DNA of 39,485 bases from an uncultured Candidatus Marinamargulisbacteria bacterium (GTDB lineage: Bacteria > Margulisbacteria > Riflemargulisbacteria > GWF2-35-9), in the NCBI GenBank assembly GCA_903910705.1, contig CAIWAN010000098.1:1-39485 (forward strand), in the 5' to 3' direction. The translations under genes and the position numbers were made by a program. How positions within the stretch are numbered: the first letter of the stretch is position 1; each line of letters starts with the position of its first letter. The notes below the pieces were generated by a model. That model saw only the letters and a program-made list of their open reading frames with translations, was not told where the DNA came from and did no database searches. Positions 1 through 39,485 of this stretch are shown piece by piece.

Positions 1-1195
1 AAGAAAAAAACCTACGAATACTTAGAGAAGGATTAAGACGCATTAATACCGTTATTATTTGTCGATGCGTATACGAAAAAAACCTACGAATACTTAGAGA
101 AGGATTAAGACCAAGAGGTGTCGCAGTACAAAGACGCGTCGACGAAGAAAAAAACCTACGAATACTTAGAGAAGGATTAAGACCTAATTTCATTGTAGTT
201 ATTACCATCCGCAAACGCGAAAAAAACCTACGAATACTTAGAGAAGGATTAAGACCCTTTCCTGCCCCGCCGTTTATCGGCTGTCGGGCTAGAAAAAAAC
301 CTACGAATACTTAGAGAAGGATTAAGACCGGCCTATGGCCTAAAATGCTTTTAGTCGCTTTACTGAAAAAAACCTACGAATACTTAGAGAAGGATTAAGA
401 CAGGCGTTATCAACAAATAACAATCAACGTATGAACCGAAAAAAACCTACGAATACTTAGAGAAGGATTAAGACTCATAGTTCCCCCTCCTTCATTGCTA
501 TTTGAAGCGAAAAAAACCTACGAATACTTAGAGAAGGATTAAGACTGACCCGTTAGGCATTACCATTCTATATGTTGGCTGAAAAAAACCTACGAATACT
601 TAGAGAAGGATTAAGACGGCGGGGATTATCGATAGGTTTCGGCTCTGGAACGAAAAAAACCTACGAATACTTAGAGAAGGATTAAGACGGGATTATCGAT
701 AGGTTTCGGCTCTGGTATCTATGAAAAAAACCTACGAATACTTAGAGAAGGATTAAGACGTGGAATTTTGAAGGCTGTTTTTTCCCCGCTTGCTGGAAAA
801 AAACCTACGAATACTTAGAGAAGGATTAAGACTCCAGGATAGCCAAAAGAATGATCAGATAGCCGGAGGAAAAAAACCTACGAATACTTAGAGAAGGATT
901 AAGACGGCTTAACTTCGCCACGCTCGATGCTTGCGTAATGAAAAAAACCTACGAATACTTAGAGAAGGATTAAGACAGTCGTCCGTGTCGATCCTCTTGC
1001 TGTATGTTTTCGAAAAAAACCTACGAATACTTAGAGAAGGATTAAGACTCTTCTTTTTTCTCGCTCATTATTTCCTCCTCATAATGAAAAAAACCTACGA
1101 ATACTTAGAGAAGGATTAAGACAGTCCTCGACTTTTACAGGAACACCCATAATTTCCAGAAAAAAACCTACGAATACTTAGAGAAGGATTAAGAC
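1..1195 (+). CRISPR. CRISPR array, right-hand part, 17 repeats
   Basis: The 37-bp repeat starts GAAAAAAACCTACG, continues AATACTTAGAGA and ends AGGATTAAGAC. It occurs unchanged 17 times, starting at 3, 75, 147, 219, 292, 365, 438, 509, 581, 652, 723, 796, 869, 940, 1012, 1086 and 1159. The 16 complete spacers are 34-37 bp, a size usual for type I and III systems rather than II or V. The array runs off the left edge. The last 8 nt, ATTAAGAC, resemble the ATTGAAAC-type 5' handle left by Cas6, so the plus strand is probably the crRNA strand and the leader lies off-window to the left; this is inference. CTTA/TAAG inside the repeat can form only a weak stem. The trailer-side repeat shows no decay. 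No cas gene is in the window, so the subtype is open. Confidence 0.98.
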
Positions 1196-1204
1196 CGAGC
1201 GAAT

Positions 1205-1221
1205 CGCGATAAATCGCGTTT
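1205..1221 (+). terminator. Short perfect hairpin after the CRISPR array
   Basis: CGCGAT, AA and ATCGCG form a 6-bp stem ending 23 nt past the last repeat, followed by only three T residues. It could end array transcription, but the T run is weak for an intrinsic terminator. Confidence 0.25.
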
Positions 1222-1255
1222 CTGCGAGGATTCTACGGGCGAATCACCCACCCGC

Positions 1256-1283
1256 TTGACTTCCTTTTGAAACGTGATAATCT
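1256..1283 (+). promoter_or_regulatory. Promoter of the orf84-argC transcript
   Basis: TTGACT at 1256-1261 and TAATCT at 1278-1283 are 16 nt apart. The -10 ends 10 nt before the ATG at 1294, leaving almost no 5' UTR. No Shine-Dalgarno is present. Confidence 0.5.
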
Positions 1284-1293
1284 ACTTGATATT

Positions 1294-1548
1294 ATGAATA
1301 CAAATTCGATGACCCAACGTGTTGATGCCTCTGCTTTGTCCGAGAATTCGTTGTTCTCCCATGATAATAGCCATCGGCATGCCACAGACAGTTCTTCTTT
1401 TCGTCTATTCCAATCCATTATTCGTCTCGGCTATGCATGGCAAATGTATTATGGCGCCTCAACGCAAGAGGCCAAGAATAAGGCCATTCTTCAGATCAAT
1501 TTGCTTCAAGCCGAACGTGATCGAGTGCTTGGCACGATGTTGAGTTAG
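1294..1548 (+). CDS. Small unknown protein upstream of argC
   Basis: This 84-residue protein is not recognised. The ATG at 1294 is preferred over an in-frame TTG at 1267 because the likely -10 box lies at 1278-1283, inside the longer version. The first 40 residues are Ser/Thr/His-rich and look disordered. The second half (SFRLFQSIIRLGYAWQMYYG, then a Lys/Gln-rich stretch ending QAERDRVLGTML) could form one or two amphipathic helices. There is no signal peptide. It ends 3 nt before argC, so the two are co-transcribed. A CRISPR-linked role is not suggested, since the array points at it but has its own repeat boundary. Confidence 0.55.
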   Translation: MNTNSMTQRVDASALSENSLFSHDNSHRHATDSSSFRLFQSIIRLGYAWQMYYGASTQEAKNKAILQINLLQAERDRVLGTMLS

Positions 1549-1551
1549 TCT

Positions 1552-2547
1552 ATGATTCGAGTTGGGATCATTGGTGCGACGGGGTTTACGGGACATGAAC
1601 TGATCAAGATCCTTAATCGTCACCCTCAGGTTACTCTCGAGATCATCACCACCACCGCGCATGCGGGTAAGTCCATATCAGACCTATATCCCGATCTCCT
1701 TGGCGTTGATCTTACCTTAGAGCTTTATTCTGTTGATGAAATGGTCCGTCGAAAGGTGGATTTGGTCTTCCTTGCGGTTCATCATGGAGCGGCGATGGAC
1801 TTTGTTCCTGATCTACTCAACAACGGGATCAAAGTCGTCGATCTCAGTGCCGACTTTCGCTTTGAAGACCCCACCGTCTACGCCAAAGCGTATGACACTC
1901 ACCGCTATCCCGAGCTTTGTAAACAGGCAGTCTATGGTCTGCCTGAATGGTTTCGGAGATCGATCCGAAAAGCCAACTTGATCGGCAATCCAGGCTGTTA
2001 TGTTACCGCCTCGTTGCTTCCCCTTATTCCCCTAAAAGACGTGATCAGCGAGGTGCTTATCGATGCAAAGAGCGGTGTTTCCGGTGCAGGCAAAAAGCTG
2101 GATGATGCGTTCTTGTCGACGCAGGTGATGAATAATTTTAAAGCGTATGCCATTGCCCGACACCGCCATCAGCCCGAGATCGAAACCTATGCCGGTCTAC
2201 CCATCGAGTTCGTGCCTCATTTGCTCCCCATCAGTCGAGGGATACTCGCCACCCTTTATTTTAAGAGCGACGAATCCCTTAAGGTTCTTCGTGCACGTTT
2301 AGTAAAGGCTTATGCTGATGAGCCCTTTGTTCATGTCATCGATCGCGATCCCGAGATCCGTATGGTGTCGGGTACCAACCATTGTTGTATGAATATCTAC
2401 CCCGCCAGCCACGAGGGGCGATTTATGATCGTGTCGGTCATTGATAACCTCCTCAAAGGAGCCAGTGGCCAAGCGGTTCAGAACATGAATCTGATGTTAG
2501 GGTTTCCCGAGGAGATGGGGCTTGACCTTGTGTCGGTCTATCCGTAG
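1552..2547 (+). CDS. argC: N-acetyl-gamma-glutamyl-phosphate reductase
   Basis: The enzyme makes N-acetylglutamate 5-semialdehyde with NADPH, the third step of arginine synthesis, in the cytosol. At 331 residues it has normal family length. The N-terminal Rossmann motif GATGFTG is at residues 8-14. The catalytic Cys149 sits in the signature GNPGCY, and the conserved GVSGAGK segment follows. No other arg gene is in the window, so the pathway genes are scattered. It begins 3 nt after a small unknown gene and is followed after 33 nt by the UPF0182 gene, which appears to have its own promoter. Confidence 0.96.
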   Translation: MIRVGIIGATGFTGHELIKILNRHPQVTLEIITTTAHAGKSISDLYPDLLGVDLTLELYSVDEMVRRKVDLVFLAVHHGAAMDFVPDLLNNGIKVVDLSADFRFEDPTVYAKAYDTHRYPELCKQAVYGLPEWFRRSIRKANLIGNPGCYVTASLLPLIPLKDVISEVLIDAKSGVSGAGKKLDDAFLSTQVMNNFKAYAIARHRHQPEIETYAGLPIEFVPHLLPISRGILATLYFKSDESLKVLRARLVKAYADEPFVHVIDRDPEIRMVSGTNHCCMNIYPASHEGRFMIVSVIDNLLKGASGQAVQNMNLMLGFPEEMGLDLVSVYP

Positions 2548-2564
2548 ACGCAAAAGCCCGCATC

Positions 2565-2573
2565 TGATACACT
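2565..2573 (+). promoter_or_regulatory. Extended -10 before the UPF0182 gene
   Basis: TG, one base, then TACACT (2568-2573) ends 7 nt before the ATG at 2581, so transcription would begin at or near the start codon. No Shine-Dalgarno is seen. Confidence 0.4.
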
Positions 2574-2580
2574 CAATTTT

Positions 2581-5307
2581 ATGATATGGGCAATCTATGG
2601 CGCTGTTGCGGCACTACTCGTCGTCCTTCCCTTTATACGGTTCGTCTTTAGTATATATCCTGAATATTTATGGTTTTTTGATCTCGGTTATGCCTCGGTC
2701 TTTCTTTCGACATGGGGATATCGTCTTCTCTATTCAGGCATAGCCGCCTTGGCCGCGTTTTTATTCATTTATATCAATCTTCGCATCGCTTTATGGGCCA
2801 GAAAACGCATGGCGAACGAGCCTCAGGTCATTATCGGCGACCATGACACGCCCGATTATCTCGACCAATTTAGTGCCTACTTTCGCCCCCTTGAGCATGG
2901 GTTTTTGATTCCACTCATCGCCTCGCTGTTAATTGGGCTTGGGTTTGGTTTGTTTTGGTTTGTTCGATGGGATATCGTGGCGTTAGCGCTTCATGCTCAG
3001 TCGTTTGGCATCGCCGATCCGCTGTTCAATAAAGACGTTGGGTTTTATATGTTCCAGTTGCCTTTGTTGCAAGCGGCTCTGGGTTGGGCCCGAAGCCTTC
3101 TTATTTTGACCTTACTCGCTATTGGTGTTTTATATGCCACGCGACGTGCCATTTCTTTTGCTGGGTTTAAAGTGCATATCCGCTCTGACATTAAGATCCA
3201 CGTGTCCGTTTTGCTGGCCTTATTCTTTTTGTTGTTAACCTTATCTTATCGACTCGGAATGTTCAGTCTTTTGTTTAATGACAAGGGCCTCATGTATGGC
3301 GCAGGCTTTACGGATGTCCACGCCGACCTGATGGGGTACAAGGCGCTGATGTTTATCTCTATTGTGATTGCGGGGCTGTTCTTTGTGAACCTCTTTCGAA
3401 ATGGCATATTGCTTCCCCTTGAAGGGATCGGGGTTTTGGTTGTTGTTTTTGTGTTGATGAAAGGCGTCTATCCCGTTGCGCTTCAGCAGCTTATTGTCAA
3501 ACCCAACGAAATGGAAAAAGAACGTCCCTATATTCATAATCATATTCAAATGACCCGATCAGCCTACGGTCTGAACAAGGTCAATGAAACGGTCTTTACG
3601 ATCAATGCGACCTTGACCCCACAAAGTCTCGAACGAAATCAGGATATGTTCGCCAATATCCGCCTTTGGGACCCGCGTCCTCTGCTGAAAACCTTAGAAC
3701 AGCTTCAAGAGATCCGCTTATATTACGGGTTTAACGATGTTGATGTTGATCGCTATACCATTGCGGGTAAGCCCCAGCAGGTCATGTTAGCCGCTCGTGA
3801 ACTGGATTCCGATCAACTGCCAGATCAGGCCCGAAATTGGATCAATCAAAAACTAACCTATACCCATGGTCATGGATTGGTGGTGCTTCCCGTCAATAAA
3901 ATGTCCGAAGAAGGCCTCCCTGAGTTCTATACCTACGATATTCCCCCCAAAACCATTAAAGATATGCCGGTCAAAGAAGCCGGTGTTTACTTTGGCGAGT
4001 CGACAAATAAGTATGTGATCGTTAATACCAAAGTCAAAGAGTTCGATTACCCCCAAGGCGATGCGAATCAATATAGCGTATACAATGGGCCTCAAGGGGT
4101 GATGCTCAGCTCTATTTGGCGTCGGCTGCTTTTTGCCATTAAATATCAAGAGATCAATTTCCTCTTATCGAATGCCCTGACCTCAAAGAGCAAAGTATTG
4201 TTCGATCGCAATATTCTGCTACGAGCGAAGAAAATCGCTCCGTTCCTTAGCTATGATGGTGACCCCTATCTTGTTCTGGTTAAAGGGAAGATGTATTGGA
4301 TCCTCGATAGTTATATTGTGGGTAGTCAATATCCGTATGCCAAGCCCTTCTCTGGATCGTATAATTATATTCGAAACGCCGTCAAAGTGGTGGTGGATGC
4401 CTATTCGGGTGAAACACGTTTTGTTGTCAACGATCCCCATGAGCCGTTCATCAAAGCCTACGCCGCGATCTTCCCTTCACTCTTTACCGCCGTTGCGGCC
4501 ATAGACCCCGAGATCCGCGCTCATTTTCGTTACCCCGAGGATCTTTTTCTGATCCAGTCCAAGATGTTTGGAACCTATCACATGACCGACCCGCAGGTTT
4601 TTTATAATCAAGAAGACCTCTGGGTTGTCCCTCAAGAAACGGTGGGCGAAGAGGCTACCCCGATGGAGCCTTACTATGCCATGCTCAAGCTCCCCGAAGA
4701 CAAGAGCCTAACCTTTCGACTGATGCTTCCGTTTACCCCCTCCAAAAAGAACAACATGATCGGCTGGCTCAGTGCCAACTCCGACCCTGATGCCTATGGA
4801 ACCTTGACCGCCTATAAACTTCCGAAAGAACAAATGGTCTATGGCCCGATGCAGATCGAGTCCCGCATCGACCAAGATACCGAGATCAGTAAACAGCTCA
4901 CGCTTTGGGGGCAAAAAGGCTCGACCGTTATTCGGGGCAATTTGTTGGTTATCCCTGTCGATCAATCATTTTTATATGTCGAACCCCTCTATTTGCAAGC
5001 AACCTCCTCACGTTTCCCAGAGTTAAAACGCATCATCGTTGCCTATGGGAACAAAGTGGCCATGGAGCCCACCTTTGAAGCAGCGCTTCGCAAAGTGTTT
5101 GATGGAGGGGCCTTTGAGTTGCGTGAAACAACGGGGCCGGCTGTGTCCACGACCCCCACCGATACCAGTGCAAAAGTCCGTCAATTGGCCGCAGAGGCAA
5201 ACACCTTGTATCTTCAAGCCCAGCAAGCCGTTCAAGCGTTAGATTGGAATGCGTATGGAGATTATACTCGCCGTTTAGGTGAGGTTCTAAAGGAGATGAG
5301 ACGATAA
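2581..5307 (+). CDS. UPF0182 (COG1615) large membrane protein
   Basis: This 908-residue protein has family-typical length. The N-terminal third has about seven hydrophobic segments, beginning at residues 5-25 ([16 protein letters not shown]) and including the [12 protein letters not shown] motif near residue 31. From about residue 310 onward it is one large soluble domain, presumably outside the membrane. It holds recognisable family stretches such as ENRPxxHNHIxxTRxAYGL, here around residues 315-335, and a region about GDPYLVLV. The last 40 residues include a coiled-coil-like Ala/Gln-rich tail ([20 protein letters not shown]). The biochemical function of the family is unknown. Its stop codon overlaps the icd start (TAATG), so the two genes are translationally close. 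Confidence 0.9.
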
Positions 5308-6506
5308 TGGTTGCGAGTAAAATTACAATAGAAAACGGCCAGCTTGTTATCCCGAATGAGGTAATTATTCCTTTTATCGAAGGCGATGGTATTGGTGCGG
5401 ATATTACCAAGGCGATGAAGATCGTTATTGATGCCGCTGTCAAAAAGATCGGGAAGCGTATCGAATGGAAAGAGATCTATGCCGGCGAAAAATCCTTTAA
5501 CTTGACGGGCGAGTGGTTGCCACAGGCAACACTTGACGCCATTACCGAACACATTGTGGCCATAAAAGGCCCCCTTACAACCCCGATCGGAACGGGGATC
5601 CGGAGCTTAAATGTCACCTTAAGACAAGTCCTTGATCTCTATGCGTGTGTCCGTCCTGTTCGTTATTTTTCAGGCGTAGAAAGTCCGGTTAAACATCCTG
5701 AGCAATTGGACATTGTTATTTTTCGTGAGAACACCGAGGATGTTTATGCGGGGATCGAGTGGGAGGCCAGTAGTGAGGGGGCCAAGGCGCTTCGCGCTTT
5801 CCTGAAGAATGAATTTAAGATCAGCTTGGATGAGGAGACGGGGCTTGGCATCAAACCGATAAGCCGAAAGGCGACCGAGCGACTCATGCGTAAGGCGGTT
5901 CGTTATGCGATCGATAATGATCGTCGGAGTGTTACCATCGTGCATAAGGGCAATATCATGAAGTATACCGAAGGCGCTTTTCGGACATGGGCGTATGCGT
6001 TAGCCAAAAAAGAATTCGCGGACATCTTGGTTCTCGAGTCCGACCTTAATGGTCAGCCTTGCCCCAACGGAAAGATCTTGCTAAATGACCGTATCGCGGA
6101 CAATATGTTCCAACAAGTTCTTCTCCGACCCTCCGATTATGACGTCATCGTCACCACCAACTTGAATGGCGATTATTTGTCAGATGCCTGTGCCGCCCAA
6201 GTGGGTGGTCTTGGCTTAGCACCGGGTGGCAATATTAGTGACACGTATGCTGTGTTCGAAGCCACTCACGGTACAGCACCCAAGTATGCGAATCTCAATA
6301 AAACAAATCCATCCTCCCTCATTCTGTCAGCCGTGATGATGCTTGAGTATTTGGGGTGGCAGAAGGCGGCTATCGCTGTTGTAAGCGCGATGGAGAAAAC
6401 GATCCAATCTAAAGTTGTCACGTATGACTTGGCACGGCAAATGGAGGGCGCAACCGAAGTCGGAACTCTCGAATTTGCTAAAGCGATTGTGGGCCATTTA
6501 GTCTAA
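5307..6506 (+). CDS. icd: NADP-dependent isocitrate dehydrogenase
   Basis: It decarboxylates isocitrate to 2-oxoglutarate in the TCA cycle. The 399-residue protein shows the family order: [12 protein letters not shown] near residue 24, the substrate segment SLNVTLRQ near residue 100, [17 protein letters not shown] near residue 137, the Lys of [11 protein letters not shown] near residue 213, and [19 protein letters not shown] near residue 285 with the metal-binding Asp. A strong AAGGAG at 5290-5295 supports the start, which overlaps the upstream stop by one base. The fumarase genes follow at once, forming a small TCA operon. NADP use is inferred from similarity to the bacterial homodimeric type. 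Confidence 0.95.
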
Positions 6507-6519
6507 AGGCAAGTCATTG

Positions 6520-7359
6520 ATGCGCCATATCGATCCATTGTCCATTTCAGATGCGGTACGTACGGCCGTTCAAAAGATCAATACCGACATCGATCCGCTC
6601 ATCTTGAAGGCCTTTAAGGCGGGGCAATCGAAGGGCGACGAAATCGAGTCACAGGTTCTGGATATTCTCATTAAAAACGCGGACATTGCTCACGAGCAAC
6701 ACCTTCCGCTCTGTCAGGATACGGGGCTTGTTGTTATTTTCGCGTCAGTGGGGATCGGGGTCTCTTTGTCCGAACCTCTCGAGGCGTCCATTCAGCGTGG
6801 TGTCGCTCAGGGTTATATCGAGGGATACTTAAGAAAATCTGTTGTTCGCGACCCCCTCTATGATCGGAAAAACACCGGCGATAATACGCCCGCATTGGTT
6901 TATATCGACCTTGTCGAAGGCGATCAAATGACCCTCCACATTATGGCGAAGGGTGGGGGAAGCGAGAACGCCTCGGCGCTCAATATGTTCACCCCCTCCG
7001 ATCAAGAAGAGGCTATCATCACGTGGGTCGTTGATCGTATCCGTCAAAAAGGACGCAACACATGCCCCCCACTCATCATTGGACTGGGTATCGGCGGGAA
7101 CTTTGAGACCTGCGCACTACTCGCTAAAAAGTCTTTAGGCCGACCAATTGGTCAGAGGAATGGTAACCGTTCTTATGCAGAACTTGAACTTAAGATTATG
7201 CAGGCGTTGAATGATCTGAACATTGGTGCCGGTGGATATGGCGGACATATGACGGTCATGGATGTATTCATCGAGACAGCGCCCTGTCATATCGCCAGTT
7301 TGCCGGTAGCTCTAAATATCGGTTGTCATAGCACTCGCCATGCGACGGTCACGCTATGA
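6520..7359 (+). CDS. Class I fumarate hydratase, alpha subunit
   Basis: This is the Fe-S half of the two-subunit class I fumarase or tartrate dehydratase, which interconverts fumarate and malate. The 279-residue version from ATG 6520 is preferred over an upstream TTG at 6517, with AAAGG about 10 nt before it. LPLCQDTGLVVIF (near residue 65), MAKGGGSENAS (near residue 142) and IGLGIGGNFETCALLAKKS (near residue 188) are family signatures and include cluster-ligand cysteines. Its stop overlaps the beta-subunit ATG as ATGA. Position next to icd argues for fumarase over tartrate dehydratase. Oxygen lability of the 4Fe-4S cluster is known for the class and suggests an anaerobic or microaerobic life. 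Confidence 0.92.
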   Translation: MRHIDPLSISDAVRTAVQKINTDIDPLILKAFKAGQSKGDEIESQVLDILIKNADIAHEQHLPLCQDTGLVVIFASVGIGVSLSEPLEASIQRGVAQGYIEGYLRKSVVRDPLYDRKNTGDNTPALVYIDLVEGDQMTLHIMAKGGGSENASALNMFTPSDQEEAIITWVVDRIRQKGRNTCPPLIIGLGIGGNFETCALLAKKSLGRPIGQRNGNRSYAELELKIMQALNDLNIGAGGYGGHMTVMDVFIETAPCHIASLPVALNIGCHSTRHATVTL

Positions 7360-7847
7360 GAAAACTTGTTCTTCCACCAACCGAAACAGACTTAAATGAA
7401 CTTCACAAAGGGGATTTCGTGCTTCTATCTGGAACCCTCTATTCAGCAAGGGACGCAGCCCACGCGCGGTTGGTCGCTCTTATTTCTGATGGGAAACCAC
7501 TTCCTATCCTAATAGACGGTCAAGCGATCTACTACATGGGTCCTTCACCCGCACCACCCGATCAAATCGCCGGTTCAGCGGGGCCAACCACGAGCAGTCG
7601 TATGGACAAATACACCCCCTTGCTTCTTGAAAAAGGATTAAAGGTCATGCTCGGAAAGGGCGCGCGCTCTGAGGAGGTGGCTCAGGCCATTGCCGCTCAT
7701 AAAGCGGTCTATTTAGGGTCTATTGGTGGGGCAGGGGCGTATCTGGGGAAATGTATTACCTCAATTCGATGTGTTGCCTTTGAAGACTTGGGTCCAGAGG
7801 CTATCTACGAGCTGACCGTCATCGATTTGCCGGCGTTTGTGCTATAA
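7356..7847 (+). CDS. Class I fumarate hydratase, beta subunit
   Basis: This is the C-terminal swivel-like subunit that completes the active site of the alpha subunit. The 163-residue protein is close to the family's usual length. It has GDFVLLSGTLYSARDAAHARL near the start, YYMGPSPAPP near residue 55, the hallmark AGPTTSSRMDKYTP near residue 75, and MLGKGARS near residue 98. It is translationally coupled to the alpha gene by a 4-nt overlap. In Escherichia coli FumA the two parts are one chain; here they are separate, as in many Firmicutes and Archaea. The -10 box for the next gene overlaps its stop codon. Confidence 0.92.
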   Translation: MRKLVLPPTETDLNELHKGDFVLLSGTLYSARDAAHARLVALISDGKPLPILIDGQAIYYMGPSPAPPDQIAGSAGPTTSSRMDKYTPLLLEKGLKVMLGKGARSEEVAQAIAAHKAVYLGSIGGAGAYLGKCITSIRCVAFEDLGPEAIYELTVIDLPAFVL

Positions 7848-7848
7848 T
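7840..7848 (+). promoter_or_regulatory. Extended -10 (TGCTATAAT) for the arsC-like gene
   Basis: TGC directly before a consensus TATAAT at 7843-7848, ending 6 nt before the ATG at 7855. The expected start site is the A of the ATG. The box contains the fumB stop codon. Confidence 0.65.
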
Positions 7849-7854
7849 TTCCCC

Positions 7855-8289
7855 ATGACCAAGTCTATTCTTTTTGTCTGTATCCATAATTCGTCCCGAA
7901 GCCAAATGGCAGAGGCGTTCCTGAATGATATGGCGATGGGTAAGTTTGTCGCTGAAAGTGCTGGACTCGAACCGGGCGAACTCAATCCGATCGTAGTGGC
8001 GGCGATGGCCGAAGTGGGGCTCGATATTTCCAAAAATCATACCAAGAGCGTCATCGATTTCCTGACCTCAGGTCGTGAATACGATTATGTTGTTACCGTT
8101 TGTGATGAGGCGAGTGGCGAGCGATGTCCTGTTTTTCAGGGTAGCCATCAGATCCATTGGTCGTTCCCCGATCCTTCATCCATCACCGGAACCGATGAAG
8201 AAAAGTTAGCACAAACCCGTGTTATCCGTGATGCAATTCGTGACCGTGTTTTGGATTTTATGCTAGAATATACCTATGTCAATTCTTGA
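7855..8289 (+). CDS. arsC: Arsenate reductase, thioredoxin-coupled low-MW PTPase fold
   Basis: This 144-residue protein starts with the phosphate-binding loop CIHNSSR (C-X5-R, Cys9 to Arg15) and has two more cysteines at 83 and 91 in TVCDEASGERCPVF. That three-cysteine relay is the mark of thioredoxin-linked arsenate reductases rather than plain tyrosine phosphatases. FPDPSSITGTDEEKL is the usual Asp-Pro general-acid region. ATG 7855 is used because an upstream TTG would place the start inside the -10 box. No arsR or efflux gene is nearby, so the physiological role is open; trxB at 28910 could supply the thioredoxin system. Confidence 0.85.
   Translation: MTKSILFVCIHNSSRSQMAEAFLNDMAMGKFVAESAGLEPGELNPIVVAAMAEVGLDISKNHTKSVIDFLTSGREYDYVVTVCDEASGERCPVFQGSHQIHWSFPDPSSITGTDEEKLAQTRVIRDAIRDRVLDFMLEYTYVNS
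8261..8269 (+). promoter_or_regulatory. Extended -10 (TGCTAGAAT) for accD
   Basis: TGC plus TAGAAT (8264-8269) lies inside the arsC 3' end and stops 6 nt before the accD ATG at 8276, the same spacing as for the arsC-like gene and trxB. Confidence 0.55.
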
Positions 8290-9169
8290 GTGGTTCGCCG
8301 ATAAAAAAGCCAAGGCTATCAAGCCCAAGACAAAAAAACTCGATATTCCGGGTAATTTGTGGGTTAAATGTGTATCCTGTTCTCAGGTCATTTATAGTAA
8401 AGATCTTGAAGCCAATTTAAAAGTTTGCCCCCATTGTCAGCATCATTTTCGTCTGACCTGCCACGAGCGGGTTGCGATTACGCTTGACGAGAATTCCTTT
8501 GAGGAAACCAATAGCTTGCTCTCCTCCGTTAATTCCTTAGGGTTTACGGATGCCATCTCCTATGACGATCGGATCAAGCAAGCCAAAAAGAAAACAGGCC
8601 TTAATGATGCGGTCATTACCGGTACAGGGCTAATCGATGGATTCCCTGTTGCGGTCGCGATCATGGATTTTAGTTATATGGGGGGCAGTATGGGGTCTGT
8701 TGTGGGCGAAAAGATCACCCGTCTGATCGAGTTAGGCACCGAAAAACGACTCCCTGTTATCATTTTCTCCGCCTCGGGTGGGGCCAGAATGCAAGAAGGC
8801 ATCTTGTCGTTGATGCAAATGGCCAAAACCTCGGGTGCCTTATATCGACACAAAGAGCAAGGTCTATTGTTCATTTCCGTCCTGACCGATCCCACGACGG
8901 GCGGAACAACGGCGTCTTTCGCCATGCTAGGGGATATCAATTTGGCCGAGCCGAATGCCTTGATCGGGTTCGCTGGGCCGCGCGTGATCGAGCAAACCAT
9001 TCGTCAAAAGTTACCCAAAGGCTTTCAACGCAGTCAATATTTACAAGATCATGGCATGGTAGACTCTATTGCCGACCGAAAAGATATGCGTGGACATATC
9101 GCGGCTTTACTTGAGATGACGCGTCATCAGCGTGTTGTTACCGTTATGGAGGAGTTGCCGAATGAATAA
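8276..9169 (+). CDS. accD: Acetyl-CoA carboxylase carboxyltransferase, beta subunit
   Basis: This is one half of the carboxyltransferase that makes malonyl-CoA for fatty acid synthesis. The 297-residue protein has the zinc ribbon Cys32-X2-Cys35 and Cys51-X2-Cys54 in the N-terminal part. The crotonase-type core follows, with MGGSMGSVVGEKI (near residue 132), FSASGGARMQEG (near residue 163) and LTDPTTGGTTASFAMLGD (near residue 203). The start overlaps the arsC end by 14 nt and has no Shine-Dalgarno, but has an extended -10 directly upstream. accA follows with an 8-nt overlap, so the two subunits are translated together. Confidence 0.96.
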   Translation: MSILEWFADKKAKAIKPKTKKLDIPGNLWVKCVSCSQVIYSKDLEANLKVCPHCQHHFRLTCHERVAITLDENSFEETNSLLSSVNSLGFTDAISYDDRIKQAKKKTGLNDAVITGTGLIDGFPVAVAIMDFSYMGGSMGSVVGEKITRLIELGTEKRLPVIIFSASGGARMQEGILSLMQMAKTSGALYRHKEQGLLFISVLTDPTTGGTTASFAMLGDINLAEPNALIGFAGPRVIEQTIRQKLPKGFQRSQYLQDHGMVDSIADRKDMRGHIAALLEMTRHQRVVTVMEELPNE

Positions 9170-10124
9170 ATTCCATCTTGAATTCGAAAAGCCGATCGTT
9201 GAGTTGTATTCAAAGATCGACGACTTGCAAAAACTCTCCGATGAAGAGGGTCACAAAGATCTTGATGATGATATCGCCAAATTGATCCTGAAAGCCGAAA
9301 AGCTAAGGGAGAAGATCTACTCAAACCTCGAACCGATCCAAATTGTTCAGGTCGCTCGACATCCCGAGCGTCCTTTGCTGCTCGATTATGTCCAGCATTG
9401 CATGACGGATTATATCGAACTCCATGGCGATCGTGGGTTTGGTGATGATAAAGCCCTTATCGGTGGTTTTGCCAAAATTGATGGCGAGCCGGTCATGGTC
9501 ATCGGCCAACAACGAGGCAAGAATACCAAAGAAAATATCTATCGCAACTTTGGGATGCCGCAGCCAGAGGGCTATCGTAAAGCCCTTCGCCTCATGAAGT
9601 TAGCCGAAAAGTTCAAGGTTCCGATCATCTCTTTGGTGGATGTTCAAGGGGCTTATCCAGGTCTCAGTGGTGAAGAGCGGGGTGTTGCCGAAGCGATCGC
9701 CAAAAACCTTGAGCAGATGATGGGGCTTAAAGTGCCCGTGATCGTAGTCGTGATCGGTGAAGGTGGCTCTGGTGGGGCGCTTGGCATTGCGATCGGAAAT
9801 CGGGTCGCTATGTTAAAGTATTCGATCTACTCGGTCATTAGTCCCGAAGGGTGTGCCGCTATTCTTTGGCGAGATGCCTCCATGTCTCCCGTTGCGGCCC
9901 AGAACCTTGGCATTACCAGTGATCGATTAAAGTCACTCGATATCATTGACGATATCATTGATGAGCCCGTTGGGGGCGCCCATGCCGACCCCGATAAGGT
10001 CTACAAGAAAATGAGCGCCTACCTTAAAAAAGAACTTAAACGATATGCCGATTATTCCCCTGAGCGACTCCAAGAGGACCGCTATCAGCGCTTCCGTAAA
10101 TTAGGCCGATTTTCTGAGGTTTAA
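9162..10124 (+). CDS. accA: Acetyl-CoA carboxylase carboxyltransferase, alpha subunit
   Basis: Partner of AccD; the two form the heterotetrameric carboxyltransferase. The ATG at 9162 has a strong GGAGGAG at 9148-9154 and gives 320 residues, normal for AccA. FHLEFEKPIVELYSKIDDLQ is the usual N-terminal helix. RHPERPLLLDYV, ELHGDRGFGDDKALIGG, QQRGKNTKENIYRNFGMPQPEGYRKALR and GEGGSGGALGIAIGNRV are signature segments, the last forming the oxyanion hole. No biotin carboxylase or BCCP gene is present here. Confidence 0.96.
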   Translation: MNKFHLEFEKPIVELYSKIDDLQKLSDEEGHKDLDDDIAKLILKAEKLREKIYSNLEPIQIVQVARHPERPLLLDYVQHCMTDYIELHGDRGFGDDKALIGGFAKIDGEPVMVIGQQRGKNTKENIYRNFGMPQPEGYRKALRLMKLAEKFKVPIISLVDVQGAYPGLSGEERGVAEAIAKNLEQMMGLKVPVIVVVIGEGGSGGALGIAIGNRVAMLKYSIYSVISPEGCAAILWRDASMSPVAAQNLGITSDRLKSLDIIDDIIDEPVGGAHADPDKVYKKMSAYLKKELKRYADYSPERLQEDRYQRFRKLGRFSEV

Positions 10125-10511
10125 ATGTTTTCCATAACCACACGAGTTCGCTATCAAGAGACCGATCACGGCGGGCGAGTCTATCATGCCAATTACTTGG
10201 TTTGGCTCGATATGTGTCGGACCGAATACCTTCGCGCGAAAGGGATCGATTACCCCGCTATGGAGAAAAGGGGCACATTTTTAGTCGTCCGAAAAGCCGA
10301 ACTCGAATACCACGGAGCAGCTGCTTATGACGATGTGGTCGAGGTGTTGATCAAGCGGATCGAACGACATAAGATCAGGGTTGACTTTTACTATGACATT
10401 GTCGATAATGAGTCTCGGAAACTACTTATATCAGCCTTCATTCAGCTAGTATGCGTAGATGTAAATGGCAAACCCATTAAACTTCCAGACCAATTAAACA
10501 CCGTAGTTTAG
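10125..10511 (+). CDS. Acyl-CoA thioesterase, YbgC/4HBT hotdog family
   Basis: The 128-residue hotdog-fold enzyme has the family motif YQETDHGGRVYHANYLVWLDMCRTEYLR in residues 9-36, with the Asp-X-X-Gly-X-X-Tyr-X-X-X-Tyr pattern and the catalytic Asp of the YbgC/FcbC group. The later part (VEVLIKRIERHKIRVDFYYDI) follows the usual central helix and sheet. It begins directly at the accA stop, so it is the last gene of an acc operon. A role in hydrolysing acyl-CoA or acyl-ACP is inferred from the family and position. The tol-pal genes that often sit beside ybgC are absent. Confidence 0.85.
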   Translation: MFSITTRVRYQETDHGGRVYHANYLVWLDMCRTEYLRAKGIDYPAMEKRGTFLVVRKAELEYHGAAAYDDVVEVLIKRIERHKIRVDFYYDIVDNESRKLLISAFIQLVCVDVNGKPIKLPDQLNTVV

Positions 10512-10543
10512 ACGTTTGTTGAGAGTTTTTTCCATGCGAGTAA

Positions 10544-10629
10544 GCCGAAGTGGCGGAATTGGTAGACGCGTTGGTCTCAAAATCCAATAGGCTTTGCCTG
10601 TACCGGTTCGATTCCGGTCTTCGGCACCA
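10544..10629 (+). tRNA. tRNA-Leu (anticodon CAA)
   Basis: The acceptor GCCGAAG pairs with CTTCGGC at 10619-10625 and is followed by A and an encoded CCA. TGGCGGAATTGGTAGACGC is a leucine-type D arm, GGTTCGATTCC is the T arm, and a long variable arm lies between. Anticodon CAA is at 10578-10580. The last anticodon-stem pair (31-39) is T-T. It lies 36 nt before rho. Confidence 0.95.
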
Positions 10630-10665
10630 TTTATTATTCACCCCAATCAACTTAAGGAGGCATTT

Positions 10666-12057
10666 ATGGGAGAAGAAAACAGACCCAAGATAAGACGAGG
10701 AAAACCCCCCGCGAAACCCCAGCATTTCAATAATCACAACCCCAATCCACGACCTCGCCCAACGGCTACCGAGCTGCAGCAGTCCGACAATGGTCCCATT
10801 CCCGAAGGAACCGGTCCGACGATCAACATCGTTGATCTGCAACATAAGGAATTGGCCGAGCTTCATGCGATGGCCGAAGAATTAAAGATCGAGAATTACC
10901 GCATGATGGCACGCAATGATCTCATCTTTAAGATCATGGAGGCCAACGCGGCGCTCAGTGGAATGGTCTACGCCGCAGGGATTCTTGAAATATTGCCCGA
11001 AGGTTATGGTTTTCTGCGCATCAATAATTATTTGCCTGGTGAGGACGATATTTATGTTTCCCAAACTCAGATCAAACGATTCTCCCTGAGTACCGGAGAT
11101 TACGTCGCAGGGCAGGTTCGGGCGCCAAAAGAGGGTGAACGCTATTACAGCCTTGTCCGCGTTGAGGCCATTAACAATATGGACCCCGATCGGGCTCGTC
11201 AACGGACATTGTTCAATAATTTGATCCCCATTTATCCTTACAAGATGATGAAGATGGAAACCTCATCTTCAAACATTACCGGACGACTTATGGATATGAT
11301 CTCTCCGATAGGAAAGGGTCAACGTGGACTTATTGTGTCCCCTCCAAAAGCCGGTAAAACAACGATCCTAAAAGACATCGCCAACAGTATCGCCCAAAAT
11401 AATCCCGAAGTGATCATTAAAGTATTGCTCGTGGATGAGCGTCCCGAAGAGGTGACCGACATGGCTCGCAGTATTCATGGCGAAGTCATAAGCTCCACGT
11501 TTGATGAACCGCCAGAGCGGCATGTCCGTGTGGCCGAGTTGGTGCTTGAGAGTGCCCGACGCTTGGTAGAGTGTGGCGAGGATGTGGTGGTGTTACTCGA
11601 CTCGATTACGCGTTTAGCGCGTGCCTACAACCTCGTCGTGCCCCCAAGTGGTCGTACCTTGTCGGGGGGTGTCGATCCCAGTTCTTTGCACAAACCCAAA
11701 CGTTTTTTCGGCGGTGCACGACAGATTGAACATGGTGGCAGCTTAACGATTTTAGCGACAGCCCTCGTTGATACAGGGTCACGTATGGATGATGTGATTT
11801 ATGAAGAGTTCAAGGGAACGGGTAACATGGAGCTCCACCTTGATCGAAAGCTCGCGAATCGTCGAATATTCCCCGCGATCGATGTCGTCGCCTCAGGAAC
11901 ACGAAAAGAAGAACTGATGCTTCCCGAAGAAGACCTGAAAAAGATTTACATGCTTCGCAAAAATATCGACTCTGATAGTGCGGTCGAAGAGCTTATTCGT
12001 CTCCTCAAACAAACCAAGAGTAACGAAGAATTTTTGAATTCAGGGATCTTTAGCTAG
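10666..12057 (+). CDS. rho: Transcription termination factor Rho
   Basis: Hexameric RNA-dependent ATPase that ends transcription. The ATG at 10666 follows AAGGAGG at 10654-10660 and gives 463 residues. Residues 1-45 are a basic, Pro/Asn-rich extension ([11 protein letters not shown]). Then come the Rho N-terminal helix domain ([16 protein letters not shown]), the OB-fold RNA-binding domain ([14 protein letters not shown], then [17 protein letters not shown]), Walker A PPKAGKTT, the [14 protein letters not shown] stretch, Walker [17 protein letters not shown], the [11 protein letters not shown]-loop area and [18 protein letters not shown]. dedA follows 17 nt later. Confidence 0.97.
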
Positions 12058-12074
12058 ACACTAAGGGGGCAATA

Positions 12075-12677
12075 ATGGGGATTACGGAGTTCTTAGCTAA
12101 CAACATCACGTTGCTGATCGAGCGCGCTGGCTATCTGGGTGTCGGCTTTTTAATGATGCTCGAAAGCATGGTGTTCCCGATCCCGAGTGAAGCAGTGATG
12201 CCGTTCGCGGGCCGACTCATCGCTCAAGGCAAGATGACGTGGTGGTTTGTGCTCTTAGCTAGCACATCAGGCAGTATCGTCGGCTCCCTTTTGTCCTATT
12301 GGATGGGCAAATACGGCGGGCGTCCGATGGTTAATCTCTTTGGGAAATATCTGCTGCTTAATCATGAGGATCTGGATAAAACCGAGCGGTATTTCTCTCG
12401 ATTTGGCGGGATCACCGTTTTTGTTTGCCGATTCATTCCCGTCATCCGACATTTGATCTCCATCCCTGCGGGTTTGGCCAAGATGTCGCTGGGTCGCTTT
12501 ATTATCCTTACGGCCATTGGGGCAACGATCTGGAACATGTTCCTTGCATGGGCGGGTGTCGTTTGGGAGCAAAACTGGGATCAAGTGATGGCCTATCGGC
12601 ATATCATCGACAAAGGCGTAGTTCTCCTCCTTGTCGCCTTTATCGTTTATTTCATCATCAAACATATTCGAAAATAG
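12075..12677 (+). CDS. DedA family membrane protein
   Basis: This 200-residue inner-membrane protein belongs to the DedA/SNARE-associated group, linked to undecaprenyl-phosphate or phospholipid flipping and membrane homeostasis. It shows the conserved re-entrant segments: ESMVFPIPSEAVMPFAG (residues 29-45) with the key Glu and Pro, SGSIVGSLLSYWMGKYGGRP, and CRFIPVIRHLISIPAGLAKMSLGRF near residues 117-141 with the conserved Arg residues. Hydrophobic helices flank these, and the C-terminal helix ends in a short basic tail. A 201-bp repeat begins only 2 nt after the stop. Its start has a modest GGGGG-type Shine-Dalgarno. Confidence 0.88.
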   Translation: MGITEFLANNITLLIERAGYLGVGFLMMLESMVFPIPSEAVMPFAGRLIAQGKMTWWFVLLASTSGSIVGSLLSYWMGKYGGRPMVNLFGKYLLLNHEDLDKTERYFSRFGGITVFVCRFIPVIRHLISIPAGLAKMSLGRFIILTAIGATIWNMFLAWAGVVWEQNWDQVMAYRHIIDKGVVLLLVAFIVYFIIKHIRK

Positions 12678-12679
12678 CG

Positions 12680-12880
12680 GGAATTCTGTATTTTCTCTTT
12701 CTTCATTCACCGTCAGCGCAAATGTTCGAAACGACAATTGAGCTAGAAAAAATCCAAAGAGGAACCCCGTTTTAGGGGCCTCGACGATTTTTGCGTGAGC
12801 GAAATGGAGTAAGCCTTTGCGCTGACTAGGCTGGGTCAAGGGGACGGCTATGAGTCCCCTTGAAAAGAAAGTTGCCCTCT
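12680..12880 (+). repeat. 201-bp direct repeat, copy 1
   Basis: Nearly identical to 13555-13756: by eye there is one substitution (T/C near 12700) and one T insertion in copy 2 (in the T run near 12788). It runs from GGAATTCTGTATTTTC to AAAGTTGCCCTCT and lies just behind the dedA stop. It contains several nested inverted repeats, described under the ncRNA entry. No convincing reading frame crosses it. Confidence 0.97.
12712..12861 (+). ncRNA. Candidate structured RNA in repeat copy 1
   Basis: Four pairing elements are seen. GTCAGCGCAAA (12712-12722) pairs perfectly with TTTGCGCTGAC (12816-12826). AAAAATC (12748-12754) pairs with GATTTTT (12786-12792). GAGG-AA-CCCC (12759-12768) pairs with GGGGCCTC (12775-12782) over a GTTTTA loop. 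A separate 8-bp hairpin AAGGGGAC/GTCCCCTT is at 12838-12861. I do not recognise the family. It is not 6S, SRP, RNase P or tmRNA by conserved sequence. The strand is unproven because the stems are symmetrical. Confidence 0.45.
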
Positions 12881-12904
12881 GTTGCCAAAGGGCACACGAT
12901 GGAG

Positions 12905-12910
12905 TATATT
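12905..12910 (+). promoter_or_regulatory. -10 box for the toxin-antitoxin pair
   Basis: TATATT ends 9 nt before the ATG at 12920. A hairpin (GTTGCCCT with AGGGCAC, about 12871-12896) lies just upstream and no Shine-Dalgarno is present. Confidence 0.4.
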
Positions 12911-12919
12911 TTACTTTAA

Positions 12920-13201
12920 ATGAAACGCCTAAATTGGAATGATGATAAGAATGCCCTTCTAAAGAATCTTCGAGACATTACCTTCGAAGAAATAGCTTTC
13001 TTGATCAATAAAAATCAAGTCATTGAAATTACCGATCATCCCAATCAGGAGAAATATCCGGGACAGAGAATATTTGTGTTGAATATTCGAAATTATATCT
13101 ACCTTGTTCCTTTTATCGAAACAGAAACAGAGGTATTCCTCAAAACGATTATTCCTAGCAGAAAAGCAACAAAAAGATACTTGAAGATGGAGGGAGAATA
13201 A
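12920..13201 (+). CDS. BrnT-like ribonuclease toxin
   Basis: This 93-residue basic protein starts LNWNDDKNALLKNLRDITFEEI, which matches the F-x-W-D-x-x-K-N opening and the ISFEEA helix of BrnT (DUF497) toxins. IEITDHPNQEKYPGQRIFVL, then IRNYIYLVPF and FLKTIIPSRKATKRYL, follow as strands and a C-terminal helix with the Ser-Arg-Lys-Ala pattern. BrnT toxins are RelE-fold mRNA endonucleases. The antitoxin gene starts one base after its stop. The pair lies between two copies of a 201-bp repeat and looks like an acquired cassette. The family call is by motif memory and not by search. Confidence 0.7.
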   Translation: MKRLNWNDDKNALLKNLRDITFEEIAFLINKNQVIEITDHPNQEKYPGQRIFVLNIRNYIYLVPFIETETEVFLKTIIPSRKATKRYLKMEGE

Positions 13202-13202
13202 A

Positions 13203-13487
13203 ATGAAAAAGAATGAATTAGATGCTTATGAATCTGAAATATTAGAGGCTTTTGAAAAAGGGGAATTAACCCCCGTAACGGATATGGCTAAAGAAATGAA
13301 ACGTTATTCTCGCTACGCCGAAAATACGCTCAAGAAAGATAAGCGGGTTAATATTCGTATGTCCGAGCATGATCTCGATGCCATTCAACGAAAAGCTCTT
13401 CAAGAGGGCATCCCTTATCAAACCTTGATCTCAAGCCTTATTCATAAATATATTACCGGTAGTCATGACAAGGTGAGTGTAGGGTAA
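13203..13487 (+). CDS. CopG/BrnA-like antitoxin
   Basis: 94 residues, start supported by GGAGGGA at about 13190. The N-terminal half is acidic (ELDAYESEILEAFEKGELTP), fitting a toxin-wrapping segment. The C-terminal part KRVNIRMSEHDLDAIQRKALQEGIPYQTLISSLIHKYITG is a ribbon-helix-helix or MetJ/Arc-type DNA-binding domain, typical of CopG-type antitoxins that repress their own promoter. It follows the toxin by one base, in the brnT-brnA order. A possible operator is the -10 region at 12905, but I see no clear palindrome. Confidence 0.75.
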   Translation: MKKNELDAYESEILEAFEKGELTPVTDMAKEMKRYSRYAENTLKKDKRVNIRMSEHDLDAIQRKALQEGIPYQTLISSLIHKYITGSHDKVSVG

Positions 13488-13554
13488 GTTTACCTTATGT
13501 ATTAAACCAATCGCGGCTCAATCATCTTGCTACTGACGATGTCATTCAAAAGAT

Positions 13555-13756
13555 GGAATTCTGTATTTTCTCTTCCTTCATTCACCGTCAGCGCAAATGT
13601 TCGAAACGACAATTGAGCTAGAAAAAATCCAAAGAGGAACCCCGTTTTAGGGGCCTCGACGATTTTTTGCGTGAGCGAAATGGAGTAAGCCTTTGCGCTG
13701 ACTAGGCTGGGTCAAGGGGACGGCTATGAGTCCCCTTGAAAAGAAAGTTGCCCTCT
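13555..13756 (+). repeat. 202-bp direct repeat, copy 2
   Basis: Matches 12680-12880 except for two positions. Copy 2 has six T residues where copy 1 has five, so its AAAAAATC/GATTTTTT stem is full length. The right end lies inside the minus-strand gene 13724-13933 and supplies its last codons. The unit from the start of copy 1 to the start of copy 2 is 875 bp and carries the toxin-antitoxin pair. The stretch 13488-13554 before it holds no gene I can support. Confidence 0.97.
13587..13737 (+). ncRNA. Candidate structured RNA in repeat copy 2
   Basis: The same four stems as in copy 1, with the A/T stem extended to 8 bp by the extra T. Strand and expression are unknown. It would be convergent with the minus-strand signalling operon. 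Confidence 0.42.
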
Positions 13757-13933
13757 CGTGGAGAGGGGACGGGGGTGAAGCGTATAAAACTGACACTTCA
13801 TCGCTGAATTCTTTTGAACGTCAATGATGGGGTGATTCTTGGACTTAAACGCCAGGGCCTTGCATCCATACGGAAAGTTGCTGTCCCAGGTGACATAGAA
13901 ATGCTGACAGTCCTTGCAGCTAGGTCGAACCAC
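13724..13933 (-). CDS. Small Cys-rich protein, 3' end formed by repeat DNA
   Basis: 69 residues from GTG, one base after the RsbW-like stop, so it is the last gene of the minus-strand operon. CKDCQHFYVTWDSNFPYGCKALAFKSK (residues 6-32) followed by MKCQFY (near residues 45-50) gives four cysteines, suggesting a zinc or Fe-S knuckle. I recognise the CxxCxxFYVTWDxxxPYGCKAxGFKS pattern from small uncharacterised bacterial proteins but know no function. The natural domain seems to end at about FYTLHP. The final residues (RPLSTRGQLSFQGDS) are low-complexity and partly encoded by the 202-bp repeat, so the tail may be an insertion artefact. Confidence 0.65.
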   Translation of the reverse strand: MVRPSCKDCQHFYVTWDSNFPYGCKALAFKSKNHPIIDVQKNSAMKCQFYTLHPRPLSTRGQLSFQGDS

Positions 13934-13934
13934 G

Positions 13935-14351
13935 TTAGGGAAGTCGTTTGCTTAAATAGAGTAGGGTGAAATGTCCGGGGGAGAACACGTAAGACACTTC
14001 ATCCATGATGGTTTTCATTAGATAGATGCCTCGCCCCCCATGTCCCCAGTCTTTCTTTAACGTTATGCGTTCGTAGTATTCAGGGTTGAATTCTCGGCCG
14101 CCATGATCGGTTATGGTGATGATGAACCATTTGCCCCGTGTCATAAACTCGATCTCAATAAACATCAATCGATTGGCTGACGATCCGTGGTCTATCGCAT
14201 TGCTGACCCCCTCGTTAAGGGCCAGTTCAATATTGCCGATATCTTCTTCGGAGAAGGTAAGGTCAAGACAGAAATCCCTCAAGGATTTTCGGGCTTCTCG
14301 AACCTGTTTCGGTTCACAAGGGAGCTGAATAAGTAATGTTTTATCGGCCAT
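13935..14351 (-). CDS. RsbW/SpoIIAB-type anti-sigma ATPase
   Basis: The 138-residue HATPase_c_2 protein has the N box ELALNEGVSNAIDHG near residues 41-55, the G1 box DHGGREF near residues 82-88 and the G2 box GHGGRGIYLMKTIMDEV near residues 103-119. Such proteins bind a sigma factor or phosphorylate an anti-sigma antagonist on serine. A GAGGAGA Shine-Dalgarno at about 14358-14364 supports the start. No sigma factor or STAS antagonist is adjacent, so the partner is elsewhere. It follows the GAF/kinase-like gene by 12 nt, suggesting the two act in one partner-switching pathway. Confidence 0.85.
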   Translation of the reverse strand: MADKTLLIQLPCEPKQVREARKSLRDFCLDLTFSEEDIGNIELALNEGVSNAIDHGSSANRLMFIEIEFMTRGKWFIITITDHGGREFNPEYYERITLKKDWGHGGRGIYLMKTIMDEVSYVFSPGHFTLLYLSKRLP

Positions 14352-14363
14352 TAAATGTCTCCT

Positions 14364-16085
14364 CTAAACGATGGGGATCCCGATACGATACCACGTGCCA
14401 ATATCCGGCTCCGACGTTACCAAGAAACTTCCTCCATGTGATTTTAAAACATGGTTAACAAAGGCAAAGTTGAGGTTGAGATCTTCAAGATCCTGATCGC
14501 TTTGCATGAACTTCTCTACCTGAATGTTCTTGTTGGTAAGCTCAAGGATCTCCATACGATTAAATTCAAACTTGGCATGGAAAATATCAAGCATAAGCAC
14601 TTCGCTATTTCGCGTTCGAGTGGAGAGGGTCATTTCTTTTTGAGTGCCACTTAAGGTCGGTGTCTTGATGATAAATTGCAAAATGCTGTTAACGACCTCC
14701 TCGATACGTCCAGGATCCATCAGCACTTTCTCGATATCGGGTTCAAGATCAAGTTTGATCTTGATTTTGCCCTGAACCAATTGAGCGCCTAGCGTTTCAA
14801 TGACTTTGTCGATGATATCATTAATATTGCTGGGTTTCTTTGCCAAACGAAGCGGGCCTGATTCGATCTCGGTATAAAAAATGACTTTAGTGAGCAGATC
14901 AAATACCATACTGATCTCATCGGTCAACTTTTTCTCAATGGTTGGATCGTTCGAGAACTTGAAGAGCTCTTTTGTTTTCTTAAGGTTAAGGAGGGGGCGA
15001 TACATCTTGGTGGCGGTTAAGAAGAGGATCTCTGATTTCTCCCGCTCTTTTTGCTTGGCATCCGTAACATTTCGAAAAGAGATGATATGTTTATCTAGCG
15101 TGCCGAGAGGGGTTAGGACGGTTGAGATCTTCCCTAACAATAACACGCGCTCCGGCTTGAACAGGACGAGATTGATGGATTGATGGTTGGGGCTTAATAG
15201 GATCTTCTCTAATAGCAGCGTCTTTTTAACGGGATTGAGTGAGAAAAGATCGCGAGAAGCGGGATTCTCTAATACCAAATGGTTCTGAGCATCCGTGATC
15301 ATAATGGCATCCGAAATATTATCAATAATCGTGCTCAGTTTTTCAGTAGCCCCTTTTTCTTCTTCGATGATAGAGATGATCCGAAGTTGATTGGCAATGG
15401 CCATGCTAATGGTTCGGCCGATCTCAAGATCATATTCGTCAAAGTCCTGATGATTGACCTTATTGGCGATCTGAAGGGTTCCAATTACATTGTCATCAAG
15501 AATGACGGGGATTTGGAGTAAATTGAAATAGTGTCCCAAGTTAGGAACCAGTGTCGCTGCCTGGTCATGATCATCAAAAGTATTCTTGGCGTTTATTTGT
15601 GAGGGATAGACCCTTTCGGCGGGTTGAGTCGAATGCCCTGTTCTTTCCATATCCTCTCGAAGAACTTGATGCCAACAAAGATGTTCAATATTGTTTTGAG
15701 AATAGGCCATCACAATGATCTCGGTACGAAAGATTTTATAGATCCCTTCGATCATCCGATTGACCAGTTCGTCGATAGAATAAGCTGTTGGGATCGAGAG
15801 AAGCAATTGGATGTACTGGTGCATCAAGATATTTTTCTCTTGAAGCTTGTTTTCGATCAGTTCGGTTTCGGTGATGAGATTTTGTATGATACCGTTGACC
15901 TTCTCTCCAATTTGACGAAAAACAGACGGCTGAGAGTCTTTGTATCTTAATAGAGAATTTCCTGATAGCGCTTCATCGAGAAAGAATTGTAAGCGCTTGG
16001 ATGAAAGGCGTTGAAGAATTTGCAGCACCATGAGTGCAGCTATAAGTCCTATACAAATTAACAAAAGAATGGTCGTAATCATCAT
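14364..16085 (-). CDS. GAF-PAS sensor with degenerate histidine-kinase core
   Basis: 573 residues. Residues 3-24 are one membrane helix (TTILLLICIGLIAALMVLQI). A GAF domain spans about 95-235 (SIPTAYSIDELVNRMIEGIYKIF through FDEYDLEIGRTISMAIANQL). A PAS-like domain spans about 250-345 (LSTIIDNISDAIMITDAQNHLVLENPAS). The rest matches a dimerisation and ATPase layout, but the His motif position reads TATKMYRPLLNLKK with no phospho-His, and the N box is weak (MDPGRIEEVVNSILQFII). No clean G1 or G2 glycine boxes are visible before GGSFLVTSEPDIGTWYRIGIPI. It is probably a pseudokinase or regulatory scaffold. Start Met 1 or 2 is uncertain. Confidence 0.75.
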   Translation of the reverse strand: MMITTILLLICIGLIAALMVLQILQRLSSKRLQFFLDEALSGNSLLRYKDSQPSVFRQIGEKVNGIIQNLITETELIENKLQEKNILMHQYIQLLLSIPTAYSIDELVNRMIEGIYKIFRTEIIVMAYSQNNIEHLCWHQVLREDMERTGHSTQPAERVYPSQINAKNTFDDHDQAATLVPNLGHYFNLLQIPVILDDNVIGTLQIANKVNHQDFDEYDLEIGRTISMAIANQLRIISIIEEEKGATEKLSTIIDNISDAIMITDAQNHLVLENPASRDLFSLNPVKKTLLLEKILLSPNHQSINLVLFKPERVLLLGKISTVLTPLGTLDKHIISFRNVTDAKQKEREKSEILFLTATKMYRPLLNLKKTKELFKFSNDPTIEKKLTDEISMVFDLLTKVIFYTEIESGPLRLAKKPSNINDIIDKVIETLGAQLVQGKIKIKLDLEPDIEKVLMDPGRIEEVVNSILQFIIKTPTLSGTQKEMTLSTRTRNSEVLMLDIFHAKFEFNRMEILELTNKNIQVEKFMQSDQDLEDLNLNFAFVNHVLKSHGGSFLVTSEPDIGTWYRIGIPIV

Positions 16086-16093
16086 GTTTTTTA

Positions 16094-16642
16094 CTAACGA
16101 TAGTTCAAACGAACCCTCGTTAGTTTCAGTATATCAACGGTTGGTGCGCGTGTTAATAGAAGTCGAGAGAAATTTGTTTGCTCTTGACTGGTATTTTCGA
16201 GTTCGACACGCCATTGATGAGTGGATATCGCGGTTATCGACTTGATTGGCGCTGACACGAGACCCTCAGGAATGTCTAGTGTATCCTTGAATGTGCAGTC
16301 AAGAAGGAGCGAGGATTTTCGTTGATGGAACTGCTTCGCTGTCCATCGAGTCTCGGACGCCTTTATAATGGATAATCCTTCAGGTACGATCGAAGCAAGC
16401 GATTCCAACACCTCTTTCCGATCCCGTGGTTCAGTCAGGGTGAGGTGTAAATATTCATGAAGCCCATCCATGCCGACTGATAGGGGCTGCAAAAGATTCA
16501 TCTTGATGATCGGATGGAACCCTTCACTAAAAGCAAGGGGGAGTTGACTAATGCGCAACAGGCGTTCCCATAAATGTTGAAAATCAAGGTGCCCTAAATA
16601 GCTCAGCGCCCCCGTTTTTTTATAGATAATGATCAATTTCAT
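16094..16642 (-). CDS. DUF2344 (TIGR03936) radical-SAM-linked protein
   Basis: The 182-residue protein begins MKLIIIYKKTGALSYLGHLDFQHLWERLLRIS and continues LPLAFSEGFHPIIKMNLLQPLSVGMDGLHEYLHLTL, which is the characteristic start of the TIGR03936 family (KxGxxxxxSHLDxxRxxxRAxRRAxLPxxYSxGFHPxPxxxFxxPLxxGxxSxxE). In many bacteria this domain is fused to or next to a B12-binding radical SAM protein and lies near rnG/rplU genes; neither is here. Function is unknown. It is the first gene of the minus-strand signalling operon and its promoter region is back to back with that of groES. Confidence 0.8.
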   Translation of the reverse strand: MKLIIIYKKTGALSYLGHLDFQHLWERLLRISQLPLAFSEGFHPIIKMNLLQPLSVGMDGLHEYLHLTLTEPRDRKEVLESLASIVPEGLSIIKASETRWTAKQFHQRKSSLLLDCTFKDTLDIPEGLVSAPIKSITAISTHQWRVELENTSQEQTNFSRLLLTRAPTVDILKLTRVRLNYR

Positions 16643-16651
16643 CGTCTATCT

Positions 16652-16657
16652 ATTGTA
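16652..16657 (-). promoter_or_regulatory. -10 box for the minus-strand signalling operon
   Basis: TACAAT on the minus strand ends 9 nt before the ATG at 16642. The palindromic TTGCAA at 16672-16677 could act as -35 for both directions, but the spacing here (14) is short. Confidence 0.35.
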
Positions 16658-16671
16658 CCCCGAAAAACCAC

Positions 16672-16700
16672 TTGCAACGACTAAATGTTTATATTATAGT
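16672..16700 (+). promoter_or_regulatory. groESL promoter
   Basis: TTGCAA at 16672-16677 and TATAGT at 16695-16700 are separated by exactly 17 nt. The predicted start at about 16707 lies at the left edge of the CIRCE operator. Confidence 0.7.
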
Positions 16701-16708
16701 AATCGATA

Positions 16709-16735
16709 TTAGCACTCTTGCTAGCCGAGTGCTAA
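16709..16735 (+). promoter_or_regulatory. CIRCE operator (HrcA binding site)
   Basis: A perfect TTAGCACTC-N9-GAGTGCTAA inverted repeat lies between the promoter and the groES Shine-Dalgarno. It is the known binding site of the heat-shock repressor HrcA, so groESL is heat-inducible through HrcA. No hrcA gene is in the window. Confidence 0.97.
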
Positions 16736-16761
16736 AAGATTAAAAGGAGGTTGAGAGAATC

Positions 16762-17043
16762 ATGTTAAAGCCATTAAGCGATAAAGTACTGGTTAAGCCC
16801 AGTAAAGGCGAGGAAAAGACAAAAAGTGGGATCCTTATTCCTGATACTGCAAAAGACAAGCCCAATGAGGGTGAAGTCGTTGCTGTTGGGCCGGGTCGTA
16901 AGACCGAAGAAGGTAAGATCATCGCGGTTGACGTGAAGGTCGGCGACATTATTGTCTATGCAGGCTATTCGGGTACCAAAATTAAATTGAATGACGACGA
17001 ATATTTGATTCTTTCTGAGAGCGATATTCTAGCTAAGAAATAA
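16762..17043 (+). CDS. groES: Co-chaperonin GroES
   Basis: The 93-residue lid of the GroEL folding cage, cytosolic. KPLSDKVLVKPSKGEEKTKSGILIPDTAKDKPNEGEVVAVGPG covers the conserved N-terminal strand and the mobile loop (about residues 17-35). VKVGDIIVYAGYSGTKIKLNDDEYLILSESDILA is the usual C-terminal half. AGGAGG at 16745-16750 precedes the ATG. groEL starts 15 nt after the stop. Expression is expected to be under HrcA through the CIRCE element upstream. Confidence 0.98.
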   Translation: MLKPLSDKVLVKPSKGEEKTKSGILIPDTAKDKPNEGEVVAVGPGRKTEEGKIIAVDVKVGDIIVYAGYSGTKIKLNDDEYLILSESDILAKK

Positions 17044-17058
17044 GAGGAGGCGATCAAG

Positions 17059-18702
17059 ATGGGTGGAAAGAAACTTTCTTACAATGAAGAAGCGTGGAAG
17101 TACCTCAACGAAGGGGCAAAAGCAGTATATGATGCTGTAAAGGTTACCCTTGGACCCAGAGGTCATAATGTTGTTATTGAGAAAAAATGGGGCTCCCCCA
17201 CAATCACCAAAGATGGTGTTACCGTTGCCAAAGAGATCGAACTAAAAGATCCTTTCGAGAATATGGGCGCTCAGCTGGTTAAAGAAATTGCCTCTAAAAC
17301 CAATGACGTTGCCGGCGACGGAACAACGACGGCCACTGTTTTAGGTTACGAGATCTTCAAAGAAGGTCTGAAAAGTGTTAATCGTGGGATGAATCCTTCT
17401 TCCGTTAAGAAGGGGATTGATGCTGCGGTAAAGGCTGTTACGGCTGATTTGTTGGCTCGTGCCAAAAAAGTTGAGAAAAAAGAAGCCATTACGCAAGTCG
17501 CGGCTATCTCTGCTAATAATGATAATGAGATCGGTGCGTTGATCGCGGATGCCATGGACAAAGTGGGTAAAGATGGTGTGATTACCGTTGAAGAATCAAA
17601 AGGGATCGATACCACCCTTGAAGTGGTTGAAGGCATGCAGTTTGATAAGGGCTATGTTTCTCCTTATATGATCACCGACAGTGATCGCATGGAAGCGAAT
17701 CTCGAAGACGCCTATATTCTTATTACCGATAAGAAAATTTCCTCGATCAAAGATCTACTCCCTGTTCTTGAGAAAGTCGTGAACATGGGGCGTCCGTTGC
17801 TCGTCATCGCCGAAGATTTAGAAGGCGAAGCCCTCGCAACGATCGTTGTGAACAAGCTTCGTGGAACCTTGAATGTCGTTGCGGTTAAGGCGCCAGGGTT
17901 TGGTGATCGTCGAAAGGCCATGATCCAAGATATCGCGATTTTGACAGGTGGAACGGTTATTTCTGAAGAAACCGGCACTCAGCTAGAGAACGCCGATGTC
18001 GACATGTTAGGCCGTGCGAAGAAGGTTCGTGTCAGCAAAGAAAACACAACCATCGTTGAAGGCGCGGGTAAAGCAGCCGATATCGAAGCACGGATCAGTC
18101 AGATCAAAAAAGAACTTGAGCTTTCTGATTCGACTTACGATAAAGAAAAGTTGCAAGAACGTTTAGCCAAGTTGTCGGGTGGTGTCGCGGTGATCAAGGC
18201 CGGTGCCGCAACCGAGACCGAGCTCAAAGAAAAGAAGCATCGCATTGAGGATGCCCTATCGGCTACGCGTGCAGCAGTAGAAGAAGGGATCGTCGCGGGC
18301 GGTGGAACTGCTCTTATCCGTGCTATCGCAGCTGTTGAAAAGATTGAAAAAGGCATTGTCGATATCGACGAAAAACAAGGAGTGCTTATCGTTAAGAAGG
18401 CCCTTGAAGCGCCTTTGTCAACGATTGCCTTCAATGCAGGGCTTGAGGGTGCTGTGGTTGTCGAAAAAGTTAAAGAACTGAAGGACAATTTTGGCTTTAA
18501 CGCGTTAACCTTCACGTATGAAGATCTTTTCAAAGCGGGTGTGGTTGATCCGGTTAAAGTTACGCGTTCATCCTTACAGAATGCAGCCAGTATCGCTTCG
18601 ATGCTTCTGACGACGTCTGTATTGATCGCCGAGGAAGAAGAGGAAAAACCGATGGCTGCCCCAGGTGGTGGAATGGGTGGAGGTATGGGCGGAATGATGT
18701 AA
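17059..18702 (+). CDS. groEL: Chaperonin GroEL
   Basis: The 547-residue chaperonin subunit has standard length and an ATP-binding equatorial domain ([33 protein letters not shown] and [14 protein letters not shown]). The apical domain follows ([21 protein letters not shown]), then the conserved [15 protein letters not shown]. The tail is the flexible [12 protein letters not shown] repeat. Strong GAGGAGG at 17044-17050. Near residue 12 the chain has a two-residue-longer start ([16 protein letters not shown]) than many homologues. A strong terminator follows, so groES-groEL is a closed two-gene unit. Confidence 0.99.
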
Positions 18703-18733
18703 TTCCGTTTCGTATTTTAGTGTATAGATAATT

Positions 18734-18762
18734 AAAATGCCCGCTGACAGCGGGCATTTTTT
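18734..18762 (+). terminator. Rho-independent terminator of groESL
   Basis: An 11-bp stem (AAAATGCCCGC with GCGGGCATTTT) closes a 5-nt TGACA loop and ends in a T run. The A/T ends make it able to work in both directions. Confidence 0.95.
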
Positions 18763-18766
18763 ATTC

Positions 18767-18772
18767 TATAAT
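18767..18772 (+). promoter_or_regulatory. -10 box for the envelope cluster
   Basis: Consensus TATAAT directly after the groEL terminator, ending 11 nt before the ATG at 18784. No clear -35 or Shine-Dalgarno; the presumed -35 would fall in the terminator stem. Confidence 0.5.
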
Positions 18773-18783
18773 ACGGGCATTCC

Positions 18784-20814
18784 ATGACGATTACACAATT
18801 CATTCGCGATCATTTATTGTTGACCGAGATCCTTATTGTTGTTTCTCTTTTTTGTACCTATTTCTTTACGGAGACCAAGGTTCACCCGGTTAAGCGTGCG
18901 ATCAACGGACTACTCCTTGTTCTCATTTTTGGGATCCCTATTTTCTTTACATCCATCACTCGGAGTGTTTTTGAGGTCAATAAAATGTTGTTACTTCGGG
19001 TAACCACGTTGCTCATTATGGGCTTATGGACATGGAAGTCGCTCCTTGTCGATTATGATGCTACCGACGTCGACCCCGCTTATGCCGACAAACCTTTTTA
19101 TTCCTTTTTGGGCATCAAGTGGTACAAGACAGGCCTCGAGATTCCCATGCTCGTCTGGGTTGTCGTCAATATTTTATCGACGATCTTTAGCCGAAATATC
19201 TATGTGAGTATGATCGGGGCGTATGATCGATGGGAAGGCATTTTCTCAGTTCTAAATTATGTCGTCCTTGTGTTTATTTTCGCTAAATTGGTGGATTCAC
19301 TTCGGTTATTCTACTGGATATTCTTTAGTTTTATTGTTTCGGCCTCTATGAGCGCCTTTTACGGTATTTTTCAAATGAACGGTATCGATTTTATGCAATG
19401 GTCCGCTGATGCGACATCGCGCGCTTTTGGCAGTATTAACAACCCTGTTCACTATGGTCCCTATGTCGGGATGATGATCTTGCTGGTTTTCGGTTATATG
19501 ATCCAAGTCAAGTTTTTCCAAGATCGAGTTAAGTCATGGCAGTTTCATAGTTTATATTTTATGGCTTTCGTCCTGACGTCCATCGTTTATTATGCCATGT
19601 TCGCTTCATGGGGCCGAGGGACTTGGTTGGGGTTTCAGGGCGCGATCACCGTATTCTTGATGTTTATTAGTCAAGTATTTCTTGATAAGACCAAGAAACA
19701 GTACTTTCTGGATTTCTTTATTACCCTCGGGATGGTCGGTCTTATTTATGTGATGTTCCTATTTAATATGGTTCAAATTAAACCCTTGATCACGATTCCT
19801 TTTTTGCTGGTTGTTGCCGGTGCTTATGGGTTCTGGGTCTATCGCGAAAAAGGTGTCTTAAATCTCGTTGAACGATTTTCGATCATTGCTTTGGCGTACA
19901 CGATCCAACTAGTTTCCACCAATGAGTGGATGTTCCTCGTCTATGTCTCTCTTCTGGCAATTTTGTACTGGGCGCACAAGAGAACATATCAAGAGGAAAG
20001 TATCTTCGTGAAAAATAAAATGATCATTGTGACTTTGGTCGGATTTGGGTTTATCCCGCTTTCCCCTAATACGTCCGATTTTTTAATGTTTCTTCTTTTT
20101 GTAGCATTGGGTTATGGGGTGGTTTTGGCCTACCATAAGATTAAGGATAGATCTCTCGTCATCGTAGGTGGCGGCCTTTTGGTTTGTTTGTTGGCCATCT
20201 TGTTTATTCCTCAACATGCCTTGGTTAAGAAGTTTTCGTCGAGTTCCTCCAGCGAAAAATCCTTAAACGTTTTAAATGTTGCAAAGGGTAAGACCGCAAC
20301 CTATAAGTCCGAAGCGGTTTCGGGTAAATCCCCTCGTATGAGCATGTGGAAGAGTGGTATCGCGTGGGGACTTAAGAATCCCTTATTAGGAACGGGGCCT
20401 GATACGATCAAAGAAATGTATCCCTTCTATCGTCGTGTTGAATATGCCAAGCTTGAAGGGGGCTACAACTTAACGCCTGATCGCCTTCATAATGAATATG
20501 TAAACACCTTTGCTTCTACGGGTTTTCTGGGGCTCATTTCTCGATATGTACTGGTTATCGGTACCTATCTATATTTGATGTTGGGGTACTTGTATAAAAA
20601 TCGGAAGAATCCTTCTTTTTTCTTGATGTTAGGGACGTTGGCGGGTTTTCTTTTTTATCAAGGTCAAGTCCTTTTTAACTTTGGTGTTGTTGCAACCACC
20701 TCTCTAAACTATATGTTGATGGGGGTAGGTCTTGCAATTGGATATTATGGGCTAGGGAACCAGTTTGGAGAAAGTGAACAAAAAAGTGACCGAAAAAAAG
20801 ATAATTCTCGCTAA
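18784..20814 (+). CDS. O-antigen ligase/polymerase-like (Wzy_C) membrane protein
   Basis: 676 residues with about twelve to fourteen hydrophobic helices, the first at residues 14-30 (EILIVVSLFCTYFF). The C-terminal part carries the Wzy_C loop: GKSPRMSMWKSGIAWGLKNPLLGTGPDTIKEMYP followed by YNLTPDRLHNEYVNTFASTGFLGLISRY near residues 560-590. The Arg/His-Asn-Glu signature is typical of WaaL and Wzy enzymes, which transfer or polymerise undecaprenyl-linked glycans outside the inner membrane. The loop is preceded by a Ser/Lys-rich stretch (KKFSSSSSSEKSLNV). The next gene (TPR) starts inside its 3' end. Ligase or polymerase cannot be told apart from sequence alone. Confidence 0.8.
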   Translation: MTITQFIRDHLLLTEILIVVSLFCTYFFTETKVHPVKRAINGLLLVLIFGIPIFFTSITRSVFEVNKMLLLRVTTLLIMGLWTWKSLLVDYDATDVDPAYADKPFYSFLGIKWYKTGLEIPMLVWVVVNILSTIFSRNIYVSMIGAYDRWEGIFSVLNYVVLVFIFAKLVDSLRLFYWIFFSFIVSASMSAFYGIFQMNGIDFMQWSADATSRAFGSINNPVHYGPYVGMMILLVFGYMIQVKFFQDRVKSWQFHSLYFMAFVLTSIVYYAMFASWGRGTWLGFQGAITVFLMFISQVFLDKTKKQYFLDFFITLGMVGLIYVMFLFNMVQIKPLITIPFLLVVAGAYGFWVYREKGVLNLVERFSIIALAYTIQLVSTNEWMFLVYVSLLAILYWAHKRTYQEESIFVKNKMIIVTLVGFGFIPLSPNTSDFLMFLLFVALGYGVVLAYHKIKDRSLVIVGGGLLVCLLAILFIPQHALVKKFSSSSSSEKSLNVLNVAKGKTATYKSEAVSGKSPRMSMWKSGIAWGLKNPLLGTGPDTIKEMYPFYRRVEYAKLEGGYNLTPDRLHNEYVNTFASTGFLGLISRYVLVIGTYLYLMLGYLYKNRKNPSFFLMLGTLAGFLFYQGQVLFNFGVVATTSLNYMLMGVGLAIGYYGLGNQFGESEQKSDRKKDNSR

Positions 20815-21886
20815 AGACACACGACTTATTATTGTCATCGTTGTCAGTATCCTCGTTGGGGTTGGCCTTTGGCAGGCTGTTTGTCCATGGATGGCTGAGT
20901 TCTATTATCGAAAAGGATTTGTTGAGAATACCTATAAACGATACACCGAATCCATGCAATCACTCGCCAAGGCTATGAAATTCGCACCTTGGGAGACCTA
21001 CTACATGATCACCCAAGTTCGAAATTATGAAGAAATGTCGAGAGCGGCGCAGACACCGGACGAACAAAAACAATGGTTATTGAAGGCTCGGAAAGCTTAC
21101 GATTTTATGCTTAAGATCAACCCCACCAATCCTTGGTTTTGGAGCGGGGTTGCTTCTATTGATCTGGGGTTAATGAATCTTCAAACAGACGTTGCTAGAC
21201 GACAAAAATATTTCAATGCAGCGGACCTCGATTATAGTACCGCGGCCAGTATCGACATGAAGAATCCCTTATTTATCATGTCGAAAGCTTTCTTCGTTCA
21301 CCGATCAGGACGGGTAGATGAAGCCTATCGTCTATATGAGCGATGCTTGGTGCTTGATAATGTTTTTGTCGAAGCCTTATATAATATGGCCGAGATCGAT
21401 ATCGCACGTGGCCAATATGATATTGCGTTAGAGCATTTTGAAATGATGGCAAGTGCGGACCGTAAAGAGATGGACCCTTCTTCAAGAACATATAGTAATT
21501 GGGTGAAAGGGGGCGATTTTAATGGTTATCGTTCTAGAGCTGCTGAGTTGTACATGTTCAAACGAGAGTTCAAAAAAGCGATTGACATGTTTAAATGGGC
21601 GCTTGAGATGCACCCCGATGATGCGAAAATTTGGCGGGGTCTAGGTGTGGCGTATCAACAAGATGGTCAGTCTGATCTGGCTGTTTATGCCTATCGACAA
21701 GCAGCGATGATCGACCCAGAAATGGGGGATGTTAACAAGTACATGGCCTATATTAATTATAGCCAAGGACTTTATAACAGCAGTATCGACAATCTCAAAC
21801 GGTATGTTCAATCCCATCCAGAAGATCAAAAAGCTCGTTCCGACCTTGAAAAGATTCAAATGATACAGCAATACCGAAACCGATGA
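20765..21886 (+). CDS. Membrane-anchored TPR protein
   Basis: Up to 373 residues, start uncertain: TTG 20765 or GTG 20774 (GGAG at 20767 is close to both). The frame overlaps the 3' end of the Wzy-like gene by up to 50 nt. A single membrane helix at about residues 22-42 (LIIVIVVSILVGVGLWQAVC) leaves the rest probably periplasmic. Tetratricopeptide units follow, for example AYRLYERCLVLDNVFVEALYNMAEIDIARGQYDIALEHFEMM and AKIWRGLGVAYQQDGQSDLAVYAYRQAAMIDP. Wzy-like ligases with a fused or neighbouring TPR protein are common, so it likely supports the glycan step. The next gene overlaps its stop (ATGA). Confidence 0.8.
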   Translation: MEKVNKKVTEKKIILAKDTRLIIVIVVSILVGVGLWQAVCPWMAEFYYRKGFVENTYKRYTESMQSLAKAMKFAPWETYYMITQVRNYEEMSRAAQTPDEQKQWLLKARKAYDFMLKINPTNPWFWSGVASIDLGLMNLQTDVARRQKYFNAADLDYSTAASIDMKNPLFIMSKAFFVHRSGRVDEAYRLYERCLVLDNVFVEALYNMAEIDIARGQYDIALEHFEMMASADRKEMDPSSRTYSNWVKGGDFNGYRSRAAELYMFKREFKKAIDMFKWALEMHPDDAKIWRGLGVAYQQDGQSDLAVYAYRQAAMIDPEMGDVNKYMAYINYSQGLYNSSIDNLKRYVQSHPEDQKARSDLEKIQMIQQYRNR

Positions 21887-23295
21887 TCCGACTTTTTCTG
21901 CTGGTTGTTGCAGACCTGCTCGTCATTAACGGCGCGTATCTAACGGCTTATATTCTAAAGTTTAAGTTCAAAATGTATTCCTCCATGGTTTTCGCCTATG
22001 GGAATTACTATCCTCAGGCAAGCGTTGAACCCTATATCCAGTCCTTATATTTAATTTCCCTTATTTGGATCGTTTCCATTATTCTTTTTCATGGTTATCG
22101 GCAACGACGGGGTATTTTGGCAGGAATTGATGAATCCATTAATATTATTCTGGCAGGCGTTTTAGCCAGCTCCCTCATTATGGCGAGTACGATGATCTTT
22201 CAGGTTTTCCCCGGTTCACGGTCGGTTCTTTTATATGGTTTTCTAATTTCAACCTTTGGGATCATAATCATTCGATACCTTGCTTTTCGATGGGGGGCTT
22301 GGCGTCGTCGCAAATCTCGAATTCGTGTGATGGTCATTGGCACCGATGAACTGAGTCAAACGGTGTATGAACGCTTGATCCGCGATCGAAAGCATCATTA
22401 TGAAGTGATTGGGGCGATGGGGCCTTCACCAAAAAAGCTGCTCTATTCCTTAGAAGAAGCCTATCAATATTTAGGTGAACTGGATCAGATTCTGCCTGTG
22501 ATCGAAAGAGAGCATATCGCTGGCCTATATATAGCGACCCGTGAGTTGACCCGAGCTCAACTATCATCCATTATCGATCCCTTGATCGATCAAGGGATAT
22601 CCTTGTGGATGATTCCTTCATTCTATGATGTCGTGACCAGTCGGATCGAGACCAATGATGACATCGGATTGCCCCTATTTACCATTCGCGCTAATTCACT
22701 AAATCCCTTTCAGAATATATTAAAAAGAATCCTTGATGCTACGATGGCGATGACGATCACGATCATGATCGCCCCGATTTTGCTGATCATTAGTGTTTTG
22801 ATCAAGTTAGAGGGGCAAGGGCCAATTCTCTATAAGCAAGAACGTGTGGGACTTAATGGGAAATCGTTCCTGATGCTTAAGTTCAGAACGATGCCTGTCG
22901 ACATTGAACGACACTCTGGCCCCGTTATTCATACCGAAGATCAGTCTCATCGTGCAACACGCTTAGGTGCTTTTTTGCGAAAAGCCTCGCTGGATGAGCT
23001 TCCCCAGCTATTTAATATTATTAAGGGTGAGATGAGTCTGGTGGGGCCACGACCCGAGCGCCCCTTTTTTGTTGATCAATTTAGGGATGAAATCCCTGAT
23101 TACGATAAACGCCACCGTGTATTACCGGGACTAACCGGTTGGGCTCAGATCAATGGTCGAGCCGCGCTTTCAACCCGAACAGATGAAAAATTAATGTATG
23201 ACCTGTATTATATTAATAACTGGTCTCTTGGGTTTGATGTTAAGATCATTATTAAGACGATCGTGGAGGTTATTCGATGGCGTGGCGCTTATTAA
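21883..23295 (+). CDS. Polyprenyl glycosylphosphotransferase (initiating sugar transferase)
   Basis: 470 residues. About five membrane helices fill residues 3-130 and a CoA-binding-like Rossmann domain follows (IRVMVIGTDELSQTVYERLIRDRKHHYEVIGAMG, near 150-185). The bacterial sugar-transferase domain occupies about 285-470: ILKRILDATMAMT, LIKLEGQGPILYKQERVGLNGKSFLMLKFRTM, then SLDELPQLFNIIKGEMSLVGPRPE and LPGLTGWAQINGR. It resembles WcaJ/EpsL enzymes that load a sugar phosphate onto undecaprenyl phosphate to begin a polysaccharide. It overlaps the TPR gene by 4 nt and the following lipoprotein gene by 19 nt. Confidence 0.92.
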   Translation: MIRLFLLVVADLLVINGAYLTAYILKFKFKMYSSMVFAYGNYYPQASVEPYIQSLYLISLIWIVSIILFHGYRQRRGILAGIDESINIILAGVLASSLIMASTMIFQVFPGSRSVLLYGFLISTFGIIIIRYLAFRWGAWRRRKSRIRVMVIGTDELSQTVYERLIRDRKHHYEVIGAMGPSPKKLLYSLEEAYQYLGELDQILPVIEREHIAGLYIATRELTRAQLSSIIDPLIDQGISLWMIPSFYDVVTSRIETNDDIGLPLFTIRANSLNPFQNILKRILDATMAMTITIMIAPILLIISVLIKLEGQGPILYKQERVGLNGKSFLMLKFRTMPVDIERHSGPVIHTEDQSHRATRLGAFLRKASLDELPQLFNIIKGEMSLVGPRPERPFFVDQFRDEIPDYDKRHRVLPGLTGWAQINGRAALSTRTDEKLMYDLYYINNWSLGFDVKIIIKTIVEVIRWRGAY

Positions 23296-23960
23296 TTATT
23301 CTTTGTTTTTTGACCTCTTGTTTGTACCCCTTTGATTATGAGGTCATTCGTAATCATGAGGGGGATCAAGATTCGCTTTCATTATATTTAAATAATCGAG
23401 AATATCTTTGTGTCTTGGGAAATGATCCCACGACGACCAAACGAGTCTATTCTTTTGTGGCCAAGCTTATCGAGCAGTCCGAACTGCGAAATGATCCGGA
23501 GAGTATTCTGGTTCGTTCAACGACGAAAGGTGGCTCTGAGATTGTTTGGCAAGACTCAACGTTGATGGTTCTTTCCTCAGCCGAAACACTGCTTAATGAA
23601 AAGAGACAAAATAGCCTTGCTCGACTCAAAGATTTTGCCAAATCGATACAGCTCGATAATGGCTCTCCCCCTATCGCGATTCCGATGCAAGCAAAAGTGA
23701 AATTCAAACCGATCAACCATGTCCAGCTGACAGATGTTGCAGGGCAGGCTTTCGGTGCTATTTTTCCTGCAAGCCACCCGTTTCTTCCTATAGGAACACG
23801 AATGAGAGTTCTGAATCCGCATAAAGACTGGAGCATCGTCGTTCAAGTGGTTCGGCACGATAAAGGGGTTTCGGATATCTCACTTGGGATAAATAGTAAA
23901 GCGATTCGTGCTTTGGGATTAGATGAGGCTGGGGCCGCCGTTAAGACCCAGTTTATATAA
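23277..23960 (+). CDS. Lipoprotein with RlpA-like double-psi barrel
   Basis: 227 residues. Signal peptide WRLLIILCFLTSC ends in the lipobox LTSC, so Cys15 should be lipid-modified. The C-terminal 90 residues align with RlpA: AFGAIFPASHPFLPIGTRMRVLNPHKDWSIVVQVVRHDKGVSDISLGINSKAIRALGLDEAGAAVKTQF. This preserves the ASHxxLPxGTxxRV and the Val-Val-x-Val strand but not the usual DRGPF and its catalytic Asp, which reads RHDKGVSD here. Lytic activity is therefore uncertain and a peptidoglycan-binding role is possible. It begins 19 nt inside the preceding gene and ends as TAATG with pdxJ. Confidence 0.7.
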   Translation: MAWRLLIILCFLTSCLYPFDYEVIRNHEGDQDSLSLYLNNREYLCVLGNDPTTTKRVYSFVAKLIEQSELRNDPESILVRSTTKGGSEIVWQDSTLMVLSSAETLLNEKRQNSLARLKDFAKSIQLDNGSPPIAIPMQAKVKFKPINHVQLTDVAGQAFGAIFPASHPFLPIGTRMRVLNPHKDWSIVVQVVRHDKGVSDISLGINSKAIRALGLDEAGAAVKTQFI

Positions 23961-24682
23961 TGACGCCGCAACTTATTCTAGGGGTTAATATCGATCATGT
24001 TGCTACGCTTCGTCAAGCCCGACGCGGTCGGATGCCGGATCCGCTCGAAGCCGCCCTGATCGCCGAGGAGACAGGCGCCGATCTCATCACCATTCATTTG
24101 AGAGAAGATCGTCGGCATATTCAAGATCATGATGTCTATCGGATCAAAGGATCGATCCATGTTCCCCTTAATCTCGAATTGGCTGTTTGTGAAGAAATTA
24201 TTCAAATTGCTCTTCAGATCAAGCCCTACAAAGTGACGTTGGTTCCCGAGCGTCGAGAGGAAGTCACCACGGAGGGTGGACTTAATGTTGCTAGGATGAT
24301 CCCAACTTTAGTGCCCATTTGTAAAGAGTTTGCTGATGCTGGCATATTGGTGAGTTTATTTATCGAGCCTGATCATCGACAAATTCAAGCCAGCGTTGAA
24401 GTGGGGGCCCCTTGTATCGAGATCCATACAGGCGCCTATTCCAATGCATCGGGTGATGATCAAGACCATGAATTGGAGCGAATACAAGAGGCCGTCCAGT
24501 TAGCCACTAGCCTAGGTCTCCGTGTTCATGCAGGTCATGGCCTAAATCGTGAAAATGTCCGAGCCATTGCTGTAATGGATGGAATAGAAGAATTAAATAT
24601 TGGACATAGTATCATTTCTGATGCCGTATTATTAGGGCTTTCCTCCGCGATAAAAGGGATGAGAGAGGCGATCAATATATGA
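23960..24682 (+). CDS. pdxJ: Pyridoxine 5'-phosphate synthase
   Basis: PdxJ joins 3-amino-2-oxopropyl phosphate and deoxyxylulose 5-phosphate to make pyridoxine phosphate. The 240-residue TIM barrel starts LGVNIDHVATLRQARRGRMPDPLEAA, then GADLITIHLREDRRHIQDHDV, VTLVPERREEVTTEGGL, LFIEPDHRQIQASVEVGA, EIHTGAYSN and VHAGHGLNRENV. These are the family's active-site loops, including Glu in VPE and the phosphate-binding Gly-His-Gly. Start is fused to the previous stop (TAATG). No pdxA is in view. clpC overlaps its end by 4 nt. Confidence 0.95.
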   Translation: MTPQLILGVNIDHVATLRQARRGRMPDPLEAALIAEETGADLITIHLREDRRHIQDHDVYRIKGSIHVPLNLELAVCEEIIQIALQIKPYKVTLVPERREEVTTEGGLNVARMIPTLVPICKEFADAGILVSLFIEPDHRQIQASVEVGAPCIEIHTGAYSNASGDDQDHELERIQEAVQLATSLGLRVHAGHGLNRENVRAIAVMDGIEELNIGHSIISDAVLLGLSSAIKGMREAINI

Positions 24683-27360
24683 TTTGTGAAGTTTGCAAAC
24701 AGCGTCCAGCAAGCATCACCATTACTTCAAATATGAATGGGGTCAACAAAGTCCTCCATGTTTGTCCCGTTTGTGCTCAAGAGCAAAATCTAATGATCCT
24801 TCCGCCCCAGTTTCTCGATCAATTAGCGCAACAAAATTTACCGCCTATTATCGACTCCTTATTAAAGCAATTTAGTCAGCCTTCTTTTGATAAAATCTTT
24901 GAGATGTTTAGTGAACACGCAAAGCGAGTGCTTGTTCTCGCTCAAGAAGAAACCTCTCGTTTAGGGCATCAGCTTTTAGATACCGGCCATTTACTCCTAG
25001 CGTTAATCAAAGAAGAGGGTGTCGTTTATCGTCTATTCCTCGATCAGAATCTTGATATTGTAAATTTCTTTTCTGAGTTTGAAGCGATGATGGGCCGAGG
25101 TGAAGGGAATCATGAACCCCCTGAGAGTATAAAATTAAGTCCTCGCGCCAAAAAAGTCCTTGAATTGGCTTATTTCAGTGCTCGCGAACTCCGAAGTACC
25201 TATGTTGGGCCCGAGCATATTCTGATCGGACTGCTCCGCGAGGCTGAGGGACTTGCCGCCATCTATCTCAATAAAAAGAATATTACCCTCAGTATGATGA
25301 TGGACCTGTTCCAAGCCACCGCTCAAAAGGCCGATCCAGATGATGAGATCCATCGTTTATTCGGCGGGGGGATGCAATCGGTACCCGTCCAAGAGGGGAG
25401 TGCCTCGAATGATGTGTTTACTCAATTTGGCCGCGATCTGACACGTTTAGCATCCGAGAACAAACTTGATCCCGTTATTGGTCGCGATCAAGAGGTCGAA
25501 CGGATTATTCGTATATTATCCCGCCGAACGAAGAATAACCCTGTTCTTATTGGCGACCCTGGGGTCGGCAAGACGGCGATCGTTGAGGGGCTTGCCCAAG
25601 CGATCATCAGCGGCGAAGTGCCTGAGGATCTCAAGCATAAACGCGTGATCGAGTTACAATTATCGTCGGTATTAGCGGGGACCCGATTTAGAGGTGATTT
25701 CGAAGAACGCTTCAAGCGATTGATCGATGCGGCCACCTCAAAAAATAGCCAGATCATTTTGTTCATCGATGAATTACATACCGTTGTGGGGGCTGGGTCT
25801 GTGGGTGATAACGCGATGGACGCCGCCAATATTTTAAAACCTGCGTTGGCTCGTGGCGAGATACAATGTATCGGCGCCACAACCATCGATGAATACCGAA
25901 AATACATCGAAAAAGATGCGGCACTGGAACGTCGATTTCAGAAAATTGATGTTTCGGAACCGAGCAAGGACGAAGCAATCCTTATTCTTCAGGGTCTAAG
26001 AGATAAGTATGAGGCTTATCACCGCGTCGATATCGATGATGAGGTTATTCGAGTTGCTGTCGATATGTCCGCACGTTATATTACCGATCGATTTCTTCCC
26101 GATAAAGCGATCGATCTGATCGATGAAGCGGCTGCTATGGTTCGCATCCAATCGATTTCCTTGCCGGACAATATCAAAGACGCGCAAAAAGAATTACAGT
26201 CCGTAAAAAAAGATGAGATCGCGGCGGTACGCAATCAGGAATATGAAAAAGCGGCTCGATACCGTGACCGGATCGACCAACTCGAGAAATGGATCCGTGA
26301 TGAACGAGAATCATGGATGGCCAAAAAAGGGGCTCATATCGTTAAGATCAGAAAAGAAGATATCCAGCGTGTTGTTGCCGATTGGACAAAAATGCCGGTG
26401 TCCGCACTCAAGGAAAATGAAACTCAGAAATACCTAGATATGGACGTTGTATTGCAACAGAAGATTATTGGACAACAGGAGGCCATTCAAGAAATATCCC
26501 GCGTTTTAAAACGGGCTCGTTCAGGTTTGAAAAACCCCGACCGTCCCATCGGGGCGTTTCTCTTTTCTGGCCCCACGGGTGTTGGCAAAACCGAACTTGC
26601 GAATGTCCTAACCGAATATATCTTGGGGGATCGTCACAAATTGATCCGCTTTGATATGAGTGAGTACATGGAGAAGTTCAATGTTTCAAAACTGCTCGGC
26701 GCTCCCCCTGGCTATGTGGGATATAATGAAGCCGGACAATTAACCGATAGAGTGAGACGCAATCCTTATTCGGTCATCCTTTTTGATGAGATCGAAAAAG
26801 CACATCCCGAGATCTTTAATGTTCTTCTTCAAATATTGGACTCAGGCATCATGACCGACAGTCAGGGCCGAAAGATCGACTTTAGAAATTGCTTAATTAT
26901 CATGACGACCAATATGGGATCGGCTCAGCTCAAGAATTTAGGCTTTCGTTCATCGAATATCGACAGTGTTTATGAGACCCTTAAACAAAATGTCGTTGCT
27001 GAAGTGAAAAATCATTTCCGAGTTGAATTTATTAATCGCTTAAGTGGGATCGTGGTTTTTAAACCGCTTATAAAAGAGGATATGCTGGGGATCTTTAATT
27101 TGATGATCCGCAATATCGAAGAACGGTTAGCCGAACAAGCGCTTTCTCTCGATATCAGCCAACCCCTCAAAGCCAAGATCATCGCCGAATCCGATTTCGA
27201 GCAATATGGTGCACGTTCGTTGGGACGGATCATTGAACGGGATATTGAGGACTTTCTGGCCCAAGCTTTATTAACGAATGCCCCCCCAAAGGGGACGCGT
27301 TTAATGCTTAGTTTGAACAAGAAAAATGAAATGATCCTCAAGTCCTATGCTTCTCGTTGA
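24679..27360 (+). CDS. clpC: ClpC-type unfoldase with N-terminal McsA-like zinc finger
   Basis: 893-residue class I Hsp100 ATPase. Residues 1-40 hold [14 protein letters not shown] and CPVCAQEQ (Cys3, Cys6, Cys29, Cys32), the McsA-type four-cysteine finger that in Bacillus lies on a separate protein. The Clp_N repeats run from about 72 to 215 ([36 protein letters not shown]). AAA1 has Walker A GDPGVGKT near 292. A UVR/M-domain follows near 505-545 ([30 protein letters not shown]). AAA2 has Walker A GPTGVGKT near 631 and the ClpP-binding-type C-terminal domain. The zinc finger is fused and no mcsB or ctsR is nearby. It overlaps pdxJ and the Xer gene. Confidence 0.93.
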
Positions 27361-28210
27361 GGCTTTTGCTCGTTTTGAGCAATTCCTTCATTATGAACGG
27401 GGCTATTCCCAAAACACCCAGTCCTCCTACTTAAGTGACTTAAGACAATTCGGAACATGGACCCAGATCAACACGGTAGAGTCGATTAACCTTGAGGCTG
27501 TAAACCGTTATTTTATCGCGATCAAAAAGCGAGCTTATCAAAAAACATCAGCGAATCGAAAATTAGCCGCATTGAGTGTGTTTATCCAATTTGCTTTGAG
27601 AGAAGGTTGGTTGAAAGACGATGTTAGTATTCATATTGAATACCCCAAATTCCAAAAACGTCTCCCCAAAATGGTTTCTGCAAAAGGGGTTCATCAGCTA
27701 CTCGACGAAAAAGATCGAATCAATCGCTATCGAGATCAGGCGATGCTGGGGATGTTGTACTTCGCAGGGATGCGCGTTTCAGAAGTGGTTAGTCTCGAGC
27801 GATCTGCGCTTAATCTTTCGGAGGATTGGATCCGTGTTAAGGGAAAAGGGGGCAAAGAACGGATGATCCCTATGGTTCCGGCACTCAAATCATTGTTGTT
27901 GGACTATGAATCAAAACGTCCCCATGCTGACGCGATGGTCTTTTTTCAAAAAAGTTCAGGGGAATCGCTTACAAGACAACAAGTCTGGTCGATCCTTAAA
28001 AACGCTCAAAAAAGACTGGGTATTTCCGAGACGATGAGCCCTCATAAACTTCGCCATTCCTTTGCGACGCAGTTATTGGATCAGAATGTGGACCTTCGCT
28101 ATATTCAAGAGTTGTTGGGGCATAGTAATATTGCTACAACAGAGATCTATACGTCAGTCAGCACGAAGCGTCTGCACGAGATCTTTGATCTATCACATCC
28201 GAGGGCATAA
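27347..28210 (+). CDS. Tyrosine recombinase XerC/XerD
   Basis: 287 residues. The N-terminal SAM-like domain begins FEQFLHYERGYSQNTQSSYLSDLRQF. The catalytic domain has Arg in GMRVSEVVSL (near residue 142), Lys in VKGKGGKERMIPM (near residue 167), HKLRHSFATQLLDQNVDLRYIQELLGHSNIATTEIYTSV with His, Arg, His and the nucleophile Tyr near residue 268. The length and RDQAMLGMLYFAG segment fit the chromosome-dimer-resolving XerC/D group rather than a phage integrase. It overlaps the clpC stop by 14 nt and the next ATG overlaps its stop, so it sits inside a housekeeping operon. Confidence 0.88.
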   Translation: MLLVEAFARFEQFLHYERGYSQNTQSSYLSDLRQFGTWTQINTVESINLEAVNRYFIAIKKRAYQKTSANRKLAALSVFIQFALREGWLKDDVSIHIEYPKFQKRLPKMVSAKGVHQLLDEKDRINRYRDQAMLGMLYFAGMRVSEVVSLERSALNLSEDWIRVKGKGGKERMIPMVPALKSLLLDYESKRPHADAMVFFQKSSGESLTRQQVWSILKNAQKRLGISETMSPHKLRHSFATQLLDQNVDLRYIQELLGHSNIATTEIYTSVSTKRLHEIFDLSHPRA

Positions 28211-28902
28211 TGATGATCTTAGGTTTAACGTTAATTGTCTTGATCCTTTCTGTTATGTTACATGAAGTTGCTCACGGCTTTGTTGCTTTTCTGGCCGGTG
28301 ATGATACGGCTCGACGAAACGGTCGTTTGACGCTGAATCCGTTCCGACACATCGATTGGGTCGGTTCGGTGATCTTGCCTCTAATGCTCATGCTTTCTCA
28401 TTCTCCGGTTCTATTCGGTTGGGCAAAACCGGTTCCCGTCAATGCCAGCCATATGCGTCATCCAAAATGGGATATCGTTTGGGTTTCATTGGCTGGCCCT
28501 TTGATGAACGCGGTTTTGGTCGTTTCGGCGATGTTTTGTTTGCATAGCTTGGTTTCGGTCATTGGTATCGACTTATATCACACGTTTATGACGCAGCATT
28601 CCCAAGTGAAAGAAAATCTTATCTTAACCAGTGAATCGGGTTCCGTTCTTCTGCTTATCGAGGCGATGATCCAAGTGATCGTGATCAATAGTGTGTTGGC
28701 CTTATTTAACCTTATTCCGATTCCTCCGTTAGACGGATCTCGGATCTTTATTCCGTTCCTTCCTAAATCATGGGAACCGACATTTCAACTCTTCGAGAAA
28801 TATGGGGTTATCCTCATCTTCGTGTTGCTCTACTTTAACGTATTCGACAGTTGGTTCCGCGAGTGGATGATCTATATCATGGGCCTGATCTGGATGGTAT
28901 AA
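28210..28902 (+). CDS. Site-2-protease-like M50B membrane metalloprotease
   Basis: 230 residues with about five membrane helices. The zinc motif HEVAH is at residues 18-22 in the first helix. The third ligand Asp is in NLIPIPPLDGSRI near residue 175. RNGRLTLNPFRHIDWVGSVILPLML and GWAKPVPVN are family stretches for the YwhC/SpoIVFB-like group without a PDZ domain. It cuts substrates inside the membrane; the substrate is unknown, possibly an anti-sigma factor. The ATG overlaps the Xer stop; a second ATG follows at 28213. trxB begins 7 nt after its end, with its own extended -10 in the last codons. Confidence 0.9.
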   Translation: MMILGLTLIVLILSVMLHEVAHGFVAFLAGDDTARRNGRLTLNPFRHIDWVGSVILPLMLMLSHSPVLFGWAKPVPVNASHMRHPKWDIVWVSLAGPLMNAVLVVSAMFCLHSLVSVIGIDLYHTFMTQHSQVKENLILTSESGSVLLLIEAMIQVIVINSVLALFNLIPIPPLDGSRIFIPFLPKSWEPTFQLFEKYGVILIFVLLYFNVFDSWFREWMIYIMGLIWMV

Positions 28903-28903
28903 T
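28895..28903 (+). promoter_or_regulatory. Extended -10 (TGGTATAAT) for trxB
   Basis: TGG plus consensus TATAAT, ending 6 nt before the GTG at 28910. It covers the M50 protease stop codon. Same layout as for the arsC-like gene and accD. Confidence 0.65.
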
Positions 28904-28909
28904 AGCCCC

Positions 28910-29839
28910 GTGAAAACCGATATCACCATTCTTGGAGCCGGCCCAGCTGGCCTAACAGCCGCGATCTATGCTTGTCGAGCCGGTCGAAAAGTTGTCCTTG
29001 TCGAGCGCGCTGTTCCGGGTGGTCAACAGACGTTAACCGATAAAATCGAAAACTATCCTGGCACGGGGCCTGAAGGCACAAGTGGTGCGCAACTCAGCCG
29101 TCAAATGGAGGCGCAGGCCAAAGCGATGGGGGCTATCATCGTAACCGACAGGGTTAAATCGATCCAGTTAGCAGAAATATCCCAAACCGTGACGCTCTCC
29201 TATTTAGAGTCCATCGAGTCTGATGCCCTTATCATTGCGACGGGGCGTGATGCAAAACCCCTTGGTATCCAAGGTGAAGACGAGTATCGAGGTCGAGGGG
29301 TGTCTTATTGTGCCATTTGTGATGGGCCTTTTTTTAGAGATAAAGCGGTCGCGGTCATCGGTGGCGGTAACAGTGCGCTTGAGGAAGCCTTGTTCCTCAC
29401 TAAAACCGCCAGTTCCGTGACGCTTATTCATCGTCGACAGGCCTTTCGTGCCGACAAACACGTCGTGGATCATGTGATGCACCACCCTAAGATCAGGGTT
29501 ATTCTCGACCACACCCCCGTGTCTGTTTCTGGCGAAGGGATTATGCAAACTTTAACCATCGAACACGTGACAACAAAGGTTCAACAAGTCCTACCCATGT
29601 CCGCGATGTTTGTTTATGTCGGGCATCATCCCAATACGGCTTTTTTATCGGATCAGCTGATCCTCGATGGTGCAGGATATTTAATGACCAATGATCAGAT
29701 GCAAACCAGTCGAAAAGGGGTTTTTGCGGCAGGGGATGTCCGACAAAAATCGCTCTATCAGATTGTGACAGCGACGGCAGATGGTGCGGTCGCGGCTATT
29801 TCGGCCGATAATTACCTCGATGAACAGGAGTCAATATGA
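28910..29839 (+). CDS. trxB: Thioredoxin reductase
   Basis: 309-residue flavoenzyme reducing thioredoxin with NADPH. FAD motif GAGPAGLTAAIYA is near residues 9-21, PGGQQTLTDKIENYPG near 37-51, the redox pair Cys134-Ala-Ile-Cys137 in SYCAICDG, and the NADPH motif GGGNSALEEALFL near 150. FAAGDVRQKSLYQIVTATADGAVAA is the C-terminal FAD motif. The GTG start is fixed by the extended -10 just upstream. The rpiB ATG overlaps its stop (ATGA). Thioredoxin itself is not in the window. Confidence 0.95.
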   Translation: MKTDITILGAGPAGLTAAIYACRAGRKVVLVERAVPGGQQTLTDKIENYPGTGPEGTSGAQLSRQMEAQAKAMGAIIVTDRVKSIQLAEISQTVTLSYLESIESDALIIATGRDAKPLGIQGEDEYRGRGVSYCAICDGPFFRDKAVAVIGGGNSALEEALFLTKTASSVTLIHRRQAFRADKHVVDHVMHHPKIRVILDHTPVSVSGEGIMQTLTIEHVTTKVQQVLPMSAMFVYVGHHPNTAFLSDQLILDGAGYLMTNDQMQTSRKGVFAAGDVRQKSLYQIVTATADGAVAAISADNYLDEQESI

Positions 29840-30270
29840 TAAAGATCGCGATAGGGTGTGATCATGCGGGGATCGATTATAAAGAAGCCATCAAAACCCA
29901 TATATCAACAACCCTAAAGGCACAGATCCTCGATGTAGGAACGTATACAACCGAGTCGGTGGACTATCCTGATTTTGGGAAAAAAGTGGGGGAGACGGTC
30001 GCAACAGGTGAGGCCGATAAAGGGATCGTTATATGTGGCACGGGGATCGGGATTTCGATCGCAGCTAACAAAGTGAAAGGGATTCGTGCGGCGCTGTGTT
30101 ATGACATATATACGGCCACGATGGCACGACAACATAACGATGCGAATGTATTAGCCCTTGGGGCCAGAACAACACCGATAGACATCGCCTATGCCATCGT
30201 TGATACCTTTTTTTCGACCCCCTTTGAAGGGGGCCGTCATCAACAACGGGTTAATAAATTATCTGTTTAG
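29836..30270 (+). CDS. rpiB: Ribose 5-phosphate isomerase B
   Basis: 144 residues, full length for RpiB, which interconverts ribose 5-phosphate and ribulose 5-phosphate. IAIGCDHAGIDYKEAI at the start, GIVICGTGIGISIAANKVKGIRAALCYD (near 65-92) with the active-site Cys, and MARQHNDANVLALGAR (near 96-111) are signatures. Overlaps trxB by 4 nt. A convergent 40-residue gene overlaps its last codon. Confidence 0.95.
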   Translation: MIKIAIGCDHAGIDYKEAIKTHISTTLKAQILDVGTYTTESVDYPDFGKKVGETVATGEADKGIVICGTGIGISIAANKVKGIRAALCYDIYTATMARQHNDANVLALGARTTPIDIAYAIVDTFFSTPFEGGRHQQRVNKLSV

Positions 30271-30389
30271 GGATGATCTTTCATATCGATTAGTTCAGCG
30301 ATCACACGTTCATCAGCACCGAGTAATTTCATCAACTTGATCTCTGCATCAAAGCTTAGCGAATTTCTTTCGAACATATTCTTTGCCAT
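30267..30389 (-). CDS. Possible 40-residue small protein, antisense to the rpiB tail
   Basis: The minus strand has a perfect AGGAGG at 30395-30400, 5 nt before ATG, and an open frame of 40 codons. It reads MAKNMFERNSLSFDAEIKLM then KLLGADERVIAELIDMKDHP. The peptide is strongly helical and amphipathic, with charged and leucine positions at helix spacing. I recognise no family. The stop overlaps the rpiB stop tail to tail. A promoter would be divergent from the ankyrin gene in the AT-rich stretch 30401-30503, but no clear box is seen there on the minus strand. The Shine-Dalgarno, unusual for genes with near-leaderless starts here, is the main support. Confidence 0.6.
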   Translation of the reverse strand: MAKNMFERNSLSFDAEIKLMKLLGADERVIAELIDMKDHP

Positions 30390-30466
30390 GCCTGCCTCCT
30401 AAGTGATTGATAGAATGTTTATGCCCGATAATAAAATTAATAAACAGTTAAATAATCGAATGAGTA

Positions 30467-30494
30467 TTGATTTATTGAAAACCTTTCATATAAT
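30467..30494 (+). promoter_or_regulatory. Promoter of the ankyrin gene
   Basis: TTGATT at 30467-30472 and TATAAT at 30489-30494 with 16-nt spacing. The -10 ends 9 nt before the ATG at 30504. No Shine-Dalgarno. Confidence 0.65.
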
Positions 30495-30503
30495 AGGGAC
30501 ATT

Positions 30504-31502
30504 ATGAATCCAACACTCCTTGAATTGACCGATGCGATCAAGGCCGGAAGCGGTTTTGATGCCATTTCAACCCTGAAAGATTTTAGTGGGGATGTCAACG
30601 GCCCTCTCATTCATGAATGGCCGCCCTTAATGCAGGCTATTTTCGAGTGTAATAAAGGTGTCGCGCAGCGATTGATCGAAAAAGGCGCGAAGCTTCAGAT
30701 CACGGACCAATTTGGGTTTACCCCCCTTCACCTTGCGGTTTGGGTCGGTAATCGAGAGATCGTCAAAATGTTGCTAAGTAAAGGGGCAAATGTTCATGCC
30801 CTTGATCGTTATGGCCGTACGCCCTTGATGCTTGCTTGCAAGCGTGGACGACGTGGCGTTGCCCTTACCCTGATCCAAAAAGGGGCTAACGTCCTTGATA
30901 AAGATCGTTTTGGTCGGAATATGCTGATGTTCGCCGCATGGGGTGGGAATAAAAAACTTGTGGAACGTTTGTGGTCTGATCATGAATTCTCTGTCTATGA
31001 CGCGGATGTTTATGGATGGACGGCCTTGGTGTTTGCCATTGTAGCCCGAAGTAAATCCACGATGGATTTCCTTGTAAAGCAAGATGCCAAATTAGATGTG
31101 CTCGATAAACAAGGATGGACACCGTTCTTCTTTGCGGTCAGTCGAGGAACTCCCGATATTATTAAAACATTGGTCAGTTTGGGCAGTGATGTCAACGCTT
31201 CAACACCAGCAGGGGTTACGCCCCTTATGCTAACCATTGCCGATGACCATATCAATCATACACGATTGCTTTTAAGGCTGGGCGCGAATATCAATCACCC
31301 GACCTTGCCTTTTGGCTTTACGGCTTTAATGTATGCCATAGCCGAGGGTAATCTGCCCATGATCCGATTCTTAATCAAAGAGGGTGCCGACGTTATCCTC
31401 CAAAGTCCAATGCTAGGCACGACCCCCCTTGCTATAGCGAAAGAAAAGGGTGATGCGAAGATCATCCGTTTCATCGAAAAGGAAATTGCCTCTAAGTCAT
31501 AA
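30504..31502 (+). CDS. Ankyrin-repeat protein
   Basis: 332 residues made almost entirely of about nine ankyrin units of 33 residues. The cleanest reads GFTPLHLAVWVGNREIVKMLLSKGANVHALDRY (near residues 71-103), followed by GRTPLMLACKRGRRGVALTLIQKGANV. Later units (GWTPFFFAVSRGTPDIIKTLVSLGSDVNAS, GFTALMYAIAEGNLPMIRFLIKEGADV) are more divergent. There is no signal peptide or membrane helix, so it is probably cytosolic and mediates protein binding; partners cannot be inferred. It stands alone with its own promoter and a large inverted repeat behind it. Confidence 0.93.
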   Translation: MNPTLLELTDAIKAGSGFDAISTLKDFSGDVNGPLIHEWPPLMQAIFECNKGVAQRLIEKGAKLQITDQFGFTPLHLAVWVGNREIVKMLLSKGANVHALDRYGRTPLMLACKRGRRGVALTLIQKGANVLDKDRFGRNMLMFAAWGGNKKLVERLWSDHEFSVYDADVYGWTALVFAIVARSKSTMDFLVKQDAKLDVLDKQGWTPFFFAVSRGTPDIIKTLVSLGSDVNASTPAGVTPLMLTIADDHINHTRLLLRLGANINHPTLPFGFTALMYAIAEGNLPMIRFLIKEGADVILQSPMLGTTPLAIAKEKGDAKIIRFIEKEIASKS

Positions 31503-31540
31503 TGCCGATGGTGCTATACTTCGACAAGTCGCTCAGTATA

Positions 31541-31580
31541 ACTAAGACTAGAATTGTTCGCAAAACAATTAAGTCTTAGT
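31541..31580. repeat. 40-bp interrupted palindrome between ankyrin gene and yqeG
   Basis: ACTAAGACT and AGTCTTAGT flank an inner AATTGTT and AACAATT, with 1-2 nt bulges and a CGCAA loop. It could be a hairpin terminator without a T run or an operator for the -10 box that begins at 31582. A 20-nt segment of it (31562-31581) recurs inverted at 38737-38756. Confidence 0.85.
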
Positions 31581-31581
31581 A

Positions 31582-31587
31582 TATAAT
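31582..31587 (+). promoter_or_regulatory. -10 box for yqeG
   Basis: TATAAT directly at the right edge of the palindrome, ending 9 nt before the ATG at 31597. The right arm of the palindrome covers the -35 region, so a protein bound there would block transcription. Confidence 0.5.
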
Positions 31588-31596
31588 GCGGTCGTT

Positions 31597-32169
31597 ATGT
31601 TCCGTCTTAAATCCGTACTGATTACTTGGTTTAGAAAATGGCTTCAACCAGACTGGGTCGTGAAGTCCGTCTATGAGATTGACCCTAATGATCTCGAGCG
31701 TTGGGGGGTCAAAACGCTTCTCATCGATATTGATAATACTTTGTGCGAACGGGCGAAGTCTGTGCCAGACTGGAAAGCCAAAAAACTGCTTCGAGAATGG
31801 AAAGAGCGCGGATTTAAGATCCTGCTGGTCTCCAATAGTTCAAAGACCAAGCGACTGATCAAAGTCGTCGAGTTTCTGGAAACATCCGCCATTATGCTTT
31901 CCGTCAAACCCTTGCCCTTTATTTATAAAAAGCTGGTCAAAGATCATGGTGTCAACTTGAAGGATACGGCGGTGATCGGGGATCAACTGTTTACGGACAT
32001 TTTGGGTGGGAAATTAGCCGGCATCAGAACGATTTATACCTATCCCCTCGCTACCGAAATGAATGAATATCGACGACTCATGATCGGGTTCGAAAAATGG
32101 TTATTAAAGACGGCTCTGATTCCGAAGGATCAGGGTTATCGCCGATTCGACCGTGTGTCCCACCTGTAG
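31597..32169 (+). CDS. YqeG-family HAD phosphatase
   Basis: 190 residues. HAD motif I LLIDIDNTL is at residues 40-48, motif II LLVSNSSKTKR near 84-94, the Lys of VKPLPF near 109, and motif III GDQLFTDILGGKLAGIRTIYTYPL near 130-153. This is the IIIA-type YqeG group (phosphatidylglycerophosphatase-like in some members), with unclear substrate. The 3' end overlaps the convergent ruvA by 66 nt, which is long for two functional genes. Confidence 0.85.
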   Translation: MFRLKSVLITWFRKWLQPDWVVKSVYEIDPNDLERWGVKTLLIDIDNTLCERAKSVPDWKAKKLLREWKERGFKILLVSNSSKTKRLIKVVEFLETSAIMLSVKPLPFIYKKLVKDHGVNLKDTAVIGDQLFTDILGGKLAGIRTIYTYPLATEMNEYRRLMIGFEKWLLKTALIPKDQGYRRFDRVSHL

Positions 32170-32721
32170 TTCGCCCGAAAGGGATTGGATCATCCGTCGA
32201 ATTTCCCCACCATTGTAGCCAAGCACGGTTAGTGCATCGGTAATATCATTGCTCAATTGTTGGTTAACGGACACTGATGGGGCTCCCTCTGTGGCAGAAA
32301 GTCCAATGAAGTTCATGTTCTTGAACTTGTCTCTCAATTCTAAGACCAGTCGCTCAGCTGTCTTTTTGCCAATGCCTTGTACCGAAATAATGAGGGGCAA
32401 GTTATTGCTAAGGACGGCTTGGATCAGTTGAGACGGTGAAAGTTCGGCCAGTAAGGTCAATGCTAATTTCGGCCCGATGCCACTGACATCTAAGAGCGTC
32501 AAAAAGACCTGTTTAGTTTCCGCCGTTAAAAACCCGAAGATCGTGTGAGAATCCTCTTTAATATTCAGAAATGTGTAAAGGCGAACCTCTTGATTCTGAA
32601 AGGGGACAAGTTCGGTGGCATCTCGCTTGGAGATAAAGAGTTCGTAGCCAACACCTGCCGCTTCGATGACCGCAACATTGTCGCTAAGCGCCGTTAAGTT
32701 TCCTTTGATATAGGCGAACAT
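32104..32721 (-). CDS. ruvA: Holliday junction complex subunit RuvA
   Basis: 205 residues; RuvA tetramers hold the four-way junction for the RuvB motor. The OB domain runs MFAYIKGNLTALSDNVAVIEAAGVGYELF, two helix-hairpin-helix motifs follow at about residues 70-130 (LLDVSGIGPKLALTLLAEL and VQGIGKKTAERLVLELRDKF), and the mobile C-terminal domain holds DALTVLGYNGGEIRRMIQSL. A TACAAT box ends 6 nt upstream on the minus strand, inside the ruvC stop. No ruvB is in the window. Confidence 0.95.
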   Translation of the reverse strand: MFAYIKGNLTALSDNVAVIEAAGVGYELFISKRDATELVPFQNQEVRLYTFLNIKEDSHTIFGFLTAETKQVFLTLLDVSGIGPKLALTLLAELSPSQLIQAVLSNNLPLIISVQGIGKKTAERLVLELRDKFKNMNFIGLSATEGAPSVSVNQQLSNDITDALTVLGYNGGEIRRMIQSLSGELQVGHTVESAITLILRNQSRL

Positions 32722-32727
32722 CTTTTT

Positions 32728-32736
32728 ATTGTATCA
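32728..32736 (-). promoter_or_regulatory. Extended -10 (TGATACAAT) for ruvA
   Basis: On the minus strand, TGA then TACAAT ends 6 nt before the ruvA ATG. Its TGA is the ruvC stop codon. Same 6-nt spacing as for the arsC-like gene, accD and trxB. Confidence 0.5.
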
Positions 32737-33225
32737 TATCTGTCTCAAATTTCTGATCTTCGCGGAATGGATATGACAGATCGCGATGGCGAGGGCATCG
32801 GCGGTGTCGTCGGGTTTAGGGATCTCGGTTAGATTGAGTAAACTTTTGACCATCTTTTGGACTTGAGATTTATCGGCAGCGCCCGATCCGGTGACGGCTA
32901 GTTTCACCTCGTTGGGGGTATATTCCTCGACGGTCATCTTCTTCTTTAGGCATTCAAGCAGTAACGTGCCTCGAACTTGGGCCACGTCGATAGCGGTTTT
33001 GACATTCTTAGCAAAGAATATCTTCTCGATAGAGAGCGCATCGGGTTGCCACGTTTCCAGCAAAGTCAGGAGTTCTTGATTGATGGCCAATAGCCGTTCG
33101 TGGTAAGTGTTCTTCGCGCTAGTGGCAATGTGGCCGTAGTGGATAGAGATCAGCTGATTGCCGCGCAGTTCAACGATGCCATAGCCAATAATGGCATAAC
33201 CGGGATCAATACCCAAAACCCTCAT
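32734..33225 (-). CDS. ruvC: Holliday junction resolvase RuvC
   Basis: 163 residues with the RNase H-like core. MRVLGIDPGYAIIGYGIVE gives the first catalytic Asp (residue 7), DALSIEKIFFAKNVKTAIDVAQVRG the second Glu (near 66), and PKPDDTADALAIAICH the last acid pair (near 138-142). Overlaps coaB by 4 nt (ATGA). The order coaB-ruvC-ruvA is unusual, since ruvC-ruvA-ruvB is the common cluster. Confidence 0.96.
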   Translation of the reverse strand: MRVLGIDPGYAIIGYGIVELRGNQLISIHYGHIATSAKNTYHERLLAINQELLTLLETWQPDALSIEKIFFAKNVKTAIDVAQVRGTLLLECLKKKMTVEEYTPNEVKLAVTGSGAADKSQVQKMVKSLLNLTEIPKPDDTADALAIAICHIHSAKIRNLRQI

Positions 33226-33866
33226 GGTAGTTCTTTGTCTAAAATTTTGGCTAAACGTTTGGCGAGATTGGCTTTGCCCTTGACCCGCTTGATCTGTGTT
33301 TTTGACTTTATCAAAAGAAAAGTATGTTTTTTCTTGAACGGCAATTTATTGGCGATGATAAGGTTGGCCTGTGAGGCCCGTTTGCTCTTGAGGGCAATGC
33401 TCGTTAGCTTCCTGAGATTCTTTCGAGCCTCAAGTTTAAATTTGATGAGTTTGATTTGACGGTCCCACGTTTTGATCTTGTCCGCGATCTTGGGTGCTTT
33501 TGACAGCGAAAGTTTTAGCTTTTTCTTAGAGGAAATTTTGCCTTTGAGCGGTTTCTTAAGTAAAAAGTCTGAAATAGCGGCGGCATGAATGAGGGCGAGA
33601 TATTTTTCTTTTTTGACTTCTTTTTTGACCGCTTTGTAAAAGTCTTTAAATAGGATAGCCCGAATAATATGAATCCGCTTATGTTTGAACGCAGCGAGAT
33701 CAACTCGACAATCCGCTAAGATGACGGTTACGTCAAACCCTCGCTTAGCACACGCTTTTGCAATGCGTAGCCCTGTTTCCCCGGAGAAGATATTCGTTAG
33801 GACGCGGACATCATCGAGAGGCGCCCATGTGTTGCCAGCCGTGATGAGCAGATGTCGTTTTGTCAT
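33222..33866 (-). CDS. coaB: Phosphopantothenate-cysteine ligase (CoaB)
   Basis: 214 residues; joins cysteine to phosphopantothenate in coenzyme A synthesis. LLITAGNTWAPLDDVRVLTNIFSGETGLRIAKACAKRGFDVTVI is the Rossmann-like start of the CoaB half, with the TNxxSGxxG nucleotide-binding element. AAISDF near residue 95 matches the AAVSDF motif. The second half is strikingly rich in Lys and Ser (KPLKGKISSKKKLKLSLSK), and IIANKLPF stands where AND/AN-D is usual. In most bacteria this is the C-terminal part of CoaBC; here it is a separate gene. Confidence 0.88.
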   Translation of the reverse strand: MTKRHLLITAGNTWAPLDDVRVLTNIFSGETGLRIAKACAKRGFDVTVILADCRVDLAAFKHKRIHIIRAILFKDFYKAVKKEVKKEKYLALIHAAAISDFLLKKPLKGKISSKKKLKLSLSKAPKIADKIKTWDRQIKLIKFKLEARKNLRKLTSIALKSKRASQANLIIANKLPFKKKHTFLLIKSKTQIKRVKGKANLAKRLAKILDKELP

Positions 33867-34411
33867 TGGCCTGCGTTTACCGCATCGACAAGGGTGTCGA
33901 TCGTAGCCATAGCGCCCATGCCCGTTTCGCCACAGGCCAATACGCTTTCACGGGGTGCAATGATGGAGAGGTTCGGGTAGGTTTGTGACAGGGTTTGAAG
34001 GTGGCCTTTGACGAGGGGATTATCCCACATACGGGTGTTCATTGCGGGGGCAAGCATCAGCGGTGTCGTCGAGGGTAAGGCGAGAACACTGGTCGTTAGG
34101 AGATTGTCAGCAAGCCCTAAGGCTAATTTGGCTATCGTGTTAGCGGTAATCGGGGCGATCAAGAAAATATTGGCCCATAGGGCAAGCTCTATATGGGCGG
34201 TAGGGTCGCCAACATGCTCAGATGTATCGGTATAGGCAGGGAATGTCGATAAGGTTCGGACGCTTAGTTCGGTTACAAATTGGGTGGCTTTGGGCGTTAA
34301 GATGACTTTTACAACATGTCCGTTTTTATGGAGTTGATGAATGAGGTCGAGCGTTTTGTAAGCCGCGATCCCGCCGGTGATTCCAATGAGGATATTTTTA
34401 GTGGACATCAT
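33863..34411 (-). CDS. coaC: Phosphopantothenoylcysteine decarboxylase (CoaC)
   Basis: 182 residues from ATG 34411, which overlaps the tusA stop as TAATG; a longer frame upstream is not needed. It is an FMN-dependent HFCD flavoprotein: ILIGITGGIAAYKTLDLIHQL at the start, AHIELALWANIFLIAPITANTIAKLALGLADNLLTT near 70-105 with the catalytic His, PAMNTRMWDNP near 122 and the substrate-binding Cys in LACGETGMGAM near 162. It overlaps coaB by 4 nt, so the two halves of CoaBC are made from one message. Confidence 0.9.
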   Translation of the reverse strand: MMSTKNILIGITGGIAAYKTLDLIHQLHKNGHVVKVILTPKATQFVTELSVRTLSTFPAYTDTSEHVGDPTAHIELALWANIFLIAPITANTIAKLALGLADNLLTTSVLALPSTTPLMLAPAMNTRMWDNPLVKGHLQTLSQTYPNLSIIAPRESVLACGETGMGAMATIDTLVDAVNAGQ

Positions 34412-34632
34412 TAGATTTGAATGAGAACCCGCGATTGAAGACCTTCGGTCTTGGACCAAAGCATCTCTTTTTCCATGCGTTGACACCAACTTTTGACATC
34501 ATCAAGAAATGTTGGAGCATCGGCGATGGCTTCTATCGTGTCACCGATCTGGCAGGTATTTAGTTCTAGGGTCAATCTTATGGTGGGTTGGGGACAGGGG
34601 AGTCCATTTAAATCCAGAATCTTTGTGGCCAT
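34411..34632 (-). CDS. TusA/SirA-like sulfur-carrier protein
   Basis: 73 residues. LDLNGLPCPQPTIRLTLEL carries the CPxP motif with active Cys13. The protein fits the TusA/SirA/YedF group, in which this Cys carries a persulfide. Known TusA members pass sulfur to tRNA wobble uridine, but others serve different sulfur paths, and no other tus gene is here. AGGTGAGG precedes the ATG. It starts 18 nt after the end of tRNA-Met on the same strand, so the two may be co-transcribed. Confidence 0.85.
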   Translation of the reverse strand: MATKILDLNGLPCPQPTIRLTLELNTCQIGDTIEAIADAPTFLDDVKSWCQRMEKEMLWSKTEGLQSRVLIQI

Positions 34633-34650
34633 GCCTCACCTGTTTTCGTT

Positions 34651-34727
34651 TGGTAGCGATGAGTGGGCTCGAACCACTGACACCACGGGTATGAGCCGTG
34701 TGCTCTAACCAACTGAGCTACATCGCC
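34651..34727 (-). tRNA. tRNA-Met, elongator (anticodon CAT)
   Basis: The minus strand reads GGCGATG, AGCTCAGTTGGTTAGAGC, a CTCATAC loop with CAT (34691-34693 on the plus strand), GGTTCGAGCCC and CATCGCTACCA. It is 77 nt with encoded CCA. The first acceptor pair is a G-T wobble. The elongator form is supported by the D arm and by similarity to the Escherichia coli elongator; initiator tRNAs lack the 1-72 pair altogether. Confidence 0.95.
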
Positions 34728-34821
34728 AACCTGATATGCATATTTTCACACATTTGACGGGTTGCTACAACATTGAAAATAGGGGTGAGGTATAAAATGT
34801 CGAAGAATTGATTAATTTTGA

Positions 34822-34920
34822 TTTGATTTTAGGGTAAATATTGCTAGACATCGGTTTGACTTTCGGGCTAAATTTATGTAATATTGGGTTGATTTTAAGT
34901 TAGGCTGAAAACGATGAAAC
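34822..34920 (+). repeat. Three degenerate 33-bp tandem units before the AAA gene
   Basis: TTTGATTTTAGGGTAAAT (from 34822), TTTGACTTTCGGGCTAAAT (from 34855) and GTTGATTTTAAGTTAGG (from 34888) begin at exact 33-nt intervals. The first two agree well over about 19 nt; the third is weak. The units overlap the promoter and start codon. The rest of 34728-34821 shows nothing I can support. Confidence 0.5.
34856..34884 (+). promoter_or_regulatory. Promoter of the AAA ATPase gene
   Basis: TTGACT at 34856-34861 and TAATAT at 34879-34884 with 17-nt spacing. The ATG is 29 nt after the -10. Confidence 0.55.
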
Positions 34921-36221
34921 GAAAAATTGATCAATATCTTCTTGATTGGGCCACAAATAAACATCGAAAAGTCCTTGTCGTTCGTGGAGCGAGGCAAGTA
35001 GGGAAAACCTATTCTATTCGACAGCTCGGTTCGACTTTTCCTTATTTTTTAGAAGTTAATTTCGAAAAAGATAAAGACGTGGCCAAGTTTTTTGAAGGCA
35101 ATCTAAACCCTCAAACGATTTGCGAGAAGCTATCAGCCTATTATCGAATGCCGATAGAATCAGGGAAAACGTTGCTATTCTTTGACGAAATCCAAGTTTG
35201 TCAAAACGCGATAAGTTCTTTGAGGTATTTCTATGAAGACCTCCCCTCCATTCATGTTGTTGCGGCGGGTTCTTTGTTGGAGTTTGTGCTTGAGGAGATT
35301 CCCTCTTTTGGGGTAGGGCGACTTACCTCGCTTTTTATGTATCCCCTAAGCTTTGAGGAGTTTATCGACGCCCTTGGAGAGACAAAATTAAATGTATTCA
35401 TCGATGAGGCGAGCGCTGATTTCCCTGTGGACGAGGTATTCCATAAACGGATTCTTGAATACCTAAAAACATTCCTGATTATTGGAGGTATGCCGGATGT
35501 GGTCAAACATTATGTCGAGTTTCGCGACTTGTTGCTTTGCCAGAGATTGCTAGATGATATCCTCTTAACGTATAAACAGGATTTCTCGAAATATCGAAAG
35601 AATGCCCCTGTTGGACGCATTCAAGATGTCTTCGAATCCATCTCCTTTCAATCGGGGAATCGTTTTAAGTATGCAACGATCGATGCTACTGTCAAATCAA
35701 CCCTTTTTAAAGATAGCCTTGAAATGCTCGTGAAATCTGGATTGGCCTATAAAATTTTTAATACATCGGCGTCTGGTATACCCTTGGGAGCTCAGATAAA
35801 GGCAGATCAATTTAAGGTTATCCTGTTCGATGTGGGCGCTCAACAACGGGAGCAAAATAATAATATTGGTGAAATGCTTGTCTCCGATGACTATCCTATG
35901 GTTAATAAGGGAAGTATCGCCGAAGTCTTTGCCGGGTTAGAGCTTATTAAGGATGGGAATCCTCATTTGCCACCTGCTCAATATTATTGGCAACGTGAGG
36001 CTCGAAGTAGTCAAGCAGAGGTCGACTACGTTATTCAAATCGGTGATCAAATTGTTCCTGTTGAGGTGAAATCGGGAACGAAGGGTCAAATGCAGAGTAT
36101 GCATCTTTTCCTGAGCGAAAAGAAACAGTCCAGAGGTATTCGGTTGTCCTTAGAGAATTTTGGCAAGATGGGCGATATTGAAATAATTCCCTTGTACGCG
36201 ATCCGGCATATTCATCAATGA
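34914..36221 (+). CDS. AAA ATPase with DUF4143 nuclease-like C-terminus
   Basis: 435 residues. The N-terminal AAA_14 domain has Walker A GARQVGKT near residues 24-31, Walker B LLFFDEIQ near 86-93 and AAGSLLEFVL near 122. MYPLSFEEF near 145 is typical of the group. The C-terminal DUF4143 part (QREARSSQAEVDYVIQIGDQIVPVEVKSGTKG, near 355-385) has the D-x-x-x-E-V-K core of PD-(D/E)XK folds. The family is patchy and often accessory; its role is unknown. The PLD gene overlaps its end by 4 nt, so the two are a unit. Confidence 0.88.
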   Translation: MKRKIDQYLLDWATNKHRKVLVVRGARQVGKTYSIRQLGSTFPYFLEVNFEKDKDVAKFFEGNLNPQTICEKLSAYYRMPIESGKTLLFFDEIQVCQNAISSLRYFYEDLPSIHVVAAGSLLEFVLEEIPSFGVGRLTSLFMYPLSFEEFIDALGETKLNVFIDEASADFPVDEVFHKRILEYLKTFLIIGGMPDVVKHYVEFRDLLLCQRLLDDILLTYKQDFSKYRKNAPVGRIQDVFESISFQSGNRFKYATIDATVKSTLFKDSLEMLVKSGLAYKIFNTSASGIPLGAQIKADQFKVILFDVGAQQREQNNNIGEMLVSDDYPMVNKGSIAEVFAGLELIKDGNPHLPPAQYYWQREARSSQAEVDYVIQIGDQIVPVEVKSGTKGQMQSMHLFLSEKKQSRGIRLSLENFGKMGDIEIIPLYAIRHIHQ

Positions 36222-36745
36222 AGCTAATACGCTGTCACATTCTCGGTATTTTTCTGATCTCGTCGTTAGGTTTCTCGACGCAGGTCTTTTTTAGTCCCAA
36301 TGGGGGCGCACGAGCCGAGCTGGTTCGGCTGATCCAACAATCGAGCGCCAATATTGACATAGCGATCTATAGCTTTACCTCCAAAGAGCTGGGCCTTGCT
36401 GTCTCAGCAGCAGCCAAATCGGGTCGAAAGGTAAGGGTGTTGGCTGATCGCGATCAAAACAAAGGCAAATCTTCGGTGATCCCGTGGATCTCAAAATATG
36501 TAGAGGTTCGCATCCTGCCCGAGCCCGGTGTTCGGGGGATCATGCACGATAAATTTATGTTGATAGGGAGCCGCATCTTAACAACCGGGTCCTATAATTG
36601 GACTAATAACGCCGAGTATTTTAATCAGGAAAACCTGCTCGTCATCACCGATACTGAAATGATCAAGGCCTATCATCGAGAATTCGAGAAATTATGGAGT
36701 CAAGCCAACCCCTACAAGGCCTACGATAATGATCCGTCCTTCTGA
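36218..36745 (+). CDS. Secreted phospholipase D-family nuclease
   Basis: 175 residues with a signal peptide at about 1-20 (LGIFLISSLGFSTQVFF). A single HKD motif reads MHDKFMLIGSRILTTGSYNWTNNAEYFNQEN near residues 108-138. Single-HKD members such as Nuc dimerise to make one active site and cut DNA non-specifically. A periplasmic or outside location is likely. It is translationally coupled to the AAA ATPase gene. The 3' end overlaps the convergent PIN gene by 25 nt. Confidence 0.88.
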   Translation: MKLIRCHILGIFLISSLGFSTQVFFSPNGGARAELVRLIQQSSANIDIAIYSFTSKELGLAVSAAAKSGRKVRVLADRDQNKGKSSVIPWISKYVEVRILPEPGVRGIMHDKFMLIGSRILTTGSYNWTNNAEYFNQENLLVITDTEMIKAYHREFEKLWSQANPYKAYDNDPSF

Positions 36746-37164
36746 CCTCGATCCAACCCTTTAACGTAATCTTCGGCAGTCATGACAGGGAGCCGACCTT
36801 TTTTATAGTCTTTAATATTGCGCGTTAGGATCACTGGGATTTGGTGTTGAATGGCACAATAGTGCTGAATAGCATCTTCAAAGTCATTGAAAGCTGAAGA
36901 GAGGGCCAAGTCAATGACGCGAGCATCAACACTAAGAACAGAAACGAGGAGTTTTAGTCGTTGAAGGATTTGTCGAGAAACAGGCTTAGATAGCTGTCGA
37001 GAAAGAATATAATCTAAGTTTGAGAAGATTAATGAAGAAACATAGAGAGAGACAAGGCCCTGTTCGGCAAGTCCAAACACAATCTTAGCAAACTCGACAT
37101 GAGGTTCTCGTGCCAAAAATAGATCAAGAATGATGTCGGAATCAACAAACAGCTTAGGTTTCAT
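36721..37164 (-). CDS. PIN-domain toxin (VapC-like)
   Basis: 147 residues of PIN fold. KPKLFVDSDIILDLFLAREPH gives the first acidic cluster, FEDAIQHYCAIQHQIPVILTRNIKDYKKGRLPVMTAEDYV holds the remaining acids in the usual order. Such proteins are RNases that cut tRNA or rRNA, blocked by an adjacent antitoxin. The gene overlaps the antitoxin by 4 nt and the convergent PLD gene by 25 nt. Confidence 0.85.
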   Translation of the reverse strand: MKPKLFVDSDIILDLFLAREPHVEFAKIVFGLAEQGLVSLYVSSLIFSNLDYILSRQLSKPVSRQILQRLKLLVSVLSVDARVIDLALSSAFNDFEDAIQHYCAIQHQIPVILTRNIKDYKKGRLPVMTAEDYVKGLDRGQKDGSLS

Positions 37165-37403
37165 GAGTATTTATTTAGAAGGTGTTTAGCGTAAGCCTCG
37201 TTTGTTGTGTCATTGGTTAGACGAAGTATGCCCGTTAGCTCCTGAGTGATGGGGGTATTAGACATAGCATCGGGCGTCGATGTTGAAAGCCTAGCTAGGA
37301 AAGTCTGAACAAGGCCAGAAATACTCCTTTTATGGAATCCCGAATATTGTTTAGCGCTTTCCAAAACTTTTTCATCAATACTGAGTGTTAATTTTCTATT
37401 CAT
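37161..37403 (-). CDS. Ribbon-helix-helix antitoxin (DUF6364-like)
   Basis: 80 residues from ATG 37403, because an upstream start would lie inside the promoter. MNRKLTLSIDEKVLESAKQYSGFHKRSISGLVQTFLA is a short strand plus helices of a RHH DNA-binding domain. The tail (TQELTGILRLTNDTTNEAYAKHLLNKYS) should contact the toxin. It precedes the PIN gene and overlaps it by 4 nt, giving an antitoxin-toxin order as in vapBC. Confidence 0.8.
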   Translation of the reverse strand: MNRKLTLSIDEKVLESAKQYSGFHKRSISGLVQTFLARLSTSTPDAMSNTPITQELTGILRLTNDTTNEAYAKHLLNKYS

Positions 37404-37409
37404 ACGTAC

Positions 37410-37439
37410 ATTATTATTCCACGCAATACGTATTGTCAA
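37410..37439 (-). promoter_or_regulatory. Antitoxin promoter with palindromic operator
   Basis: On the minus strand TTGACA at 37439-37434 is followed after 17-18 nt by TAATAA/AATAAT. A perfect 10-bp palindrome AATACGTATT (37425-37434) sits between them, and ATACGTAC lies just before the ATG. Autoregulation by the RHH antitoxin is the natural reading. Confidence 0.55.
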
Positions 37440-37442
37440 ACA

Positions 37443-37451
37443 TGGTATAAT
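37443..37451 (+). promoter_or_regulatory. Extended -10 (TGGTATAAT) for nth
   Basis: TGG plus TATAAT, ending 8 nt before the ATG at 37460. It lies back to back with the antitoxin -35, so the two promoters share one short region. Confidence 0.6.
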
Positions 37452-37459
37452 TTTTTTCT

Positions 37460-38176
37460 ATGATACAACTCACTGACCTCGACTGGATTTTGCCGCAGAT
37501 CGAGGTGCTGACTCAGGATATGCCGCCACTGTATATTTCCCATAGGCTCCATGACATTCCCGACCCCGAAGAACGGGCGTTTAAGATATTGGTATCCTCT
37601 ATTATCAGTTTGCGCACCAAAGAGAAGGCCACATGGGAGGTGTCAGAGCGGCTCTATGCTCGAATTTCTAGCCTTGAAGAGCTTTTGGCCTTGCCGATAG
37701 AGGAAATGGAGGCGCTGCTGTTCTCCTGCGGCTTTTATAAACAAAAATCGCGTCAGATCAAAGCCGTCTGTCAAATCCTCAAAGATCAATTCAATGGACA
37801 CGTGCCCCATACGATCGATGACCTATTAACCTTGCCCGGTGTGGGGCGAAAAGTCGCCAATCTGGTGGTGACGGAGGCCTTCGAGAAAGAGGGGATTTGT
37901 GTCGACATTCATGTCCATCGCATCAGCAATCGGTGGGGCATCGTCAGCACCAAGGACCCCGATGCCACCGAAATGGCGCTTCGCCAGATCCTCCCAGCAA
38001 AACATTGGCGCGCCTACAATCAACGCCTCGTTGTTTTTGGCCAAAACATTTGCCTTCCTGTCAAACCAAAATGTGTCGAGTGTTTCTTAAGGGAACAATG
38101 CCCCTCGGCTAGCAGAATTACCTTGAAACGACAACTTGATGAGGAATTGCCAAAAATCAAGTCACTATTTGAATGA
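37460..38176 (+). CDS. nth: Endonuclease III
   Basis: 238-residue base-excision glycosylase/AP lyase for oxidised pyrimidines. The HhH motif LPGVGRKVANLVV (near residues 125-137) holds the catalytic Lys, and VDIHVHRISNRWG (near 148) the catalytic Asp. The 4Fe-4S loop is Cys198-X6-Cys205-X2-Cys208-X5-Cys214. After the cluster the tail is SASRITLKRQLDEELPKIKSLFE. A diverged second copy of the code for residues from Cys208 onward is found 670 bp downstream, so this 3' end may be a replacement. Confidence 0.95.
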   Translation: MIQLTDLDWILPQIEVLTQDMPPLYISHRLHDIPDPEERAFKILVSSIISLRTKEKATWEVSERLYARISSLEELLALPIEEMEALLFSCGFYKQKSRQIKAVCQILKDQFNGHVPHTIDDLLTLPGVGRKVANLVVTEAFEKEGICVDIHVHRISNRWGIVSTKDPDATEMALRQILPAKHWRAYNQRLVVFGQNICLPVKPKCVECFLREQCPSASRITLKRQLDEELPKIKSLFE

Positions 38177-38182
38177 TTAGTG

Positions 38183-38188
38183 TATAAT
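38183..38188 (+). promoter_or_regulatory. -10 box for the DUF4160-DUF2442 pair
   Basis: TATAAT ends 8 nt before the ATG at 38197, directly after the nth stop. No Shine-Dalgarno. Confidence 0.5.
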
Positions 38189-38196
38189 TGTATCAA

Positions 38197-38457
38197 ATGC
38201 CTACAGTGATAAACGTTCATGGATGGCGCTTCTTCTTTTATTCAAATGAAGGCTGTGAGCCGATGCATATTCATTGTAAGAATGGCGATAAACAATGCAA
38301 ATACTGGTTCGATTTAGACTATTATGATTTAAAAGAAGCGTATTCTTACAAAATGTCCGCAGCAGATACTCGATTTGTTCGAAAGATATTGTTCGATAAT
38401 TTTGAGTTTTTCAAAAAAGCTTGGAATGCTTTTCTTAAAACTAAACTAGGGAGCTAA
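38197..38457 (+). CDS. DUF4160 protein, possible toxin
   Basis: 86 residues from ATG 38197 (MPTVINVHGWRFFFYSNEGCEPMHIHCKNGD), which matches the DUF4160 opening with its conserved Pro/His-x-His element. DUF4160 genes commonly sit next to DUF2442 genes as two-gene, toxin-antitoxin-like modules; the activity is unproven. A longer TTG start at 38188 would begin in the -10 box. It ends one base before the next ATG. It appears to be part of the segment inserted in the nth 3' end. Base composition is visibly more A/T-rich than nth. Confidence 0.75.
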   Translation: MPTVINVHGWRFFFYSNEGCEPMHIHCKNGDKQCKYWFDLDYYDLKEAYSYKMSAADTRFVRKILFDNFEFFKKAWNAFLKTKLGS

Positions 38458-38458
38458 C

Positions 38459-38719
38459 ATGAAACATCATCATATACAAAATGTTGGGTTTACAGATGAC
38501 ACCATGCATCTAGCTGTAGACAATAAAGAATATTCTTTCGACTTAAAGTCCATTTCAAAGCCTCTATTTCAAGCTAGTGCTGAAAAAAGAATTGCCTTCG
38601 AATATGATTCTTTTGGTTATGGCATTCATTGGCCTGAACTAGACGAAGACCTTTCTATCGATGGGCTTCTTGGTTCTCTACGTAAAATTGATAACACGAA
38701 AGAATTTATATCCGTTTAG
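38459..38719 (+). CDS. DUF2442 protein, possible antitoxin
   Basis: 86 residues. HIQNVGFTDDTMHLAVDNKEYSFDL is the N-terminal sheet and FGYGIHWPELDEDLSIDGLLG is the hallmark DUF2442 motif (G-x-x-I-x-W-P-x-x-D-x-D-x-x). It forms a close pair with the DUF4160 gene, with GGGAGC before the ATG. The pair behaves like a small mobile addiction module, by family context only. No DNA-binding domain is obvious, unlike the RHH antitoxins elsewhere in the window. Confidence 0.78.
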   Translation: MKHHHIQNVGFTDDTMHLAVDNKEYSFDLKSISKPLFQASAEKRIAFEYDSFGYGIHWPELDEDLSIDGLLGSLRKIDNTKEFISV

Positions 38720-38750
38720 GAATAGCTTAACATCGCTACTAAGACTTAAT

Positions 38751-38801
38751 TGTTTTCTGCAGGAACAATGCCCTGCGGCTAGTCATACGAAGAAGAAATA
38801 G
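38751..38801 (+). pseudogene. Remnant of the 3' end of an nth gene
   Basis: 17 codons read CFLQEQCPAASHTKKK then stop. The intact nth has CFLREQCPSASRIT from Cys208. Eleven of the first eleven codons align, with nine identical residues but several synonymous changes (TTC TTA AGG against TTT CTG CAG), so it is a diverged copy. CFxxxCP is the 4Fe-4S loop end, and a short Lys tail is typical of Nth proteins. It has no start. Confidence 0.8.
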
Positions 38802-38891
38802 AAAAGTTCTTTCACTAAGAAATCCAAAGTTCCTGAATCGCCATAAAATCGGGGTGTAAACGCGACACAAAATAATATTTACGCGAAAAGC

Positions 38892-38920
38892 TTGATTTTT
38901 AGAAATCTTGCGTATATAAT
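38892..38920 (+). promoter_or_regulatory. Strong promoter before the DUF6788 gene
   Basis: TTGATT at 38892-38897 and consensus TATAAT at 38915-38920 with 17-nt spacing, 46 nt before the ATG. Confidence 0.75.
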
Positions 38921-38935
38921 GTATTTTGTACGCAA
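38908..38935. promoter_or_regulatory. Inverted repeat around the -10 box
   Basis: TTGCGTA (38908-38914) and TACGCAA (38929-38935) are a perfect 7-bp inverted repeat with a 14-nt spacer containing the TATAAT. It fits an operator over the promoter. Confidence 0.55.
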
Positions 38936-38966
38936 TACGAGCAAAATTGATGGCAATGGGGGCTGT

Positions 38967-39350
38967 ATGACGAAAACACCGGAGTGGCTGAGTCAATGTC
39001 GTGGCGAGCTTGTGGCACTAAGAAAACAGCAGGACGCGCTTTATCAGCGACTGATGAATCCGCCACCGGACATGAAGGCAGGGTCGTTGAGTTTGCAATA
39101 TAAGCGGTGCGGAAAAGCCACCTGTAAATGCATGCGGGCAGAGAACCCCGAGAAGCATGGGCCCTACTATTATCTGATTACGCATAAATCGGGCAAAACC
39201 GTTCTACGTTATGTGAAGAATCAGGAGGATCGAGAGGCTATCCAACGCTACGAGGCCTATGAATCCCAGATCAAAGAGTACCAAGCCCTTCAGAAAAAGA
39301 TGATTGAGCTTTTTACGTCAATCCAAGAGAGGCGTAGTCATGGACGATAA
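38967..39350 (+). CDS. DUF6788-like protein, often transposase-linked
   Basis: 127 residues from ATG 38967 (MTKTPEWLSQCRGELVALRKQ); GGGGG lies shortly before it. A frame upstream to 38892 would cover the promoter. The centre reads GSLSLQYKRCGKATCKCMRAENPEKHGPYYYL (near residues 37-68), a CGKxxCxC knuckle followed by HGPYYYL. The second half is a coiled coil (AIQRYEAYESQIKEYQALQKKMIELFTSI). I recall this domain upstream of transposase genes in many genomes, so it may be an insertion-element accessory gene. An 11-nt overlap ties it to the next gene. Confidence 0.7.
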   Translation: MTKTPEWLSQCRGELVALRKQQDALYQRLMNPPPDMKAGSLSLQYKRCGKATCKCMRAENPEKHGPYYYLITHKSGKTVLRYVKNQEDREAIQRYEAYESQIKEYQALQKKMIELFTSIQERRSHGR

Positions 39351-39485
39351 GGTCTGGTCGTTAGACAAAAAGAAAACGATGGAGGCCTACGAGGCACTCA
39401 AGCCCTTTTTTCTATCGGAAGGGGGCGTGGGCAAGTCCGATTACATGATTGCTTTTCTGAAGACAGCTGGGCTTTGGGATACGCT
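39340..39485 (+). CDS. Start of a gene coupled to DUF6788, cut by the window edge
   Basis: From ATG 39340 the frame is open to the window end: MDDKVWSLDKKKTMEAYEALKPFFLSEGG and on to AFLKTAGLWDT (48 codons). The start overlaps the DUF6788 stop by 11 nt. Too little is visible to assign a family. If the DUF6788 link to transposases holds, this could be the transposase or a helper, which is inference only. Confidence 0.6.
   Translation, partial: MDDKVWSLDKKKTMEAYEALKPFFLSEGGVGKSDYMIAFLKTAGLWDT

Follow-up and report, generated by a model that had tools for sequence, protein, structure and literature searches.

Adjacent overlapping CRISPR spacers in a type III-A-like array, likely derived from two related source sequences

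Introduction

Overlapping, near-identical spacers have been described among the newly acquired spacers of Sulfolobus, and overlaps of this kind are rare in natural arrays (PMC3468723). The Sulfolobus spacers stem from the same strand and site with a shift of a few nucleotides, their start being fixed by a CCN PAM while the far end varies. In the type III systems of Thermus thermophilus, Streptococcus thermophilus and Staphylococcus epidermidis, which lack a reverse transcriptase (RT), acquire spacers of about 36 nt and are PAM-independent, sites become enriched through selection or through DNA ends and structure (PMC7515739, PMC9048733). In type III, uptake is preferentially from free DNA ends and from regions that are structured or transcribed (PMC9048733), and selection for spacers from early-transcribed regions has been described (PMC7515739).

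Here we analyse a 39,485-nt stretch of DNA (the window) from a Marinamargulisbacteria-related genome, in which two neighbouring spacers overlap. As in Sulfolobus, they share strand and site and are shifted by a few nucleotides; unlike in Sulfolobus, neither end is fixed, as would be expected of PAM-free uptake, and there are sequence differences between the two. The system is like the three type III examples in having no RT fused to Cas1 and in its spacer length, and probably also in its PAM independence and in the enrichment of particular sites.

Results

Two neighbouring spacers share a 27-nt run

The window opens with a CRISPR array whose left end is truncated at the contig edge (Table 1). 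Its 37-nt repeats (GAAAAAAACCTACGAATACTTAGAGAAGGATTAAGAC) are perfect copies of one another, and its spacers are unique and of uniform length (34-37 nt). Spacer 9 reads GGCG, GGGATTATCGATAGGTTTCGGCTCTGG, AAC, and spacer 10 reads GGGATTATCGATAGGTTTCGGCTCTGG, TATCTAT; the exact 27-nt run common to both, offset by 4 nt, is as an earlier note on this sequence had described it. The divergence that the note saw beyond this run, AAC in one spacer and TATCTAT in the other, is present but smaller than stated: only 3 nt can be compared (AAC vs. TAT, 1/3 identical), the last 4 letters of spacer 10 having no counterpart in spacer 9, and the overlap as a whole is identical at 28 of 30 nt, with the mismatches of spacer 10 to spacer 9 at positions 716 and 718. 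The difference can be written either as two substitutions or as a 1-nt indel plus one substitution. A 27-nt run has a probability of about 7e-15 per pair in random sequence, and the longest run common to any other pair among the 20 complete spacers of the genome is 8 nt.

Table 1. Features of the CRISPR array, in positions of the window
Feature	Positions	Strand	Remark
CRISPR array	3..1195	+	17 identical repeats, 16 spacers
Spacer 7	475..508	-	reverse complement with Shine-Dalgarno-like motif and ATG
Repeat preceding spacer 9	581..617	+	
Spacer 9	618..651	+	34 nt; probably the younger of the pair (nearer the cas/leader side)
27-nt run within spacer 9	622..648	+	common to spacer 10
Repeat separating spacers 9 and 10	652..688	+	
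Spacer 10	689..722	+	34 nt; probably the older of the pair
27-nt run within spacer 10	689..715	+	common to spacer 9
Spacer 15	1049..1085	-	reverse complement with Shine-Dalgarno-like motif and ATG (AGGAGGAAATAATGAGC)

The motifs in spacers 7 and 15 suggest that the crRNAs of these two spacers are antisense to mRNA or gene starts, a hint at antisense crRNAs that comes from these two spacers only. The open frames of the spacers are uninformative as to their strand of origin (35 vs. 34 on the two strands).

The array is part of a type III-A-like system that has adaptation genes of its own

The genome assembly (MAG) is fragmented into 119 contigs, and the array itself appears to be split between the contig of the window (C98) and a second contig, C111, which ends in five copies of the same repeat, immediately preceded by cas2 and a leader-like stretch of 140 nt. 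C111 encodes Cas10, a Fic protein, Csm2, Csm3, a Schlafen/AlbA_2 protein, Csm4, a CARF-RelE effector, a weak Csx3-like protein, Cas6, Cas1 and Cas2. The type III-A genes cas10/csm1, csm2, csm3 and csm4 are all on this contig, with PADLOC matches to Cas10a (2.8e-85), Csm2 (2.1e-9), Csm3 (1.1e-63) and Csm4 (1.3e-52). No separate csm5 gene was found in the MAG, where the only trace is a sub-threshold match to TIGR01899 over 25 positions inside csm3; we therefore call the system type III-A-like. Within this cas locus (L009:12463-L010:12620), the Fic gene lies between cas10 and csm2 and the Schlafen/AlbA_2 gene between csm3 and csm4; the locus also holds the CARF-RelE effector gene.

Cas1 (326 aa) has no RT-fused part and is too short for one, and Cas2 has 103 aa. 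With cas1 and cas2 present and no RT fusion, this is presumably a type III system that adapts from DNA by means of its own genes; the genome has a single cas2 and gave no sign of a second adaptation module. As to the host, the relatives of a 908-aa protein encoded in the window come from Candidatus Marinamargulisbacteria MAGs (88% and 58% identity).

The direction of the array is given by the cas2-leader-repeat order on C111. The youngest spacers lie at the end nearest the cas genes, and spacer 9 would therefore be younger than spacer 10, provided that C111 and C98 form one array, as they appear to do. Joined directly, the two contigs would create a spacer of 29 nt, below the 33-38 nt range seen, and some sequence is therefore probably missing between them.

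No source of the spacers was found in the collections searched

The shared core does not occur elsewhere in the host's own genome at up to 3 mismatches, nor in 54 relatives. In IMG/VR, no match was obtained with the exact 27-nt pattern, with a 21-nt pattern or with two 18-nt half patterns, and the 21-nt core had none in the genome-contig collection. BLAST against INPHARED and PLSDB (phage and plasmid sequences) gave chance-level partial matches only. When all 20 spacers of the genome were compared with the genome itself and with INPHARED, none had a convincing match, and self-targeting was rejected on the own-genome searches. Codon-degenerate patterns for the four reading frames that stay open across the shared run yielded one match in IMG/VR, L013, which was rejected as a target because its flanks and reading frames are unlike those of the spacers. 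On the opposite strand, L013:8234-8259 encodes PDPKPIEKPKP, where the reverse strand of spacer 9 encodes PEPKPIDNP, a likeness that we take to be a coincidence. Across the own genome, the 54 relatives, IMG/VR, the genome contigs, INPHARED and PLSDB, there were thus no two sequences that each match one spacer, and no match that showed the protospacer flanks. The divergence of the pair comes down to two nucleotides at the spacer end.

Overlapping divergent spacers recur in other arrays

Comparison arrays were taken near cas2 genes in the same phylum and in a cyanobacterial sample. After removal of two loci with non-CRISPR tandem repeats (L084 and L120), the set held 93 arrays with 2,887 spacers and 2,794 adjacent pairs. 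In this sample, which mixes CRISPR types and was centred on cas2 rather than on type III, there were 11 overlapping non-identical pairs with at least 24 matching nt, spread over 7 of the 93 arrays (about 1 in 13). Eight of the 11 are divergent rather than perfect overlaps and one is adjacent. By this base rate, overlapping and slightly divergent spacers are a known, uncommon kind of event, and adjacency is rarer.

The one adjacent pair consists of spacers 5 and 6 of L049 (8865-8972) in a genome of the same phylum (G013), which are set apart by one substitution and by a 4-nt indel that lies in a CTTT-type repeat. It resembles spacers 9 and 10 in its adjacency, common strand, about 25 common nt and divergence towards one end; its 32-nt repeat is different from the one here and resembles type I-C repeats. 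The same genome also carries a 70-repeat array (L050:10334-14903) in which several groups of spacers, on both strands, are diverged versions of one site (spacers 8, 19, 35, 45 and 50; 27 and 30; 33 and 62). The pattern would fit a family of varying targets from which spacers were taken up again and again.

If 20 spacers sampled one 40-kb target uniformly, the probability would be about 0.035 for some overlapping pair and about 0.004 for an adjacent one. These values make it likely that a site was preferred, that protective spacers were selected or that the target was small. A DNA hairpin was rejected as the cause of a favoured site; neither spacer folds notably.

Discussion

The explanation that we hold, with somewhat more confidence than doubt, is successive uptake at the same site and on the same strand from two closely related variants of one invader. 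A Marinamargulisbacteria-related host with a type III-A-like system would have acquired spacer 10 first, from DNA and with its own Cas1-Cas2, and a later, retained event would have added spacer 9 from a close variant of this invader, a phage or plasmid, with the difference between the sources lying just past the shared run. Such recurrent uptake would need only a favoured site (a free end, or a structured or transcribed region) or selection for a protective spacer, together with ordinary variation of the invader. The overlap, the cas context and the lack of a self target are observed, whereas the order of uptake, the two variant molecules and the favoured site are inferred.

That two related source sequences stand behind spacers 9 and 10 is likely, as the earlier note proposed; its further statement that they cannot come from the same DNA molecule was too strong. 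Two diverged copies on one invader genome, such as paralogous, terminal or tandem repeats or copies of a mobile element, would account for the 28/30 identity equally well, and a plus-strand frame that encodes GLSIGFGSG in both spacers is glycine-rich, as in repeat proteins, a weak point since other frames are open too. This alternative has no positive evidence, no target having turned up in any collection searched, and we regard it as unlikely, though deserving of some weight; that the spacers stem from separate molecules is plausible. It is improbable that a single source sequence was sampled and that the last 2-3 nt of one spacer were altered later by array mutation, imprecise processing of the prespacer end or polymerase error at integration. 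The differences are indeed confined to the last 3 nt of spacer 9, but one spacer would then differ at two of three positions in an array that shows mutation nowhere else and whose 17 repeats are perfect, and no mechanism is known to us by which untemplated letters would be added at that end of a spacer in an RT-less system. An invader protospacer reading ...CTCTGGAAC... would contradict such an alteration. To an assembly artefact, in which the MAG array would be a consensus that merges spacers of two strains, we give very little credence. The fragmentation of the MAG and the break in the array between C111 and C98 speak for it; against it, the spacer-repeat-spacer unit spans only 105 nt, its repeats are perfect, and in each spacer the shared run has unique sequence to its left and right, which makes the k-mer context distinct.

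Uptake of spacer 9 from a second variant, as we favour, could also have been target-activated: the crRNA of spacer 10 would have recognised the variant invader, and cleavage at that place would have created the DNA end that gave rise to spacer 9. Spacer 9 overlaps and follows spacer 10, and the known mismatches would fall at crRNA positions +28 and +30 relative to spacer 10. Given the right strand, spacer 10 would thus probably still recognise the source of spacer 9, so that spacer 9 can be explained with no escape from spacer 10 at this site. However, adaptation in the systems tested requires only Cas1 and Cas2, and one pair cannot separate priming from a favoured site. We consider priming very improbable here, and equally so the reading of the pair as a trace, left in nature, of primed adaptation by a type III-A-like system, with spacer 10 steering the uptake of spacer 9 at the same site of a variant still recognisable to it. 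Of the earlier suggestion of primed or hot-spot acquisition, a recurrently sampled site is plausible in view of the overlapping non-identical pairs in the comparison arrays, whereas priming is unproven in type III and listed as an open question (PMC9048733). The 4-nt shift was also thought to limit where the PAM can be; the type III systems tested are PAM-independent, and the shift probably sets no such constraint.

Whether type III adaptation is steered to sites that are already targeted is among the questions that a 2022 review lists as open (PMC9048733), and adjacent overlapping pairs collected across many type III arrays with cas1 and cas2 could test it. By itself, the pair described here is best seen as ordinary evidence that related invaders were met more than once, uncommon but not a new phenomenon.

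What the first reader, a model, noticed from the sequence alone, without database searches (positions are those of the whole stretch)
12680..13756. Duplicated structured-RNA-like repeat flanks a toxin-antitoxin pair
Two copies of a 201/202-bp sequence, about 99% identical by eye, lie 875 bp apart with the BrnT/BrnA-like pair between. Each copy has an 11-bp perfect closing stem, two inner stems and a separate 8-bp hairpin, which is far more pairing than chance. No protein is encoded. The arrangement looks like a cassette: repeat plus addiction module. It may be a mobile unit without a transposase or an RNA-guided or RNA-regulated unit; it might also be that the RNA controls the toxin. The 6-T variant of copy 2 restores full pairing of the A/T stem.
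Basis: partly seen in the sequence, partly recalled or inferred. Interest (0 to 1): 0.75.

Follow-up and report, generated by a model that had tools for sequence, protein, structure and literature searches.

The report
Dispersed hairpin repeat flanking toxin-antitoxin pair
The two copies are members of a previously undescribed family of small scattered DNA repeats, seen only in this uncultured bacterial genus, whose folded shape is kept even where the letters change; they sit at places where genes are swapped in and out, and the toxin-antitoxin pair between these two copies is probably just one such passenger.

Summary
The repeat is real: 12680-12880 and 13555-13756 are 200/202 identical, flanking a BrnT/BrnA-like pair. 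It is not a one-off. Its core (12712-12826, 13587-13702) is a long imperfect hairpin of a dispersed family found in only two genomes, both of this genus (phylum probably Margulisbacteria): 13 covariance-model hits here, 24 in the sister species, none in 72 other phylum genomes, none in Rfam, phage or plasmid collections. Across 31 copies 92% of pair cells are paired, 25 of 32 pairs show two-sided change, and the closing stem is rewritten while staying paired. G·T far exceeds A·C, so one strand is the folded one. Copies carry exchangeable 3' hairpins, suffer internal deletions and often form head-to-head pairs. They sit at synteny breaks in variable gene slots. Orientation to genes is random and toxin-antitoxin neighbours are not significantly enriched, so RNA control of the toxin is unsupported. 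Best reading: a new ERIC/BOX/REPIN-like small mobile element acting as a folded single strand. Mover, transcription and function are unknown. Orthologous copies evolve more slowly than neighbouring genes, so a functional RNA remains a live rival.

The parts
12680..12880 (+). Copy 1 of the duplicated 201-nt unit (5' pyrimidine-rich arm, core hairpin, type-1 3' hairpin, tail)
12712..12826 (+). Core hairpin of copy 1, 115 nt, closed by an 11-bp stem; match to covariance models R1 and R2
   Evidence: covariation
12836..12863 (+). Type-1 3' hairpin of copy 1: stem TCAAGGGGAC/GTCCCCTTGA, loop GGCTATGA (family loop GGCNATGA)
12882..12910 (+). Promoter-like site TTGCCA-17-TATATT before the BrnT-like gene, just outside copy 1 (consensus match only)
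12920..13201 (+). BrnT-like toxin gene, 93 aa
13203..13487 (+). BrnA/CopG-like antitoxin gene, 94 aa
13555..13756 (+). Copy 2 of the duplicated unit, 202 nt
13587..13702 (+). Core hairpin of copy 2, 116 nt
13712..13739 (+). Type-1 3' hairpin of copy 2
12677..13753 (.). Variable slot: absent from the sister species, which has a 204-aa ORF and no element here; flanks 82-85% identical

Best explanation
The repeat is a member of a new, genus-restricted family of small non-autonomous dispersed elements, of the general kind of ERIC, BOX and REPIN sequences. The unit is about 150-200 nt: a pyrimidine-rich 5' arm, a 115-nt imperfect hairpin (10-12-bp closing stem, conserved internal loop AATGNTYGA / RAGYCTT, A/T-rich middle stem, GG-AA-CCC apical stem) and an exchangeable 3' hairpin. 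Shown: dispersal, structural conservation by compensatory change, preference for one strand as the folded one, internal-deletion derivatives that keep the closing stem, 3'-hairpin exchange at the core boundary, position at synteny breaks in variable gene slots. Inferred: the element is recognised and copied, or recombined, as a folded single strand (ssDNA or RNA) by an enzyme supplied in trans, and its copies then serve as recombination points through which accessory genes, here a BrnT/BrnA-like pair, enter and leave. The 875-bp spacing fits a local duplication or single-crossover integration at a resident element, leaving the cargo between direct repeats.
For: Multi-copy in two genomes of one genus, absent from 72 other phylum genomes. 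Covariation 92.2% paired vs 75% shuffled, score 0.506 vs 0.193 shuffled and 0.10-0.135 slid; 25 of 32 pairs with two-sided change. G·T 43 vs A·C 7; closing stem 9 vs 0, still 18 vs 6 when counted once per pair position. No orientation bias relative to genes: 21 elements could be read in sense from upstream, 18 in antisense from downstream, so the folding strand is not set by host transcription. A 224-bp head-to-head segment is 96% identical in different contexts of the two genomes, and homology stops exactly at the core's 3' end, where type-2 and type-1 hairpins replace one another. Deletion derivatives of 44-63 nt total length keep the closing stem; L131 is a deletion of the copy L141 at the same locus. 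Slots differ at DedA, hisC and the tRNA slot.
Against: No clean empty site with target duplication was found, so insertion is inferred, not shown. No autonomous partner found. The closing-stem sequence is not conserved, unlike terminal repeats of transposase-moved MITEs. Orthologous copies at folD, cardiolipin synthase and L131/L141 are mostly 90-100% identical while adjacent coding windows are mostly 76-90%, which suggests selection in place rather than inert repeats. Only two draft genomes, many copies near contig ends.
Confidence: 0.6

Rival explanations
1. A dispersed family of functional structured RNAs (trans-acting or acting in local transcripts) maintained by selection at each site, with mobility secondary.
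For: Strong covariation and strand asymmetry; orthologous copies more conserved than adjacent coding sequence at three loci; conserved apical and internal-loop sequences and a conserved 3'-hairpin loop.
Against: At folD and cardiolipin synthase the 5' flanks are not conserved beyond about 12 nt between orthologous copies, so no conserved promoter there; random orientation to genes; absent outside the genus; frequent internal deletions.
Confidence: 0.25
2. An attC-like recombination site of an unrecognised integron-like cassette system: folded single strand, variable but complementary arms, accessory genes between sites.
For: Structure conserved while arm sequence varies; conserved outermost triplets GTC/GAC; accessory genes between copies here; breaks at element ends.
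Against: No integron integrase over cut-off; outer triplets GTC/GTT...GAC/AAC have the opposite polarity to attC (AAC...GTT, own knowledge); genes and elements not consistently co-oriented; no element-gene-element array beyond this one.
Confidence: 0.07
3. REPIN-type element moved by a REP-associated tyrosine transposase (RAYT).
For: The only Y1 transposase of the sister genome lies 191 bp from an element copy; head-to-head pairs; REPINs are known to show compensatory changes (PMC3116915).
Against: No Y1 transposase in this genome, 97.7% complete, which holds 13 hits; the RAYT is flanked by its own GTAG-type palindromes; closing-stem ends lack a conserved 16-mer.
Confidence: 0.06
4. The RNA regulates the BrnT/BrnA-like pair, or is itself the antitoxin of a special module.
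For: Adjacency in this window; a second BrnT-like pair (L132) also has a deleted copy 139 bp away.
Against: Most copies lie beside unrelated genes in either orientation; toxin-antitoxin neighbours not enriched over control; the BrnA-like gene looks like a normal protein antitoxin.
Confidence: 0.02

Closest known systems
ERIC / RU-1, YPAL and other bacterial MITE-like small mobile sequences (PMC2229807, PMC10969869)
   Same: 100-200 bp, intergenic, multi-copy, restricted to a taxon, long stem-loop from end-to-end pairing, shortened forms
   Different: Here the terminal stem has no conserved sequence but is kept paired, one strand is preferred, and the 3' hairpin is exchangeable; no target duplication shown
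BOX elements of Streptococcus (PMC3049150)
   Same: Modular structured repeats, modules combined differently among copies, expected to fold if transcribed
   Different: No sequence relation; no variable number of middle modules
REPIN/RAYT systems (PMC3116915)
   Same: Hairpin elements, inverted pairs, compensatory changes, ssDNA intermediate proposed
   Different: REPINs have highly conserved 16-mers at the ends and a cognate RAYT; neither is found in this genome
Integron attC sites (PMC8352920; box polarity from own knowledge)
   Same: Recombination sites conserved in fold as well as sequence, modelled by covariance models
   Different: No integrase, opposite terminal triplets, no co-oriented cassette array

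Membership tests
MITE/ERIC-like small mobile element | Short, multi-copy, intergenic, non-coding, stable stem-loop | tested here: met
MITE/ERIC-like small mobile element | Terminal inverted repeats of conserved sequence | tested here: not met
   Closing stem pairs but its sequence differs between copies
MITE/ERIC-like small mobile element | Target-site duplication / empty site | tested here: inconclusive
   Slots differ at DedA, tRNA and hisC loci, but no clean empty site
MITE/ERIC-like small mobile element | Autonomous transposon with the same ends | not tested
   Only Y1, IS110, TnpB and RT families were searched; most transposase families were not
REPIN/RAYT | RAYT gene in the genome | tested here: not met
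   No Y1_Tnp in G000; one in G001 with its own palindromes
Integron attC | IntI integrase | tested here: not met
   Best TIGR02249 match 68.5 bits vs cut-off 265
Integron attC | 5' AAC ... 3' GTT core boxes and co-oriented cassettes | tested here: not met
   GTC/GTT ... GAC/AAC instead; orientation random
IS110 bridge RNA | Adjacent IS110 transposase | tested here: not met
   None in G000; one in G001 on C46, a contig with no element hit
TnpB omega RNA | TnpB gene | tested here: not met
   No PF07282 match in either genome
Known Rfam RNA family | Match to a curated covariance model | tested here: not met
   No match at gathering score; only chance-level matches at E<=5, far below gathering
BrnT/BrnA toxin-antitoxin | BrnT and BrnA/CopG domains in tandem | tested here: inconclusive
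   Both significant but just under Pfam cut-offs (30.1 vs 34.5; 27.5 vs 28 bits)

The most novel reading that the evidence does not exclude
A folded single-strand recombination element that lets an uncultured bacterial genus swap accessory genes at many chromosomal slots without an integron integrase: conserved in shape, free in sequence, with interchangeable 3' hairpins marking the crossover point.
Probability: 0.12. Interest if true: 0.8.

Novelty: new variant of a known kind. Interest (0 to 1): 0.5.

Why it matters
Small dispersed repeats are usually defined by conserved sequence, with mobility inferred from terminal repeats. This family is conserved in fold, on one strand, while the terminal stem is rewritten, and it sits at gene-order breaks. 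That points to a single-stranded folded intermediate and gives a testable system for how uncultured bacteria exchange accessory genes such as toxin-antitoxin pairs. If the in-place conservation means function instead, it is an undescribed structured RNA family.

Tried and rejected
Outer stem between the 5' arm and the purine-rich 3' stretch: looked convincing in single folds, but swapped flanks pair as well (139 of 500 permutations), so rejected. Toxin-antitoxin association: not significant against control gaps. RAYT as mover: the RAYT has its own palindromes and is missing from this genome. Integron: no integrase, wrong polarity, no co-orientation. Bridge RNA and omega RNA. Phage or plasmid carriage: no DNA match in phage and plasmid records, none of a core pattern in viral contigs. 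BrnT search of viral contigs gave nothing. Retro-element link: one copy lies 366 bp from a reverse transcriptase gene of the diversity-generating type (L006), but no other copy was seen beside one; coincidence assumed. Possible CTTGAT x ATCAAG pseudoknot in the type-2 hairpin: seen in most type-2 copies but nearly invariant, so untestable by covariation.

Full report
Observation. The repeat exists as described: 12680-12880 and 13555-13756, 200 of 202 aligned positions identical, 875 bp apart start to start, with a BrnT-like and a CopG/BrnA-like gene between. The core between the closing arms folds with z = -5.5. The separate hairpin has 10 bp rather than 8.

A family. A DNA search of the window's own genome (G000, 2.2 Mb, 119 contigs) found three further partial matches, two of which start and stop at the closing stem, so the core 12712-12826 is the unit. 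Reading their surroundings by eye revealed far more diverged members with entirely different closing stems. A covariance model from seven copies and a second from 31 find 13 hits in G000 and 24 in the only other genome of the genus held (G001), a few of them antisense echoes or deletion derivatives, and none in 72 other genomes of the phylum. The phylum is probably Margulisbacteria: the best GroEL relatives are MAGs named Margulisiibacteriota and WOR-1 at about 70%. Rfam, phage, plasmid and viral-contig searches are negative.

Structure. On 31 copies aligned to the model, 92.2% of pair cells form standard pairs against 75.0% after shuffling; 25 of 32 pairs have two-sided changes; the covariation score is 0.506 against 0.193 (shuffled) and 0.10-0.135 (slid partners). 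The alignment was fitted to the model, which favours the structure, but the slid controls and an RNAalifold prediction on the same alignment (17 of 25 pairs with two-sided change) agree. The closing stem carries most of the signal: for example GTCAGCGCAAA/TTTGCGCTGAC, GTCACTCGAGAA/TTCTCGAGAGAC, GTTCCCCATGAA/TTTATGGGGAAC. G·T pairs outnumber A·C 43 to 7 (9 to 0 in the closing stem; 18 to 6 counted once per pair position), which a double-stranded palindrome would not give. So one strand appears to be read as a folded single strand. Some copies carry an additional roughly 20-nt hairpin in the 5' internal loop.

Modules. After the core comes one of two hairpins: type 1 (TAG..., loop GGCNATGA, variable complementary stem; both window copies) or type 2 (TTGATTTTTTG, loop ATCAAG, covarying stem). 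A third ending accompanies three short copies beside ORF6N genes (L130 twice, L133). Deletion derivatives of 44-63 nt, and smaller ones, keep the closing stem. Head-to-head pairs are frequent (L125, L138, L146, L007/L137, L136). A proposed outer stem was tested and rejected.

Position. Copies are intergenic, in no consistent orientation: 21 could be read in sense from upstream, 18 in antisense from downstream. Since the folding strand is defined but its orientation to genes is not, the structure is unlikely to be imposed by host transcripts. Toxin-antitoxin proteins make up 10-13 of 55 neighbours and 6 of 46 control neighbours, not significant. Between the two genomes, gene order is broken at or next to the element in the loci examined: folD and cardiolipin synthase (5' side), the DNA-binding-1 gene next to folD (3' side), L007/L137 (both sides, with a 224-bp head-to-head segment 96% identical in different contexts and a switch of 3' hairpin exactly at the core end), the tRNA slot (L136 vs L195, where G000 keeps only half a type-2 hairpin), hisC, and the DedA slot of the window, where G001 has a 204-aa ORF and no element. 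Breaks at repeats are expected also from ordinary homologous recombination, and I had no baseline rate of breaks.

Conservation in place. At folD, cardiolipin synthase and L131/L141, the element windows are mostly 90-100% identical between species while neighbouring coding windows are mostly 76-90%. Other copies in the same genome are more different than these orthologues, so conversion among copies does not readily explain it. This is the strongest argument for function in place and against a purely parasitic repeat; it rests on three loci.

Window copies. The boundaries of the variable slot coincide with the outer ends of the two copies. Their 99% identity extends beyond what other family members share, so they arose from one another recently. 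A local duplication, or single-crossover integration of a unit carrying element plus BrnT/BrnA-like pair into a resident element, both fit; the data do not separate them. Cargo flanked by two identical MITEs is known elsewhere (integrons of Acinetobacter, PMC10969869).

Comparison. It works most like ERIC, BOX and REPIN elements (PMC2229807, PMC3049150, PMC3116915), but fails as a member of REPIN/RAYT or integron attC on tested features, and as a classical MITE on conserved terminal sequence. No paper on such repeats in Margulisbacteria was evident in the one search made of the held library. I rate it a new variant of a known kind: a small dispersed element conserved in fold rather than sequence.

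Noticed in passing
L006:4642-6365 (G000 C39): Reverse transcriptase with an upstream bAvd-like protein fused to a MutS domain I, next to GNVGIGT-repeat proteins: looks like a diversity-generating-type locus with an unusual Avd-MutS_I fusion. A second RT lies on G000 C21 and one on G001 C78.
   Followed up: partly
L008:1000-3800 (G000 C34): Run of co-oriented small toxin-antitoxin operons (ParE, HicAB, DUF4160/DUF2442), several followed by a short repeat GGGCGATGTGTAAACGGGG; looks cassette-like.
   Followed up: partly
L130, L133, L135: ORF6N (KilA-N-like) genes each beside a copy; those in L130 and L133 go with a distinct short form of the element and partly shared 5' flank, as if gene and element were duplicated together.
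   Followed up: partly
L135:4720-5460 (G001 C27): Single REP-associated tyrosine transposase gene flanked by its own ATTGTAGAGACG-type palindromes.
   Followed up: partly
window 13750-13790 and many element flanks: A second, REP-like palindrome family (CCCCTCT...AGAGGGG followed by GGGGGTGAGG) accompanies many element sites and can form terminator-like sites on the minus strand.
   Followed up: no
type-2 3' hairpins, e.g. L006 just 3' of the core at 4159-4273(-): CTTGAT before the stem is complementary to the loop ATCAAG in most type-2 copies; one copy with ATTAAG keeps pairing by G-T, another (L128, ATCAAC) loses one end pair. Possible pseudoknot.
   Followed up: no
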